From Haliclystus octoradiatus (taxonomy: Eukaryota; Cnidaria; Staurozoa; Stauromedusae; Haliclystidae): DNA of 64,000 nucleotides. The stretch is from the NCBI GenBank assembly GCA_916610825.1, contig OU744452.1, positions 13,620,110 through 13,684,109 of the forward strand, given 5' to 3'. A program made the position numbers and the translations under genes. A model generated the notes under the pieces. It saw nothing but the letters and a program-made list of their open reading frames with translations. It did not search any database and was not told where the DNA came from. Shown piece by piece: positions 1 through 64,000 of this stretch (position 1 is the stretch's first letter; every line of letters begins with the position of its first letter).

Positions 1-1801
1 ATAGTTGTTTAAAAGATGAGAAGATATTTCACAATGGTTGACTGGTAAATCTGTGCTGACAATGCAGAATGTGATCCACTTTGACGGAAATCATTCTTTC
101 CAACATTGGGCTCACATCGTGCCTGGCTACTTATTCCCGCCAATTGTGTTCTGTAAATGTGTGTGAAAATGAAAGTGAGTCATGAGTTATGGGGAACAAT
201 AGCTATTCCATGTGTTCTTCCAGTATTATTCATATGTACTCATGTACACAATTAGCTCATAACGCTTGACAGGCGTTGGATAATGCCATAGTTTCACTGC
301 TACTCACGGGGATGGTAAACTAGAATAGCATGCAAAAGCACTCAAGCCAGTCCACTGTTAGATGCAAACCTTAAATTGCTGTGTGTTTTTTTTTTCACAA
401 ATCTTCTATAATATGAAAAGTCTGCATTTATTCAAACAACACAAAATCCTTGTAAATAAAATAGCTATTTCAGCAATTATTAAGTTGAGTTGGGTTTGCG
501 ACTTCAAATGTTTATTTTTGTCTTAAATAATCTTGGTTGCTAATGCAATAATAAGTTGCGTGATATGATCACGGCATCTATTGAGCATCCGTCCATAACG
601 ACACGATTTTCGAATATTTCGTCCTCACAAAGGAATTCTCGATAGCTGTCGTGATCTTATCACGCTCACTCATCGTGATACAAATTTTTGAAGTATAACG
701 TCATTTAAAATTTCATTCCCCATTTTTCATTCAACTTTTCATTCCCCGTTTTTCAAGACTTCAAGTTCTCACTTATTCAAATGAATATTTCTTAAAAAAT
801 ACTTATCCGTTTATCGAAAAAAAAACTGGGCAAAGTAATCAAGGCAGTCAGCACAACAAGTCAAGGTAAAAAATGTTTATTATTTATTTTATGAGTTGAC
901 CCTATTGGTTTACCTTGAAACCATGGGGACTGTTTTCCTCTCAGTGTTGTCCCACATTGTCAGTTGTGATGACGTCCTGTCGAAATGAAATTGGTATGCA
1001 TGTTGAGTCAAATTTTATTTTTAAAATCTCACTATCGCATTTTATAGACTGTGTAGGGTGGAAGTTTGAAAGTTAGTCTTGTGATAATAAGGAATTTACC
1101 TGAATCGCGCAGGTAGATTGATTTTCCTCCTGTTTCTCAGAGCAGTGACATCTAAATGAAACATGAGAAGACTATATTAGGTTTATTTCATTATATGAGC
1201 CAACGGAAATGTGGACTTTATTCTACTGGCCGTAACTTGATTGATTGTTGCAGAGTTGATGAGGGGTCACTGTAGTGAAACTTGAACTGGGACAGGCAGC
1301 GTGAAAAAGGGCACGTTTCAAAATTTGTCCCATAATGGCTCCAGCACCATATATTGGCAGATATTGGTCCATAATCATTTTGCCATAAGAAGCTGCGCCA
1401 ACGAACAAATTTAAATTTTCGGTGACAAACCCTGAGCAATTAGCGTTTAATTACAATCCTTGTGCGAGATACATCATAATAAAAAGTATTACACTATTTT
1501 GAATAGAGCAATTGCTACTCCGCATTGTGAGGGCAGGGGTCAATGCTGTCCTCTTTGTCCGAATGGCTCTGGCGCCATTAGAGTTGATGATACTAAGTAC
1601 AGGTTGACAAAGCCTGTATCAAGCTTATTTATATTTCAGCCATTTATCCAATTTGATATATTTCGATTTTTGTTGTTGATCTACTTACCATTGGTTGAAA
1701 AACTGTCTCTTTTTCTGTTGATATCTGTGAAATATATTAAATGAAACATAGCAAGATTAATTACCTGTTTATTAAAATACAATAAGTCAACAGAAATAAG
1801 G
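1..1801. other. No gene recognised
   Basis: AT-rich stretch in which I find no exon with convincing splice sites and no recognisable protein similarity. The longest open frames are short and lack family motifs. Confidence 0.5.
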
Positions 1802-2820
1802 TCATCAGCCGTCGTCAGTACTGCTCAGTGAACAAGGGACTGACTTAGCGTGCTATAACTAATTCGTCACATGAAAAATACATCTATAACAATAATAATA
1901 AGAAAAATTGATGCTTTGTGAATTGCTCTTTTATATACACTTGTTCCTACCTCCGCCACCAATTTCCTCATTCTCGCTACTGCTTTCAGAGCTCTGACGA
2001 ACACTACCAGGATAGAAGGAGTCCAATTCGGTGTTTTTCTTTCATTTACATCCCATGTCTGGCAGTTGTAGAGAACAATTGGTAGGACATACACATTAAA
2101 GACCCTAACTCTGTTTGTACTTAATATGATATTTCCTAAGGCCATCAGCCGTCGTCAGTACTGTTCAGTGAACAAGGGACTGACTTAGCGTGCTATAACT
2201 AATTCGTCACATGAAAAATACATCTATAACAATAATAATAAGAAAAATTGATGCTTTGTGAATTGCTCTTTTATATACACTTGTTCCTACCTCCGCCACC
2301 AATTTCCTCATTCTCGCTACTGCTTTCAGAGCTCTGACGAACACTACCAGGATAGAAGGAGTCCAATTCGGTGTTTTTCTTTCATTTACATCCCATGTCT
2401 GGCAGCTGTAGAGAACAATTGGTAGGACATATACATTGAAGACCCTAACTCTGTTTGTACTTAATATGATATTTCCTAAGGCCATCAGCCGTCGTCAGTA
2501 CTGTTCAGTGAACAAGGGACTGACTTAGCGTGCTATAACTAATTCGTCACATGAAAAATACATCTATAACAATAATAATAAGAAAAATTGATGCTTTGTG
2601 AATTGCTCTTTTATATACACTTGCTCCTACCTCCGCCACCAATTTCCTCATTTTCACTACTGCTTTCAGAGCTCTGACGAACACTACCAGGATGGAAGGA
2701 GTCCAATTCGGTGTTTTTCTTTCATTTACATCCCATGCCTGGCAGTTGTAGAGAACAACTGGTAGGACATACACATTGAAGACTCTAACTCTGTTTGTAC
2801 TTAATATGGTATTTCCTGCC
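1802..2820 (-). repeat. Three tandem 340-bp copies of a LINE 3' end
   Basis: Three head-to-tail copies start at 1802, 2142 and 2482, exactly 340 bp apart, each opening with TCATCAGCCGTCGTCAG. Copies 1 and 2 differ at only a few bases (for example C/T near 1824 against 2164), so the duplication is young. On the minus strand each copy encodes the same peptide with the motif RVFNVYVLPIVLYNCQTWDV, the usual C-terminal end of a LINE reverse-transcriptase protein. The third copy continues into extra upstream coding sequence to 2990. Seen: repeats and peptide. Inferred: local tandem duplication after insertion. Confidence 0.85.
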
Positions 2821-2990
2821 AGGTAATGGTGATATTTTGAGAAAGCTGTATTTGCAAGCTGCTTTCTGTGTGCTATTTCTTGTTGAATGTCAATGAAGGA
2901 ACCTAAAACTTTCCATAGATTTTTTTGTTCTTCTGTTATTTGCTGCCTTCTCTCAGCCTTTTCCCCCATTTTCTTTCTGTTTGTTGCCAT
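2547..2990 (-). pseudogene. LINE reverse transcriptase C-terminal fragment
   Basis: An open frame of 147 codons contains LGSFIDIQQEIAHRKQLANT followed by RVFNVYVLPVVLYNCQAWDV. This matches the segment after the catalytic palm in non-LTR retrotransposon reverse transcriptases, in which an L-G-S-x-I-D and an R-x-x-x-N-x-Y-V-L-P-V-L-L-Y motif precede the C-terminal tail. No YxDD catalytic motif is present, so this is a 5'-truncated element end and not a functional enzyme. It is the source unit of the adjoining 340-bp tandem. The exact LINE clade is not resolved. Confidence 0.7.
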
Positions 2991-4185
2991 ATATACTTCT
3001 GTTAAGATTTAGATCCACTGCTGGTCATTAAAAACTAGATCATCAACATGTACAGCAATAATAGTTTGAGTATCGTGCTGTGTATCGGTTTTATTTGTTG
3101 TTCTTAACCGACTTGATCTCACTGAAATGTTAGATCAGACTTGACGATAGCAGGAGTCGCATGAGTATGACTGAGATTTTCCAGACAAATACTGGCACTT
3201 GATAGTAAATGTCGTACAATATGTAATTCACTGTAAATATGAATAAATACAAATCATTAATTACTATAAAATACAAAGCTAATCATAAATCTAAATATCG
3301 AACGTTGCGTTAATGCTTATCTCGGTCTGCTTCCCACGGACTCTGCTTTCTTCCTTCTTCTTTCTTCCCTCTTCTGTTCTTCCTTCTAATGATGCTCCCT
3401 CGATGACTGCTCGTATACTGACTTAAATTTACTGTTAACATATATTTATACTTACTTTCTATTTCTAAACATACAAAAATCTTTGTCATGATTCGATTGT
3501 TTACAGGATTAAGATTATTGTCTATGATTAATTGCTCATAAAATACTAGTTAAATACAAAGGATATAATTACGCGTGACGAGGTAAATAAACAAAGTTTG
3601 ATGCAATTTTATATGCTAACTCTAATATAAATTAACGGAACAAAATGTCTATTAAAGTTTCTCAAGACATGTATGAAACATCTTTCTCAACGCTATGATT
3701 AAGGTTATAAAAGGCTATAATGGAAAACTATAAATTCTATATAAAATGTCAATACTAAATGATGCTATAAATATAATGTTTATGATAATATTAAAAGTTA
3801 TTAGGAAATTCTATGCAAATGGACAGTTTATTTCCAACATATCGTTAATAACGAGTACGCAATTATCTGTCTTGCATTGCTCAAATCCAATACCTTTTAA
3901 AAATCCTCAAAGTAACGTATTTCAACTTTTGGGTGATTGTTTTAATCCATACTGTTGTACCATTATGTATGTTCAATTAATTAAATAATAATTATATTTA
4001 AAAGAAGTATAACTTGTAGATCAAGAGAAGCATAAAATACAACACCTGTTATTCATAACCGCACTTAGACTGATCTTTATGATCTACAACAACAACCATG
4101 TGCCCGCACCCTAACCGCAAGTCATACCACACATACATACATAGATATATTGAGATGATGTACAAGATTCTCTGTTCCAAGTTTT
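2991..4185. other. No gene recognised
   Basis: AT-rich spacer with a pyrimidine-rich run near 3330-3390. Open frames such as 3746-3988 have no recognisable motif and biased AT composition, so I do not call them. Confidence 0.45.
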
Positions 4186-5710
4186 ATAGATCCATGTAAA
4201 TAGATTCATCTAATTTTCCATTAAAATAAAAGCTGTAACTACAACCATTTGATGAATGATCATTTTCTTCTTAATAGCCAAAGCAAACAATGTACGTAAT
4301 GTGTTAAATCTAATACCAGGTGCAAATGTTTCATGGTAATCAATCCCAAACATCTGTGAGTAACCTTAAGCTACTAAACAAGCTTTAAATTTCTCAATCT
4401 CACCATTCTTTTCTTTTACCTTGAATACCCATCTGCATCCAATAGCAATTCTATTTACAGGAAGCTTAACTAAATCCCAAGTATTCATTTCATCAAGTGA
4501 GTTGTATTCATTGTCGACTGCCTCTTTCCATTTCATAGCTTCATCCCAATTTAGAGCTTCATCAATATTTTGTGGTTCAGTAATTCCACTTGTAAAACAT
4601 AAATAATGAGAAGAATTATAATCTGCTATATTTAAACATTCTAGGGTATTTACATCTTCTCCAGATACCCATTCTCTAAATCTTTTTGGCTATGTTCTCT
4701 TCTTGGTTGAATGAGCGCTAACATCAACAGCAGTTTCATTATTAATAGATGATGGAGATAATTTTTTTATCATTATTTTCATCATTATTTGGCTAACCAA
4801 CAGCAGGAGCAGTAAAATTCATATCTATTATTGCTCCATCAGTATTACCAGAATCATTCTTATTTCAAGATACATCTCTCCTAACAGTAATTGTTTGTTT
4901 TACCTCATTCCATAAGCGATATTAGCATGCGTTCCATTGTCGTAACCAACAAATCTTGATTTAACAGATTTACAATCAAGCTTTCTCCTAGATGGCTTTG
5001 ACTCATAAACAATGCAGCCAAAATTCCATCTATTCGCATTAAGTTTGGCTTTTTGCCATACCAGCATTCATTTGGAGTATTTCTTACAAATGCTGCAATA
5101 TGAACAGACCCAAAAACATTTTGAAAGTCCTGCACATAATAACTTGGCTAAAGAAATTTCTTGTAAATTTCTATTTATACGTTCGGCAATGCCATTTTGC
5201 TGTGGCAAATATGCAGCGGTAGACTCGTATCTGATACATTGCTCTAGTAGATCATTTTTAAAATCGTTGATACATATTCGCCGCCTCTGTCACTCCTAAA
5301 TGCCTTTATTTTGTGACCACATTAATTTACAGCTTATGCTTCCAAAGCTTCAAATGCCTCAGATTTATGTTTTGTAAAGTATACTTTACAACAGCGTTTA
5401 TAATCATCTATGAAGGTGATAAAATATATTGCACCTCCTATTGAATTCTCAGACATAGGATCACAAACATCAGAATGTATTAACTCCAATTTATATTTTG
5501 ATTGGATTTCATTATTCAATAGAAGGGAAGTCGATGCTGCTTAGCCATGACGCAACTTTCACAGAAATCAGGTTCGATGCTACCCAGAGCCCCTACACCT
5601 TTAGCTAAATCCACAACTTCCTTTATACGATTTGTGCTTGCATGCCCCAAGCATCGATGCCATGAATCAGTAAATACTATCCACCATAAGGTGTAAGCTT
5701 TGACTGTTCT
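4186..5710 (-). mobile_element. Degenerate Ty1/copia retrotransposon polyprotein
   Basis: Read on the minus strand, the pieces come in copia order. First is a GAG-pre-integrase zinc region near 5525-5700 (WHRCLGHAS, then [14 protein letters not shown]). Next is an integrase core near 5334-5519 ([20 protein letters not shown], then YFITFIDDY). A later integrase part is at 4905-5135 (RNTPNECWYGKKPNLMRI). Last comes the start of the reverse transcriptase at 4190-4610 (GCRWVFKVKEKNGEIEKFKA, then FGIDYHETFAP). In-frame stops and frameshifts break the chain, for example a stop after FKACLVA near 4370. The catalytic YVDD region and RNase H are missing, and I found no LTRs. Integrase-before-RT order separates copia from gypsy. 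It is a dead partial copy. Confidence 0.85.
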
Positions 5711-6912
5711 TCAACATAATCATCAACATCAATCTGTTTGAAAAAAACGATCCTCCACAAAGGTCAAAGTCTTTTGAGCTTCTTCCGTCAGATTTCTTTC
5801 AAACCAAGCGGAAACAAGCATATAATTTTAGAGCCATAGACTGAAAAATATCAAGTTATGTTTTGACTGCTGTGCCGTCTGCTGCCTTGAATACATGTTA
5901 GATAAGTCAAGTTACAGAAAAATTATAAGCCTGTAGCTTTGGATACATTGGATTAGTACTTCCATCAGAATTCTGACTGTTGAAATGTGTAGGACATTTC
6001 TGTCTTCTATGCCTTAAGTTCTTAATAAAAAATGTATAAAAAAATGTTAGTGAAGCTGTAGGCTAAGCAGATCCAATTTGATAATTTAATTAACTTATAT
6101 CCAACCAAGATATGAAATAAACATATCTCATCAGTTAAAAATAATTGCATATATACAGACCTGTCAAGTTATCAATTTGAAAATGAGTGAGTGATGTCGG
6201 ACTATAGGGGCCCCCAAAATGGTTTTTAGAATTATTTCATTGCAAGCTCTCTGAGTGCACTCTGGAATAACTGAAAACGAACCGTTTGACACTCAAGTAT
6301 CCATTGAAAAACATAGGCAAAGTACTACGATATAGGGAATTCAGCATTTTAAATTGAATATTTGAACAAAAATTTTAAAAGATAATTCCTTACAGGACAA
6401 TAAAAGTAGAATAAAACAAGGGTATGGCATCAAATGTTTCAAAGAACATAGACATTAGTTACATAATCTATACGTTGTAAAATCCATGAACAATTCATGA
6501 ATGTTTGAAATTGTAATTGTTAGCTTTATTTGTCTTGATTGTCACTTTTGGATGAATGTAATTTGTTGTAATTTCAATGTTCCACCTATTACTTTCTTCA
6601 ATAGTTGTTTAGGGGGGTTAAATGTCATAACCTCCGCCAACTTGACTGTTAAAATTGAAAGAAAGTGTACATTCCATTGAAATGCTTGATCTGAATGGTG
6701 TATTTTGTAGAGTACTGCTATTAACAATAGCTTTTACTTTGTATGAATATTTATTTAATGTTAAAATTTCCAACTGATCAGAAAAATTGAAAGATGAATA
6801 ACACAAAAGAGCCAACAATGATGATATCACACTTGTTTTATAGACAAAATTAATGAATAACGATTTGTAAACAAATAGAAAATATGCCATGGTAGTAATA
6901 CATCCGATGGCT
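5711..6912. other. No gene recognised
   Basis: The first few hundred bases may be further decayed Copia sequence. The rest is AT-rich with only short frames lacking motifs. A minus-strand AATAAA near 6530 could serve as the polyadenylation signal for the candidate exon at 6913-6999. Confidence 0.4.
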
Positions 6913-6999
6913 TCAGTTCAGTTCAAGTTCAGACCATTTTGCTTCAAATTCTCTAGATTCCTCACATTGCTGAATTGTAGCTTTAACATCAATTGCAAT
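6913..6999 (-). CDS. Candidate 3'-terminal exon of an unidentified minus-strand gene
   Basis: On the minus strand an acceptor (AAATTTAG) is followed by 28 codons and a TGA. The peptide is charged and protein-like (AIDVKATIQQCEESREFEAK, then WSELELN). I do not recognise the family. The exon lies about 200 bp from the first visible NSUN6 exon on the other strand, and I found no upstream partner exon, which would have to lie inside or beyond NSUN6. It could be a chance frame, a relic, or a real overlapping gene. Confidence 0.3.
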   Translation of the reverse strand: MAIDVKATIQQCEESREFEAKWSELELN

Positions 7000-7199
7000 C
7001 TAAATTTAATAAATTAATTCACAAAGTCAATGAAAACGGGGGAAAACGCTCCAAAATTTCATAGCTTTTTGCTATGAAATTATCCATGTTTTTACATGAA
7101 TAACATTATTCTCAATTGATACTACTTTGTTGTCATTTTGAACAGCTTTTATTGTTGTTAATGGGTAATGTATGTGGCTTTGCTTGTCTATATTTTCAG

Positions 7200-10100
7200 G
7201 TTACAGTTCACAAGCATCGATTTCAAAGATCATTTTCTGTTTGCCCTCATCCGATTCTCTCAGATGTTCTTAGTATAACTTGTACATCTGATTCCTTCTC
7301 AAAAATCATTCATCGATCACAAGCTACAGTTGGTTTAAAATGTGGAAATGCTGTACTGCGTGGGGCAGATGTTTATGCCCCTGGTATAATGGGATGTAAT
7401 TCAGGTATTGCAGTTTAGTAGTATATCCCCTTTTATGGTTGAGTTATTTATTATTTTACAAACGGCTGAGTGTGATACTCATAGTTCCCCTGCGAAAACT
7501 GTTCAGGAGCTCATGAACAGTTCATAAACAGTTCATGAACGTTAAATAGCCCCAATCTTCATGAACAGTTCATGAATTGTTCAGAGAGTTTCATGAACTG
7601 TTCATGAACTGTTTAGGAAGGCTCACAAACTCTTCCTGAAAAGTTTATGAGCAGTTCAGGAAAATTGGGGCCATTTAAAGTTCATGAACTATTCTTTAAC
7701 TGTTTTTCGCAGGGGTGTAGCTGACAGACTGAGTTTGTTGCGATAGGCTAAATTGACAACATTACCATTCTGTGAAATATTGCTACATCAGTATAATAAT
7801 CCATACAAATTATGCTCCAGCTTCTGTACTTGCTAATTATAAACTGTTTGTTAACTTGTTACATACTGCCTTTACTGTATGAATAATGATGATAGTTATG
7901 ATGAATTGATCATGATATGTGACTGCAGTTTGAAGATTATCAATAGATAATTTCATTCTGCAATACATGGAGTTCCTCACATATCTGATCAGGCTGAATA
8001 TTGTGTATTATAATTTAATAGGTTTATTGGTTGGTGATAAAGTATCAATATACTCTGACATCCAAGGAAAGTGCAGAAAAGGACTCATGAAGAAATTTGA
8101 TGGTGAAAAGGTCCATGTTGGTAATGGCATTGCCATGGTGTCGAGGGCAGATTTATTTCAAAGTAAAATTCAAAGGTAATATTTAGAAACATAATTACTT
8201 GACTGCTAAACAATCATTTCCTGGGTCCAATGAAGTTCCTATCCCTAGCCTTAGAATATTTTTTGATTTAATTTGTACTGTCCAGGAATACATAATGAAC
8301 ATTTAACAGAACTGTATGCACACACAAAAGATTAACAGGAATTGGACTCTATTTGTTGATTGAATTTATCTCTCTTTCTATGAACACTAAACATCCTCTT
8401 AGAATTGCAGACTCAGCCACAGCAGAATAATTAACTGCGTCTATGAACTTTTCATGAACTTCTTATAAACAGTACAAACTGTTCATGAAGTTTACGAACA
8501 TTCATGAACTGTTCATTCTTACAGTTTTTTAGTATTAGTTGTAGTTAGATTCACCATATTTACATTATGTATTTATACTATTCCATTATCATAAGGCCCC
8601 ACTCAAAATCACGTATGTGAGTGGGCCCCCCTATTCAAAGATTAAATTTCATTCCTTCATTCATTCATGAACTTTACGAACATTCATGAACTGTTCCTGA
8701 ACTTCACAAATATTCATAATATGTCCATGAACACGTTATAAACAGTTCATGAATGTTAAATAGTCTGTTTTTATGGAAGATTTTCATGAATTGTATCTGA
8801 TGGACAACTGTTCACGAACCTTATTGGGTCATTTAGCATTCATGTACTGTTTCCACGATAATATGAGACGGTATCGCTCTACCGAAGACACCCATACCAC
8901 TCACCTAGAAATTTCTAGAGGAGTGGCTCTTTTTGCTGAGAGCAATGATGTTAACCGCTCCTTATTGATCTCAGCTGCTACACTGCAGATCAATTTCGAC
9001 AGATTTCATTGCAGATAGGCCTCGATTGTCAATGCGCCACAGCTACTCACAATGCAATTCCCTCTAGACCATTCCATCCGCCATCCTCAGATGGTACTCA
9101 TTTGATGTTTTAGATAAAGTCCATGTCGAGTTGACCTTTGGGGGATTTGAACCACAGTCGATCAGTTACGATCTGATCTGAATTTCGGCTGGTCTACCAT
9201 CTGAGCTAATCCCCCCTAATTGTTTTCACAGGGGTGGTGCAAGTACTTTTGATAGGATGATCTGTGTAATAACATTTGCATGTTCATTGGTAATGATCTC
9301 TCTTTTTAGTGGAATTGGTATTAAAGTAACAGAATCAATCTACAATAACCCCTCTTTTGAATGCTTACAAGCGGACATATTTTACCCTCAAAATCTTCCA
9401 TCAGCTGTGATTGGCCATGCGATGGGTTTGAAATCTGGAAGTGTCGTCTTGGATATGTGTGCTGCCCCAGGTTAGTAATGTTATACTGTACATTGAGATC
9501 TTGATATTTCTGTCAATCCTTTGGATTAGAGTTAGATAATTTTATTATATCAGGGGTAAATGTAGCCTGCACACCAGCCCTGAGGTTTTTTCTGAAACCT
9601 TAGGGTCTGTGAACTAATGTGTGATTTTCAGCCTAACAAGTTCCTATGAGTTTGGGATATAATTTATGCATTTTGTCGTATTATCATTAAGATCATTGTC
9701 GCGGCTGATAACTATGACTTGTTTGACAAAGACTTGAGATTTTATGACAATTGATGTTTTGGTACAGTGTGTGAATTGGGGTATGAATAATTTACCAAAT
9801 TTATATAGATGCTATTTCGATGGGCCGAAAATTACACATTAGTTCACAGACCCTATGATTTTAGAAACAAACCTCGGGACTGGTACACATGCTAGGATAA
9901 ATGATATAGCTAGTGCGTACTATGAATCACCTTCAACACGTAATAACATGTAAGATTTTTTTACAATGGCTGTTATGAAGAAGTTTGTTACCCAAAATAC
10001 ATCAAACGTATAAATCAGATTTTTTGTAAGAAAAAATTTACTGCTCCAGTTACCACTACCATATTGCATTAAAAAGTTGGTAAAATGGCGGATAATTCGA

Positions 10101-13100
10101 TAAAAGTGATACGAATTCTAGAAATTGAATGGCTTTATCTCTTGCTCTTGTGTTGTATCATCAATTGCAATTTTTTTATTTAGGTGGTAAAACATCCCAT
10201 TTTGCTTCAATGGTTGGTTCTAATGTAAGTATTAATACTGATAAACAGTGTAACCCGCTTATACACGTCAAAATCACCAACAGTTTTCATTGCATTTAGC
10301 GGTATCCATATTTCATTTATCCAAAAATTGTTAAACGCAAACAACAAAATAGTTTATAGGGTTTCATAGCCATCATCATCATCATCGTCATTTATTCGGA
10401 AAAACCTTAAGTCATCGATAGCTTTTTTCAAAGTACTGATAAATGTTGGGTATAGTAAACAGGATGGAGAACTAAGGCTGAATGAAGAAGTGAATGAAGA
10501 ACACTTCAACAATGACTTTTACATCAAGTCAAGCCATCGCCATTTATTTTAAAAGGCTTGTTAAAATATTAAAAAAATGTTCTCTACAATGTTCTCTTGA
10601 AACTTTATAACTCAATTTAATGCTCCTGCAAATAATTGAACCCCACCCAGACCCTGCGGGATGATGTGCAGAACCCTAACCAGTACACTGAGGCCTTTCT
10701 CTGCAAACTTCTATTAAAAACTTAATACTCAACTCAGGGCTCCTGCATGGGATTGAAACACAGATTCTGGGTGCTGTTTACTATAAATGAAGAACTGAGG
10801 GCTGAATCTAATTCTATGGGTGAATATTAATTGATTGATCCAGACTGCAGATGAGCTGGACTTTCACATTATTTCATCAAAATCTCACTTGAGCTTATTA
10901 CACTGTACAATATGAAATAACCATTAGTGAATGTTAGCAATGTAAATCTTTCCTATACGCATAATTGAATACATAAGGAATTAAATTATAGCATTGTTAC
11001 GATATGCATTATCTACAAACACGCTACGTACATAAGATGATATAATTAAAGCGAGGCTCACTCAGACGATAACAACTGTAGTCATCACTATTTTAATGAA
11101 CTTTTGTTATAGAAATTTCATGAAAGTTACACCTGGGTTCAACAAAAATTGGAATCCTTTAATCTTGGAATTCCATTATGCAAGAGCAAGTTTGCCCCTG
11201 CGAAATACAGTTCATGAGTTCATGAGCAGTCCATGGACGTTGAGTGGCCCCAATTTTCATGAACTGTTCATTAACTATCCGTGAAGGTCATGAGCTGTTC
11301 ATAAACAGTCCATGGACAGTTCATGAAAATTGGGACCATTTAACGTTCGTGAACTGTTTATGAACTCCTGAACTGTTTTGCAGGGGCCAGATCCCGGTTA
11401 GTTTAGTTTTCCTTGTTTGTTTTTTTTTCTGGACTACATTTCACAGTGGAAATAATGTTTTGTGCCAATAGATTAATTTGATACCAGATTTTCTAGATTA
11501 TGTCTATAATGTTATTTTGATTATCTAGGGTTGTGTTTATGCTATCGACAAAGGTGAAAAGAAAGTTGGAAAAATGGATTCTACATGTAAATCATTGGGT
11601 TTAAACAATGTCAGAGCATTTGGATATGACAGTACAAAGCTATGTTGTGATAACTCAGGTTGGTAGTTTCAGAAGTAGCCATAGATACCAACCAAATCCA
11701 GGCAAGTGGACTATAACTTGGGGTGTTATATGTCTATAAGCATTGGTCAATTCGCTTGTCAGGCTTGGATGATAAAAGATTAAAAGTTGTATCATCTTTG
11801 GACTACTGTACAACTTACTGAGGCCTGATTCATACATCTGTTCTGTACATGTGCCGATCCTATTATGCTCTAATCAAAAGTCAAAGATCGACTTCAAAAT
11901 GGCATACGGAACAGAACAAGAATGCCTTTAGTAATTGGGTTATGTCCAGGTGTTCCATGGGTTTTCTAACTGTTGAGATAGATGACATACTATTATTACC
12001 AATATTAATCTACATATAGGCTTTGATAATAACTAGCATAAATTAGCATATTTAGCCATTGTAATTCCCAGACTCCTAAGACCACATGGTCCAGTTTTGT
12101 AGAAGTAGCCATGATTATATAAACATGATTTATTAAATAAAAGTTACATTTGAGAAACATTACACTAACCCGTTTCAAACGACTCCATTGGGCGTGAATT
12201 CATGCATGAAATTTCTAGAATAGTATCTGAAACTAAATTATTCATATAGTCGATCTGAAGGTGTTCTCAACAGAAATAGGATCGGTACATGTATATAATG
12301 GCGTATGAACCAGACCTTAATATCCCTTAAAGTGTATATGTTGCCGTTTGGGACGCAACAGATTTAGGTAGAACTTTTTTTCTATCTGTACATGTAACTG
12401 TTGGGATTTTGCATAGCACAGCGTTTTCTCTGTCAAAATTGACCTTGAACATGGGATTTTGGAGAACACTAACACAAGCAACATAAACTGTAATTAACTT
12501 ACATTCAATAAATAACTTATTGCATAGGGGGAATGCTAAGCTTGTGTGTATTCCATTTCATCTATTATCCAATAAGCACCTGGCATCAGCTTGTATTGCT
12601 CCATGCTTATACCTTGCAGGAATTTATAGTTAACAATACATCCAATAATTTATTTATTATTTTTCACATCAATAATTTTTTACTTTCAATAATCACCTGG
12701 CATCAGTTTGTATTCTGACTTAATTGATTTATTAAAACCTTTGTATGATTGATCTCGTGTTTTGTACGATAAAATGTAGTTGGGTAATTTTGTAACCATT
12801 CTAAATAACATGCAACAACTATAACAACAATGTGATTAGACATTATATATTTAAATTTATATAAAGTATTTTCGCTGCCCTTCGGTAGCTTCTTCAGTCA
12901 TATTTAAACTTTCTTTTTAATAGATGGAATTATTTCTGTTTTTTGATGTCGAATGTCGAATCTTCAATAGAACAAAATACAAAAAAAAGAAACAATTCGA
13001 TCTATTAAAAAGAAAGTTTAAATATGACTGAAGAAGCTACCGAAGGGCAGCGAAAATACTTTATATAAATTTAAATATATATTATCTAATCACACTGTTG

Positions 13101-16100
13101 TTATAGTTGTTGCTTGTTATTTAGAATGGTTACCAAATTACCCAATATCGGTTTGTATTGCTCCATGCTTATACCTTGCAGGAATTTATAGTTAATAATA
13201 CATCAAATAATTTATTTATTATTTTTCACATCAAGACCCCAATATCAACTATACCTTTCCCATTTCATCACGTCAATATCCTCAGTAGAACATAAATCTT
13301 GCTAGTATTTCTTGTGACAGAAGTCACAATTTTTTTACAGAGCTACCATTGTCAGTTTTGAGCAAGATTTTCCAACTTTTATGTATGTACTTACTTCATT
13401 AGAAGAGATAATTGATTCATTCCTGTCATTCATTTTATATATCTTGACTGCTATGATACTCTTAGCTAGTATAGCACTGTAAAAATTCAGAGATATATAA
13501 CAGATATCTATAGCATACAATAAAACCGCAATGAGGGTTCCTAATGCTTAATGTAAATGCAAAGTGATAGAAACTAGAAATAATTAATAAAGCAGTGAAA
13601 ACTATCTCTTTTGCGTTTTTTGTATGGAATCTTTTCTGGCAGCTGCATGAGTCATTCTCTTAACCAACCAACATCTACTTATCAACTAATCTTAACCAAT
13701 ATCCACCTCTTATTTATAATTCACCGCCCTATATCTCACAACCACCCTGCGAAAAACAGTTCATGAATGTTAAATTGCCCCAATTTTCATGAACATTCCA
13801 TGAACCTTCACGGACAGTTTATGAAAATTAGAGGCCATTTAATGTTTGTTCATGAACTGTTCATGAACTCCTGAAATGTTGTTTGCAGGGGCATGTCATG
13901 CAATAATCTCCCTTTTTGTATGATTTTGTAACAAATGGTTTGGAATTATGTTTCTATGGTTTTTTATTGATAGCAGTGTTGTAGTATTGTCCGTGTTAGC
14001 GCCCTACCATTACGCATGGTAGTGTCATGTCCTTTTTTTACCTGTACCTGTTCTACGCATTTTTTTTTATTCTAGATGACAACACAACACACTCCCTTCA
14101 TAACATGGTTCCCCCTTTTCCTCCAGAAACATTCAATTTCATTTTACTTGACCCACCATGCAGTGGGCTTGGTCAACGTCCTCAATTTGCCTGCATGCTA
14201 GCGCAATGTGATCTAGAATCATATCCAATTTATCAAAAGAAGCTTTTTAAACAGGTAAATAGCTTTATGAAATGAGTCTTATAATATCTCATGTGAAAGC
14301 AGTTCATGGATATTAAATGGCCCTATTTTGAAAACTGTTCATGAACATTCGATGAACAGTTATTGAAATCATGAAAAACAATGCATTTAATGTTCATGAT
14401 TACAGTCCATGAGATGTTCATAACCAGTTTGTGAATGTTTGTAAATTTCATGAACTTGGTAAGTTAATATTAGATATTCAGAACTACCCCTGCAAACTGT
14501 TCATAGACCTCCTGAACTATTCATGAACAGCTCTAAACTAGATCATGAACTTTACGAACTTTCATGAACTGTTCATGAAGACCTTATAAACAGTTCATGG
14601 ACAATTCATGAATCTTCCGATTTCCATAAACTTTTTCATGAACCGTTTATTAAAATTGGGCCATTTAATTGGGATGCAATTGGATGTTATACACAGGAAT
14701 ATTTTTAAATTTTCAGGCTATGAAGCTATTGAAACCAAATGGTACATTAATCTATTCAACATGTACTTTGTCTGTGGAAGAAAATGAAAATCAAGTTGCT
14801 TGGGCTTTGAGAGCGTATCCAAATTTGGAACTCACTGAACAGGTAAACCATCAATGAAATACAGTCAAACCTGTCCATTTGTAGTATATTTAACAATTAG
14901 ACACAGAACCCGATCGAGTTGGCTACCGTTGAATAGTCACCGAGGTCCTTCGAGGTGACTATTCAAGACGGTAGTCAACAAGGGCAAGTTGTCTAATTGT
15001 TTTAGTAGAAATCAACTAGTGGTACAAGCAAAACATGTGAAAAGAAATAAATTAAACTAAATATTTCCTTCTTGCATAATTAATTTTAAATACAATTGTC
15101 AATCAAAGGCATCCATGACGACTGCAGCGTCATGATTTGGAGGATGAATTTTAATTCGGCTTGTTTCAGATTAAATGTTTGCAATTTGTAATATGAAAGT
15201 TTGTTGTTTTTAAACTTTAGCTGACTAGCGAACTAATCTGCAATAAAATAGAGACGAAAAAATTGCGAGGAGATTGTTAAATAAGGTTACAAAATGGTGT
15301 ATGTATAGCCTACCATTGAGCAACTTCATCTCATATTTTGTTGCTTGTTTTGTTTTCTCGGGCACGCGAATTTATAAGACTCGTATAAAATTGATTCAAA
15401 AACATTTGCGAATCGCTTGTTTACTTTTTAAGATTTGCGAGCGAACTTGCCAGCGTTTACTATGAGAAAATAGTGAACGATTGAGCAACCAATCAGAATG
15501 CAGATCATCGAATGGTCTGATGAATGGTACCCAAATCGGTTCGACTAATCATTGGTTAGTAGCTTTTGCTACTAATTTTTAGCAACGCTGGGAAGATTTG
15601 AGATCTGATGTAATAGATATACCGGTATCTCTTACTTCTCTTGCAAGTTGTCGCATGAGCTGTGATATGACATGTTTAGTGTGGCATTCGTATTGCAGTC
15701 TATCGATATTTAATGAATCCCATTTTCGTTATGCGATGTGCAACCCTCTATTCAGTTCGCTGAGGTACTTTCTCATATCAGTCGAGAGCCTGATCCCACG
15801 CCCCGTGGACTGTGAATTTGTAGAGCATCATTCATGGGTTGGTAGAAATTGTTGATAGCGCCGGCCTGATGCCCAGGACCGTGGTCAATTTAAATAATAC
15901 ACCAGAAATGCGATAGAAATCAAATTTGTATATTATATTATCTTGTTGTAGTAGAACGTATTGGAATGCATGGATAAATAGAATCATGCAGCAAAATATT
16001 GGACTGGCTGTCTGGCGCTGCTGTAACTTCCAACACACCCTGCCCCCCCGCGTTGGAAGGGGATAGGGTTCGTTACGAATACAAAACAATGTAGTTGACT

Positions 16101-16372
16101 AAGTAGTTGAGAACAGATCCAGCTTCGTCATCTTAACGTATTGATATTTTTGTTTTATATTTTAGGTTCCTCATATTGGTGGTTTCGGATTAACTGGGCA
16201 TGCTCTGGATTCAGAATTGTGTAAACTTGTGCAACGTTTCGATCCTGTTATTTTAGCATACAACAACAAATCAGATTCGGATTCAAGATGTGAAAAGAAG
16301 ATTGGATTAGAATCTGTAGATCAAGACACTATCGGATTTTTCATTGCTAAATTTCATTTACGTGAAACGTGA
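7200..16372 (+). CDS. NSUN6: NSUN6-type tRNA m5C methyltransferase (N-terminus not found)
   Basis: Eight exons join in phase: 7200-7404, 8022-8175, 9310-9470, 10184-10224, 11529-11658, 14076-14254, 14717-14842 and 16166-16372, giving 400 codons and a TGA. The order is a PUA RNA-binding domain (CGNAVLRGADVYAPGI, then DKVSIYSDIQGKC and NGIAMVSR), then the Rossmann-type methyltransferase with SAM motif I (LDMCAAPGGKTSH). Motif IV with its cysteine is ILLDPPCSGLGQRP, and motif VI with the second, catalytic cysteine is LIYSTCTLSVEENENQVAWA. The C-terminal block is DTIGFFIAKF. Within NSUN proteins, an internal PUA domain is diagnostic of NSUN6, which methylates the 3' end of certain tRNAs (Cys, Thr). 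Human NSUN6 is 469 residues, so roughly 70 N-terminal residues are missing and their exons were not identified upstream. The last codons overlap a donor-like GTGAGT, so a further short exon cannot be excluded. Confidence 0.93.
7487..7715. mobile_element. Foldback element of the GTTCATGAAC family, copy 1
   Basis: Complete-looking copy bounded by inverted ends: CCCCTGCGAAAACTGTTC on the left and AACTGTTTTTCGCAGGGG on the right. Inside are many variants of the palindrome GTTCATGAAC. An internal mirror pair (AAATAGCCCCAAT and ATTGGGGCCATTTAA) marks the inverted halves. It lies in NSUN6 intron 1. No clear target-site duplication is visible. Confidence 0.8.
8439..9237. mobile_element. GTTCATGAAC-family element, copy 2, interrupted by a SINE
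   Basis: Dense TTCATGAAC variants run from about 8439 to 8860, with an unrelated hairpin-like insert at about 8525-8650. The family's right end (TTGTTTTCACAGGGG) follows only after 9218. The gap between is exactly a tRNA-derived SINE, so the SINE inserted into this element. Located in NSUN6 intron 2. Confidence 0.7.
8865..9217 (-). mobile_element. tRNA-derived SINE, full-length copy
   Basis: Read on the minus strand it starts with a tRNA-like head carrying an A-box-like segment (TTAGCTCAGATGGTAGACC) and a B-box-like segment (GGTTCAAATCCCCC). A body of about 250 bp follows. The tail has an inverted hairpin (CTCCTCTAGAAATTTCTAGG type) and ends in CGGTAGAGCGATACCGTCTC. Other copies lie at 23968-24308, 42046-42267 and 52590-52942, with fragments elsewhere. 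An RNA polymerase III origin is inferred from the boxes. Confidence 0.8.
11195..11386. mobile_element. GTTCATGAAC-family element, copy 3
   Basis: Inverted ends CCCCTGCGAAATACAGTTC and AACTGTTTTGCAGGGG enclose palindromic variants with the central mirror GTGGCCCCAATTTTCATG and ATTGGGACCATTTAACG. It lies in the NSUN6 intron between 10224 and 11529. Confidence 0.8.
12781..13146. mobile_element. Long inverted repeat with hammerhead-like motif in each arm
   Basis: Left arm 12781 to about 12925 and right arm about 13000-13146 are nearly perfect inverted copies, starting TGGGTAATTTTGTAACCATT and ending AATGGTTACCAAATTACCCA, around a centre of about 70 bp. Each arm carries CTGAAGA, a GC-rich stem (AGCTACC, loop, GGGCAGC) and GAAAA. 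This is the layout of hammerhead cores seen in Penelope-like element repeats. A separate direct repeat of about 85 bp flanks the element (12589-12673 and 13149-13233). Located in the NSUN6 intron 11658-14076. Confidence 0.75.
13745..13891. mobile_element. GTTCATGAAC-family element, copy 4
   Basis: Short copy with ends CCCTGCGAAAAACAGTTC and TGTTGTTTGCAGGGG and the internal AAATTGCCCCAATTTTCATG / AGGCCATTTAATGTT mirror. Same NSUN6 intron. Confidence 0.75.
14300..14660. repeat. GTTCATGAAC-family sequence, degenerate
   Basis: Two adjoining degenerate copies packed with TTCATGAAC variants. A family end-like CCCCTGCAAACTGTTC occurs at about 14487 and the characteristic ATTGGGCCATTTAATTG near 14658. 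It fills the intron between NSUN6 exons at 14254 and 14717. Confidence 0.65.
14891..15002. repeat. Hairpin-forming inverted repeat
   Basis: Outer arms ACAATTAGACA and TTGTCTAATTGT enclose inner arms GTTGGCTACCGTTGAATAGT and the near-complement ending GACGGTAGTCAAC, around a TTCG-like loop near 14950. A small MITE-like element in the last NSUN6 intron. Transposase family unknown. Confidence 0.6.
15003..16165. other. NSUN6 last intron, remainder
   Basis: No exon or recognisable element apart from the hairpin repeat before it. Confidence 0.4.
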
Positions 16373-16614
16373 GTAGCTAGAATATTAGATATATAGAATT
16401 TAATTTATAATTGCCTATAATTGCTTGATAGGATATTATGTATATGTGTATTTATATAATATTTGTTATAAAGAGTATTCCAATTGAGCGTTTTGTTTTG
16501 TATTTGGTTTTGATGTAACACATGCTCTTTCTCTTGAAGTCTGTTGTAATTCAGATTTACCAAGTAAAAGCAGCTGACTTTTAACCGTTCAGTTTTAAAA
16601 AAGGTCGTGTCATC

Positions 16615-16920
16615 TTTGAAACCCGGGGAAATGGTAACTTCCATTGTGCTTCGATGGGGTTGTTCAAATGGAACTTTGGCAGAATGACCAGAAAAACTTT
16701 CACATAATGAAAAAGATACCCCAAATATATTATTGTGAATGACAGATTCAACCAAAAAAAATCATGGGTATAAAATTTGTTCAAGTTCCAAAATGAAAAA
16801 TTGCAAGGCGTCAAAAGGATACCTTAGAAGATTTTCATGACAAAGCTTACCTTAAATTTTTCTTTTGGATTTTGTAAAAAGTACCCTTTCATATTTAACG
16901 TCCCCGATTACGGTGAAAGT
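16615..16920 (+). mobile_element. MITE-like repeat, GGTAACTTCCATTG family, copy 1
   Basis: Shares about 290 bp with 27032-27365, including GCTTCGATGGGGTTGTTCAA, GGAACTTTGGCAGAATGACC and GAATGACAGATTCAACCAA. A third, inverted copy is at 17905-18145. The right end is decayed here. Non-autonomous DNA element suggested by the inverted ends seen in the 27-kb copy. Confidence 0.65.
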
Positions 16921-17436
16921 ATCACAATTAACCCCGCGTTTGAAACCATTTGCTGCAATTCAAATGACTCAACTTGCAACGAACATAAACTACTAATACC
17001 GGTATCGATAATTGGTTTTTATTATTGACTAAATCGTGAGCCTCACTCCTTGGAATATTCAAGGAAGAATAAAATTCAATTTTTGAATGAAGATGATAAT
17101 ACTTTCAGTCTGTATTTTCTCAATTAATCCTGTTTAAATAACTGCCAAGTCCGTCATGTACCGATATTATTTCGAGGAATTATTCCTTGCTTCACAATTC
17201 CAAACATATCAAATGCACACCGCAATTGCAAATCAAGAAGAAGGGATAATATTTATTAATTTATATATTATGTTTGCCATTGACTTCTGTCAGGTATTTC
17301 GATTGGCCATGCTTACCGACCAATCAAATTCAGTTATTCAGTATCAGTTTCAACTTTCAGGACCCAGATGATCACGGGGCGCAGTATGAATACGAATGAT
17401 CTAAATTGTTTATATATTACGTAACACGTACGTAGC

Positions 17437-17519
17437 CTCATTCCATAACGGCCCTCGACTCCACTCAAACGCTCCTCATCGTAACGTCTGGGTTGAGTTG
17501 AGGGTCGTTATGGAATGAG
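17437..17519. repeat. Short inverted repeat
   Basis: Arms CTCATTCCATAACGGCCCTC and its near-complement GAGGGTCGTTATGGAATGAG, about 30 nt each with the adjoining CACTCAA/TTGAGTTG, around a 25-nt centre. Foldback MITE-like. Confidence 0.65.
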
Positions 17520-17904
17520 ACTAACGCGTACGCATGGGCTGATAAACTCCAACATCGTAACCAAAATAATTCTTAATTTTCTAGTTCTGTGGCTTTATTT
17601 AACGGAGCCTATATGAAACCAATCGTATAACGGTTTATAACTGTCATACTGAGCTACGTTACAGTATATGGTTAGCCTATTTTAGGGATGTGATGGTATC
17701 GCTGTATGGATGTGTACTGTGTAGTGGTGGTAATGATGTATTACTGTATTTTAAAACTAGACTTCAAGATAATTCGTTTCTTCTTCTACACTAAAATAAT
17801 TTCTTGAGCTGTTTCCTATAACCATTTATTCTCGTTTTAGAAATCGGGTTTAAAATATTCGCATCTAATGAATGTTGGTCGAAATGGTACAGTGGTCGGG
17901 CGAG

Positions 17905-18145
17905 TAACTTCCATGTATACTTTTTGTAGACAGGGACGTTCAAATATTAAAGGGTACCTTTTTCAAAATGCATAAAAAAGTTACGGTTTGATTTACCCAG
18001 AAAAATGTATTTAAAATGATTAAAATGATTTCTCATTCTTTCAGGGTAATATGTCTTTGTTAAGTAATATTTGGGGTATCTTTTTCATGATCTGAAAGAT
18101 TTTAATAGTCGTCGAAGCGTAATGGATGTTACCCCCTGTCCCTAA
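17905..18145 (-). mobile_element. MITE-like repeat, GGTAACTTCCATTG family, inverted copy
   Basis: In reverse complement it reads GGGGGTAACATCCATTACGC, AAAAAGATACCCCAAATATT and then CCCTTTAATATTTGAACGTC, ending at a TCCATG-containing terminus (CGAGTAACTTCCATG on the plus strand). This order matches the copies at 16615 and 27032 and gives the second terminal inverted repeat. Confidence 0.55.
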
Positions 18146-18767
18146 GTACAGTCGAATGTGCTTAATATCCCCCCTCTTGTTTGAATGCAAAGTGAGACTC
18201 AAAGTCTGTATGGAGTAATTGGACAATAGAAATCAGTTATGTGTGGGATATTAGGCAATGTAAGTCATCGAAGAGGTGATAATAAGCAAGTTGGATTATA
18301 TATCTCATTCATTCACTGTCCATTGTACATTATATATATATATATATGCATATTATTATGAATCAAGTCTGTCTTTGTTAAGCGGAACAGAATAGATGGA
18401 TAATAGAAATAAGGTCTGTTTACGTAATACGCTCGACAACAACTGTTGTATTGTTTGTAGTGTATGGTAGTACAACCCATTATCTACAGAAGAGCCATCA
18501 AAGATGCTCAATTTCAGTACTGTATTACGTCATACAGAACATTATACGCCATACTGCTCAAAGCAAGAGAATCGGACAATGTTATTGATTTTAATATAAT
18601 ACAGATATAATCACATTTATTGCTTAACAATCGACAATTCAGGCATGGATTAAATTTTTGTATATAGATTGAGGCAAGAAATTATTGATGTTATTTAAAG
18701 ATATTCATTATAGTTAATACTGCTTCAGTACGTCTTACACAATTTATTATCCATGCTTAATTGTCAC

Positions 18768-19040
18768 CTATATAGGTCCCGGATATATATGTAGATTTTC
18801 ATAGAAATTTGTAGTTGTGTAAACGAAACTTGAAGGTAGAATAATGTATTGGATTGATGTAATGATGTCATTTACAGCACTTTTCGATTCACATACAATT
18901 CCTTTACAAAACGTTTTATTTCCTACTTGACGTAATGTTATTTTAATAGAGAAAGAGAGACTACATACATTTTCATATGCTTCAATTTCGAATGACTGAA
19001 TTGTATGTGTGTGTTGAGTGATTCGAAACTTCTCTGACAT
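18768..19040 (-). CDS. Small ORF of doubtful status
   Basis: A 90-codon ATG-initiated frame, with an acceptor-like GTGTAG just before the ATG and a minus-strand AATAAA about 25 nt after the stop. The peptide (beginning MSEKFRITQHTHTIQSFEIE) resembles no family I know and has no signal peptide or clear domain. It could be a terminal exon, a small gene or chance. It lies downstream of the secreted-peptide gene on the same strand. Confidence 0.22.
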   Translation of the reverse strand: MSEKFRITQHTHTIQSFEIEAYENVCSLSFSIKITLRQVGNKTFCKGIVCESKSAVNDIITSIQYIILPSSFVYTTTNFYENLHIYPGPI

Positions 19041-20403
19041 CTACACAATTAAAATAGAATTAAAATTTCAATAATTTTGAATTTTCAATACAGTAATGGA
19101 TTTTAAAAAATGATTTCAATTACGAACGTCAATACATGTCTGATAAGGAACTTCTTTCGAAGGAACAATTGGTAGCAAAATAATAAAGATAAAAGTCATT
19201 TTTGAGTTGTTTTATTAATAAAATTCACTGACGTATTTCAAGAGTGAAAAAAGCAATAGAAGTTACACATTTACACTATCAATTATGCCAATAAAATCAT
19301 TCTGTGCCTACGCAAGTCTCGACAATTTCCTTAGTATTTATCTATACTATGACTATTGCTATTTTTAAAAGTTCTGTATATATTCGTATTGTATAGCATG
19401 CCACAAACTTGTAAAATAGATACATACATTATAGCAAAGGCATTACTAAATACATCTTTTATTGAACTTTGTATTTGTAAAAATATAATATCCACCATAT
19501 ATACTAATATAATTTTAGTCGCACTTGGTATAGGGCCATATAAAATGATTTGAAATTCAAGCTTGCTTTATGAAGATTGATGCGCATTTCGAAGATTTGG
19601 AAGCGAAACATCATGTTCATGAAATTTAGCTCGGGTAGTTGTATATTATTTCAAAAAGCATTTCGTATTATCTTGCTCTCGAATATTCTAGAATGCCATA
19701 AAACGTTATTGCTACAACTTTTAATTATTTGTTTTACTGGAATATCAAAGTTCATCTAAGTAAGAGCACTGGGTCTGATGTCTGTGTCCAGATGAGGTTT
19801 ATTTCGCTCGAAATCGCAGAGCTTGTGCATTCGGAGCTTAAACTAGATCCATGCAAATATCTTTTTTACTTTGGTGTGAAAATTAATTTGTTTATATAAG
19901 TACTACAGAACATCAACTATCGTATATTGAGATTCTCCGTAATAATATATATATACGGCATGGTAGACCTAATTATACGTAGCCTATGAAATTTAAATAA
20001 TTATGATAAAGTGAACAAATAAAGATAAAACTCAATTGAAATATATCATTCAGAAGTTGTGATTATTTTTTACACTTTTATTTGAACACTTTTATAGATG
20101 GTCAACATCTTCAATAATTTATTATATGTAATATACATTTTATATGACAAATAAATAAAGATTTGTACATCATATTCTACATTTTATAATCTCTCTCTCT
20201 ATATATATACAAATATATTTTATACTTTATATACAAACCAATATTCTTTGTAATTATTTATATCTTATTTTATGTAATAACCAATATTATACTAATTATA
20301 TGTTAAAATCATTATATTTCATATTATTCACATATTTACACAAAAATAAGTTATTAAAATATTCATCGGGTATTCGTCTATAATTTAATCCATCTGTGAT
20401 AAT
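19041..20403. other. AT-rich spacer / possible 3' UTR
   Basis: Very AT-rich with TA and TC microsatellite runs near 19940 and 20195. The stretch just below 20404 is presumably the 3' UTR of the secreted-peptide gene. No other feature recognised. Confidence 0.4.
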
Positions 20404-21381
20404 CTAGATACAAATACATCCAGTTTTCACTCTTCGTTTATCACTAGCAATATTTTGATTGCTATCTATGTATCGAAATTGTTTTAGAACATAGTATTGA
20501 CGCCATATTTTACCTGTTCCGCATAGAGATCCTTCTGAGAGGCACACTGTATCAACATAACTTGCATTTTCATAGTTACTTCCAAGTGTTATTATTTGAA
20601 TCCCGTGTTTTTGTTCTGTAAAACTTCTTCTATTTCTTGTACTATCATCTTTTAAATGATTTACTATTTCATTCATTCCACCTAGGGAATTTGTCATCAA
20701 ACTGGGCAAGCCTGGACTGTTCATAATATTTTCAATTAATGAGCTGACATCGTTTTCTGATTTTAACGATCTAGCGTTTATTTGACATAATGATAATAGG
20801 ACGATAGCAGATAATGCTATTACTGATGTAGGTACAGCCTGCGCAAAAATAAAACAAAATCATTAAAATTTATGAAATATATTAATTGTATCATTAAAAT
20901 ATTTCCATTCTTTTTACCTATTTACGAGAACGGCATAATATAAATTGAGGCTTATACAATTGTGAAACGATCAAACTATGTTACAAATAAATATACCAAA
21001 TCTTCCCAAAATTTCGATAATTTTACGTAATTTCCCTCCATTGACCATAAGAATATATGCTTAGATGTCTGCAATGGTATTCAGAATATATAGCTATTAT
21101 AGTCATTATCATTACATCATATGTCAAATGAACTTACTCTACGAAACTACCAGAAGAAATATTCCAACTAGAACTTAAATATGTAAGTTATGACATACAT
21201 ACAAGAGAATATGTATGTATAATGTAATATTTTGATTTTGATGTGTGTAAGAATCAATAGGTATTGGAAATAAGAATCCATTAATATATTACAGGAATAG
21301 GAATGATATTCAGAATGATTATCATTTCAGTTTTAACATTTGATAAAAAAAATATATAGAATAACATCATTCACTTACCAT
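20404..21381 (-). CDS. Secreted cystine-knot-like peptide (IL-17- or neurotrophin/Spaetzle-like end)
   Basis: Two coding exons. The first supplies only the ATG (21379-21381) before a GTAAGT donor; the second is 20404-20838, in phase. The 145-residue product starts with a clear signal peptide (MAVPTSVIALSAIVLLSLCQ). A pro-region of about 50 residues ends in a basic cleavage site (TRNRR). The mature part of about 72 residues has four cysteines in the pattern C-x6-C-x34-C-x-C, ending VKTGCICI. A terminal GCxC after a paired upstream C...C, with WRQYYVLKQF between, recalls IL-17 cytokines. The CxC end is also seen in neurotrophins and Spaetzle. That assignment is inference; the secretory precursor layout is directly visible. 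The start is supported by the signal peptide and an upstream TATA box. There is no in-frame ATG before the signal sequence in exon 2, so the one-codon exon is needed. Confidence 0.7.
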
Positions 21382-21491
21382 TTTGATAATAATATTGTTT
21401 GTTTGAGATGAGATGAGATCTTCGTTGATTTAATGATGCTTATGTGGCTGATGTCAGAGTCAATGATGACTGAAATGTTTCATGGAGCGCA

Positions 21492-21499
21492 ATTTATAC
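21492..21499 (-). promoter_or_regulatory. TATA box of the secreted-peptide gene
   Basis: TATAAATT on the minus strand about 110 nt upstream of the ATG, followed by a 5' leader that runs without an intron to the ATG/GTAAGT junction. Transcription start expected near 21465. Confidence 0.55.
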
Positions 21500-23967
21500 A
21501 CTTACACGATCACACGTGGTTTCGGAACATGACGTAATGCTTCAGAAAATGATTTTTACACCGAGCATCAAACGGCGAACACCGAAACTTTGGCGACCGG
21601 AAACGTTCAAGAGTTTTCAGGTGCTCTGAAGACTGAAGGCGATGAATAGTCAACATGTGATATATCTTCTTCAAAAATACCCGGTTACTTTCCAAGATAA
21701 TTGAAATTCCAGAGCATATGGTACAAAATGCAATTGATCGCTTGTTTTTTTATGTACAGTAATAAGGGTATTAATATTGCATTATATTTATTAAATGCTG
21801 TGCTGCAAATTCGGTATAAACTCGGTCCAGTGACCCTTTGATCTCTTTGAAAAATAACAAGGAAGTTAGATTATTTGAGAAAGACGCTGTATAGCTTGCA
21901 GTGCGTAATGATCTCAAAATTACTATATTGATAGTAATATTAGCCTTAAAATCAGTTTGAAATTCAAAATAATATCGAATCAATCAGGCATAATACAATT
22001 ATGATATATCTGTATATATTTGAATTTGAATGTTGTCATGTGGATTAAAAATAACATATAATTATCTTTTTTTTTAATATAAATGTGGAAATGTGGAAGT
22101 GAAACCGAGAGTAAACGATCATAACCGACAACAAACGTTAGGATTCTGCATATGACATCTTATTAACGCCTGGGTTTGTTTGATTTGTTTTCTTAGAAGA
22201 TTATGAGGAAGCATTGCAGTACATGATGAAATTCCACATCAACATGCCAGATAACGGCACTGGATAATTAAGATGTTAATGAAAAATAACCTACAGTTTT
22301 GATTTAAATTTAGAATATCTCCAGGGTTATAACTTAAACATGGTATAATATGCTTCTTAATTTGAATGTTTGTTTGCAAACAAATTATCTGATTTCTAAT
22401 ATCGGAATAATCTATTTGTTGAGACAGTGGGAGTATTGGTTAAAATTAGCTTGTCAGAGATTTTGGGTCTATCAGGCTTGGAAATCTGATGACTGAAAGG
22501 TGTCGGAAAGGGGAATGACCCAAAGTAGACAACAAATCGGAAGGTGACGTCATGTGCCTAGATTTTGATCGTGACTCGGAATCACGGTAACAATTTAATT
22601 CAACATTTAAGTGCACACTTTTAGCGAGACTTGAAAATGCATTTTTTAATTGAAAATATTACAAAAATCTCAAAAGAATAAAACAATAAAAGAGCACCCG
22701 ATATTGCCTTCCTAGACAACCGATCCATTGAGAAGTTTGAAAGTCTTTTGTTATTTACATTTTTATTTAGGTTTTGATATGATTTGTGACATAACCTTTT
22801 GTAAATAGTAAGTAAATACAGCATTATTTTTGACATATCTCATCGACCAGTATAGCTTGTAAGCTTCTCATATAGTTGAATATCTATAGTTAAATTACAA
22901 AGATTTACGAACAAACAAAAAGATTTAACAACAAAAAAGACTTCACAGTATATATGCACTAGACAATCGATAACCCACCCCATCCCGGGTGTGAGCCGTG
23001 GTAAAGATGGTTTGTAACACATAGAATGCCTGGATATACCGGGCTAGCAGCCATTGAAAGAAATAAGCGAGTTTTCTCTTTACTAGCAGTAACCATAAAT
23101 ACGAGATGTAAGAAAGCCTTCACTGGGAGGCTGGAGTTAAGCAAAGGCGTGTAACAAAACATTCAATTATGTACATCCCCGTTGAAACATGGACCATCCC
23201 GGGGGTGAAGGGACCGGGCTAACGTTTGACTAATGCATTACTCGCAATTATATTTTTCTTAAACGTGGGATCTGAATGTTATTTTAATCAAGCAGCGTTA
23301 CAGACCTCCGCCATGCAGTAGAACCAAAGCCTTTCTATACTGTATACATATAGAATTAAGGCTCAAGAGTACGACCGTTGGACGGGACGACGGGACTGGT
23401 CAAAGGGCCGTCCCACCCCCCCCCCCCCGCCTGTCCAACGGTTCCAATTAGCCGCAAACTCGTAAATCTTGTATCTTGTTTATAGAAATTTACGCAAAAT
23501 ATTATAATACAAATACAGTAATCTTGTTTAGATAATTGGGTTTAGATACGTCTCGATCATCAGAGGTGCGCCAAGTCAGAATTTCCAGACTACAAATCCA
23601 AAAACATATGTCCAAGGACTAAGCTATATAGTCCGTCTCAGAAAATCAGTACAAGAAAATTCCTATAAAATGTCTGAGAATTGAATCCAATTTATTACTA
23701 AAAGAACTCAGTAAGACAGTTTTCACCTTTGCATGCACAATCTATATCATGAAATTAAAAGGATGGTATATCATAGACTATGCTTGACTAGAGTAAATCC
23801 CGCTTGCTTTGATGTGCAGAAGTTTGATGACTGGTAAGCGGACCAAATATATCAAGATTATCAAGGTCGCAATAACTCAACAAGGCAACTCCTGCTTCTC
23901 AGTCTGACAAAGTATTCACTCCAGTTAGTCGGCTTCCGTTGAAAGTGGATATTCCCTTCTACCGGAG
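21500..23967. other. No gene recognised
   Basis: Short frames only. An inverted repeat with a poly-C core lies at about 23371-23438 (arms CCGTTGGACGGG and the complement GTCCAACGG). Confidence 0.45.
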
Positions 23968-24308
23968 TTTGACTCTTGGGCTCCTCTAACCGAACTTCAG
24001 ATCTGATCATATCCGATCGACTGTGGCTCAAAACCTCCGAAGGTCAACTCAGCCTTGATTTTATCTAAAACATCTAATGAGTACGATATTTTGATGGCGG
24101 ATGGAAGGGTTCAGAGGGAATCGCATACATGAGTACGGACGTGAGTAGCTGCGGTGCTTCTTTGCGCATTGACATTGCCATCAAATCTGGTGAAATTGAT
24201 AAGCAGTGTCGCAACTGAGATCAACAAGAAGCATTTAACATCATTGCTCTCAGCGAAAAGAGCCACTCCTCTATAGTGCCTTCGGTAGTGCTATACCGTT
24301 TCAATTGC
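23968..24308 (+). mobile_element. tRNA-derived SINE, plus orientation
   Basis: Head with CTAACCGAACTTCAGATCTG and CGACTGTGGCTCAAAACC (mutated B box). The body has GGTCAACTCAGCCTTGATTT and GAGTAGCTGCGGTGC, and the tail AAAGAGCCACTCCTCTATAG, then CGGTAGTGCTATACCG. More diverged than the copy at 52.6 kb; the D-arm region is decayed. Confidence 0.75.
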
Positions 24309-24831
24309 AATTACCATTGTCTATCCCCAATACTATTACATAATTTATACGCCAAATACCTCGACCTATGCTCTGAACGCAACAGTGTATAAGCATTGGT
24401 GACAGACTTTACATTCTTATTAAAATTAACATGTTGATTTAATAATCAATTTACCAACTAGGCTGTTTTCAAATAATCGTGGCAGGTGAAACATTTAAAT
24501 TTATCGTCTTTTCATAGTCTTTATATTATTATAGAAAATGCTTCCCACGCTTTTCCCATTCATATAGACTCCCTGAAAACATTTCTTTACACTTTTAAAT
24601 TCATCAATCATCATTGAGCAGATATTTGTATTGATTGTACAAGTTATAGAGAGAGCATAATTAATAGCTACTAAATATAGAAGTTTAAATTTGCGAGCTT
24701 TAAATAGAATGACTCAAGTTTAGTTAGATATTCAAATTTTGCCACGACATTGTGACGGTGATAATCTATTTTTGTATACAAGTAAAACTTTACTATATGT
24801 GGTGTATATATAATAAGTAATCGAGACATTA

Positions 24832-24980
24832 TGTACCGAAGACATCGTGACCATCCCCCTATTTCTAGAGGAGTGGCTCTGTGCAGAGGTACGCCGCAGC
24901 TCTTTATAATGAAATCCCCTCTTAAAGGGTAGTTCAGATGGTATCGCCCTAGCGAAGGCGCCCGTACCACTCTTCCATGG
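24832..24980 (-). mobile_element. Rearranged SINE fragments
   Basis: Tail-type sequence (CTATTTCTAGAGGAGTGGCT), then GGTACGCCGCAGCTC from the body, then another tail piece (GGTATCGCCCTAGCGAAGGC and CCCGTACCACTC). Pieces of the SINE family in scrambled order; the head is absent. Confidence 0.6.
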
Positions 24981-25454
24981 CTATTTAAATGTGGTTAAAT
25001 CAAAGATTCAAGTGAAGTTAAAATGATGAATGGTGTGCTACTGTTAGGCTATCTAGGACCTGTTTAATAGTAGCGGAAGTGAACAAGATGCAATGATAAA
25101 ACCGCAGCAGGTTAGCTGATCAACTACTGAAGCAATACGAGTCGGTGAGTGTAACAGTACCCCTTTGTATGTGTGCGCATGTCCCAAAGGGCTGGGTGTG
25201 TCAATCACTCTTGCCATCGTGACCTAGCTTCTTAGTTGCTTTCGAGAAGCTCTTGAATTTCATGTTGCTACCTCTTTGAGAATCGTGAAGATCTTGCCTT
25301 GGCTAAGTCCGATCATATCACTCTACTACATACTATCATGTGCTACATGTGCAATACCATTTTCTAAATAATCTCATTCAAATGCAATGTGGCATCCTTG
25401 TGACATCAAGGTATGCCGATGCTAAACTGCAGATTGTCATCAATTTATTTTATG

Positions 25455-25605
25455 TGCTATACTGCACTTTTTGAGTAGTGTGCTACTGCACTTATATAGT
25501 ATGTGCTATACTGCACAGTACGGAGTATGTGTTACACTACACAGATTCATCATTATAGACTAGTATGTGCTATACTGCACTTGAGGAAATTGCTATACTG
25601 CAATG
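25455..25605. repeat. Cluster of GTGCTATACTGCAC motifs
   Basis: The near-palindromic motif TGTGCTATACTGCAC and close variants recur about five times in 150 bp (near 25456, 25480, 25502, 25525 and 25565). Irregular spacing argues against a simple tandem satellite. Function unknown. Confidence 0.5.
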
Positions 25606-25711
25606 AGGCTAACCGATATTGCAATTGATCAATTGTGTCCACACCCTCCCTCCTCTCTCTCTCGACATGGTTAGGTAAGTATATTAGGTATTCCACCGAC
25701 ATAGCAGTGTG

Positions 25712-25806
25712 ACTGGTGCTTGGTCTTGGTGGTGACAGGTCTGCTGTCTACGGTAGCTTAGCCCTGGTTATGGTTAACCGCCAGCCGTCCCACCAACCAA
25801 GCACCA
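25712..25806. repeat. Short inverted repeat
   Basis: GGTGCTTGGTCTTGGTGG near the left end is matched by the inverted CCCACCAACCAAGCACC on the right. A 79-codon frame across it is probably incidental. Confidence 0.45.
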
Positions 25807-26760
25807 AAAGCCAAACAATACGTTACAATATCAATGATACAGACGTAGATTTTAAAAAGCCTATAGTGGCTCCGGCTTTCCGCCAATATATATTCGCCAA
25901 GATCAATGATTGTAAATGCTCTTTGATATTAAGAATGATTCAATACAGTAGATGAACAAGAAGTTATTGGTAACATGAACGGTCTATAATAAAGATTGAC
26001 CTTTACGATTTAAGCGTTATAACATTTCAAAAGTGTTATTCGATTCAAGTTAGTTCATATTATGCTGAAAAATACTTTGCTATAGTTAAAAAGACTTAAA
26101 ATGTTACAATGATTACTGAAGCGTTTTGGAAAATTTTAAACTAAACATGGTACGGATTTTAGTTAGACTATTTGATCATTTCAAGATATATGTAGTAACA
26201 ACATTGAACATAACTTTTAAAATTGAGCTAATCCAGGCAGTTACCAAAATAAGTAATTTTTATTAAAGTCAAAGAAGCATTGAATAAATGTATGTAGCAT
26301 ACATGTATATATATACGCTTAAAACTAAAATGTCATAATCCCCCGTATACCAGTACTGTATACTATACTAATAGTATTCCACAATCTAAAAGAAATTCAC
26401 CCATTCCAGTATAGTAATATAGTTCATGATTTGAAGATGAAAGTATGAATTAAAGTAAGATTTTGCCAAACATTCTTAAGACTTCCAATTGCAGTTTGAT
26501 GTTAATAGCCTACTACAGATATCTAACTCGAAATATAAAGAAAATTGAAACGTAATTATTAAAATCTAATGCAAGTGTAAATGCCGGATTCCATCCATAC
26601 CAGTACTTCATATACTAATAATATTTCATGATTTAAAAGTATTGATTAATAAGTAAGATTTTGCCAAATGATTTTCAAGTATTCCAACTACAGTTTGATA
26701 TTAATAATCTTTACTGCAGATATCTAAACAATAAATGAGCCATAATAGGAAAATACGTTA

Positions 26761-26945
26761 CAGTGTAACCAGCTTATGTGCAATTCGGATAAGTGAAATT
26801 TCCGCTTATCTGCAACCTGGCTTTGAAACCCGTTAAACAATTTTCCAGTCAAGTCCTTGATAAACAATTTCGGATAACTGCAAATTCGGATACATGCAAT
26901 TAAAACCATTGGCAATTTTGACTTGCACTTAAGCGGGCTACACTG
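26761..26945. mobile_element. Tc1/mariner-pogo-type MITE with TA target sites
   Basis: Ends CAGTGTAACCAGCTTATGTG and CACTTAAGCGGGCTACACTG are inverted repeats flanked by TA on both sides (26759-26760 and 26946-26947). CAGT ends with a TA duplication are typical of pogo/Tc1-mariner elements. At 185 bp it has no transposase. One-ended relics with similar sequence appear near 10242 and 39925. Confidence 0.75.
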
Positions 26946-27031
26946 TAATAATGTTTTATCAAAATCATACATCAATGTGACTGTTTGATCAAAATAAATT
27001 ATTCAAGTTTTGCTTCTCAGAAGACGTAGAG

Positions 27032-27365
27032 TAAACCCGGGGGTAACTTCTATTGCGCTTCGATGGGGTTGTTCAAATGGAACTTTGGCAGAATGACCAT
27101 AAAAATGTTCCACATAATGAAATAGATACTCGAAATATATTTTTATGAATGACAGATTCAACCAAACACAATGAAACAAGTAATAATTTCATAGGCAAAG
27201 TTGTTTTGCGAAATGAAAAAGTTGCAAAGGCGTCAAGAGAATACCTCAAAAAAGTTTCACGAGTAAGCATACCCTAACATTTTTTTATGGATTTTGAAAA
27301 AAGTATCCTTTAATAGTTGAACATCCCCGTATACCAAAAGTATGGAAGCTACCCCCCCCCCCCCA
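27032..27365 (+). mobile_element. MITE-like repeat, GGTAACTTCCATTG family, best copy
   Basis: Left end GGGGGTAACTTCTATTGCGC and right end GTATGGAAGCTACCCCCC are inverted repeats. The body matches 16615-16920 and, inverted, 17905-18145. The right end runs into a poly-C tract (27354-27365). Confidence 0.7.
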
Positions 27366-27701
27366 CAGAGAGTAAATGCAGGAAATTATTTGAAGAGAGG
27401 GAAGCGAAAGGAGAGTTTCATTTACTAGTAAAGGAATGAAGATATGAAAGCGAATATTTTTATCGTTCGTTTCGTATGTGTCCTTCGACATTTGAACAAT
27501 TTCATACAATGATAAGAAGGATATTCACATGAGAAAAGCAATTGGTTCGCTGGAGAGGCTGTGTGTTTGTTTGTGTTATTCGGTAACTGGAGATTCGCAA
27601 TTGACAATTGCAACAAAGCAATGCACGCCGCAAATTCCATCCAGCCATCTTGCTTGCTGAAGATGTCATGACAACATCATCTCAGATGATTTGCATTGGT
27701 T

Positions 27702-27880
27702 CGACTCATTTTTCGCTGCAGCGAATCGCAAAAAAGTAGGATCAGTTTCTACTACTTTTTTTCGCTTCAGCGAAACTTGCAGCGAAACTTGCGTGGTCCA
27801 AACCCAACTTACGTGCAACGTCACACAACGCATGTGTACGCACGCGAAATTTTCGCTGCAGCGAATTTGTCGTCAGGTGG
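27702..27880. mobile_element. Element bounded by TTCGCTGCAGCGAA palindromes
   Basis: The 14-nt perfect palindrome TTCGCTGCAGCGAA occurs at both ends (near 27713 and 27852), with internal degenerate copies (CGCTTCAGCGAAACTTGCAG). It is CpG-rich against an AT-rich background. Overlapping frames read through it but show no domain. Class unresolved. Confidence 0.55.
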
Positions 27881-30800
27881 AAACCGAAATGGATGTCGAA
27901 ACACAACTATTAGTATCAGAAATTCGAAATCAGAAAAGTCAATTAATAATATCAGTTTACTAAAGTCCTACCACGGTCCACGCCACGCCTTTTTTGAATT
28001 TGTCGGCCAAAGGTTTTTTTGGATTTCATAAACACAGCCCTGTAGTTTTTGTCATCGTCCCAATTTATGTTTTTAGTTTTGTTTGAGACGTCAATGCACT
28101 TGTTCATATTCACGGTTTATTGCCTATATACGGCTTTGCTCTGGATGGCGGAGGCTATGATCTTTTACGGAAAACTTGAATTTTACGCCAAACTCAACTG
28201 TTATAATATAAATTAAATTAAATATAGCCTATGTTCAGACCACGAATGAGAGCTTTCCAATGATGTATGATGTTCAGGAGTTCTTTAGAGTACCGTCTAG
28301 GCTAGGTTTAGTTGTCTACACTGCGAGCGATTCCATTGTAAATATAAGAAATATTCTAGGAAATTAACGTAACCGTCAAATGAATATATTGCAGGGGTTC
28401 TTCACAGTTTATATCATATGAACCATAGTCTATGTATGAACCAATATTCACATGTCAATTTGTGACCGTCGAAAAGTTCATGAAGAGTCCATTGATTGAA
28501 GTACGGTCTGCACACAGGTAGAAATTGCTAGCGTAGTCTCGTTTTGTATGAAGCCTCAGTTTCGTAGTGGTAAATAATGGCTGGAGAGGACTAGAAAATT
28601 ATAATTTCTTATGATTATTTGAGGCTTGAGATTCATTTTTGGGAAGTTTTGACAATTGTTGACTACCTTTAAATTGGAAGTAAGTATGATTTATATTTTA
28701 TTTTCTGATTGGCTTTCGGCTGTTTTGTGTATGTGATGACGGAGCGTTGACGCTTTTAATTGACCTGTTTTTGTGCATGAAATTGTGAAAAAGCGTTTTC
28801 ACCTGTATTATGGGCTATGGCATCGAAATTTTCTGCGTTAAAAACAAACTCGTCATACACACCAGAACGTTTTTTAATATGCTTTGAAAAAGAATGCTGA
28901 AAAACACTAATGATTCTCGATCCAAGAACTTTCTATTGCAATCTGTTTCAATAGCTATTCAGAGAGGCAATGCCGCGAGTATAATCGTCACAATTGTTGT
29001 TTAGAAGAAATATTTTAGGCCTACATGTAAATTTTTATAAATGTTGTCTATCTGTTAATTAAATGTTAAATATTTGAGAATAAATAAGCTATCAAAAAAA
29101 AATTATAAACTCATCATTGAAAAAGTTCTTCTTCAGCACATTTGAGTGAAATTCATAACGAAATTCGCTATTTAGCCTTTAGGATGTCAAAAACTTCTCC
29201 CAGGGGTGCAGTCCCGAAACTCAGCTATCATCAGATGGAAAATTCAATCTCAAAGTTAAATTGGCTGGGCATATTAGATGAAATAACCACTAAGCTACCG
29301 ACCGCGTACAATATTAGACCAGCCAGTAGGCTACAGTAGGCGTATGTAATGGAAGTCAGTAAATTTGCAAATATATGTTTGTAAATATATTTAAAGGGTC
29401 AAAACAGAATGTGAAACCTTCTGCGCGCACACTTTGAATAGTTCACATAAAATTCAAACACTCGTTTCCAAACATGGCTTTGCCTCGTCTAGAATGTGTT
29501 TGTCGTAAAATATTTTTGAACCATTCTTGAACAACTTACAAGAGCTGCACTCTCTAGCCTATACTTTATTTCTACTCTTCAATCATTTTAATAACACGAA
29601 TGCCAAGTTTCCTGAAGAGCCAGAACATGGTCGTAAAAGGGAAGGAGCAGGTAGAAGGCCACCGATAACTCAAGAGCTTTCACTCATACATCATGATACC
29701 TGTTCACATGCTGTGGCGATAAACCACAACAAAATTATGCCGGTATCTAAATTTTGTGATTTGTATTGACCGTTACAACATTTTCCAATATTATATGTTA
29801 TAAGAATTTTTGTCGAAAGGAACACATGAGTGAAGATTTGATATTGTTTTCCTGTTTACAAATCTATCAATGTGAGATTTCTTGCAAAGAAGAAAAAACG
29901 AAGTTCCATTTTGACGACCTCAAATCAACGGCTTATTCTTGTATTTCAATTTTCAATCATACGTCTTGATATTTATGGAACTTCGACCGAATTGGAATAA
30001 ACACCATATATAGCTTCTGGACACGTGGAATATATGATTTTCTGCAGCAAAATTACTTAAAATAGTATTTTATTATTGATCAGCTTTGCCATTCCTTCGT
30101 GTATTTCTCTCTGTGGTTTGAGTATGTTTTGATAAAAATTTAAGACTCAGTTTCGCATGGATTGATGTTAATGTTTCCCAGTTGTACATGATTGCCATGG
30201 TTTTCATTATCCCTTTTCAATTTGCATTGTTTCTCTCCTGTTTTCAAGTTGTTTTTCAGAAATATTCATACAAATTTAAAAGGTTGCTACGGCTCAAATG
30301 ACGTTACGAGGAATGCTATGACATTGCAAAAAAGGCTGCAAGACTCCATTTTGGAAAAAGCTGGATGCAAAGGCTGCTGGTCTGGTTTGACCGTTTAAAT
30401 TAGAATTGTGTTATGTTATTTAATAATGTTACTTGTGTGAAGTAAAAGTGAATTGAGAGTTGTGCGTAATAACACCTTCATTACTTGTAATTGTTTTTTA
30501 ATGTCCCACGTAATTATTGAGTGATTTAATCATTTTAATAATCATGCAACATAACTTTTGTCTAGAACATCAATTATCTCTCATCAATTTCACTACAACC
30601 GTGATTTGTTTTCTAATTTAATGGGTCATTGATTTTTCATTAAATACAATTGGAATGAAATTCTTACGAAAATCATTTCAAAATATGACGTGAAGATTTC
30701 AACATAATTGTTTTCCAAACAAGTTTGCAGTTTTAAAAATATAGTAAGAGTTACATCTGAATATAGCAAGTCCCAAGTTGTTACATTTTGAATTTCTCAA

Positions 30801-31439
30801 GTTGAATTTTCAATTACAGAGTATAGGCCTACATTTAATTTGATTTTATGATAAATATTCAATCCATCGCAGCTCGTTGCCATTTTCAAAACACATATTC
30901 TAGCTTTTTGGTTGAAACCGTGCAGGTAGGCCTATAGGTCTATAACCGCACACATGCGGGTATAGACCTATATCTGCACACTTTTAATGGTTACCATGGA
31001 ATCTCGTGGGTTGTCCTGACATAACTGCTAAACACGTGGTAGTGACTGTGGTACTAATCCACCAATCGTGACTCGAGTTTTTTTGAAGTGATTATTAATA
31101 ATTATTAATCGTAATTTTGTAACACCTTAATAAATATATGAGCAAAGTAATTTAATATATTATTTAGTCTAAGTTTCAGTTAGTTTTCACCAAGTGATAA
31201 ATAGAGCTGATTAACTCAACTCCTGTGTGTATTCTTTGCTTGTTGGTTATAATTTACGTATCCATTACACCTATAGCTTAAACTCTATATTGAAATCCAT
31301 TCAACATGATTATCTTTCAACAGGTCTAAGACATGGACACAGATCAAATAAAAAAATAGAGATAAAAAACAGATAAAGGTCCATTGTTCTTTAATATGTA
31401 AAATTATTGCTCCCGCTTCCGAGTGACATACAAAATTAC
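27881..31439. other. No gene recognised
   Basis: About 3.5 kb with only weak frames (for example 29142-29339, whose start is TTG, not ATG, and which has no family match). A small inverted repeat lies near 30904-30984 (GTGCAGGTAGGCCTATAGG and its complement). Confidence 0.45.
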
Positions 31440-31590
31440 GGCACCCGTACCACTCCTCTATCTAAACTATGAGTGGCTTTTTTGCTGAGAGCAATGATTT
31501 TAATCAAGGCGGAGTTGACATTCTGGGGATGTGAACCACAATCGATCAGATATGATCAGATCTGAAGTTCGGTTCGATCTGAGTGACATC
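31440..31590 (-). mobile_element. Internally deleted SINE
   Basis: Tail (CACCCGTACCACTCCTCTAT and GTGGCTTTTTTGCTGAGAGC) is joined directly to the head region (GAACCACAATCGATCAGATA). The body between is missing compared with 52590-52942. Confidence 0.65.
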
Positions 31591-31712
31591 CAGCAACACC
31601 AAAATACAATGATTTGATTCCTGAGTGCTGATTCCATGTGTCTCTAAAAAATTCCTTAATCTGGAAAATGTTCATTGAAGTTAATTTAAAAGAACACCTA
31701 GAAAACAATGAT

Positions 31713-31855
31713 TCTGCTGCGATAAACAAATCAGGAGTTCATGAACAGTTTATGAACCCTCGCGGATAGTGCAGTTCATAAAAATTTGGGGCTGTTTAAC
31801 GTTCATGAACTATTTATGAAGTATTCATGAACTGTTGAACTTTTTTTTGCAGAGG
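31713..31855. mobile_element. GTTCATGAAC-family element, copy 6
   Basis: Left end decayed (CTGCTGCGATAAACAA), right end GTTGAACTTTTTTTTGCAGA, with palindromic decamer variants and the AATTTGGGGCTGTTTAACG core. Confidence 0.65.
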
Positions 31856-32456
31856 TTGACTGGTAGATCCATAAAAAATGAAATTTACAATAGCCATTCT
31901 CTAAAAAGGATGACACTGTAAAACATACGTCCATTTTCTAGAGAGATATGATGTAATTAGCGTTTTCTAGCGAATAACTTTTCTAATGAAATACTAGCAC
32001 TCCAAATAGCAGTATGCTGATATAATTATTATATGATTGTAAATGTCATCTATGTGTTTATATAATCTATTTTTGCTTTGATGAGCAGCTATTTAATTAT
32101 GGAGGGACATAGCGCTACTAGACCTTCAGTTTATAAAATAGTTTTCCATAAAATCGGATCACATCGCCAGTGAATAATATGCTATACTATCTGTACTTTT
32201 TATCCAGTCCTTTACCTGTGTCCTACTGCAAATTGCAAAATGCTAGCAGAGCACTAATTTAGAATCAGTTCAGAAGCATTCCGAATAATACTACAAATCA
32301 CAAAACACGTTTGTGTGAGTTTCAAGTTCATAATCATTATTCATTGAGTTACATTTAGTTGAATTTCTGCAAAATAAAAAACGCATTTTGTTGTAGATCT
32401 GCCCAATCACGTTGTCTATATCTCATTGTCAAATTATGTTAATTTTCTTTATGCAG
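31856..32456. other. Upstream region of TMEM230
   Basis: No coding signal. The acceptor ending at 32456 implies an untranslated 5' exon somewhere upstream, which I could not place. Confidence 0.4.
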
Positions 32457-32470
32457 TCACTTTGCCAAAC

Positions 32471-34218
32471 ATGCCATCGTACCGTGGCCCTGCTGTAAGA
32501 TACCACCGTGTCTCTTCAAATGACGATGGCTTTGTTGACGCCCAGGTAGGTTTACAGTATATTATTTTCGTCGATCCAAACCGTTGAATTTGAACTCTGA
32601 ACTCTGTGAGTAGCATATTTAATGTTTTTGACAAAAAAGGCTTGGTAATAATTGCATTGTGCCATTTTTCATATGTTCCTCTTTGGAAATGAGCTATGTT
32701 ACAATTACTAGATTGATTAATCCTACACCACTCTTTCATCATTAAATATTCAAGATGAAATTTTCAATTTTTCCCTTAAAAATTTGACTACTGTTTGTAT
32801 AATATATATTTTTTAGTTTTTCAAGCCCCCATCAAAAGTTCCTTATAAATCGATTGGATTGGCTATCTTTCTATTCAGTCTTGGGACACTTCTGCTAATC
32901 ATTGGTTCATTACTTTTCACTGGTCATTTTAATATCAAGGTTAGCTAAACACTATTGTATTATAACGAAAATGGTTCTATCAATATGATTGGTTTAGAGT
33001 TTGTTGTGAAATCACCATAGCAAAACTAGGTTCAAAAACACCATCGATCTTACAATTCAAACTTAATATCACGAATGAGAATTTCCGATTTGATCAGGAG
33101 TTTTCAAAACACTTCATGAACAAGAAAGTCATGTAAGTGCTTGTAAAAGTTGTGCTAGTTATAATACAAAGCAATTGGCACACAGTTTCTAATGAGCTAT
33201 TGATATTTGGCACCCTCGAGTCACTTCAGGAGAAATTCAAATGCAAAAATCATTCGCTGTGATGGCTCTCAATTTTCTGATGCCTTTCGCTTTCTCCTAA
33301 CGTGCCCTCTTGTGCGTCGAATATCAATAGCTCGTAGGAATCTGTGCGCCAATTGCTTAATATGTTATTTTCATTATCAAGCTAGATGACAGGCTGTTAC
33401 AAGGGTTGTGATCCTGGAACCTGGTTCACGGAAAGCCAGCACTAATTCTTTTAAATTTTTAAATTTTGTGAAGGCAATTTTCTTATTTTATGTTATGATT
33501 TTTTTTGGCTGTCAAAATTTCTTGTCTTTGAAATCCATGGAATTGTGATCAAACCAAGATAAGTCACATTCCAAATATTTGGTTACATTTCTTCAGAATT
33601 TGAATCATTTTAAATTCAATCTGAAAAGGTTTCTGATCTGACAAGATAGTTCCCGGAAAAGTGAACCCTTTGTGGCACCCTGCTAGACTGATGCGGATTA
33701 TTTTTAATCTCTAGAGGGTCAACAATGTATCACTTATGAACACTTTAGTTGGAATTTAATATTGTAAAATGTTGTCTTACTGATCAGACATAGGGTTAAA
33801 AAAAAGTAAAATAGACATAGGGCTCAATGCATTAAATAAATAGAAGAGCTTAGATAATTATAATAATCAGAGAATCAGACAGTCATATATATGTGTAATT
33901 GTGTATTCTATATATCGCAAATTTGCATGCTCGATTCTCTGACTATTATAATTGGAATTTAAAGTTGTGCTGAGAACTATGCCGTTTTAGATCTGTGACG
34001 CTTGGTCTACTGCTCTATTATATACATATTGCGTTTGTCTATTTGCTAAGTTCTATTTTATTTAATATTATTTTTAGTATGCTGATCGTACTTACCCTCT
34101 GCTGATTCTTGGTTCTCTAATATTTATACCTGGATTCTATCATGTTGGTATTGCGTATATGGCATGGCGAGGCTACCATGGTTATTCATACAGGGACATT
34201 CCTGACTTTGAATCATAG
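32471..34218 (+). CDS. TMEM230: TMEM230 transmembrane protein
   Basis: Three coding exons, 32471-32545, 32817-32939 and 34078-34218, join in phase 0 to give 112 residues; human TMEM230 is 120. The N-terminus has [11 protein letters not shown], matching the SRLSSTDDGYID of the human protein. Then comes [13 protein letters not shown] and a first membrane helix (residues about 36-58, ending [12 protein letters not shown]). A second helix (about 72-93, [20 protein letters not shown]) is followed by the conserved tail [19 protein letters not shown]230 is a two-pass protein of secretory and synaptic vesicles, linked to vesicle transport. The ATG lies 14 nt after an acceptor, so an upstream non-coding exon is likely. 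Confidence 0.96.
33855..33953. repeat. Short inverted-repeat MITE in TMEM230 intron 2
   Basis: Arms AATTATAATAATCAGAGAATC and the inverted GATTCTCTGACTATTATAATT, with one mismatch, around a centre of about 58 nt. Confidence 0.6.
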
Positions 34219-34319
34219 ACCTACAGTACTTATTTATCAAGAAACGTGAAACATATCATTTAGGAATTGTAATTTAAATAACTTCATTTAAATCTTTTAA
34301 AATATATTTATTTATTTTC

Positions 34320-34525
34320 TCCTGCGAACAATCTCACTTGGTTCATGATTTATTCATGAATTTCAGAAACTGTTCGCAAACCTCACAATCAGTTTATGAA
34401 CTTTTTCAACATTTACAAACGACTCATGAAATGGCATGCTTTTCATGAAACTGTTTGTGAACTATACAAACAGTTCATAAAAATCAGACAATAGTATTCA
34501 CATCCATGAACTATTTTCACAGGAG
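34320..34525. mobile_element. GTTCATGAAC-family element, copy 7
   Basis: Ends TCCTGCGAACAATCTCAC and GAACTATTTTCACAGGAG with TTCATGAA variants inside. It lies about 100 bp downstream of the TMEM230 stop, probably within its 3' UTR region. Confidence 0.7.
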
Positions 34526-35324
34526 CTACTTCAAGGTGTAACTGTAAGATTTATGAACATTGTAGCATTATTTCATACATGTCACTCATATTTCCTCAGT
34601 ATTATCATATTACAGTATCATTCATTTTCATTTGCCCTGTGAATCAACTGAAATACAAACTGCTTTTGGTTGTGGTTGGCATTTGATCAGGAATCTATAG
34701 GATGGACTGAAATATCTGTGAAATGAAATGAATGTCATGTGATTCCACTATTAATTTATTTTTAAATTCAGAAATCTTATTGAAAGCTTACTGAATAGGG
34801 GACTGACTTGGGTACAATTCAGTAGCTCTAATATGTTAAGGTGCCTTTTAGTGGTTTTAAAGTGGAATGTGAATTCACTTTCAGCAGGGGCTATAATATA
34901 TGTAGTGTATACACGTTTTCAGTAGACTATGCTTCGGCTTTCATTAGCGATTCAGTATATGAAAGATTCACGGTATTCAGAATTTTATAGAAAGATAGAC
35001 CTATGTAACTATGGTAATGATAGGTGCAGTAGGCCTGCATTATTGAATATTGAATTTAAAATTTGAATGGAACTTCAACTTCTTCAAGTCGTTCAGTTTG
35101 CAGAGTACAACAAGGCCATCCCCGAGATAATATTTTAAGTATCTTGAGCCACTCGCAATAATATTTTGTTAATTTATAACTACTTCCACCACTATATGGA
35201 AATGAGAAATTTATAGATATCAATGAATAACACAAGTTTTAAACTTGTTTTACTGATCGATATCTATAAATATCTCATCTGAGTTAACATAAGAAAAACA
35301 TAATAAACAATAGACATAATTTCA
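34526..35324. other. No gene recognised
   Basis: Spacer between TMEM230 and the minisatellite; nothing identified. Confidence 0.45.
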
Positions 35325-35955
35325 TAGACATTTTCTTGTGGGTTCATTAAGAGTTCATGAACATCTATGGACATTACATAGACATTTTCTTGTGGGTTCA
35401 AGAAGAGTTTATGAACATCTATGGACATTTCATATACATTTTCTTGTGGGTTCATGAAAAGTTCATTAACATCTATGAACAGCTCATGGAGAAGATTTTT
35501 CGGGGGCTCATGAAGACTTCATGAACATCTATGGACAGTTCATGGATATTTTCTTGTGGGTTCATGAAGAGTTCATGAACATCTATGGACAGTTCATGGA
35601 CATTTTCTTGTGGTTTCATGAAGAGTTCATGAACATCTATGGACATTTCATAGACATTTGCTTGTGGGTTCAAGAAGAGTTTATGAACATCTATGGACAT
35701 TTCATATACATTTTCTTGTGGGTTCATGAAGAGTTCATGAACATCTATGAACAGCTCACGGAGAAGATTTTTTGGGGGCTCATGAAGACTTCATGAACAT
35801 CTATGAACAGTTCATGGACATTTTCTTGTGGGTTCATGAAGAGTTCATGAACATCTATGGACAGTTCATGAACATTTTCTTGTGGGTTCATGAAGAGTTC
35901 ATGAACATCTATGGACAGTTCATGGACATTTTGTTGTGGGTTCAAGGAGAGTTTG
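35325..35955. repeat. 54-bp minisatellite with higher-order structure
   Basis: About 11-12 units of 54 bp, each containing GTTCATGAACATCTATGGAC and CATTTTCTTGTGGGTTCATG. A variant 56-bp unit (AGAAGATTTTTTGGGGGCTC) recurs 272 bp apart (near 35482 and 35754), so four ordinary units plus one variant form a higher-order block. Because 54 is a multiple of three, the array is open on both strands over several units (NPQENVHELSIDVHELF on minus, MNIYGQFMDIFLWVHEEF on plus). I see no reason to call either a gene. The unit shares the GTTCATGAAC core of the dispersed foldback family. Confidence 0.9.
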
Positions 35956-36105
35956 ATGTTCAATTCACAATGGTAATGTTGATGAACCCCCACAAATGTT
36001 TAAGAACTGTGCATGGCATGGAATTTTTTATTTCGCATGGGTAGTTTTTTGTTTTGTTTTGGATATTCAGCAAGAACAATTGGTAAAGTAAATTTGAAAA
36101 ATGGT

Positions 36106-37746
36106 TTATATGACAATATTTGTTTGAAAATATAGTTGTGTTGGATGGATTCGTATCAAATCCTGTTTAGTTGATTCCATTTGACATTTCTTACAAGTTA
36201 TTAATTGCTCATCAATTTTATTAACACATTGTCTACATATAACATGATCACATTTTAATTTGAAATACTGATTAGTTCTTGTTAATGTGGAACAAAATGC
36301 ACATGAATTTTCACTTTGTTGTTCGCTGAACTTATCCCTCTCCTGTGAATAATCCGTCCTCAAAGTTGTCTTTGTTTTCTTTAATGCTAAGCGAAGGCTA
36401 CTATCCAAATCATCTTGATGACTACGTTTGCTAGTATTTGCACCACTACTTGAATCAATAACAGCTTTTATCATTCTTTTCTGATGTGATGCAGGTATCC
36501 TTAGCACTCTATCTTTGGTTTGAATTCTATTTGTGCTAGAAACTTTATCAAGGTACTTTATTTCAGGTGATGCTACTGTCTGCATATTGAGCTCTGTTTT
36601 ATTTAAGGAAACATAACGATCAATTCTCAATTTCAAAGATATATTATTAACACATTTTGATTGTTCTCCAAACGGTGTACCAGTGAAAGGGTCTGACGGT
36701 GTTCTTCCCCATGAACGCAACATTGCAACATGATTCTCTAACGATTTGGAGTCAATATTATAACCAGATGGTAAAAGAACAGGCACCGTCATAATTTCAC
36801 ATGTTAATGGATCAAGAAACTCATTTGGAATTTCTTTTTCGTTCTTGTTGCTTATAACATCATTCATACATTGTTCATTTGAAGATTTGTTGTTGGACGA
36901 AGCAGTATTAGTTTGTACTAGTGTCCCATTCGTTGCGTCTTTATCAATAATTTGATCCAACGGATTGATTTTGTGTTGATGCGATTCGAAGCATGCTATA
37001 ACATGCTCACAATTTGTTTTAGACGGTTGCCCGTATACATATATTCCACCTAATGCAGCCATTGATGAGTTTGACATACGATAAATCTTTAAAATTAAAT
37101 GTGTGCAATTGTTAAGAAACGATGAACGATTTAGTTGTAGTTGTACCGTTCCTGGTCTATTAAAGTGTGATTGTACATCGTTAAGATTATTAGTTTTAAA
37201 TGGATTTGATAATATTAAGATTTTATGAGGTGAATTGATATCTGCTTGATATCTAGATATTAATTGACAATATCCGAATGGTAGTTGTTTGCGAGATTCT
37301 ATTGACAACATATCTCTATGATAAGACAAAGGGTAACAATCCTCGCTCAAGCATCGCTTATTGCATGTATTTTTCCTATAATTTGAATTCTTAGCTCTCC
37401 AGCTGTGAGCTTGACTTGCCATTCTTCCGCAAGAGTCATCTTTCATAGGCTTACATGAGCCTGAGTAAACTTTTTTAATTTCAGAAGCTGCAAATATATC
37501 TATTCCAGTACAAAGCTGGCGTTCACATGCAAGAATTACAACAATGCAGCTTATTTCAACGTAACAAGGAAGCTGAATAACTACTTCTGCTGGACCTTTA
37601 ACGAAATATTCTGCCATAAATCCTTTCCGTTTTGACTTCTGATCTAAATCTAGAAGATTTGCTGTTGAATAATCATCACGACAAACCACATCTTTCGAGA
37701 TCTTACAACCAAGCTTTGAAACTGCAAAATCAGTCAACTTTATCAT
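36106..37746 (-). CDS. UBOX5: U-box/RING E3 ubiquitin ligase UBOX5 (RNF37)
   Basis: Single-exon frame of 546 residues; human UBOX5 is 541. The N-terminal domain opens with CRDDYSTANLLDLDQKSKRKG and EYFVKGPAEVVIQLP, matching the RNF37 N-terminal module. Near residue 236 is IYVYGQPSKTNCEHVI, like the family's EVWGQPAKTCS. The U-box is at about 306-378 (IPNEFLDPLTCEIMTVPVLL, then WGRTPSDPFTGTPF), the E2-binding fold without zinc. A C-terminal RING-like zinc finger at about 482-521 (CAFC, CDHVICRQC, CKKC) and a basic middle with LALKKTKT complete the family layout. UBOX5 is a nuclear E3 ligase that works with UBE2-type E2 enzymes and associates with VCP. The start is supported by N-terminal similarity. 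A divergent unknown gene lies upstream. Confidence 0.95.
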   Translation of the reverse strand: MIKLTDFAVSKLGCKISKDVVCRDDYSTANLLDLDQKSKRKGFMAEYFVKGPAEVVIQLPCYVEISCIVVILACERQLCTGIDIFAASEIKKVYSGSCKPMKDDSCGRMASQAHSWRAKNSNYRKNTCNKRCLSEDCYPLSYHRDMLSIESRKQLPFGYCQLISRYQADINSPHKILILSNPFKTNNLNDVQSHFNRPGTVQLQLNRSSFLNNCTHLILKIYRMSNSSMAALGGIYVYGQPSKTNCEHVIACFESHQHKINPLDQIIDKDATNGTLVQTNTASSNNKSSNEQCMNDVISNKNEKEIPNEFLDPLTCEIMTVPVLLPSGYNIDSKSLENHVAMLRSWGRTPSDPFTGTPFGEQSKCVNNISLKLRIDRYVSLNKTELNMQTVASPEIKYLDKVSSTNRIQTKDRVLRIPASHQKRMIKAVIDSSSGANTSKRSHQDDLDSSLRLALKKTKTTLRTDYSQERDKFSEQQSENSCAFCSTLTRTNQYFKLKCDHVICRQCVNKIDEQLITCKKCQMESTKQDLIRIHPTQLYFQTNIVI

Positions 37747-38559
37747 ATCAAATATGATGGTATTATCAAGAGTGCATATTCCTTCTAGTAAGTAATCAAA
37801 CTGAAATAATTGCTAAACTTTACACACTCGTCCGCCATTCCCTCTGATGATACATGTAAATGTAAATTATATAAGTAGATTGGTGAATAGTCTTGTTCAC
37901 GCGGGAAAATGAAACCACGTTTTCGAAAATGAATCGTTTTGTTTACTTTATCGCTGTTTGTGAGTGTTTGTGGGGGTGTGTGTCTGCAATAACTTTGCTA
38001 GAAAGGAAATTGTGAACTCAGTTGCCAATTGATGTCTTGATAAAAAAGATTACGTTGTTGCCTTAGGACAGTAAGCGAACATCGGATTTCTTGCTAGGTG
38101 CTAGGAGTCATTTTTAATGTTGTATGTTTAGACACAGCTAGCATTTATTTTGAGATGCGAATTTATTGATTTTGACTTCACCCTATACTATAGTCGGGTG
38201 TACTCTGCGTTTTCGGAGCGTACTTTGTAATTCGAACATTCTCAGCTACTCTGATAGATAGGCATGTTTTTTTAGTGTGGCTATTAAACTCAAACACTGA
38301 GCAAGCTTCAAATGTTTGCAAAACATTACCGTTACTTTACTTGTTTGGTTAAGACGTTGAAAGGACACATACTACGTGTCGTACTGTTGCCTATACAGTA
38401 TAAACTATACAGTTCATGCTATAAACTATGGCAGGGAAAAAAACCCTCGTGTATTTTCTATATGGCTTTATAATATATCTAATGTACTTTTATATGATTT
38501 TCTTACGGGTATGAAATGAAACAACAAATATACACATTTGTTTGACAGGAGTCACACAA
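37747..38559. promoter_or_regulatory. Shared upstream region of UBOX5 and the 38.6-kb gene
   Basis: About 800 bp between divergent starts. An acceptor (TTTGACAG, ending about 38528) shows that the plus-strand gene has a non-coding first exon in this interval. No specific promoter element was identified. Confidence 0.35.
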
Positions 38560-41235
38560 ATGTGTTCTTATCAACAACCTGAGGCAGAGAAGAGATGTCC
38601 GGAAACCTTTCTCCAGAAGTGGTAAGTTTTTCTCTTGTCTAGGCAAAATCCAACTGCTTCGTTGATTAAATGACTTAAATATAAGGGATAAACTCGACCA
38701 AATGCAATACACGTTTTCTCTTCCCATACAAGCCCTTTCATAAGAAACTTTGATAAGAAGACAAGATGGAATAGACGTAATTTTGCGTAATAATAAAGAT
38801 GGAATAGACGTAATAATACTAATATGACATTTTCAATCGAATATAACTAAAAGGATAGAAATTTAAAATACATGAATATTTATAAATTTATAGTATAATA
38901 AGGAAACGCCACAAAATTAAGTCTATTCTATCGCTTGTCTTTTAATCAAAAGCAAAAAGTTTTTCTATAAGAAACTTTAGGTTGAAATTCAAAAATCTCA
39001 AGTATTTATCATGTTTTTTTAGATTTTTGCTCTTATCATCAAGGGATTTTTGAAAACGTTTGGCACTAAAATCCTGTAAAATTAATAAACTTTTAGTACT
39101 ACTACATCTTTGTTTCTTAATAAAAATCGTGCCTCGTAGACTAGAGTACGTATAAGCTTGATATCAACATTGCGAATTTCTAATTTGAGGCTTTCCTTTT
39201 ACAAACTATTTAAGATTTAATTTGAATCGATCGACACAGCCATGTTTACTATCTACATACGCATGCGCAAAGGACGCACATTATCTTTCGAGAACAACTT
39301 TCCGGTAGCTGGAACTATATCCACCGCGTATTATTTAAGTAGTGCAGAAGTTTTTAATTTGGCACTCTAGTGAATCCAATAACTGAATCACTCACACTGT
39401 TGTAAAGAGGGCGGTTCCATCGTGTCTGACAGACATATCGGAAGACATTTCGAATAGGGCATCCACATCCACGCAAAGTTTGATCAATTATTATTTCTTA
39501 CAAATAAAGAGTGGCAAAAACAAAAAATATTCACAATAACTCGAAATATAAGTAAACTACAGCAAGTTTAAGGTCTGTGTCTGATTAATATACATTGATT
39601 AAATTCGTAATCGTCCTGATGCAACACTATGGCATGTCGTATCCAAAAAAGATTTTTCGTTAACAATATTAATTACCATTACTATTACCCAAGTTTATAA
39701 TTCTTTTATTTAATTTTGATTTGGATTTAGCTATCATACTTTATCAGAGCCTAAAATAAAATTGTCATTGGCGGAGAGAAAATCGCAAAGAAGGAAACGA
39801 ATATATCAGGAGCTCAATATAAAGATCGAAAAAGTAGTATACAAGAGTCACTACAGTAAATCTGGTCCATCTAAACAAAAGCATGGAAATATATCTGGTA
39901 ATAAACCTACAATGTGGTGTGCCTCGCTTAAGTGCAATATTCGGATAAGTGATTTCCTTTCTAACACTGTTTTAAAAGAGCAAATTGAATGTTGCTGATC
40001 CTTGGTTGGCTCTTATTTTATTACCTTAATAAAACTCAACTAATGTTTCTCGATTTTGTTCTATTATTCAGCATTCTATTCTCGTTGCAAAGAACAAAAT
40101 ATAGTCCAACAGATTTGATTTTATTGACGACGTTTCGGCTTCAAGTTCTGCCATTTTCAAGCCATGGTTACAAATTTGAACTTAAATAAGCTATATTTAA
40201 ATTAATTTACAAAAATAAATTAAACCCAAGAGATATCATCAAAAAAAAATGTATACTTATATGGATGGGCCTAAAAGTGTACTATACATAAAAGTGTACT
40301 ATATTTTTATAAAACAATTCGATAGGTTCTGAGACTTATGGCAAGAGATTAAACTCCATAATTCAAGTAACAATAATATTATAAAAGATTAACTGAAATT
40401 CCATTTTTTCAGAAAATTTCGCATTCCCAGAAGATCTTCAGTTTGATTTCGATCAAGGTGTACTAGGCAAGAAATGCAAAGATGATGATCAGCTAGTCCC
40501 TTCTATGACAACAGCAGGTATGTAAAAGAATTATGTTTGTATTATCAACCACATCACATTAATTCGAGTCTTGATCATATCCCCGCTTCCCTGAATGTAG
40601 TTCAGGAAGAAAAGTTGAAGAAAAGTAGCAGGAAAATGCTGAGAAGTCATGGAACCATAGATATTTGATTAAAATAATTGCATGAAAATATATGCATGAG
40701 TTTTCAGTGTTGAACAAACAGAGCATGACATACAAAATTTGCTAAAGCGGAGATGAAACAAAATTATAGCTTTGTCTGGACAAATGAGCTAAAGCTATAA
40801 GATGATGCCTTGTAGGCACGGGTAATCAGATGAAGCGTTTCCTTCGATATTATCCCATCATAATATACATATAATATTTTAATTTAATATTTTCAAGGTC
40901 TTGAAAATCCTGTTAATTTTTATGGTAATGATGACGCTGCAACAAAAAAAAACCTGCAGCCCTGGCACCTACAACCTAATGGTACAATTCAAATAAAACT
41001 CAAGCATGGAACTATGAAGAATGATATGCATGGTCCAGTGTTAACAAGCATGAAACAAATACGCTCCCATCAATTGGAAAGGAAAATGACAAACGAGGTG
41101 ACAAACGAAGATTCTCGTTATAGCACACGCGAAGTCATAACGATGGAACGAGATATGAAAGCCAAAAGCTATCGTGTTCCAGAAACTCCTTGCTGGGCTC
41201 CTTGCACTGCACTACAAGTGGATATTGAAGATTAA
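38560..41235 (+). CDS. Unrecognised four-exon protein, 223 residues
   Basis: Exons 38560-38621, 39731-39897, 40413-40517 and 40898-41235 have consensus splice sites. The phases fit (2+1, 1+2, 1+2) without a stop, which is strong evidence for a real gene. The protein is hydrophilic, without signal peptide or membrane helix. A very basic stretch at residues about 31-45 (LSLAERKSQRRKRIYQELN) could be nuclear localising. An acidic middle follows (FPEDLQFDFDQG, CKDDDQ), then a charged C-terminal half with THE-like runs of Met/Lys/Glu and the ending VPETPCWAPCTALQVDIED. I do not recognise the family. Exons 1 and 2 meet inside a Cys codon. The gene is convergent with the WD40 gene (383 bp between stops) and divergent from UBOX5. 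Confidence 0.75.
40085..40170 (-). mobile_element. Penelope-like element relic with degenerate hammerhead motif
   Basis: On the minus strand: TTGAAAA, TGGC-loop-GCCG, GAAAC, GTC, GTC, then AATAAAATCAAATC. The GAAAC-N3-GTC end and short stem III are the layout of minimal hammerheads in Penelope-like element repeats. The CUGANGA box has two substitutions, so activity is unlikely. It lies in intron 2 of the 38.6-41.2 kb gene. Confidence 0.5.
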
Positions 41236-41617
41236 ATTGAAAACAATTGTGCATAATGTACAATCGTACGTAATTTACCTCTCCCACGGGACTTCCCTCT
41301 GAATCGGGCTCTGAATGCAAACATGCGATTGCTAGCATTATCAATTTTAGGTATCTAATGTTATGGTAATATTAATGTTGTTTCCCCGATGACAAAAGTC
41401 TCGATCAGAAAAATCACCAACAGCTAATGACAGATCACGAACTACCTTAGTGATCAAGTTTTATGTTCAATTGTGAATTCTCAAAGTATAGAAACATCTG
41501 ATTTATAAACAAATCAAAACTTGCAATATCAACATATAGAACAAATTTACAACAATACTATTATAGTATCCAGTGAATATATTAATATTTAAAAAGTACT
41601 TTGAAAAGAGTGAAATG

Positions 41618-44600
41618 CTATGATAAAAACGTTCCTGATTTGATCAAAGAGCTTGTTGTACCCATGGAAATTAGTTTTGATTTTACGTGCGAAGCCATTG
41701 CTTGAACAGGACGATCATCACATTTCACAGTCAACATAACCTTAAAATAATGGAATCATAATATATTAATATCAATGGAATCATAATATATTAATATCAA
41801 TGGAATGTTTTAGTGCGAAATCTTGAAGATTAGATCTGAAAATCATGTAGGATCGACCAAACTCGTATAGTTTGAGTTGACGATTCTACGTCGTTTTCTG
41901 GATTATAATTTTTAAGAAAAAATTTCATATTTGCGCAAAAAGATGTGACTGCTATATGCTTCTTGATGTAATACGTATGGCGCTTCAAATAGTTTCTCTA
42001 AGATTATCAAAAAATAGTAGTAATCGAGACGCTATATATCACCCTACCCAATAGGTCTCGATTGTCAATGCGCAACGGTGCGCCGCAGCTACTCACAATG
42101 AAATTCCCTCTTGACCATTCCATCCACCATCCTCAGATGGTACTCATTTGATGATTCTAGATAAAGTAAAGGCGGAGTTGACCATAGGGGGATTTGAACT
42201 GAGCCACAGTCGATCAGATATGATTATAGTTGAAGTTCGGTTGCTCTGCTATCTGAGCTAACCCCCTATAAAGATTATCAGTTAGCTATTTAGTATCGAA
42301 TGGGGCTTCTACGAAAATGGAAATCTGAACTCCTAATCATTCTTTCTTTGCCCAAAACGACATATGGAATTGAAAGTTAAGGTGAAATTGCCATAATCTG
42401 AAAATGTTGCAGACAGGAAGTAGGATATTGCGACATATCTCTGTGATTCGAGAATTGCACCCTTAATTACCCTTTCAAAATCGTTTTTGAATTGAAACTT
42501 AGATGCAGTTCTACCATTAAGTTGATTGTTTATCACATTCTCGAAGTCAAATGGGGGACCCCAGACCATGAACCTTGAATCTTATAGGGGACAATGACCT
42601 TCAATGGTAAACTTTGTTGCCGCCTGTTGCTCTCGCATCCTTAGTATAAAGCAAACAACAAAATCGAATGCCAACATCGTGGAAACGTCCTGGGAAACGC
42701 ACCATGAACCTTGATATGTGTATACTGTAAGAAATGATCTTCAAAGTAGCGTGATTATTTCGAGTGTAGACTTGGGATTGATAACGATCGTAGATAGTGA
42801 AGTAGTTAAACTGTGAAAGGATAGTTCACCTCTAATTTATCTGTGTCAATTATTTTGACGTCTTTGCTACCACTACCAGCTGCTGCAATTAAATGAGAAT
42901 CGAGAAATCTCCCACAGTAGAGAAACTCTCCTTTCAGTTCAGGAGAAGGAAATGGAATATTGTTGATTAGTCTGCCAGTTCCAAAATCCCATAGCTAGAA
43001 ATAAATTACACAACCATTGAAATAATACATCATTCTTATAATTAACGCAATGTCCAGCCAGTGTCTTATACAACATCGTTCGGTGCCTGTTTACCTGTTG
43101 CCTAGGAGCAGTTAGGCAATACACGGTAGACATTTAGCCTGATCGTCGTCGTTAACATTAATTCATAGTTTCATTGAATTGTATTTGATTTTGTCAAATT
43201 TGACCAAGTTATGAATCATAAAATGAATGTTGTATTTTTCATGGTCAACATAGGATGTTTCAGGGGACGGTTCTGGTATATATGATATCGTCCAGCCCGA
43301 CCAGCCGGAGGCCCAGGGGATACTTTCGTATGGGCGGTCTGGCTATCCTGATACCAATACGGCTTTGTAAAATTTGCATCTGAGTGCATATACCTGTAAA
43401 GATTCCGAAGCCTTCCAGGATGCAGTTACGATCTGATTACCATACAAATCAACACCATCTCCACACACGTATGGTCCATGGATTGTACGCACAACATTTT
43501 GCACACGGACATCCCAAATCTATGCAGACCAAAACAATTATAGAATAAAGTCATCATATAAAAAATTACTATTGATGATCATATAGATTCATATGATACA
43601 GTTTTGGGATCGTCTCTAAACTTGAGTGGAATAAGTTCAGGCACGAGAGTGAAGATCACTCAAAAAAGAGAAAATTAAACTGCTAAAACAATACAAAATG
43701 TCAGTTTATTTGTTTCACAGCTTGTAGAAAACGAGGAAATATCTCATGACTGTAAAATTGAATGGGCCCTATATAACTTACATGATGCTGTACACTATTT
43801 CTTTCCTAGTAACGTGTATCCAGATGTGGCGAGCATACGGACCCAAAAGCATTCCAGCAAAATTACCATCTTTAATAATTTGCAAATCGCAACCACTAAC
43901 ATCATGGAAGGGCATTACCTCGTACATTATAACAAAAATAATCTATATATAGGCATATAGTGATTGTTGACGATGTTCCAAATATTCCATGCAAAAAAAC
44001 GAAAATATGACCTGATACATGCAGTGTTGATCGTGTAGAGATCATCTTTCCTCTATAGGAAATGTTGAATTATTCGAACATACAACGTAGATTTTGGTCA
44101 TATTGGAATACATCAGCGTTCAGTTTCTTACCTTTAAAGAATGGTCCCAACCAGCAGTTACAAAGTTATTTTTATCCTCTTGATGGAATCGCAAAGCGAA
44201 TACTTTACAGCCATGACCTCCAGATGATGCAAGTGGATCACTAACAAAAACGAAAAATACTCATCATTTCTGGAAATCATTTGCATTGTTGTTTTTACTT
44301 TCGAATATCAAGTGAATTAATACATATATAGATATATATATAGAGTATAAAACAGAGACGAGGTAAAGCCTTTTCCGTAATTCGATTTATAACCGAACCC
44401 GAGTATCACCGTCTGAAGATCGCAATAAAAGCGTGAAACTCCGAGTTACGGAAAAGGCTTTGCCTCGTCTCTGTTTTATACTCTATATTATGCTCTGTCC
44501 TAAAAAACATTGAGCACTTTCATATACATGTGTGTATAAGAGTTCACACTCAATGCAATTAATTTTTTTAATTAATTATTATTATATAGATATATATATA

Positions 44601-47600
44601 TATGATAAACATAAACAAATTCACTATAAAGGACAAACAAACCAGGAAAAACATGGATACAACTTTGTATTTCTGATCGGAACGCATTGGAGACACTAGC
44701 CACTAATCAAATAATAAACTTTTAAAACATTTTCATGACTTTCTTACTCATAATTTAATATAATTTAAATTAATGTAAACTTCTGATCAAATTCGAAATT
44801 CTCAAATGTGATATCAAGTTCGAACTGCAAGATCGATTGGGTTTTCGCTTTGCTGATATAGCGATCTGGCGTCATAACTCTAAACCAATCAGATTGATCT
44901 AATCGAATTTGTTATTTTACAATTAGATATGGTAACTCTATATATTTGAAGTATCCTCCCCTTTCGCGGTAGGGAATACGACTTTTGAAAAGGATCTGGA
45001 AAATGTTGACTTATAAAGCTCTTGAGAAAGATATATAAGTTAGAAGAATGATGGAACACAATCCAAAATAAATATATGCCATAAGTTGCTTGTTTAAGTG
45101 ACTTGTTTAAAAGTGACAGTATTCATCAGATAACTAGCATTTTGAGTTGATCGAGAATAAATATCAGAACCATTATTATCTTACATTTCGATGTCATCGA
45201 GATCACTCCCTTGGAAGACATTTCTAAGCTTTGACGTTTCTGTATCGTATAAACGAATCTTTTTATCCTGTACAAAAAATATGATTGGTATCCTTATATA
45301 TAATGAATGTGATATAAAATATCGCGTAAACATAAAATTACCTATAATAATAACTAAAATCGCAAAGCTTAATTGGAACTGACCAACAGAATGAAAAGGC
45401 AACAAGAAGTAGACCGCTAAGTTCATCAGAAGATCAGCTTATCTCTCTGGGTGTGAGAAGGCTGAAAGAACGGCCAGTAGGTGTACTGTGTTGTGAATTC
45501 AAGGCAATCATAACTCAATCACCTAACTATTCAAAACTACGAATGAAAATTGAGAACAAAATATTTGTTTACTTTCGTTTATCTGATAGTACCTAATACG
45601 ACTAATGAAAGAGGGGATACTTTCCAGGAACAAGGAGTTGGTAAAAAAACTTTTTTTTTTTCAAATATGCATCAAAATTAGGAAGAATTTAAGCTTCTTG
45701 GTAAACTTTTGATAGCAAACGGCAATGGTATAACAGTAATTGTTTTATTTCTTATTTCGAAAAACGTTTAGGCTATGATCATTGGCAATTTCTAATTTAA
45801 GTCTCATTAAAAACTTAACATCCACAATTTAATTTAATTTGTGATACATACTGTAGTTGCAATGTAATGTTAAATTGTTAATGCGGAATAACTATACCGC
45901 TAATTCAACTGTGAAACACGCAAACTAACGAGATTGATCAAACAGACGGAGGAGAATCATGGTCTTCAAGGGATGTGACTGGACGACAAGCCAAAAGATC
46001 TTTACTGTTCTATAGACTTATATACTTAGTACAAAGAGTCTGCAAGGTGGCTAGTGGGTCAAAAGTCTCAACAGAGCTGCTGTCGTCACCATTGGGTCAA
46101 TAGGACTGTTGTTTAGGCAAGTTTTCAAGGCAATAAAAAGTTATATTTAGCTATTTTACTGCCAACACAAGGGCTCAACAAATGTGGGGATCTTGTTATT
46201 GTAGATCACATAAGGCTAAAGAAAATCCAGAAAAAAGTTGATATTTTTTATTTATAGGCCCGCAAGCCTCAACAAAAAATCCAGAAGAAACATTTGATCT
46301 GAGTGGCTACATTTCTTGTTATGTGTTTGATCTTTCACTGGCCAACACCAAGTCAAACTCAGTCAACACAAAACTCACTGGCCAACAAAAGGGGATCAGA
46401 TGCAAGAATAGGAAACACAGGATTGCAGAACACCGTACCTTCCCTGTTGTTGCAAAGCATGTTCCATCATTAGCGAAATCCATTGCACTGATTTCATTGC
46501 TTTCTTCATTGATGGAATCAACACACCGAAATACATCCATGTTCCATATGGAAACAGTACCATCGCTTCCTAAATCATAATAATTGTAAATTGATTAAAG
46601 CATAGGACATTACAAAATGTTTGTTAAAGGCTCATGAACTTTTCATAATTTGTTCAACAACTTTTTATAGAAGCTTGATGAGCTGGTACTGTAAGGAATT
46701 GTTTATAAACAATTCATCAATGACAAGCCTATTTATCTAAGGATGGCAGATAATAATAATAATAATAATGAATTTATATAGCGCCATTTCTTAGGATAAT
46801 CCAATGGCGCTTTACAATATAGTTAATTAGTATCGAGAAATTATAATAGAACCCCCATAATAGGTATGAAGGGTATATATCAGTTAGGTATATTATAACA
46901 ATATATTATCTTGGTGAAATCTTAAATCTTAATTTATACAATCTTTGAACACTAGATTACTTTATTGAATATTTTTTTTTTTTTTTTTTCACTGTTGACT
47001 ATGCTTTGACTAATACTAAATGTAAATTATCAAATAATTAACTGAGCTTCATAAATTGTAAGCCTCCTTAAACAGGAAGGTTTTAATGTTCGTTTTAAAC
47101 TCAGAAAGAGATGTACAACTACGGATGTCAATAGTTAAACTGTTCCATAACTCGGGGGCCATGTAACAGAATGCCCGGTTTCCGTACGTTTTTAAATTGC
47201 ATTTTGGCTGGACAAGGAGCTTCTTGTCTGCTGATCGTAACGCTCGAGTAGGCTTGTATAAATGTAACAATTCCTGGATATAAATTGGTGCCATATCATT
47301 CAATGCTTTGTAGGTTGTAATTAATATTTTAAATTTTATCCTTTGAGCGACAGGAAGCCAGTGGAGATCTACTAGAACAGGTGTTATGTGGTCGTATTTT
47401 TTAGTTCTAGTGAGCAGACGTGCAGCCGAATTTTGAACAGATTGTAATTTTTGTAATTGATTTTTTGCAATGCCTGATAATATAGTGTTACAATGATCCA
47501 ATCTAGATGTTACAAAGGCATGTATTAGAATTTTACAGTGTTTGAAGGAACAGTCCAGATCGAATTGCATTAATTGTGAGTAACAGCGGCTTATCATTGT

Positions 47601-50600
47601 AGATTGACAATCGAGGCCTATCTGCCATGAAAAATTGTTGAAATGATCTGCAGTGTCGCGGTTGAGATCAATATAGAGCGTTTGCCCTTAGCGAAAAGAG
47701 CCCCCCCCCCCCTAGAAATAGAGGAGTGGTACAGGTGCCTTCGGCAGGGCGATACCGTCTCAATTACTTTATTATCAATGAACACTAGTTCATAAACAAT
47801 TTTAAAAGAGGTTCATGTTGAAAACATTTGAGATTCATAAACTAAATAATTAGGATTTCAAAGATTCCGATACGATTTGTAACTACAAGGCAGTATGCTC
47901 ATCCAAATGATTTGGAAGTATGAGCATTCGAATTTTGACGTCTTAAAACGGTAATTGTAAAATAATCCTATACATGAAAATTGACGACATTAAACCCTCA
48001 TTTAACGAATATTCCATCAACAATATCAAATTATTAGCTTACGTTGATAATTTTCAAGAGTTATTCATATCAATTGATGAATCCCATAAAGGGTGTGTAA
48101 TGTGATGTGTATGTGAGTACTTGTATATTTGATATGATTGGTTAAATAGTATCACATGTCCAGGGTCAGAAGAAAGGTTCATCCTTCTGGAATCAGAGAA
48201 GCGTTTCAACAATTTCTTCTGAACTCTTTGTTGAGGTTTGACCAATAAATCGTCAAAATATCAATTTTCTTCTGATTTGCTGTAGTCTTCCGAGATCTAC
48301 GATTCCAGGATTCCTACTTTCCTCAGACTCTGCACAAGTTTCCTGATTAACATTTAATTTTTCTGTCATACTATTAGTGATCAATATTTGAAATCAAAAT
48401 ATTGCCTCGAAATGGCTTGACTGATCATCTCAACTAGAAACTCAGTGTCACTAATAACACAGTTTACTCACATTCTACAGTTTAAATATAAATTTGATAA
48501 TTTTAAGATATATTTGTATTATATCTAAATAACAGTCCAATCTTATGCAAGATATCAAGCATTAATTATAAAATCATAGCATTATGTTTGTACCTGAGTT
48601 TACACTCACTATAATTCATTTTTAATTTATTATTATAAAACATAGCATAAAATAATACCTGCAGCATATAGCATATTCTTTGTTGTGCAAGGGTAAAATT
48701 TCACAGATGTTACGGGAAGACCAGATTTTGAGCCACTATGAAGCCTTCTTGTTCTTTCCAATGCAGGCATGGAAAATAACTAAATGAACATAACAGTTAA
48801 CTTTCACAATTAAAACGAAATAGTAGGGCCAGCCCAGACTCAATTTTCAGAGCTAGACTAAAACAGTAGATACCCAAATCCAACAAGGAACATTAGCCTC
48901 TTCCATGGCTCCACATCCATTTTAGATTCTAGCTCTTGCAGAACATGATTATCATGAACAGTTCATAAGTTCACAATCATTCCATGCATAGTTCATGAAT
49001 AGTTCTCGATATGGTATCTACATCTATAGAGCAACCATTAAACGGTCAACGGTGGTTCTTCTAACAAACATTTTCAGAAAAACTTTCCACAATTTCATAA
49101 AATATAGTTACATAAATTAATACAACAATACACACTAGACTGACATGATAGGCTACATAGCACCTACGAGAACAGTTTATCTATGTTCTATATAGGTCAA
49201 TCTTCATGAACTGCCCAAGAATGGTGCTTGAACAATTCATGAAAAGAATCATCAAATCATCAGGTCATTTCATATTCATGAATCTTTTACAAACTGTTCA
49301 TGAGTTTATGGATGAACAGTAAGAGAACTGTTTACAAGTTGTTCATGAACAGTTCATAAATAGTTCACAAGGTTCATGGACTGTTCATGAACTAATTAAA
49401 ATTTTTTCGCAAAGGGGGTAGCCTTTAGCAAAATTATGTTTTCATACCTGCAATCCTCCACTACCCAATCCTACAGCAAGCAATGTCGCATCATCATTGT
49501 ATTGTAGACAGAATATTCCATTTTCATCTCCAATTTGAAGTTGTTTAATGTCTGTCAGGGACACTGGGTTCTCACTGAGAAATGATAATACAGTCAAACC
49601 TGTTATAACGGTCATTTCTATGCATCGTCAACTCTGTCTATAGTGGCCACTCTATGTCAAAAATAGTATTTTTATTGACACAAAACAAATCTCAAAAGTT
49701 TGGAATTTTTAACCATTATGTTGAATCCTGTAGATTTACCATGAATTTTTGAATAATTGAATTTGTACTTAATATTTCTTATTATTTCCTGGTCTATGTA
49801 TTTCGTGTAGATGTTAATTGTTTAATTGCTTAAAATAATATTTTATCATATCTGTTGTGATTGTCACAAGATGTTTGCTCAATCACATAAAATATATATA
49901 TATCTTGTAAATCTAAATCAGCGGTAGAACACATTGTGCATGCGTCATTTGTTATTATATATTGTTAATTTGTATTTATTGTCACTTCTTCAAATCAATC
50001 ACTCATTGGTGAAACATTAAATTTACATTTCTGAAGTCATATTCTATTTTCTGTCTCCTCGACACTGACCCTACGGACTCACAAATTCTTTGTGTTCTCT
50101 TTTGAAATGTAATTTGTAAGAATTTTATTCAAATTCTATTTAATTAAAAAATTAACCATCCAATAAATGAAAAAAAAAACAGATCATTGTAGTGAAATTG
50201 ATTTGAAGCAATTCCAGACATAACGTAATTAAGACATAGGTACCTAGCCTAACACATTAATGATGATGTTACAAGTAACATTCTAGTGGAAGTGAAGCTA
50301 TACAGGTCATTCAGTTGAACTCTCTTTGATATCCCACATTCATGGCCATCAATCGTGGGGTGACACTTCCTCTATAGAGATTTTTAAGAAAAATCCCAGG
50401 CAATTTGAAAGGGAAAATCGCAAAATCGAGCAATATTGAAGGTACCGATTCTGAAGTACTGAAGCTTCCAGTTGCACAAATGCCACGCCCACTTGTCAGG
50501 AAATATCACAAATGCTTCACAAGTCAGGAGTATGTAGTTACGACCGTGCCGAGGTTGCATGATATCTCAATACTCAATCAGTATTTGCTTTCTATTCATC

Positions 50601-50807
50601 ATGCAGTCTTTCGTAATTCTACCTTCTTCATTGACTTACGGTAGTAAGATATGCCCACTAAAAAATGGTCAAAACATTTTGGTTGGCTGTTAGGCTAATA
50701 CATAGATATAAATACCTTGATTGATTGCAGTCTGAACTTTCAATTACCTTTGAAGCTTCAAGAGCATCACTGAGCCTCTTTTTTGACAAAGATTGTGTTG
50801 ATATGGT
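41618..50807 (-). CDS. WD40-repeat protein, nine exons (5' end incomplete)
   Basis: Exons in transcript order: 50748-50807, 49448-49570, 48659-48779, 46439-46569, 45185-45267, 44132-44240, 43394-43519, 42830-42994 and 41618-41740. All junctions are in phase, giving 346 codons and a TAG. The product is a beta-propeller of about seven blades. Visible blades include NGIFCLQYNDDATLLAVGLG, VTSVKFYP...AAGSDGTVSIWN, ISAMDFANDGTCFATTGKDK (then IRLYD), VFALRFH...TAGWDHSLKIWDVR, DGVDLYGNQIVTASWK (then LQLWDFG) and AAAGSGSKDVKIIDTDKLEV. WD40 propellers are protein-interaction scaffolds. I cannot tie this one to a named vertebrate family. The phase-0 start at 50807 has no ATG, so a first exon is missing; 53200-53325 is a candidate. 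The introns host SINE, LINE, hammerhead and GTTCATGAAC elements. Confidence 0.9.
42046..42267 (-). mobile_element. tRNA-derived SINE, head-containing fragment
   Basis: On the minus strand: head TTAGCTCAGATAGCAGAGC with a B-box-like GGCTCAGTTCAAATCCCCC, then GGTCAACTCCGCC and GAGTAGCTGCGGCGCAC. The tail hairpin part is missing. It lies between the last two WD40-gene exons. Confidence 0.75.
44336..44490 (+). mobile_element. Compact inverted-repeat element with a hammerhead ribozyme-like centre
   Basis: Arms of about 43 nt, ATAGAGTATAAAACAGAGAC continuing to CCTTTTCCGTAA (44380) and its inverse from 44446 (TTACGGAAAAGG) to 44490, differ at about one position. The centre reads CCGT-CTGAAGA (44413-44419), CGC-loop-GCG, GAAAC (44435-44439), a short stem III and GTT-ACGG. 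CCGT and ACGG can pair as stem I next to the cleavage site, so all core parts are in order for a type I minimal hammerhead. Deviations: a U-U at the base of stem II and GUU instead of GUC. Located in a WD40-gene intron. Penelope-like or retrozyme-like origin inferred. Confidence 0.6.
46620..46740. repeat. GTTCATGAAC-family relic
   Basis: Degenerate variants (GCTCATGAACTTTTCATAAT, TTTATAAACAATTCATC) without the terminal CCCCTGCG. WD40-gene intron. Confidence 0.45.
46749..47597 (-). mobile_element. 5'-truncated LINE (CR1/L2/Rex-like reverse transcriptase end)
   Basis: A 182-codon minus-strand frame gives the C-terminal part of a jockey/CR1-type reverse transcriptase: FVTSRLDHCNTILSGIAKNQ, LQKLQSVQNSAARLLTRTKK, LHWLPVAQRIKFKILITTYK and YGNRAFCYMAPELWNSL. 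The catalytic palm is absent. After the stop, the 3' tail has the TGTAAAGCGCCATTGG and GGCGCTATATAAATTC stem typical of these LINEs and ends in ATT repeats at 46749-46771, with a poly-T run near 46970 inside. The frame is still open, so the insertion is fairly recent. It sits in a WD40-gene intron next to a SINE fragment. Confidence 0.88.
47605..47765 (+). mobile_element. SINE 3' portion, plus orientation
   Basis: Body and tail only: CGAGGCCTATCTGCCATG, TGATCTGCAGTGTCGCGGTT, AGCGAAAAGAGC, a poly-C interruption, then AGAAATAGAGGAGTGGTACA and GGGCGATACCGTC. It abuts the LINE upstream; 5'-truncated or partnered with it. Confidence 0.7.
48932..49419. repeat. GTTCATGAAC-family element, copy 9, with insert
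   Basis: Two palindromic blocks (about 48945-49005 and 49195-49400) flank about 190 bp of other sequence. The right end ATTTTTTCGCAAAGGGGG is family-like. WD40-gene intron between exons at 48779 and 49448. Confidence 0.6.
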
Positions 50808-51577
50808 CTGAAAATTGAAAGTTTGAAAAAATTGGAAAAACTCCACTCCTTGATACAAATCAAAATATTGAAATAAAATAAGAAAGCTGCTTCGCTAGAT
50901 ACGCATTGTCAATTAAAATGGAGAAACAATGTGTAGGCCTAGCAATGCACAGTAACAAACTTTTGAACGAACTTTTCACAGTAACCATCAAAGTGATAAA
51001 ACTAGCGATGTTTTAAATATTTTTACACGTAAAAAAGCGCTCAGTTAATAAGTTAGGGATGGAGGTGACAACTGATCAAGTTTGACTTAAGGGGCACCAA
51101 AATCCGTCGTTTCAGCCAAAATTAGGAAGAAAATGACAAAAATTTTTTTTAAAGTATGTTGCGGATATTGGGAGATTACTTCTCTAGATAACTTTTTCTA
51201 TTTGTAGCCTATATGTTCCTCTTGCATTTTTACTTTGCGTGATCATTATCCCTCCAAAAATGCAGTCAAAGTGACGCTTTTGGGATATTTTCTGTGTCTC
51301 ACTCTTTTTCCGCCACCAGGAACCCGTTATTTTACACAAGAGGGTTTACACTGGAAAAAACACTAAACAATTCAAGTTTCTCTCTTTTAAAAAAAAGTGG
51401 TTGAACCAAATGTAAATCTGTTTCCAGAATGATTGATTCAACATTCAGCTGAAGATGTAGGCCTATAAATATATTTTATCTAGATTTGAGGTCCAAACAA
51501 AAGAGATATAAGTCCCCAAAGTCAAAAGTTTTTAGTTTTGGATCTTTTTCTTTCAAGTGCTTTCAAGTGACCTATCC
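50808..51577. other. No gene recognised
   Basis: Upstream intron or spacer of the WD40 gene; nothing identified. Confidence 0.4.
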
Positions 51578-51803
51578 TGACTGCATTCCATAGGCTTCCC
51601 GTTGGAGATCTCCCTAGTACTTAAGTAGCATTAACGCCAAATGTGGAATTTCCCTCTCAACGCTTTGGCGGGAATTTTTGAATCGCATTTAAATAAAAAA
51701 TTATGCATTTCTATTGTTATCATATAATTTTGGCGGGAAAATCAGGGTCATAAAGTATAGGCGGAAAATATCCGGAGACAAAACTTTCCTGAATGCAGAC
51801 TGG
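51578..51803. mobile_element. MITE-like element with CTGCATTC ends, copy 1
   Basis: Begins GACTGCATTCCATAGG and ends CCTGAATGCAGACTGG, inverted ends. It shares ATTGTTATCATATAATTTTG and GGCGGGAAAATCAGGG with the copy at 51881. Confidence 0.65.
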
Positions 51804-51880
51804 GAGCTGCTGTGCTTTGCCGGATAATCACAGACTGGATAATTACCATATAAAGTATAAAATAGGCTACTGCTGTAGCC

Positions 51881-52105
51881 CAGTCTGCATTCCACAGCCT
51901 TCCCGCCGGACATCTCCGGCGCAAGCCGCTTGTACTTCAGTGCCAACACCAAATTGGCGTGGAATTTCCCCTCAGCGCTTTGGCGGTGGATTTTTGCATC
52001 ATACTTTGATAAAATACATGCATTTTCTATTGTTATCATATAATTTTGGCGGGAAAATCAGGGTTATAAAATATTGGTGGAGAAAATTTCCCGAATGCAG
52101 ACTGG
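51881..52105. mobile_element. MITE-like element with CTGCATTC ends, copy 2
   Basis: Begins CAGTCTGCATTCCACAGCC and ends CCCGAATGCAGACTGG. Same orientation and length (about 225 bp) as the copy at 51578-51803, about 80 bp away. Confidence 0.65.
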
Positions 52106-52589
52106 ACTGTAGCCAGTTTGCAAATAATGGCAATCTCGACGAAATCTCCGAAAAAGTTGGGGGCGGGGGCGACAACTGATCAAATTTGATCAAATTTGAC
52201 TTCAGGGCTGGAAAAATCCATCATTTCAGCAAAAAAATTAGAAGAAAATGACAAAATAATCATTTTTAACTCCAGGGGCGGCAATTACGAGAAAAAATTT
52301 CATCTCGGGGGCGCAGCTGCCCATAGTGGAATCTATGTATGTTACGCTGGATATATCAGGCGTATAACTGAGTTGATTTTACGCCAATTTGATTTCCTTG
52401 GCGTGGAAATTTGATAATTTTCTATAGTTTTCAACTAAATTTGGACTTTTTGGCGTATTCTTGAATTCTGACTTGGCGTGGCGTAATTTTGGCGTAAATA
52501 TCCGGTGTTCCAAATTCAAGGATTCCTATGGAGCTGCCATGCTTTGCAGACCGGGGCTGTAGCATGCTAGTAAAAAAAAGTAATGTGGA

Positions 52590-52942
52590 CGGTGTCGCCC
52601 TACCGAAGGCACCCGTACCATTCCTCTATTTCTAGAGGAGTGGCTCTTTTCGCTAAGAGCAATGATGTTAAACGCTCCTTAGATCTCAGCCGCGACACTG
52701 CAGATCAATTTCAACAGATTTCATGGCAGATAGGCCTTGATTGTCAATGCGCAACGATGCGCCGCAGCTACTCACAATGCAATTCCTTCTGAACCATTCC
52801 ATCCGCCATCCTTAGATGGTACTCATTTGATGTTTCAGATAAAGTCAAGGCTGAGTTGACCTCAGGGGGATTTGAACCACAGTCGATCAGATATGACACG
52901 ATCTGAAGTTCGCTTGCTCTGCCAACTGAGCTAATCACCCCT
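52590..52942 (-). mobile_element. tRNA-derived SINE, best-preserved copy
   Basis: Minus strand: A-box-like TTAGCTCAGTTGGCAGAGC, B-box-like GGTTCAAATCCCCC, body GGTCAACTCAGCCTTGACTT, AGCTGCGGCGCATCG and ATCTGCAGTGTCGCGGCTGA, tail AAAGAGCCACTCCTCTAGAA and GGGTGCCTTCGGTAGGGCGA. About 350 bp. It defines the family. Confidence 0.85.
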
Positions 52943-53199
52943 TTAGAGCTAGCTTGGTTGAAGCTAAGATGAAGCTAAGGCTTATGTTTAATGGTAGAAC
53001 TCAAGATATCATAATAACATTGTAGGCTATAGTGATAATCTAGCTAGCCTCAGCCATCCCAGTCCCCCTCGGGCTAATTTAAAATGTAGGTAGGTTATAG
53101 GTAACTTACGCTTCCAATCATATTAAACAAATACAATTAACAAATCTATTGATCTTCGTAAAAGGTCAAATAGATATAACAGCACTTATATAACAGTTA

Positions 53200-53325
53200 C
53201 TAGTCAATTCTTATTATTCTTGTCATTTGATCTTCCAAGATTTGGAGGGTAATCTCGTTGTCAGGAAACAAATCCTTTTGATCCTCATAGCGCCATTTTT
53301 GATCCTGGACAAACCTCATCATCAT
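53200..53325 (-). CDS. Candidate first coding exon of the WD40 gene
   Basis: ATG-initiated 41-codon frame, MMMRFVQDQKWRYEDQKDLF then PDNEITLQILEDQMT, hydrophilic and protein-like, on the same strand and upstream of the first phased WD40 exon. I could not find a donor giving a phase-0 join to 50807, so at least one more exon or a different donor is needed. If correct, the WD40 gene and CARNMT1 share a divergent promoter of about 400 bp. Confidence 0.35.
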   Translation of the reverse strand: MMMRFVQDQKWRYEDQKDLFPDNEITLQILEDQMTRIIRID

Positions 53326-53719
53326 TACGAGGTAAGCAGAACATAGCTTCTTTCCTGATGAGTCGCCGATGATCGTGGCCGATGATGAAAATATTTTTTA
53401 TAGTTTAGTATATTAAAGTCATTAAACTGATATAGAAAGCTAGAAAGTAGAACATGTGGAATTGTTAAAAAGAAGGAGTTAGTATTTTGGATTTTAATTT
53501 AATGTCTGGAATTTGCTATATTTAATTGAAAGTCGTGCTTCATTTGACTATAGTATTTGAAGTCGTATAAGTGTAGAAGACAAGTTTCATTTGTAGGCCT
53601 AGCGGCTAGCTTTTAACAAGTTTTTTACTTAGCGGTAGTCGTAAGCATTAAAATTCTACCACATAGAGGCATACTACGATCGCTTTCTGGATTAATCCTT
53701 CGTTTTCGACTTGTAAAAT

Positions 53720-54850
53720 ATGGCAAATGAAGCAACTCCAAAGGAAACATTCCAGGATGGATATGGTGATTATAAAAGTGATTTGAAAGCACACGAAGAA
53801 GAAATGCGTCATTTTCGTAAAGTAATTGATTCTTTTCTGTTCTATAAATCAAGCGCAATGAGAAAATGTGATCGTAGAGAAAAGGATTTTAAAAAACTCA
53901 ATGAAAAACACAAAAAAATGATTCCAAATTTTCTTTCACATATTGAAAATTGTAGAAAAGCAATTGATGCCAACTATGATTTTCTTCAACTGATTGTAAA
54001 TGGTACGGCTGGAATGTTCCAAAATATGGAAAATTCAAATAATCAAATGCATGAATTCAACACACTTAACCCATTAAATAGTAGCGATATGGATCGCGTA
54101 AGAACAACAATTATTCAATTTGTAAGGGATTGGTCTACTGAAGGATCTTCAGAACGTAACTCAACATATGGTGTTATACTTCATGAACTTGAAAAATTAT
54201 ATGCATCTGAAAACAAAAAAGAGGTATCAGTTCTTGTCCCTGGGGCAGGTCTTGGCCGATTAATGCATGAAATTGTACGTCGTGGATATAGATGCCAAGG
54301 AAATGAATTTAGTTTACACATGTTATTTGCATCAAACTTTATCTTGAATCGTCTTCCAACAGAACGCATAACAATATACCCATGGGTTCACCAAACATGC
54401 AACGTTATTAACAACATTGATCCATTAAGACCTATTGAAATACCTGACGTTGATCCAAGTGATATCCCAGACGATAGCGATATGTCCATGTCAGCTGGTG
54501 ATTTTTTAGAGGTTTACACAACAAAAGAAAGCTGGAATTGCATAATAACATGTTTCTTTATCGATACTGCACATAATGTAATAGCTTATATTGAACGAAT
54601 ACATCATATACTTAAAAATGGTGGATATTGGATAAATTTTGGTCCACTACTTTATCATTTTGCTGATCTACCAAATGAATCTTCATTAGAGTTACCTTAT
54701 GAAGATGTAAAACGAATTATTACTCAAGAATATAATTTTGATTTGTTGTATGAGGAGCATGGTTTGAAAACTAGTTATGTGGATAATTATAGATCAATGC
54801 TAAAAAGTGTTTATGATTGTGTCCTTTTTGTGGCTCAAAAGAAAAGTTGA
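53720..54850 (+). CDS. CARNMT1: Carnosine N-methyltransferase CARNMT1
   Basis: Intact single-exon frame of 376 residues. This is the N2227-type SAM-dependent methyltransferase that converts carnosine to anserine using S-adenosylmethionine. An N-terminal helical part (residues 20-110) is followed by DWSTEGSSERNSTYGVILHE, SAM motif I VLVPGAGLGRLMHE (171-184), GNEFSLHMLFASNFILN (194-210) and YPWVHQTCN (220-228). Next come DVDPSDIPDDSDMSMSAGDF (243-262), CIITCFFIDTAHNVIAYIE (274-292) and GGYWINFGPLLYHF (301-314). All are conserved blocks of the family. Vertebrate genes have several introns and this copy has none, yet it is undamaged. A close in-frame start just after the noisy leader supports the ATG. 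Tail-to-tail with vezatin (306 bp between stops). Confidence 0.96.
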   Translation: MANEATPKETFQDGYGDYKSDLKAHEEEMRHFRKVIDSFLFYKSSAMRKCDRREKDFKKLNEKHKKMIPNFLSHIENCRKAIDANYDFLQLIVNGTAGMFQNMENSNNQMHEFNTLNPLNSSDMDRVRTTIIQFVRDWSTEGSSERNSTYGVILHELEKLYASENKKEVSVLVPGAGLGRLMHEIVRRGYRCQGNEFSLHMLFASNFILNRLPTERITIYPWVHQTCNVINNIDPLRPIEIPDVDPSDIPDDSDMSMSAGDFLEVYTTKESWNCIITCFFIDTAHNVIAYIERIHHILKNGGYWINFGPLLYHFADLPNESSLELPYEDVKRIITQEYNFDLLYEEHGLKTSYVDNYRSMLKSVYDCVLFVAQKKS

Positions 54851-55156
54851 AGATTATGGATAGATTAAAGAGTTGCCAATGTCTGGTTCTTCCTATAACA
54901 TAATACCTGAAACATTTATTTTTCAAAGATTTTTATACAATAGGCCTATATACAGAATTGTGCCAAAGCATATAGTTTGAGGAGTACTAAGATTTCAGTT
55001 ATTAATAATATTTTAGTAAAAGATAGACGACTGAACACACTATGTAAAGATATCAAATCATAGGTTACAATTTGTATTATTTATTATAACATGATACTAT
55101 TAACACCAGGTTTATTAGCATATCATTAGACGTGGATTTAATTAGAATTTAGAAGT

Positions 55157-57250
55157 TCATTCTGTTAACATGCTATTATTATTTCCAGTGCCATTTAAAG
55201 TTTGCTCATCAGAAGAATCATTACTTTCAATAAATTCAGTACAATTCCCAGATGAAAACTCTTTACTACGTGCTGCAATAGCTTGTGAAAAACCAGACAG
55301 AAATAATGCTTTATGTTCTTCGTCAATATTAGCTTCATAATCATCTAGAATGTCATTACAATGACTTAATTCTTCGCAAATATATTCACTTTCATTTTCA
55401 TTGTTTGGAACTGGTAAAAAAGAAGTTTTGAGTCGATTATCATCAATACTTGGTTCCTTTGTTAGATCCTCTTCTACATCCTTCTTGAGCTCTTTCCAAT
55501 CAAATTTTATTAATCCAATATCATCTTGTTTGACACTAAGAATTGATTTAAGTTCATGAAGCAATTTAACAGATTGCCCTGTTGACATATCAACTATATT
55601 ATCTTCATTGCCATATTCACTAGTAAAAGTATTTTTTATGGAATCGGCTATACCTTCAAACATTTGATCTATGTTATCATTATATACACCATTGATACTT
55701 CCAACTATATTCCCATTTTGTTGTAAATTCAGCTCATTATCATCAGAAATGTATTTCTTACCCTCTATCAATCTTGTATCTTCTTCAGTAATGATATTCG
55801 CTGTGATTTCTTCAAGACATATAGCAGAACTTTGAAGATCTCCGCGAACGGATTTTATAATCTGGATTAAATTGCATGATTGCTTTTCTTTTGATTCAAC
55901 AAATATATCGTTTACATCCAATGTTAGACTTCTTAGCTGAGAAATATATTTTAATGATGATTTCAAATGAAGTTCAGTGCTATCAAACAACTGTTCTAAA
56001 AACATTTCTTTTCGATTATTAAACTTGGGTTCATGTATAACTAAGGGCTTAAAGATCATTAATTGTGTCATTTTATATTCTGCCTGGAGGATCTCGATAC
56101 TGCCACTTATTTCCTCATACATATCTTTGATTAACCCAGGTAGTATTAATAACATTTCTTGCTTCTTTTTAACATCATTGTTAACCAGAAAATAAACAAT
56201 AATTGTATGTATAAACTCGTGATCTTGAGCTTTCTTGAGTTCTTTGATATCCCTGAGATCATTAAAAGATGCAAAATCAGCTGAGTTGTCATATAATGTA
56301 AGTTGATACTTCAAACTGTCTAGAGATTGCTCTGCTAGTAGTTTCCCTTCTTGAAATCCAGCATTTTGCTTTGAGATTAAAAGCATCAGCTTCTTCATCG
56401 TCACTCTTGTTTTCAAAAATCGGCGTTTTGAAGATAAAAACAGTTTCTTACGCAGTGAATGGCATTTTTCTGGTTCTCTGAACATCAGTGAGCTATTATC
56501 TAAAGTCGAATATGGAACATTTGGATGAAATTGAGTCATACCTAATGAGATCGCTTCAACTTCTTTCATGAAAATACTTAATTTATTAATCAATCTTCGT
56601 TCTTGTGATAACATATTCAGCATCATTTCAATTGAATTAGGAACATGCCGCATCAAAGCCAAACTAGAGTTATCTTGCCAAATTAAATAAAACAGAAAAC
56701 ACATAATTATTACCAGCATTCCAAGAACTTTCCATAGAATGAATAGACGAATTCCAAAATAATATATTATAGACAGCAACACAGCAGTTAAACAAGTTGC
56801 AATATGCCACCATATGTTTCCTTTGAAGAAAATATTATTCATTTTATCTTCTATCAAATTTGTGTAACGTCTCTCAATTTTATCCACATTAGTCTCTCCT
56901 GTAATTCGCTCTATAAATTCTTCATCAACAATTTCTGCTGATTTAAACACATTGATAATATGTTTTGAATACTCGAGAACTTTATCATTTCTTCTAACTT
57001 CTAGAGGATTAAGTGCATCAAATACCTTGGAAGCATTGGAAGAAATTGTTTTGAAGCAGTTCTGTCGCAGCTGAGCCATCCAAAAGTGTTTGGCTGATTT
57101 GTCTTCACAGTAAAGTGAAGGTCCATTTTGATCTCCATCTAATTTGGACGATTCATGACCCTCATAGGGATGAAATCCATTTTCAACTAGATAGTGAAAT
57201 AAAGGAGAGTTTGGGGCAATGTATTCTTCTTCTTCCTGTGTGATATCCAT
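55157..57250 (-). CDS. VEZT: Vezatin-like membrane protein
   Basis: Single exon, 697 residues (human vezatin 779). The N-terminus reads IAPNSPLFHYLVENGF, like the FENSPLYQYLQDLG start of vezatin. Two adjoining membrane helices lie at about 146-169 and 171-191. Then come MLSQERRLINKLSIFMKEVE and AISLGMTQFHPN (human RKALRLIQETEVISRGFT). A long helical middle is followed by ELKSILSVKQDDIGLIKFDW near 580-600 and the C-terminal FLSGFSQAIAARSKEFSSG (human FTAGLAAEVAARSLSF). Vezatin is an adherens-junction and ciliary transmembrane protein that binds myosin VIIa. Overall identity is low but the landmarks are in order. Vertebrate VEZT is multi-exon. Divergent from the gene at 57404, with about 150 bp between. 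Confidence 0.85.
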   Translation of the reverse strand: MDITQEEEEYIAPNSPLFHYLVENGFHPYEGHESSKLDGDQNGPSLYCEDKSAKHFWMAQLRQNCFKTISSNASKVFDALNPLEVRRNDKVLEYSKHIINVFKSAEIVDEEFIERITGETNVDKIERRYTNLIEDKMNNIFFKGNIWWHIATCLTAVLLSIIYYFGIRLFILWKVLGMLVIIMCFLFYLIWQDNSSLALMRHVPNSIEMMLNMLSQERRLINKLSIFMKEVEAISLGMTQFHPNVPYSTLDNSSLMFREPEKCHSLRKKLFLSSKRRFLKTRVTMKKLMLLISKQNAGFQEGKLLAEQSLDSLKYQLTLYDNSADFASFNDLRDIKELKKAQDHEFIHTIIVYFLVNNDVKKKQEMLLILPGLIKDMYEEISGSIEILQAEYKMTQLMIFKPLVIHEPKFNNRKEMFLEQLFDSTELHLKSSLKYISQLRSLTLDVNDIFVESKEKQSCNLIQIIKSVRGDLQSSAICLEEITANIITEEDTRLIEGKKYISDDNELNLQQNGNIVGSINGVYNDNIDQMFEGIADSIKNTFTSEYGNEDNIVDMSTGQSVKLLHELKSILSVKQDDIGLIKFDWKELKKDVEEDLTKEPSIDDNRLKTSFLPVPNNENESEYICEELSHCNDILDDYEANIDEEHKALFLSGFSQAIAARSKEFSSGNCTEFIESNDSSDEQTLNGTGNNNSMLTE

Positions 57251-57403
57251 TTGTAAATGTTACATTTAAGCTCGATCTAAATATAATACAATCCTGAAAT
57301 GGTGAAATAGTTTAACTAGAAAGCAGCCATTATTGTCGTTTTAGGAAAACCGCGACCGTGATGCAAAACAAGAGCCCGTAATCAGCCCCTGAATTCTGAA
57401 TTC

Positions 57404-59814
57404 ATGCTGGAAATGATTGCCTGTTGGAAACAAACAAAGAACAAACATTTGGTATGCTGGCACTGTGACAAACAATACATGTTTTCAACTTTACCATTGG
57501 TAAGTTTTGTAAATGTCGTTTTTGATGAAATCATAGTTGTAATCTTGGTTGTGATGTTCTTGCTTCTTGCCGATTGGTTTTGTTTTAAATGAGGTTGTTA
57601 TAAAGGTCATCAATTGCAAGCTGGCTCGACTGCGACGTAGGGCGGGCGGTCTTTAATACTGGAACTGGGCCTACTTTTAAAATCTTATGCAGATTTACAC
57701 ATACACACTGTAGATACGATTACATATAGACAAAATATTTCAAACAAAAAAAGAGTTGAGGTAAAACAAATTAAAATTGGCCCCAATGCTTGCTAGTATA
57801 TGCTTGCTTTGGTATTGGAATGATTAAAGTGTGCGTATTTCAAGTTTGAAAATAGATAAGGTAAAACGGTTCTTCCCAGAAAAGAAGGTAAACTCAAAAT
57901 TAGGTACTGTGGAATCCTGAGAATCTATGATCATCCAATCTGCCTTGTATGTGCTGCCAGCTGTATGGACAAGATCGTTCCTTTCCTAGCCTGCATGCAA
58001 ACCCAATTCTTGTTTTTATAAACACGTCCCAGGGAAACCGAAATTCCCTAAAATGAACGATAGTCTAGGCTACAGCCAGGGGTGGCACTGATAAGGGAGC
58101 TAACTCCCTCGACGAGGGGATAATTATGGATAATATTTGCAAAATTGTTTGATAAAGTAACTAGAAATCTTCCTCTGATGAGGGGACTGCAGCCCTTATC
58201 TCCTCTGGTGCCACCCCTGGCTACAGCAACTGGGATGGCTCTTTGGAAAAACAAGCTGAATTACAGATCGTTGTACAACGTTTGTACTAGCCACTGAGGA
58301 CATCATTGCACCAAATCTTTAATGTGTGACACCTCGTCTTCCGCCTGTGACAACTGATCATAATAAGCAGAATTTCGTTTTCCGATTTATTCCTATCCAT
58401 TGAGTTGTCTTGGATATTTTATTTCAAAGACGCTGTAAAATATGATTTATGTCACTCATTGTAAATAATATATCGCTTTAACATTACATTTTACTGCATT
58501 GCATATTCCATTGCAATTTAAAGCATAAAATTGTCCGGCTGCCTTTGCGCTCGTTCTTCAAGTATTGTGCCAAACCACAAGTAATGTGCAAAGTAAGATT
58601 AGCTTCGTCGCAGGAACAATGATTTATCTGGATGTCATGGAACCCCAATTTCAGAAAATGACCCAAGAAATATTGCCCTGACTATTTCTAATTCAGAGGA
58701 TATCCAAGCTGCTGAAAATCTAGTTGCAGATGGAAGACTCGATGTTTAATCGGTAAGCATAACATCAAAATTGTATAGGAAGATAGAGTCAGTTTTATTC
58801 CTCTTGACTCTAGTTGAACCATGTAACATTTCATAAAGACCCCGATAGAATCCCCCCACGCTCCTAGAACATCACCATTGACCATGTTTCCAGACTTTGA
58901 TGTCCTGGTTTGTGATAGACTTATATAGGGTAGGCTATCATAATTATACTACAAACGTGAATGTTAAATTTTTTGAATTATTGGCTTTATAAAAAGGAGC
59001 TACCTACATATATATTATCAGACATTATCTCTGTAAATACCTCCATGCACTCCAAAGTTGGGGAGGGAAGATTTTCTCTTATCATGCGTACTGTGCATAC
59101 TGGTACCACTCTCTGGTTCCCCCTTCCTGACTTTCCATATTTCCATATGATAAATTGCCGACAGGCAGTCCGATGGCAATCATTTTGGGTCATCATTATG
59201 TCTTCCATAAGGAGATCTGCTCTGGTTTTCAATACCAGATCCAGAATCGCGTGTCAATGTTTTGCTAAATGTTCTAGCATTTGTACTGCAGATAGATTTT
59301 TCGCAGCAAATGTCCTCCTCTTCTTTTGCAAAGGACTTCACATACCACACTTGCACCAGTCAGGTACTGCTGAATTGGTTGCGTTGCAGTTAAACTATCA
59401 ATAACAACAACAACAACAATCAAATAATAATCGATAACAATCAAATGAAAAACATTGCATAAATATAATTAATTAATGGTTCATGTTTGTTTTACTTCAC
59501 AGGTATTTTGCCGATGCAAGCTATTGCCAGACGACGTGATGGTAACTCAACACGATTTTGATGTTATACTTAAAAAAGGATATTATAACAGACATGGATT
59601 TTCATGCTTAAAAAACCAAAGATTTTCATTTAATGGTAGATTTTCTACTATACTGAGATTTCGTTTCCTTGATGCGGATACTGACTTGCCTGCTCCACTA
59701 GTTGACAGCGAAGACATTGCACAAGAAATCTTACAAGAAATCAATGAGATGGAAAAGAACCGGCTTACTTGTTTAGTCACCCATTTGGTAACAGAAAATT
59801 TGGCACTTCCATAA
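57404..59814 (+). CDS. Unrecognised two-exon protein, 135 residues
   Basis: Exon 57404-57499 (32 codons, GTAAGT donor) joins in phase 0 to exon 59503-59814 (TTCACAG acceptor), with an upstream in-frame stop before the first ATG. The N-terminal half is cysteine-bearing (CWHCDKQYMFSTLPL then VFCRCKLLPDD), which could form a small zinc site. It is followed by DFDVILKKGYYNRHGFSCLK and FSTILRFRFLDADTDLPAP, then an acidic helix DSEDIAQEILQEINEMEKN. I do not recognise the family. Further exons within the 2-kb intron cannot be excluded. The intron holds a hAT MITE and a P2X7-tail pseudogene. Confidence 0.55.
57600..58068. other. Intron sequence, nothing recognised
   Basis: First part of the intron of the 57.4-kb gene; no feature seen. 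Confidence 0.4.
58077..58219. mobile_element. hAT-type MITE with 8-bp target duplication
   Basis: Terminal inverted repeats CAGGGGTGGCAC and GTGCCACCCCTG, flanked on both sides by GCTACAGC (58069-58076 and 58220-58227). CAGGGG ends and an exact 8-bp duplication identify a hAT-superfamily element. At 143 bp it has no coding capacity. Confidence 0.92.
58987..59392 (-). pseudogene. P2X7 intracellular (ballast)-like domain, degenerate
   Basis: Minus-strand pieces follow the order of the cysteine-rich cytoplasmic domain of P2X7-like proteins: PDWCKCGM near 59360, then NLSAVQMLEHLAKH. DIMMTQNDCHRTACRQFIIW, KYGKSGRGNQRVVPVC and TVRMIRENLPSPT complete it. Stops after CKCGM and LAKH and the loss of several cysteines show decay. 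This domain occurs in many invertebrate proteins apart from the ion channel, and no channel part is present here. It lies inside an intron of the plus-strand gene. Confidence 0.65.
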
Positions 59815-61713
59815 ATGGCACTTACTACTTGAAATATACTCGAATACTGACTTAACTTGTCTATTTCAATCCATTCTAATTTCTTTATTTCTCGTTCCTT
59901 TCTCACCTATATGCATCCAACTGAAAGTCGACAACATTTTCTTTCTAGCCATATATTTTGTTAATCTATTATAAGTTGCCGAGCCTCTAAAGATGAAAAT
60001 ATCGGAGTTGTTAAAATTTATTCGCCATGTTGAAAAAACTTAGGCACAAGTAAATTTAAACTTGGCAATGAATAAGTAAATACGACGCAACTACTTTACT
60101 TCTCATTTGCATGTTTACTGTCTTGTAAAATATCTGATAAAAATTGTTTTATTACATTTTATTTGACTACAATAAATTAGCATTATAAACTGATTGTAGC
60201 GTAAATAAATCCGAATTCCAACGAAATTTCCCATTAGAGAACTCCAAAAAGTGTTAATGAAAAGAGTCCGCTGACATCAATGGTCTTGAGGAGATATAGA
60301 TATTATAGGGACAAGAATCAAGAAACACAGCAGATATGCATATTTTAGTTTAATTTGAATGAGACATTGAATTGAGGTTACGATTCCACGGGAAGATCTA
60401 TATAACCGGTTTTCACGCACCCCGTAATAAATTCTAAAATTGGTAAATTTATAGATAACACAATTTCCATATACTTCTTGTGCATCTGTACAATCTTTGC
60501 TGGCTCAGTCGGACGCAATGCCGATCCACACCGTTGGATCTTGGTTGTTATCCAACATAAAACCAATCATTCTCCTGCATCGTTGGATTTCGGCTGGGTA
60601 GACAACGTTGGAGCAACGTTGCTCCAACGTCGGTCGGTGTCGGTGTGTCTGCTGGGGGGTAAAGTCGGTAAAAACATTGAATTTTAGAAAAAGCGAAAGC
60701 GATAGGGAGCAAATTTGGATAGATAAAATGAGGGAGCAGCCAGAAAATGTTCAGGGTAGTGTTATAGTTGATTTTGGATGATGCACATAAAACATTATGC
60801 TGATCACAAATCTGCATATGTCAGAGCGAGTAATATGCATTGCTCAGTCGATAGTTTGCGTACTATAAATCACAACGAAAGACAAGCATTATAAGTAGTA
60901 TTTATTTTGTAGCGATAGAATGTTGATTGTGTTCATTGCGCAATTTCCAGAGTTCAAACAATGAATGATAAATATATTGTGATTATTAAGACACACTCTT
61001 TTCGAAATCAGCAACTCAGGATACCTTTTTTCTCCTGGAAGGCGCACTATATAGAAATACAGAATATCAAAACAAATATTTGAAATATCTTTAAATCTAT
61101 GACGAACTATGTATGGAGGAACTTTTCAGAAATGTAATGTTTTCAATTTGATAATTGATTCTGATTGTTTCCTTCCACCCTTCTTTCATCAAAGTTCTAA
61201 ACAATCTAAAAAAATTCGTCTGTTAGGAAATGACGATTTTATTTCAAATATTTAGGAGGATAATCAATAACTGCATAACATCGAAGTAAATGTGTATATA
61301 ATTTGCGTTTAAAAATTTACTTCTCGTCAATTTATTGAAGCAAACTCGTATAGCCTGTAGAAAGCTGAATAGAATTTCTTGTCATAAATAAATTCTATAT
61401 TTACAAATAAAAATTTGCCTGGCAAAAATATATTTTTGTTCTTATTTACAAATTTAATATTCACATAGCTTTTGGACATACCTTTCTTTGAAATTAAGTA
61501 TTAATTATACATAATAATGTAGCTGTAAGTTAAATATAATATTACGGTTAGTTAGAATTTAAGTATACATGTTCTTTCAATTTTAACAGAGCTTTTGACA
61601 GTCGTTTCCACCAATCATTAAGCGTCTTTTATTATGTAGATATATATATATAGTGTAATGCAATTTTTCATAGATCATATTAAGTTCAATAATTTGTATA
61701 AACAGTTCAAGAC
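59815..61713. other. No gene recognised
   Basis: Spacer. A perfect 26-nt palindrome at 60605-60630 (ACGTTGGAGCAAC and its complement) lies in a patch rich in CGTTGGA repeats (60525-60660). The part just below 61714 is probably the 3' UTR of the small secreted-peptide gene. Confidence 0.45.
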
Positions 61714-61995
61714 TTATCCCCATACTCCAAGAAGACTAAATCTTTTACATCTTTTTGCAACGGCATCATAGATTACGCATTGAAGTCGTTTATCACCCAT
61801 CCTCATTCCTTTGAAGCCATGATTATTCGTTAAAAAAGTCTTCTTTTTTGGTTGAATGGGTTTTTCAAGTTTTTTTGCTTCTTCGACGATTTCAGATGAA
61901 AGTTTTTTGAAACTTCCATTACCCATTGGTTTTGAGATGACAGCATTAACCAAATACATCGTAATCAAAAGTGAAATGAATATCTTATTCACCAT
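61714..61995 (-). CDS. Secreted peptide / putative neuropeptide precursor
   Basis: 93-residue frame whose ATG follows a CAG acceptor directly, so a non-coding 5' exon (62266 to about 62350) precedes it, with a TATA box further up. Residues 1-21 are a signal peptide (MVNKIFISLLITMYLVNAVI). A lysine-rich spacer leads to dibasic sites: GDKR, then LQCVIYDAVAKRC, then KR, then FSLLGVWG at the C-terminus. Cleavage at KR and amidation via the terminal Gly would release FSLLGVW-amide. A disulfide loop between the two cysteines is another possible product. Secretion and dibasic sites are seen; peptide identity is inferred. No homologue recognised. Confidence 0.7.
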   Translation of the reverse strand: MVNKIFISLLITMYLVNAVISKPMGNGSFKKLSSEIVEEAKKLEKPIQPKKKTFLTNNHGFKGMRMGDKRLQCVIYDAVAKRCKRFSLLGVWG

Positions 61996-62384
61996 CTGTA
62001 AATGAAAAATAAAAGATAAGATATTAATTTCTAAACATCACAATTTTCAAGATTAACCTTATTACGCAAAATGATACAATTCAACAGTAAAGCCACATAA
62101 ATATTATTCACAATGAGGGCCAATTAAATCATAGAAAAGAGTCATGAGATAGTGTAGTGTGTGTAGTAATTTGGTTGAACATCATACTTGTGTTTAATGC
62201 CAAGAATAACTTTATTGATATGAAGAAATATTCAATTGTTTAGATATAGTAAAGTATATACATACCTTGTGTTCTGATTATGAATAAAATTCAAATATTT
62301 GTTAGAATAAATTTGAAGATAATATATGTTGCTCACAGCGTTCTAATCGAAAGATATGTGAATTGTAAACTGTTAACTTTGCCG

Positions 62385-62391
62385 TTATATA
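62385..62391 (-). promoter_or_regulatory. TATA box of the 61.7-kb peptide gene
   Basis: TATATAA on the minus strand, about 35 nt before the expected start of the 5' exon that ends with a donor at 62264-62265 (AG/GTATGT). Confidence 0.55.
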
Positions 62392-64000
62392 CTCTTTTCA
62401 AACGACACCGGTAATTATGGTGTATTGTACCATGAAATGAATATCATCAATTAATTACAATGCATTAATATTGTTGAAATGATGTATGTCGGAAATATCA
62501 ACAATATCACAGCTTATTATAATATCAGGTCATAACAAAATATTTTGTAAAAACAAAAAATCAGTCTAGGAGTTCAAAAATACATTTACGCCGTATATAA
62601 ACTAACGCTTTCTCTATTGTATTAATCGACTGTTATTGTTTGTTAAACAATAGTGACAATAGAAAATGAAATACAATCGAACAATAAAGTTTAAATATGG
62701 CAGGCTAGCTCGATCGGGACGAGTGGGTGTTCGAAGCGCGTCAATAGCAATCTGTTGCCTATGGCAACTTATCCTTTTTTTCACACTCATACTATATCCT
62801 TGTCTCATCATTAACTTGTATCTTTATTTTACACTGTATTCGTATGTCTACTAAGATATAAAGACCACTAATATCCTCCAATAAATATAATCTTCTTCCT
62901 ATTGAAATGGGGAAGACAAATTTCTTGCTGATGTTTTCTAAATTTCCAGTCATATATGTTATATCAAAATAGGAAACTGTTACATATTTATTTTTCTCCT
63001 TCTTTCGATAATATAACATATATACGTCATTAAATAAACAAAAATTAAATCCTCACAATTGAGGGAGAAATTCAGAATCGAAAATCTCTTTGTAACGTAC
63101 GTCATAAGCAATTGTATATTCTACTTGGAAATCGATCTTATGTTCTATTAATAGAAAATCTATTTCAGTCTTCGAGCTAAATTAATTGTTTCAAGTTCTC
63201 ATAATAATAGACCACACATAGATTTTCTATGATTTCATATAGATGTAACTTAAAACAGTTTTAATTTCAGGCCTATAGTAATTAATTTTACATAAATAGT
63301 GAAAATTGGTATTCAAATGTTCTTCAATTTTACTCTTCGAGGCTCGAAATGTTCTTTGAGCTACGAATATTGTATTTCTCTGAATTCAATGCTGCATGCA
63401 TTTCTTTTAAATATGATGCATTTTATATGCGTGATGCCCCAATTATTCCTATGTATGTAATGTATTCAGTTTTGAAAAATCTTCAGATTTAATTTGTTTA
63501 AATGTCGGCAGTTTTGAGCCAAAACTTATAAAACTTATAAAAATATAAATTGCCTATATACGATTATATGAACAGTTGTATGTTTGAAAATAATGTTTCA
63601 AGGTTCTTCAAGAGGGATATCTATTATAAAATATACTGGAAAAGGTGTATTGAACTTTATAATCGTAGCATAATCTCAATGATGTGCTTTGATCTCTGTT
63701 TAGCATGATACTTTTATAGCGGCTTTAATACAAATATAAAAATGGTTCATTCTATTCTAAGTTTAATTATCAGAGTAAATCAGTAGGTTATCGTGATCTC
63801 CAGGTACAGTCTTTCTATATGTAAAGTTAACGTTTGTAGTTGCTTTTTATAACTTGTCAAATTTTTCTGAGCCTGGTTTTGTACTTAATCTGTTACGGTC
63901 AAACTCAATTAATTCTCCATTATTTATTTCAAAATCGAAAATATTAGGTGCTCTAATAATGCATTTTCGGCATGCCTCAAAACATATTTTCAAATCTCTA
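62392..64000. other. No gene recognised
   Basis: AT-rich to the window end. A slightly GC-richer patch at 62700-62760 contains no supported feature. Confidence 0.45.

Follow-up and report, generated by a model that had tools for sequence, protein, structure and literature searches.

What left a hammerhead-like ribozyme core inside a near-perfect inverted repeat is the question raised by a short segment of the 64,000-nt stretch of Haliclystus octoradiatus DNA analysed here (the window; C8:13620110-13684109 in a searched genome of 262 Mb and 33 contigs). The first-pass annotation, made from the letters alone, had pointed out both the repeat and the core, and both descriptions hold: the arms (44338-44384 and 44442-44488) are 47 nt each, 96% complementary and 57 nt apart, and every element of the core lies where it had been placed, within 44409-44451. 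The letters CCGT (44409-44412), CTGAAGA (44413-44419), GAAA (44435-44438), TT (44446-44447) and ACGG (44448-44451) follow the type I order CUGANGA ... GAAA ... UH. Stem II is formed by CGC (44421-44423) and GCG (44431-44433) with T-T at its base, a U-U opposition that leaves three pairs, and stem III (CT-CCG-AG, 44439-44445) has two. The suggestion that CCGT and ACGG form stem I stands in terms of pairing, with the addition that a second CCGT at 44375, inside the left arm, is distinct from that of stem I at 44409, and both compete for the single ACGG at 44448. The surrounding insertion measures ~250 bp, carries a tail at one end only, the opposite end being an inverted copy without one, is set in TA-rich DNA, and is flanked on both sides by an 18-bp repeat, TATATAGATATATATATA. 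Read as a remnant of a Penelope-like element (PLE), with its two outer ends called S1 and S2, the locus comprises the following features.

44325..44342, no strand: probable target-site duplication, left copy, a direct repeat with 44583-44600 that overlaps the TA-rich element edge
44338..44384, minus strand: left arm, the ribozyme unit inverted and cut down to positions 41-87, tail-less and terminating at S2 (..ATACTCTATAT)
44385..44401, no strand: filler separating the inverted copies, varying from insertion to insertion
44402..44488, plus strand: 87-nt PLE ribozyme unit, found with 100% identity at many loci
44409..44451, plus strand: hammerhead-like core (motif scan, covariation, covariance model), predicted cleavage at 44447/44448
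44409..44451, plus strand: stems of the core, I at 44409-44412/44448-44451, II at 44421-44423/44431-44433, III at 44439-44440/44444-44445
44489..44583, plus strand: PLE tail of ~95 nt, the opening portion of the 5' untranslated region, terminating at S1 (..TTATTATT) with TA-rich target beyond
44583..44600, no strand: probable target-site duplication, right copy, a direct repeat with 44325..44342

A motif-plus-pairing scan of both window strands returned this core only, and none turned up when the window was simulated 60 times as a first-order Markov sequence. A covariance model trained on the genome's other hammerhead families (21 rows, none from the family of the window itself and one of them a close relative of that family) gave the core 56.6 bits (E 9.5e-15), the runner-up in the window reaching 12.7 bits. 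Motif scan and covariance model agree on one hammerhead in the window. The runner-up, at 34452-34493 on the minus strand, is a weak match (E 0.36) that probably arose by chance, and a candidate second hammerhead at 55788 (minus strand, inside a long reading frame) is unsupported by the stricter motif-plus-pairing scan and by the covariance model. The Rfam hammerhead models matched neither the window nor seven fetched loci; genome-wide, RF00163 gave no match among the 73 of 24,130 candidates scored, a result that is uninformative since the model was silent in all 14 control genomes too. The covariance-model search proposed at first pass thus came out negative with the Rfam models and positive with the model drawn from the genome's other families.

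Copies of the motif are numerous. The search for further copies that had been proposed found the exact motif, with at most 2 mismatches, at 146 near-identical genomic places (reversed control, 0), and a wider pattern, CTGANGA-N8-18-GAAACT-N2-5-AGTNRC, which demands no pairing in stem I or stem II and prescribes RC for the 3' strand of stem I, has 6,441 matches versus 3 for its reversal. The fetched loci yielded 68 distinct motifs of the wider pattern, a set that comes from overlapping loci, includes point variants of one family, and had the core, the stem III letters and RC as requirements. At least 4 contiguous stem I pairs are present in 52 of the 68, chiefly CCGT/ACGG, CTGT/ACAG, TTGC/GCAA and TTGT/ACAA. 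The U-U at the base of stem II and the GUU site, regarded at first as weak points of the window core, are both usual in this genome: the former is found in 46/68 distinct motifs, and the cleavage-site triplet is GUA in 42, GUU in 24 and GUC in 2. An axolotl hammerhead is also described with U-U at this position (PMC7229834). One locus (L054:1545-1772) shows three hammerhead-like pieces in direct order, 86 bp apart, possibly a small retrozyme-like tandem array.

From the 68 motifs, 22 rows were hand-picked for an analysis of covariation, and changes on both sides were seen in 3/4 stem I pairs and 3/4 stem II pairs. The covariation score, the percentage paired and the number of cells changed on both sides each exceeded all 500 shuffles, and the covariation score was lower in every slid register; the other two of the five measures, pairs changed on both sides (61/500 shuffles as high) and further pair types (231/500), fell within the shuffle range. 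The stem II base pair fails in 17/22 rows, and stem III is uninformative here because it is invariant and set by the search pattern. Within these 22 chosen rows and by three of five measures, compensatory change supports stems I and II. Judged from sequence, the core is very probably a minimal type I hammerhead-like ribozyme with a tiny stem III and predicted cleavage, and the earlier reading of it as a hammerhead-like core with a very short stem III is supported. Contacts between loop I and loop II are said to be absent from PLE hammerhead variants (PMC6155905 and PMC7761336). The independent tests bear out that a hammerhead-like core escaping Rfam can be recognised from raw sequence.

The hairpin itself might instead be a microRNA-like structure with a chance likeness to a ribozyme. 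It is certainly stable (z-score -14.69, with 0/200 shuffles equally stable), and 7 of its 10 sub-threshold Rfam matches are to microRNA families, the best of them reaching 44.1 bits where 95 is required; the lowest E is 1.1e-8. All of the Rfam matches nevertheless lie below gathering scores and are accounted for by the hairpin shape, and the extreme stability of the fold is due to the arms rather than the ribozyme; moreover, the unit is dispersed along with a PLE, the wider motif recurs at thousands of places, and its stems covary in the tested rows, which leaves the microRNA explanation extremely unlikely.

The link to a PLE is made by longer copies. One locus (L013) has a tandem of two 87-nt units at a spacing of 2,519 bp, and the PLE frame lying between them is split over two reading frames, while the left inverted copy of the same locus encodes the same protein in an uninterrupted frame of 708 codons with its own unit behind. 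This frame contains YRDD, which we take to mark a reverse transcriptase (RT), and YIGLTEG..TRLANH, presumably of a GIY-YIG nuclease. Pfam and PDB sequence searches with the PLE frame recognised nothing, and we read the protein as a Penelope-like polyprotein with RT and GIY-YIG domains on the strength of these motifs. A hammerhead lies 122-218 nt downstream of 48/54 listed PLE C-terminal ends, or 46/52 once L049-L051, one place counted three times among the 54, are merged; the loci were chosen for containing hammerheads, and the count is not an unbiased one. The ends belong to a protein family of 39-100% identity, and those without a downstream hammerhead are in L016, L035, L059, L060, L066 and L075. 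The case with the widest spacing (218 nt, L071) places a 60%-identical PLE beside a main-family ribozyme and may be chance. The spacing is narrow, different PLE families each have their own hammerheads, and the ribozyme unit sits after the PLE stop codon in copies long enough to reach it. The Penelope-type affiliation suspected from the sequence is thus supported. No PLE protein stretch was found in the window at E 1e-5, and the spot is, with high probability, a short 5'-truncated insertion of an endonuclease-bearing PLE, its pseudo-LTR (pLTR) containing a minimal type I hammerhead for which catalysis is a prediction.

Motifs of this kind are known, and the window holds, in a truncated PLE insertion, what is very probably a genuine example of them. 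Minimal type I hammerheads in PLE pLTRs go back to Cervera and de la Pena 2014 and Lunse et al. 2017, as cited in PMC7761336 and PMC7229834, and such hammerheads, together with thousands of cnidarian type I motifs, are already published (PMC7761336, PMC6155905, PMC7229834). The type I order, conserved core, tiny stem III, pLTR location and thousands of copies per genome are shared with the motifs described there; in the present genome, U-U at the base of stem II predominates and the site is mostly GUA or GUU. Among cnidarians, the coral Acropora millepora has >6,000 type I motifs in 16 families, mostly of the minimal PLE type, and its canonical hammerheads reside in 220-240-bp tandem retrozymes, whereas the window hammerhead does not (PMC7229834). 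The layout of the window insertion is the published PLE layout: the family studied here has direct tandem pLTRs plus one inverted pLTR, with a tail at one end, as does Penelope of the bdelloid rotifer Adineta vaga, where PMC3846280 describes inverted pLTRs in head-to-head order, a tail on one of them and target-site duplications of 8-10 bp. Direct pLTRs with an adjacent inverted pLTR, the one-sided tail, the target-site duplication and the head-to-head order are common to both; by comparison with what is given there, the present family has TA-rich targets, a tail of ~95 nt versus 31 bp, and very short stubs.

Dozens of young, near-identical insertions make end points, strand use and template 5' ends readable. 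Two kinds of outer end recur. At S1, the tail stretch stops in most copies, with L013 and L019 running on past it towards the PLE frame and L009 ending early; at S2, the left inverted end abuts TA-rich DNA, and both ends are themselves TA-rich and resemble the target. Ends were counted in 47 main-family loci, consisting of the best DNA matches and of exact copies located in contigs C1, C2 and C4, and so not a random draw from the 146 places, and units falling short of position 83 of 87 were omitted from the end and edge counts. The 3' end is reached by 74 units, 37 of them ending at S1 and 37 at S2. Among 27 neighbouring pairs of units in these loci, 26 are divergent, i.e., head-to-head with the 3'-proximal ends outermost, one is direct and none is convergent; 25/26 divergent pairs join an S1 with an S2 (P 4e-7 under independent ends), the exception (L012) having S1 at both ends. 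Divergence also prevails among exact copies within 1.5 kb (17/18 neighbours divergent, 1 direct) and, for the wider pattern among the 100 matches listed, among neighbours at most 150 bp apart (13 divergent, 1 convergent); at up to 600 bp, the same listed matches give 18 divergent, 5 convergent and 6 direct (29 neighbours, families mixed). A literature search at the level of titles and abstracts found no report of so strict a pairing of S1 with S2, for which no priority is claimed.

Flanks are TA-rich at most ends of the 47 loci. Likely target-site duplications were recognised by eye in 4/23 pairs (L001, which is the window, L005, L058 and L071), most others being unreadable in (TA)n; the duplications flanking L005, L058 and L071 measure 15-16 bp and are not simple repeats, that of L058 having one mismatch. 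Both an AT-rich target and probable target-site duplication are thus seen in this family. The pairing of S1 with S2, the outermost position of the 3' ends and the likely duplications all fit what priming from two 3' overhangs predicts, and on these grounds we infer, at roughly even confidence, that reverse transcription was primed from both target strands. Precedent comes from the element Poseidon PAc of Anolis carolinensis, whose protein cuts and extends both strands and begins reverse transcription at two internal sites which delimit the tail, the element likewise carrying a hammerhead ribozyme (HHR; PMC11167929). AT-rich targets, internal RT start sites bounding a tail and tandem HHR units are shared with the present element; the choice of RT start site shows no difference between strands in Poseidon, a point against the present account, and its HHR cut site falls within the start of the open reading frame, whereas here the unit ends ~150 nt before the likely start codon (PMC11167929).

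Inverted arms would also arise if one cDNA folded back and copied itself, and self-priming on an antisense template has been argued for rotifer PLEs (PMC3846280). Rare variants are common to both arms of one insertion at several loci (L005, L008, L013, L017 and L019), which indicates that the arms often come from one source and which self-priming would explain too. On its own, however, self-priming gives neither two distinct outer ends in 25/26 divergent pairs nor a 15-18-bp duplication, and the arms of one insertion can differ, with 9 differences at L062. Self-priming is accordingly considered rather unlikely, and the account with two primed strands is followed below.

Template 5' ends can be read from the other side of each unit. 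Out of the 74 units, 38 extend into the PLE 3' untranslated region (UTR) and 36 are without it, and 25 of these 36 start at unit position 1 or 2. The first position (window 44402) marks a sharp 5' edge, AGTATC, and G stands immediately before 13/21 of the edges not preceded by T-runs, a count that drops 5 edges after T-runs, treats palindrome arms that are not independent, and includes one edge that belongs to a partial copy within L012, not counted among the 74. An extra G at this edge would be explained if the RNA began with a cap at the 5' edge of the ribozyme, and the sharp edge and extra G together suggest a capped transcript start at unit position 1. The L012 copy (L012:1177-1323) is a partial unit (positions 2-61) directly abutting a full unit, as would result from a template switch at the 5' edge.

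The frequency of units without PLE 3' UTR (36/74 in the 47 loci) and their sharp 5' edge are also what a stand-alone, non-autonomous element made of arms plus ribozyme would show, whether retrozyme-like or of foldback type. The first-pass annotation had described the element as seemingly reduced to arms plus ribozyme, a description that is half right: the locus is a truncated PLE end pair to which the ~95-nt tail (44489-44583) and the flanking TA-rich repeats also belong. Metazoan retrozymes are described as short tandem repeats of 150-450 bp (PMC7229834), and the present locus is not tandem; the arms and filler vary among stubs, while unit and tail are common to stubs and coding PLE copies. 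A stand-alone element is therefore very unlikely, and truncation of a PLE copy remains the preferred reading.

The predicted cleavage site is spanned by 73/74 units, a set that was selected by the ribozyme. To look for cut templates, the genome was therefore searched with the sequence 3' of the cleavage site, which returned 140 places, with 127 places also carrying GAGTT. Among the 100 matches listed of the 140, 11 are without exact GAGTT, eight of them fetched and read alongside L059: 3 begin exactly at the predicted cut (L080, L082 and L085), 1 begins at GTT (L079), 6 are point variants (including C1:14561019 and C1:25849001), and L081 is ambiguous, its match resuming a few bases upstream. 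A further search gave 156 places, with 9 of its 100 matches listed absent from the 140-place listing; 7 of these start at about unit positions 49-53, one is a point variant (L089), and one looks unrelated upstream (L094). Starts are scattered, with no clear peak at the cut site among the matches listed. Cut templates are at most a minority, and most templates are uncut at the predicted site, as the few starts there and the scatter of the others indicate, in agreement with PMC11167929.

A dead ribozyme is a further possibility: the fold might be inherited while the CUGAAGA/U-U/GUU family no longer cuts, the motif simply persisting within the pLTR. Consistent with a dead ribozyme are the 73/74 units uncut at the predicted site (in the ribozyme-selected set), the finding that Anolis PLE insertion is independent of HHR cleavage (PMC11167929), and the computed folds, in which the ribozyme structure was the minimum-energy fold in none of three contexts (the window copy, the L008 element and an 89-nt piece). 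In the L008 context the free fold has -41.1 versus -31.5 with the ribozyme enforced, and the 89-nt piece folds at -12.3; the energy models omit tertiary contacts and protein. Stem pairing is nevertheless retained across several families, and an HHR that was silent alone gained activity with its protein (PMC11167929). Loss of activity in this family thus seems unlikely.

In the window copy itself, the RNA forms a long hairpin of -85.8 kcal/mol versus -65.2 with the ribozyme pairs enforced, and the outer arms remain paired beyond stem I in the enforced fold. The idea that the flanking arms could extend stem I is therefore possible in principle and disfavoured by these energies, the left arm being an inverted copy of the 3' part of the unit that competes for ACGG. 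Since these letters can pair either with the left arm or within stem I, and the hairpin is the more stable in the folding model, the arms likely mask the predicted ribozyme in the window stub. Co-transcriptional folding could let cutting happen first.

The observations can be combined into a tentative account of integration. The PLE protein would make a cut in each strand of TA-rich DNA so as to leave 3' overhangs; from each of these, reverse transcription of PLE RNA would be primed, at S1 in one case and at S2 in the other; and joining of the resulting cDNAs would then give the head-to-head pair. At the window locus, the right cDNA would have reached the AGTATC edge, perhaps the capped 5' end of the RNA, and the left would have broken off 47 nt in. 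The probable role of the ribozyme in the living element is to trim multimeric transcripts. As the templates are mostly uncut RNA, ribozyme cutting and insertion may compete. Taken as a whole, the proposal that these insertions record PLE integration by a staggered cut, priming at S1 and S2, run-out at AGTATC and use of a mostly uncut template, with cutting in competition with insertion, is offered at somewhat less than even confidence. Such insertions bear on how PLEs integrate and on what the PLE ribozyme does.

Several features apart from the ribozyme locus were recorded. Within the window, an uninterrupted frame at 53717-54850 (plus strand) matches carnosine N-methyltransferase (PF07942, E 9.9e-100), and another at 36106-37812 (minus strand) has DUF5918 and U-box matches, a domain pair which we take to be that of RNF37/UBOX5. 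Two minus-strand frames, at 47049-47687 and 2547-3008, gave no Pfam match and read like fragments of non-LTR reverse transcriptases, which they presumably are. Outside the window, contig C33 (18,316 bases) is mitochondrial, with COX1 opposed to frames read as COX2 and ATP6, a gene layout typical of medusozoan cnidarians; a tRNA with anticodon TCA lies between COX1 and the COX2/ATP6 frames, and TGA is read as tryptophan.
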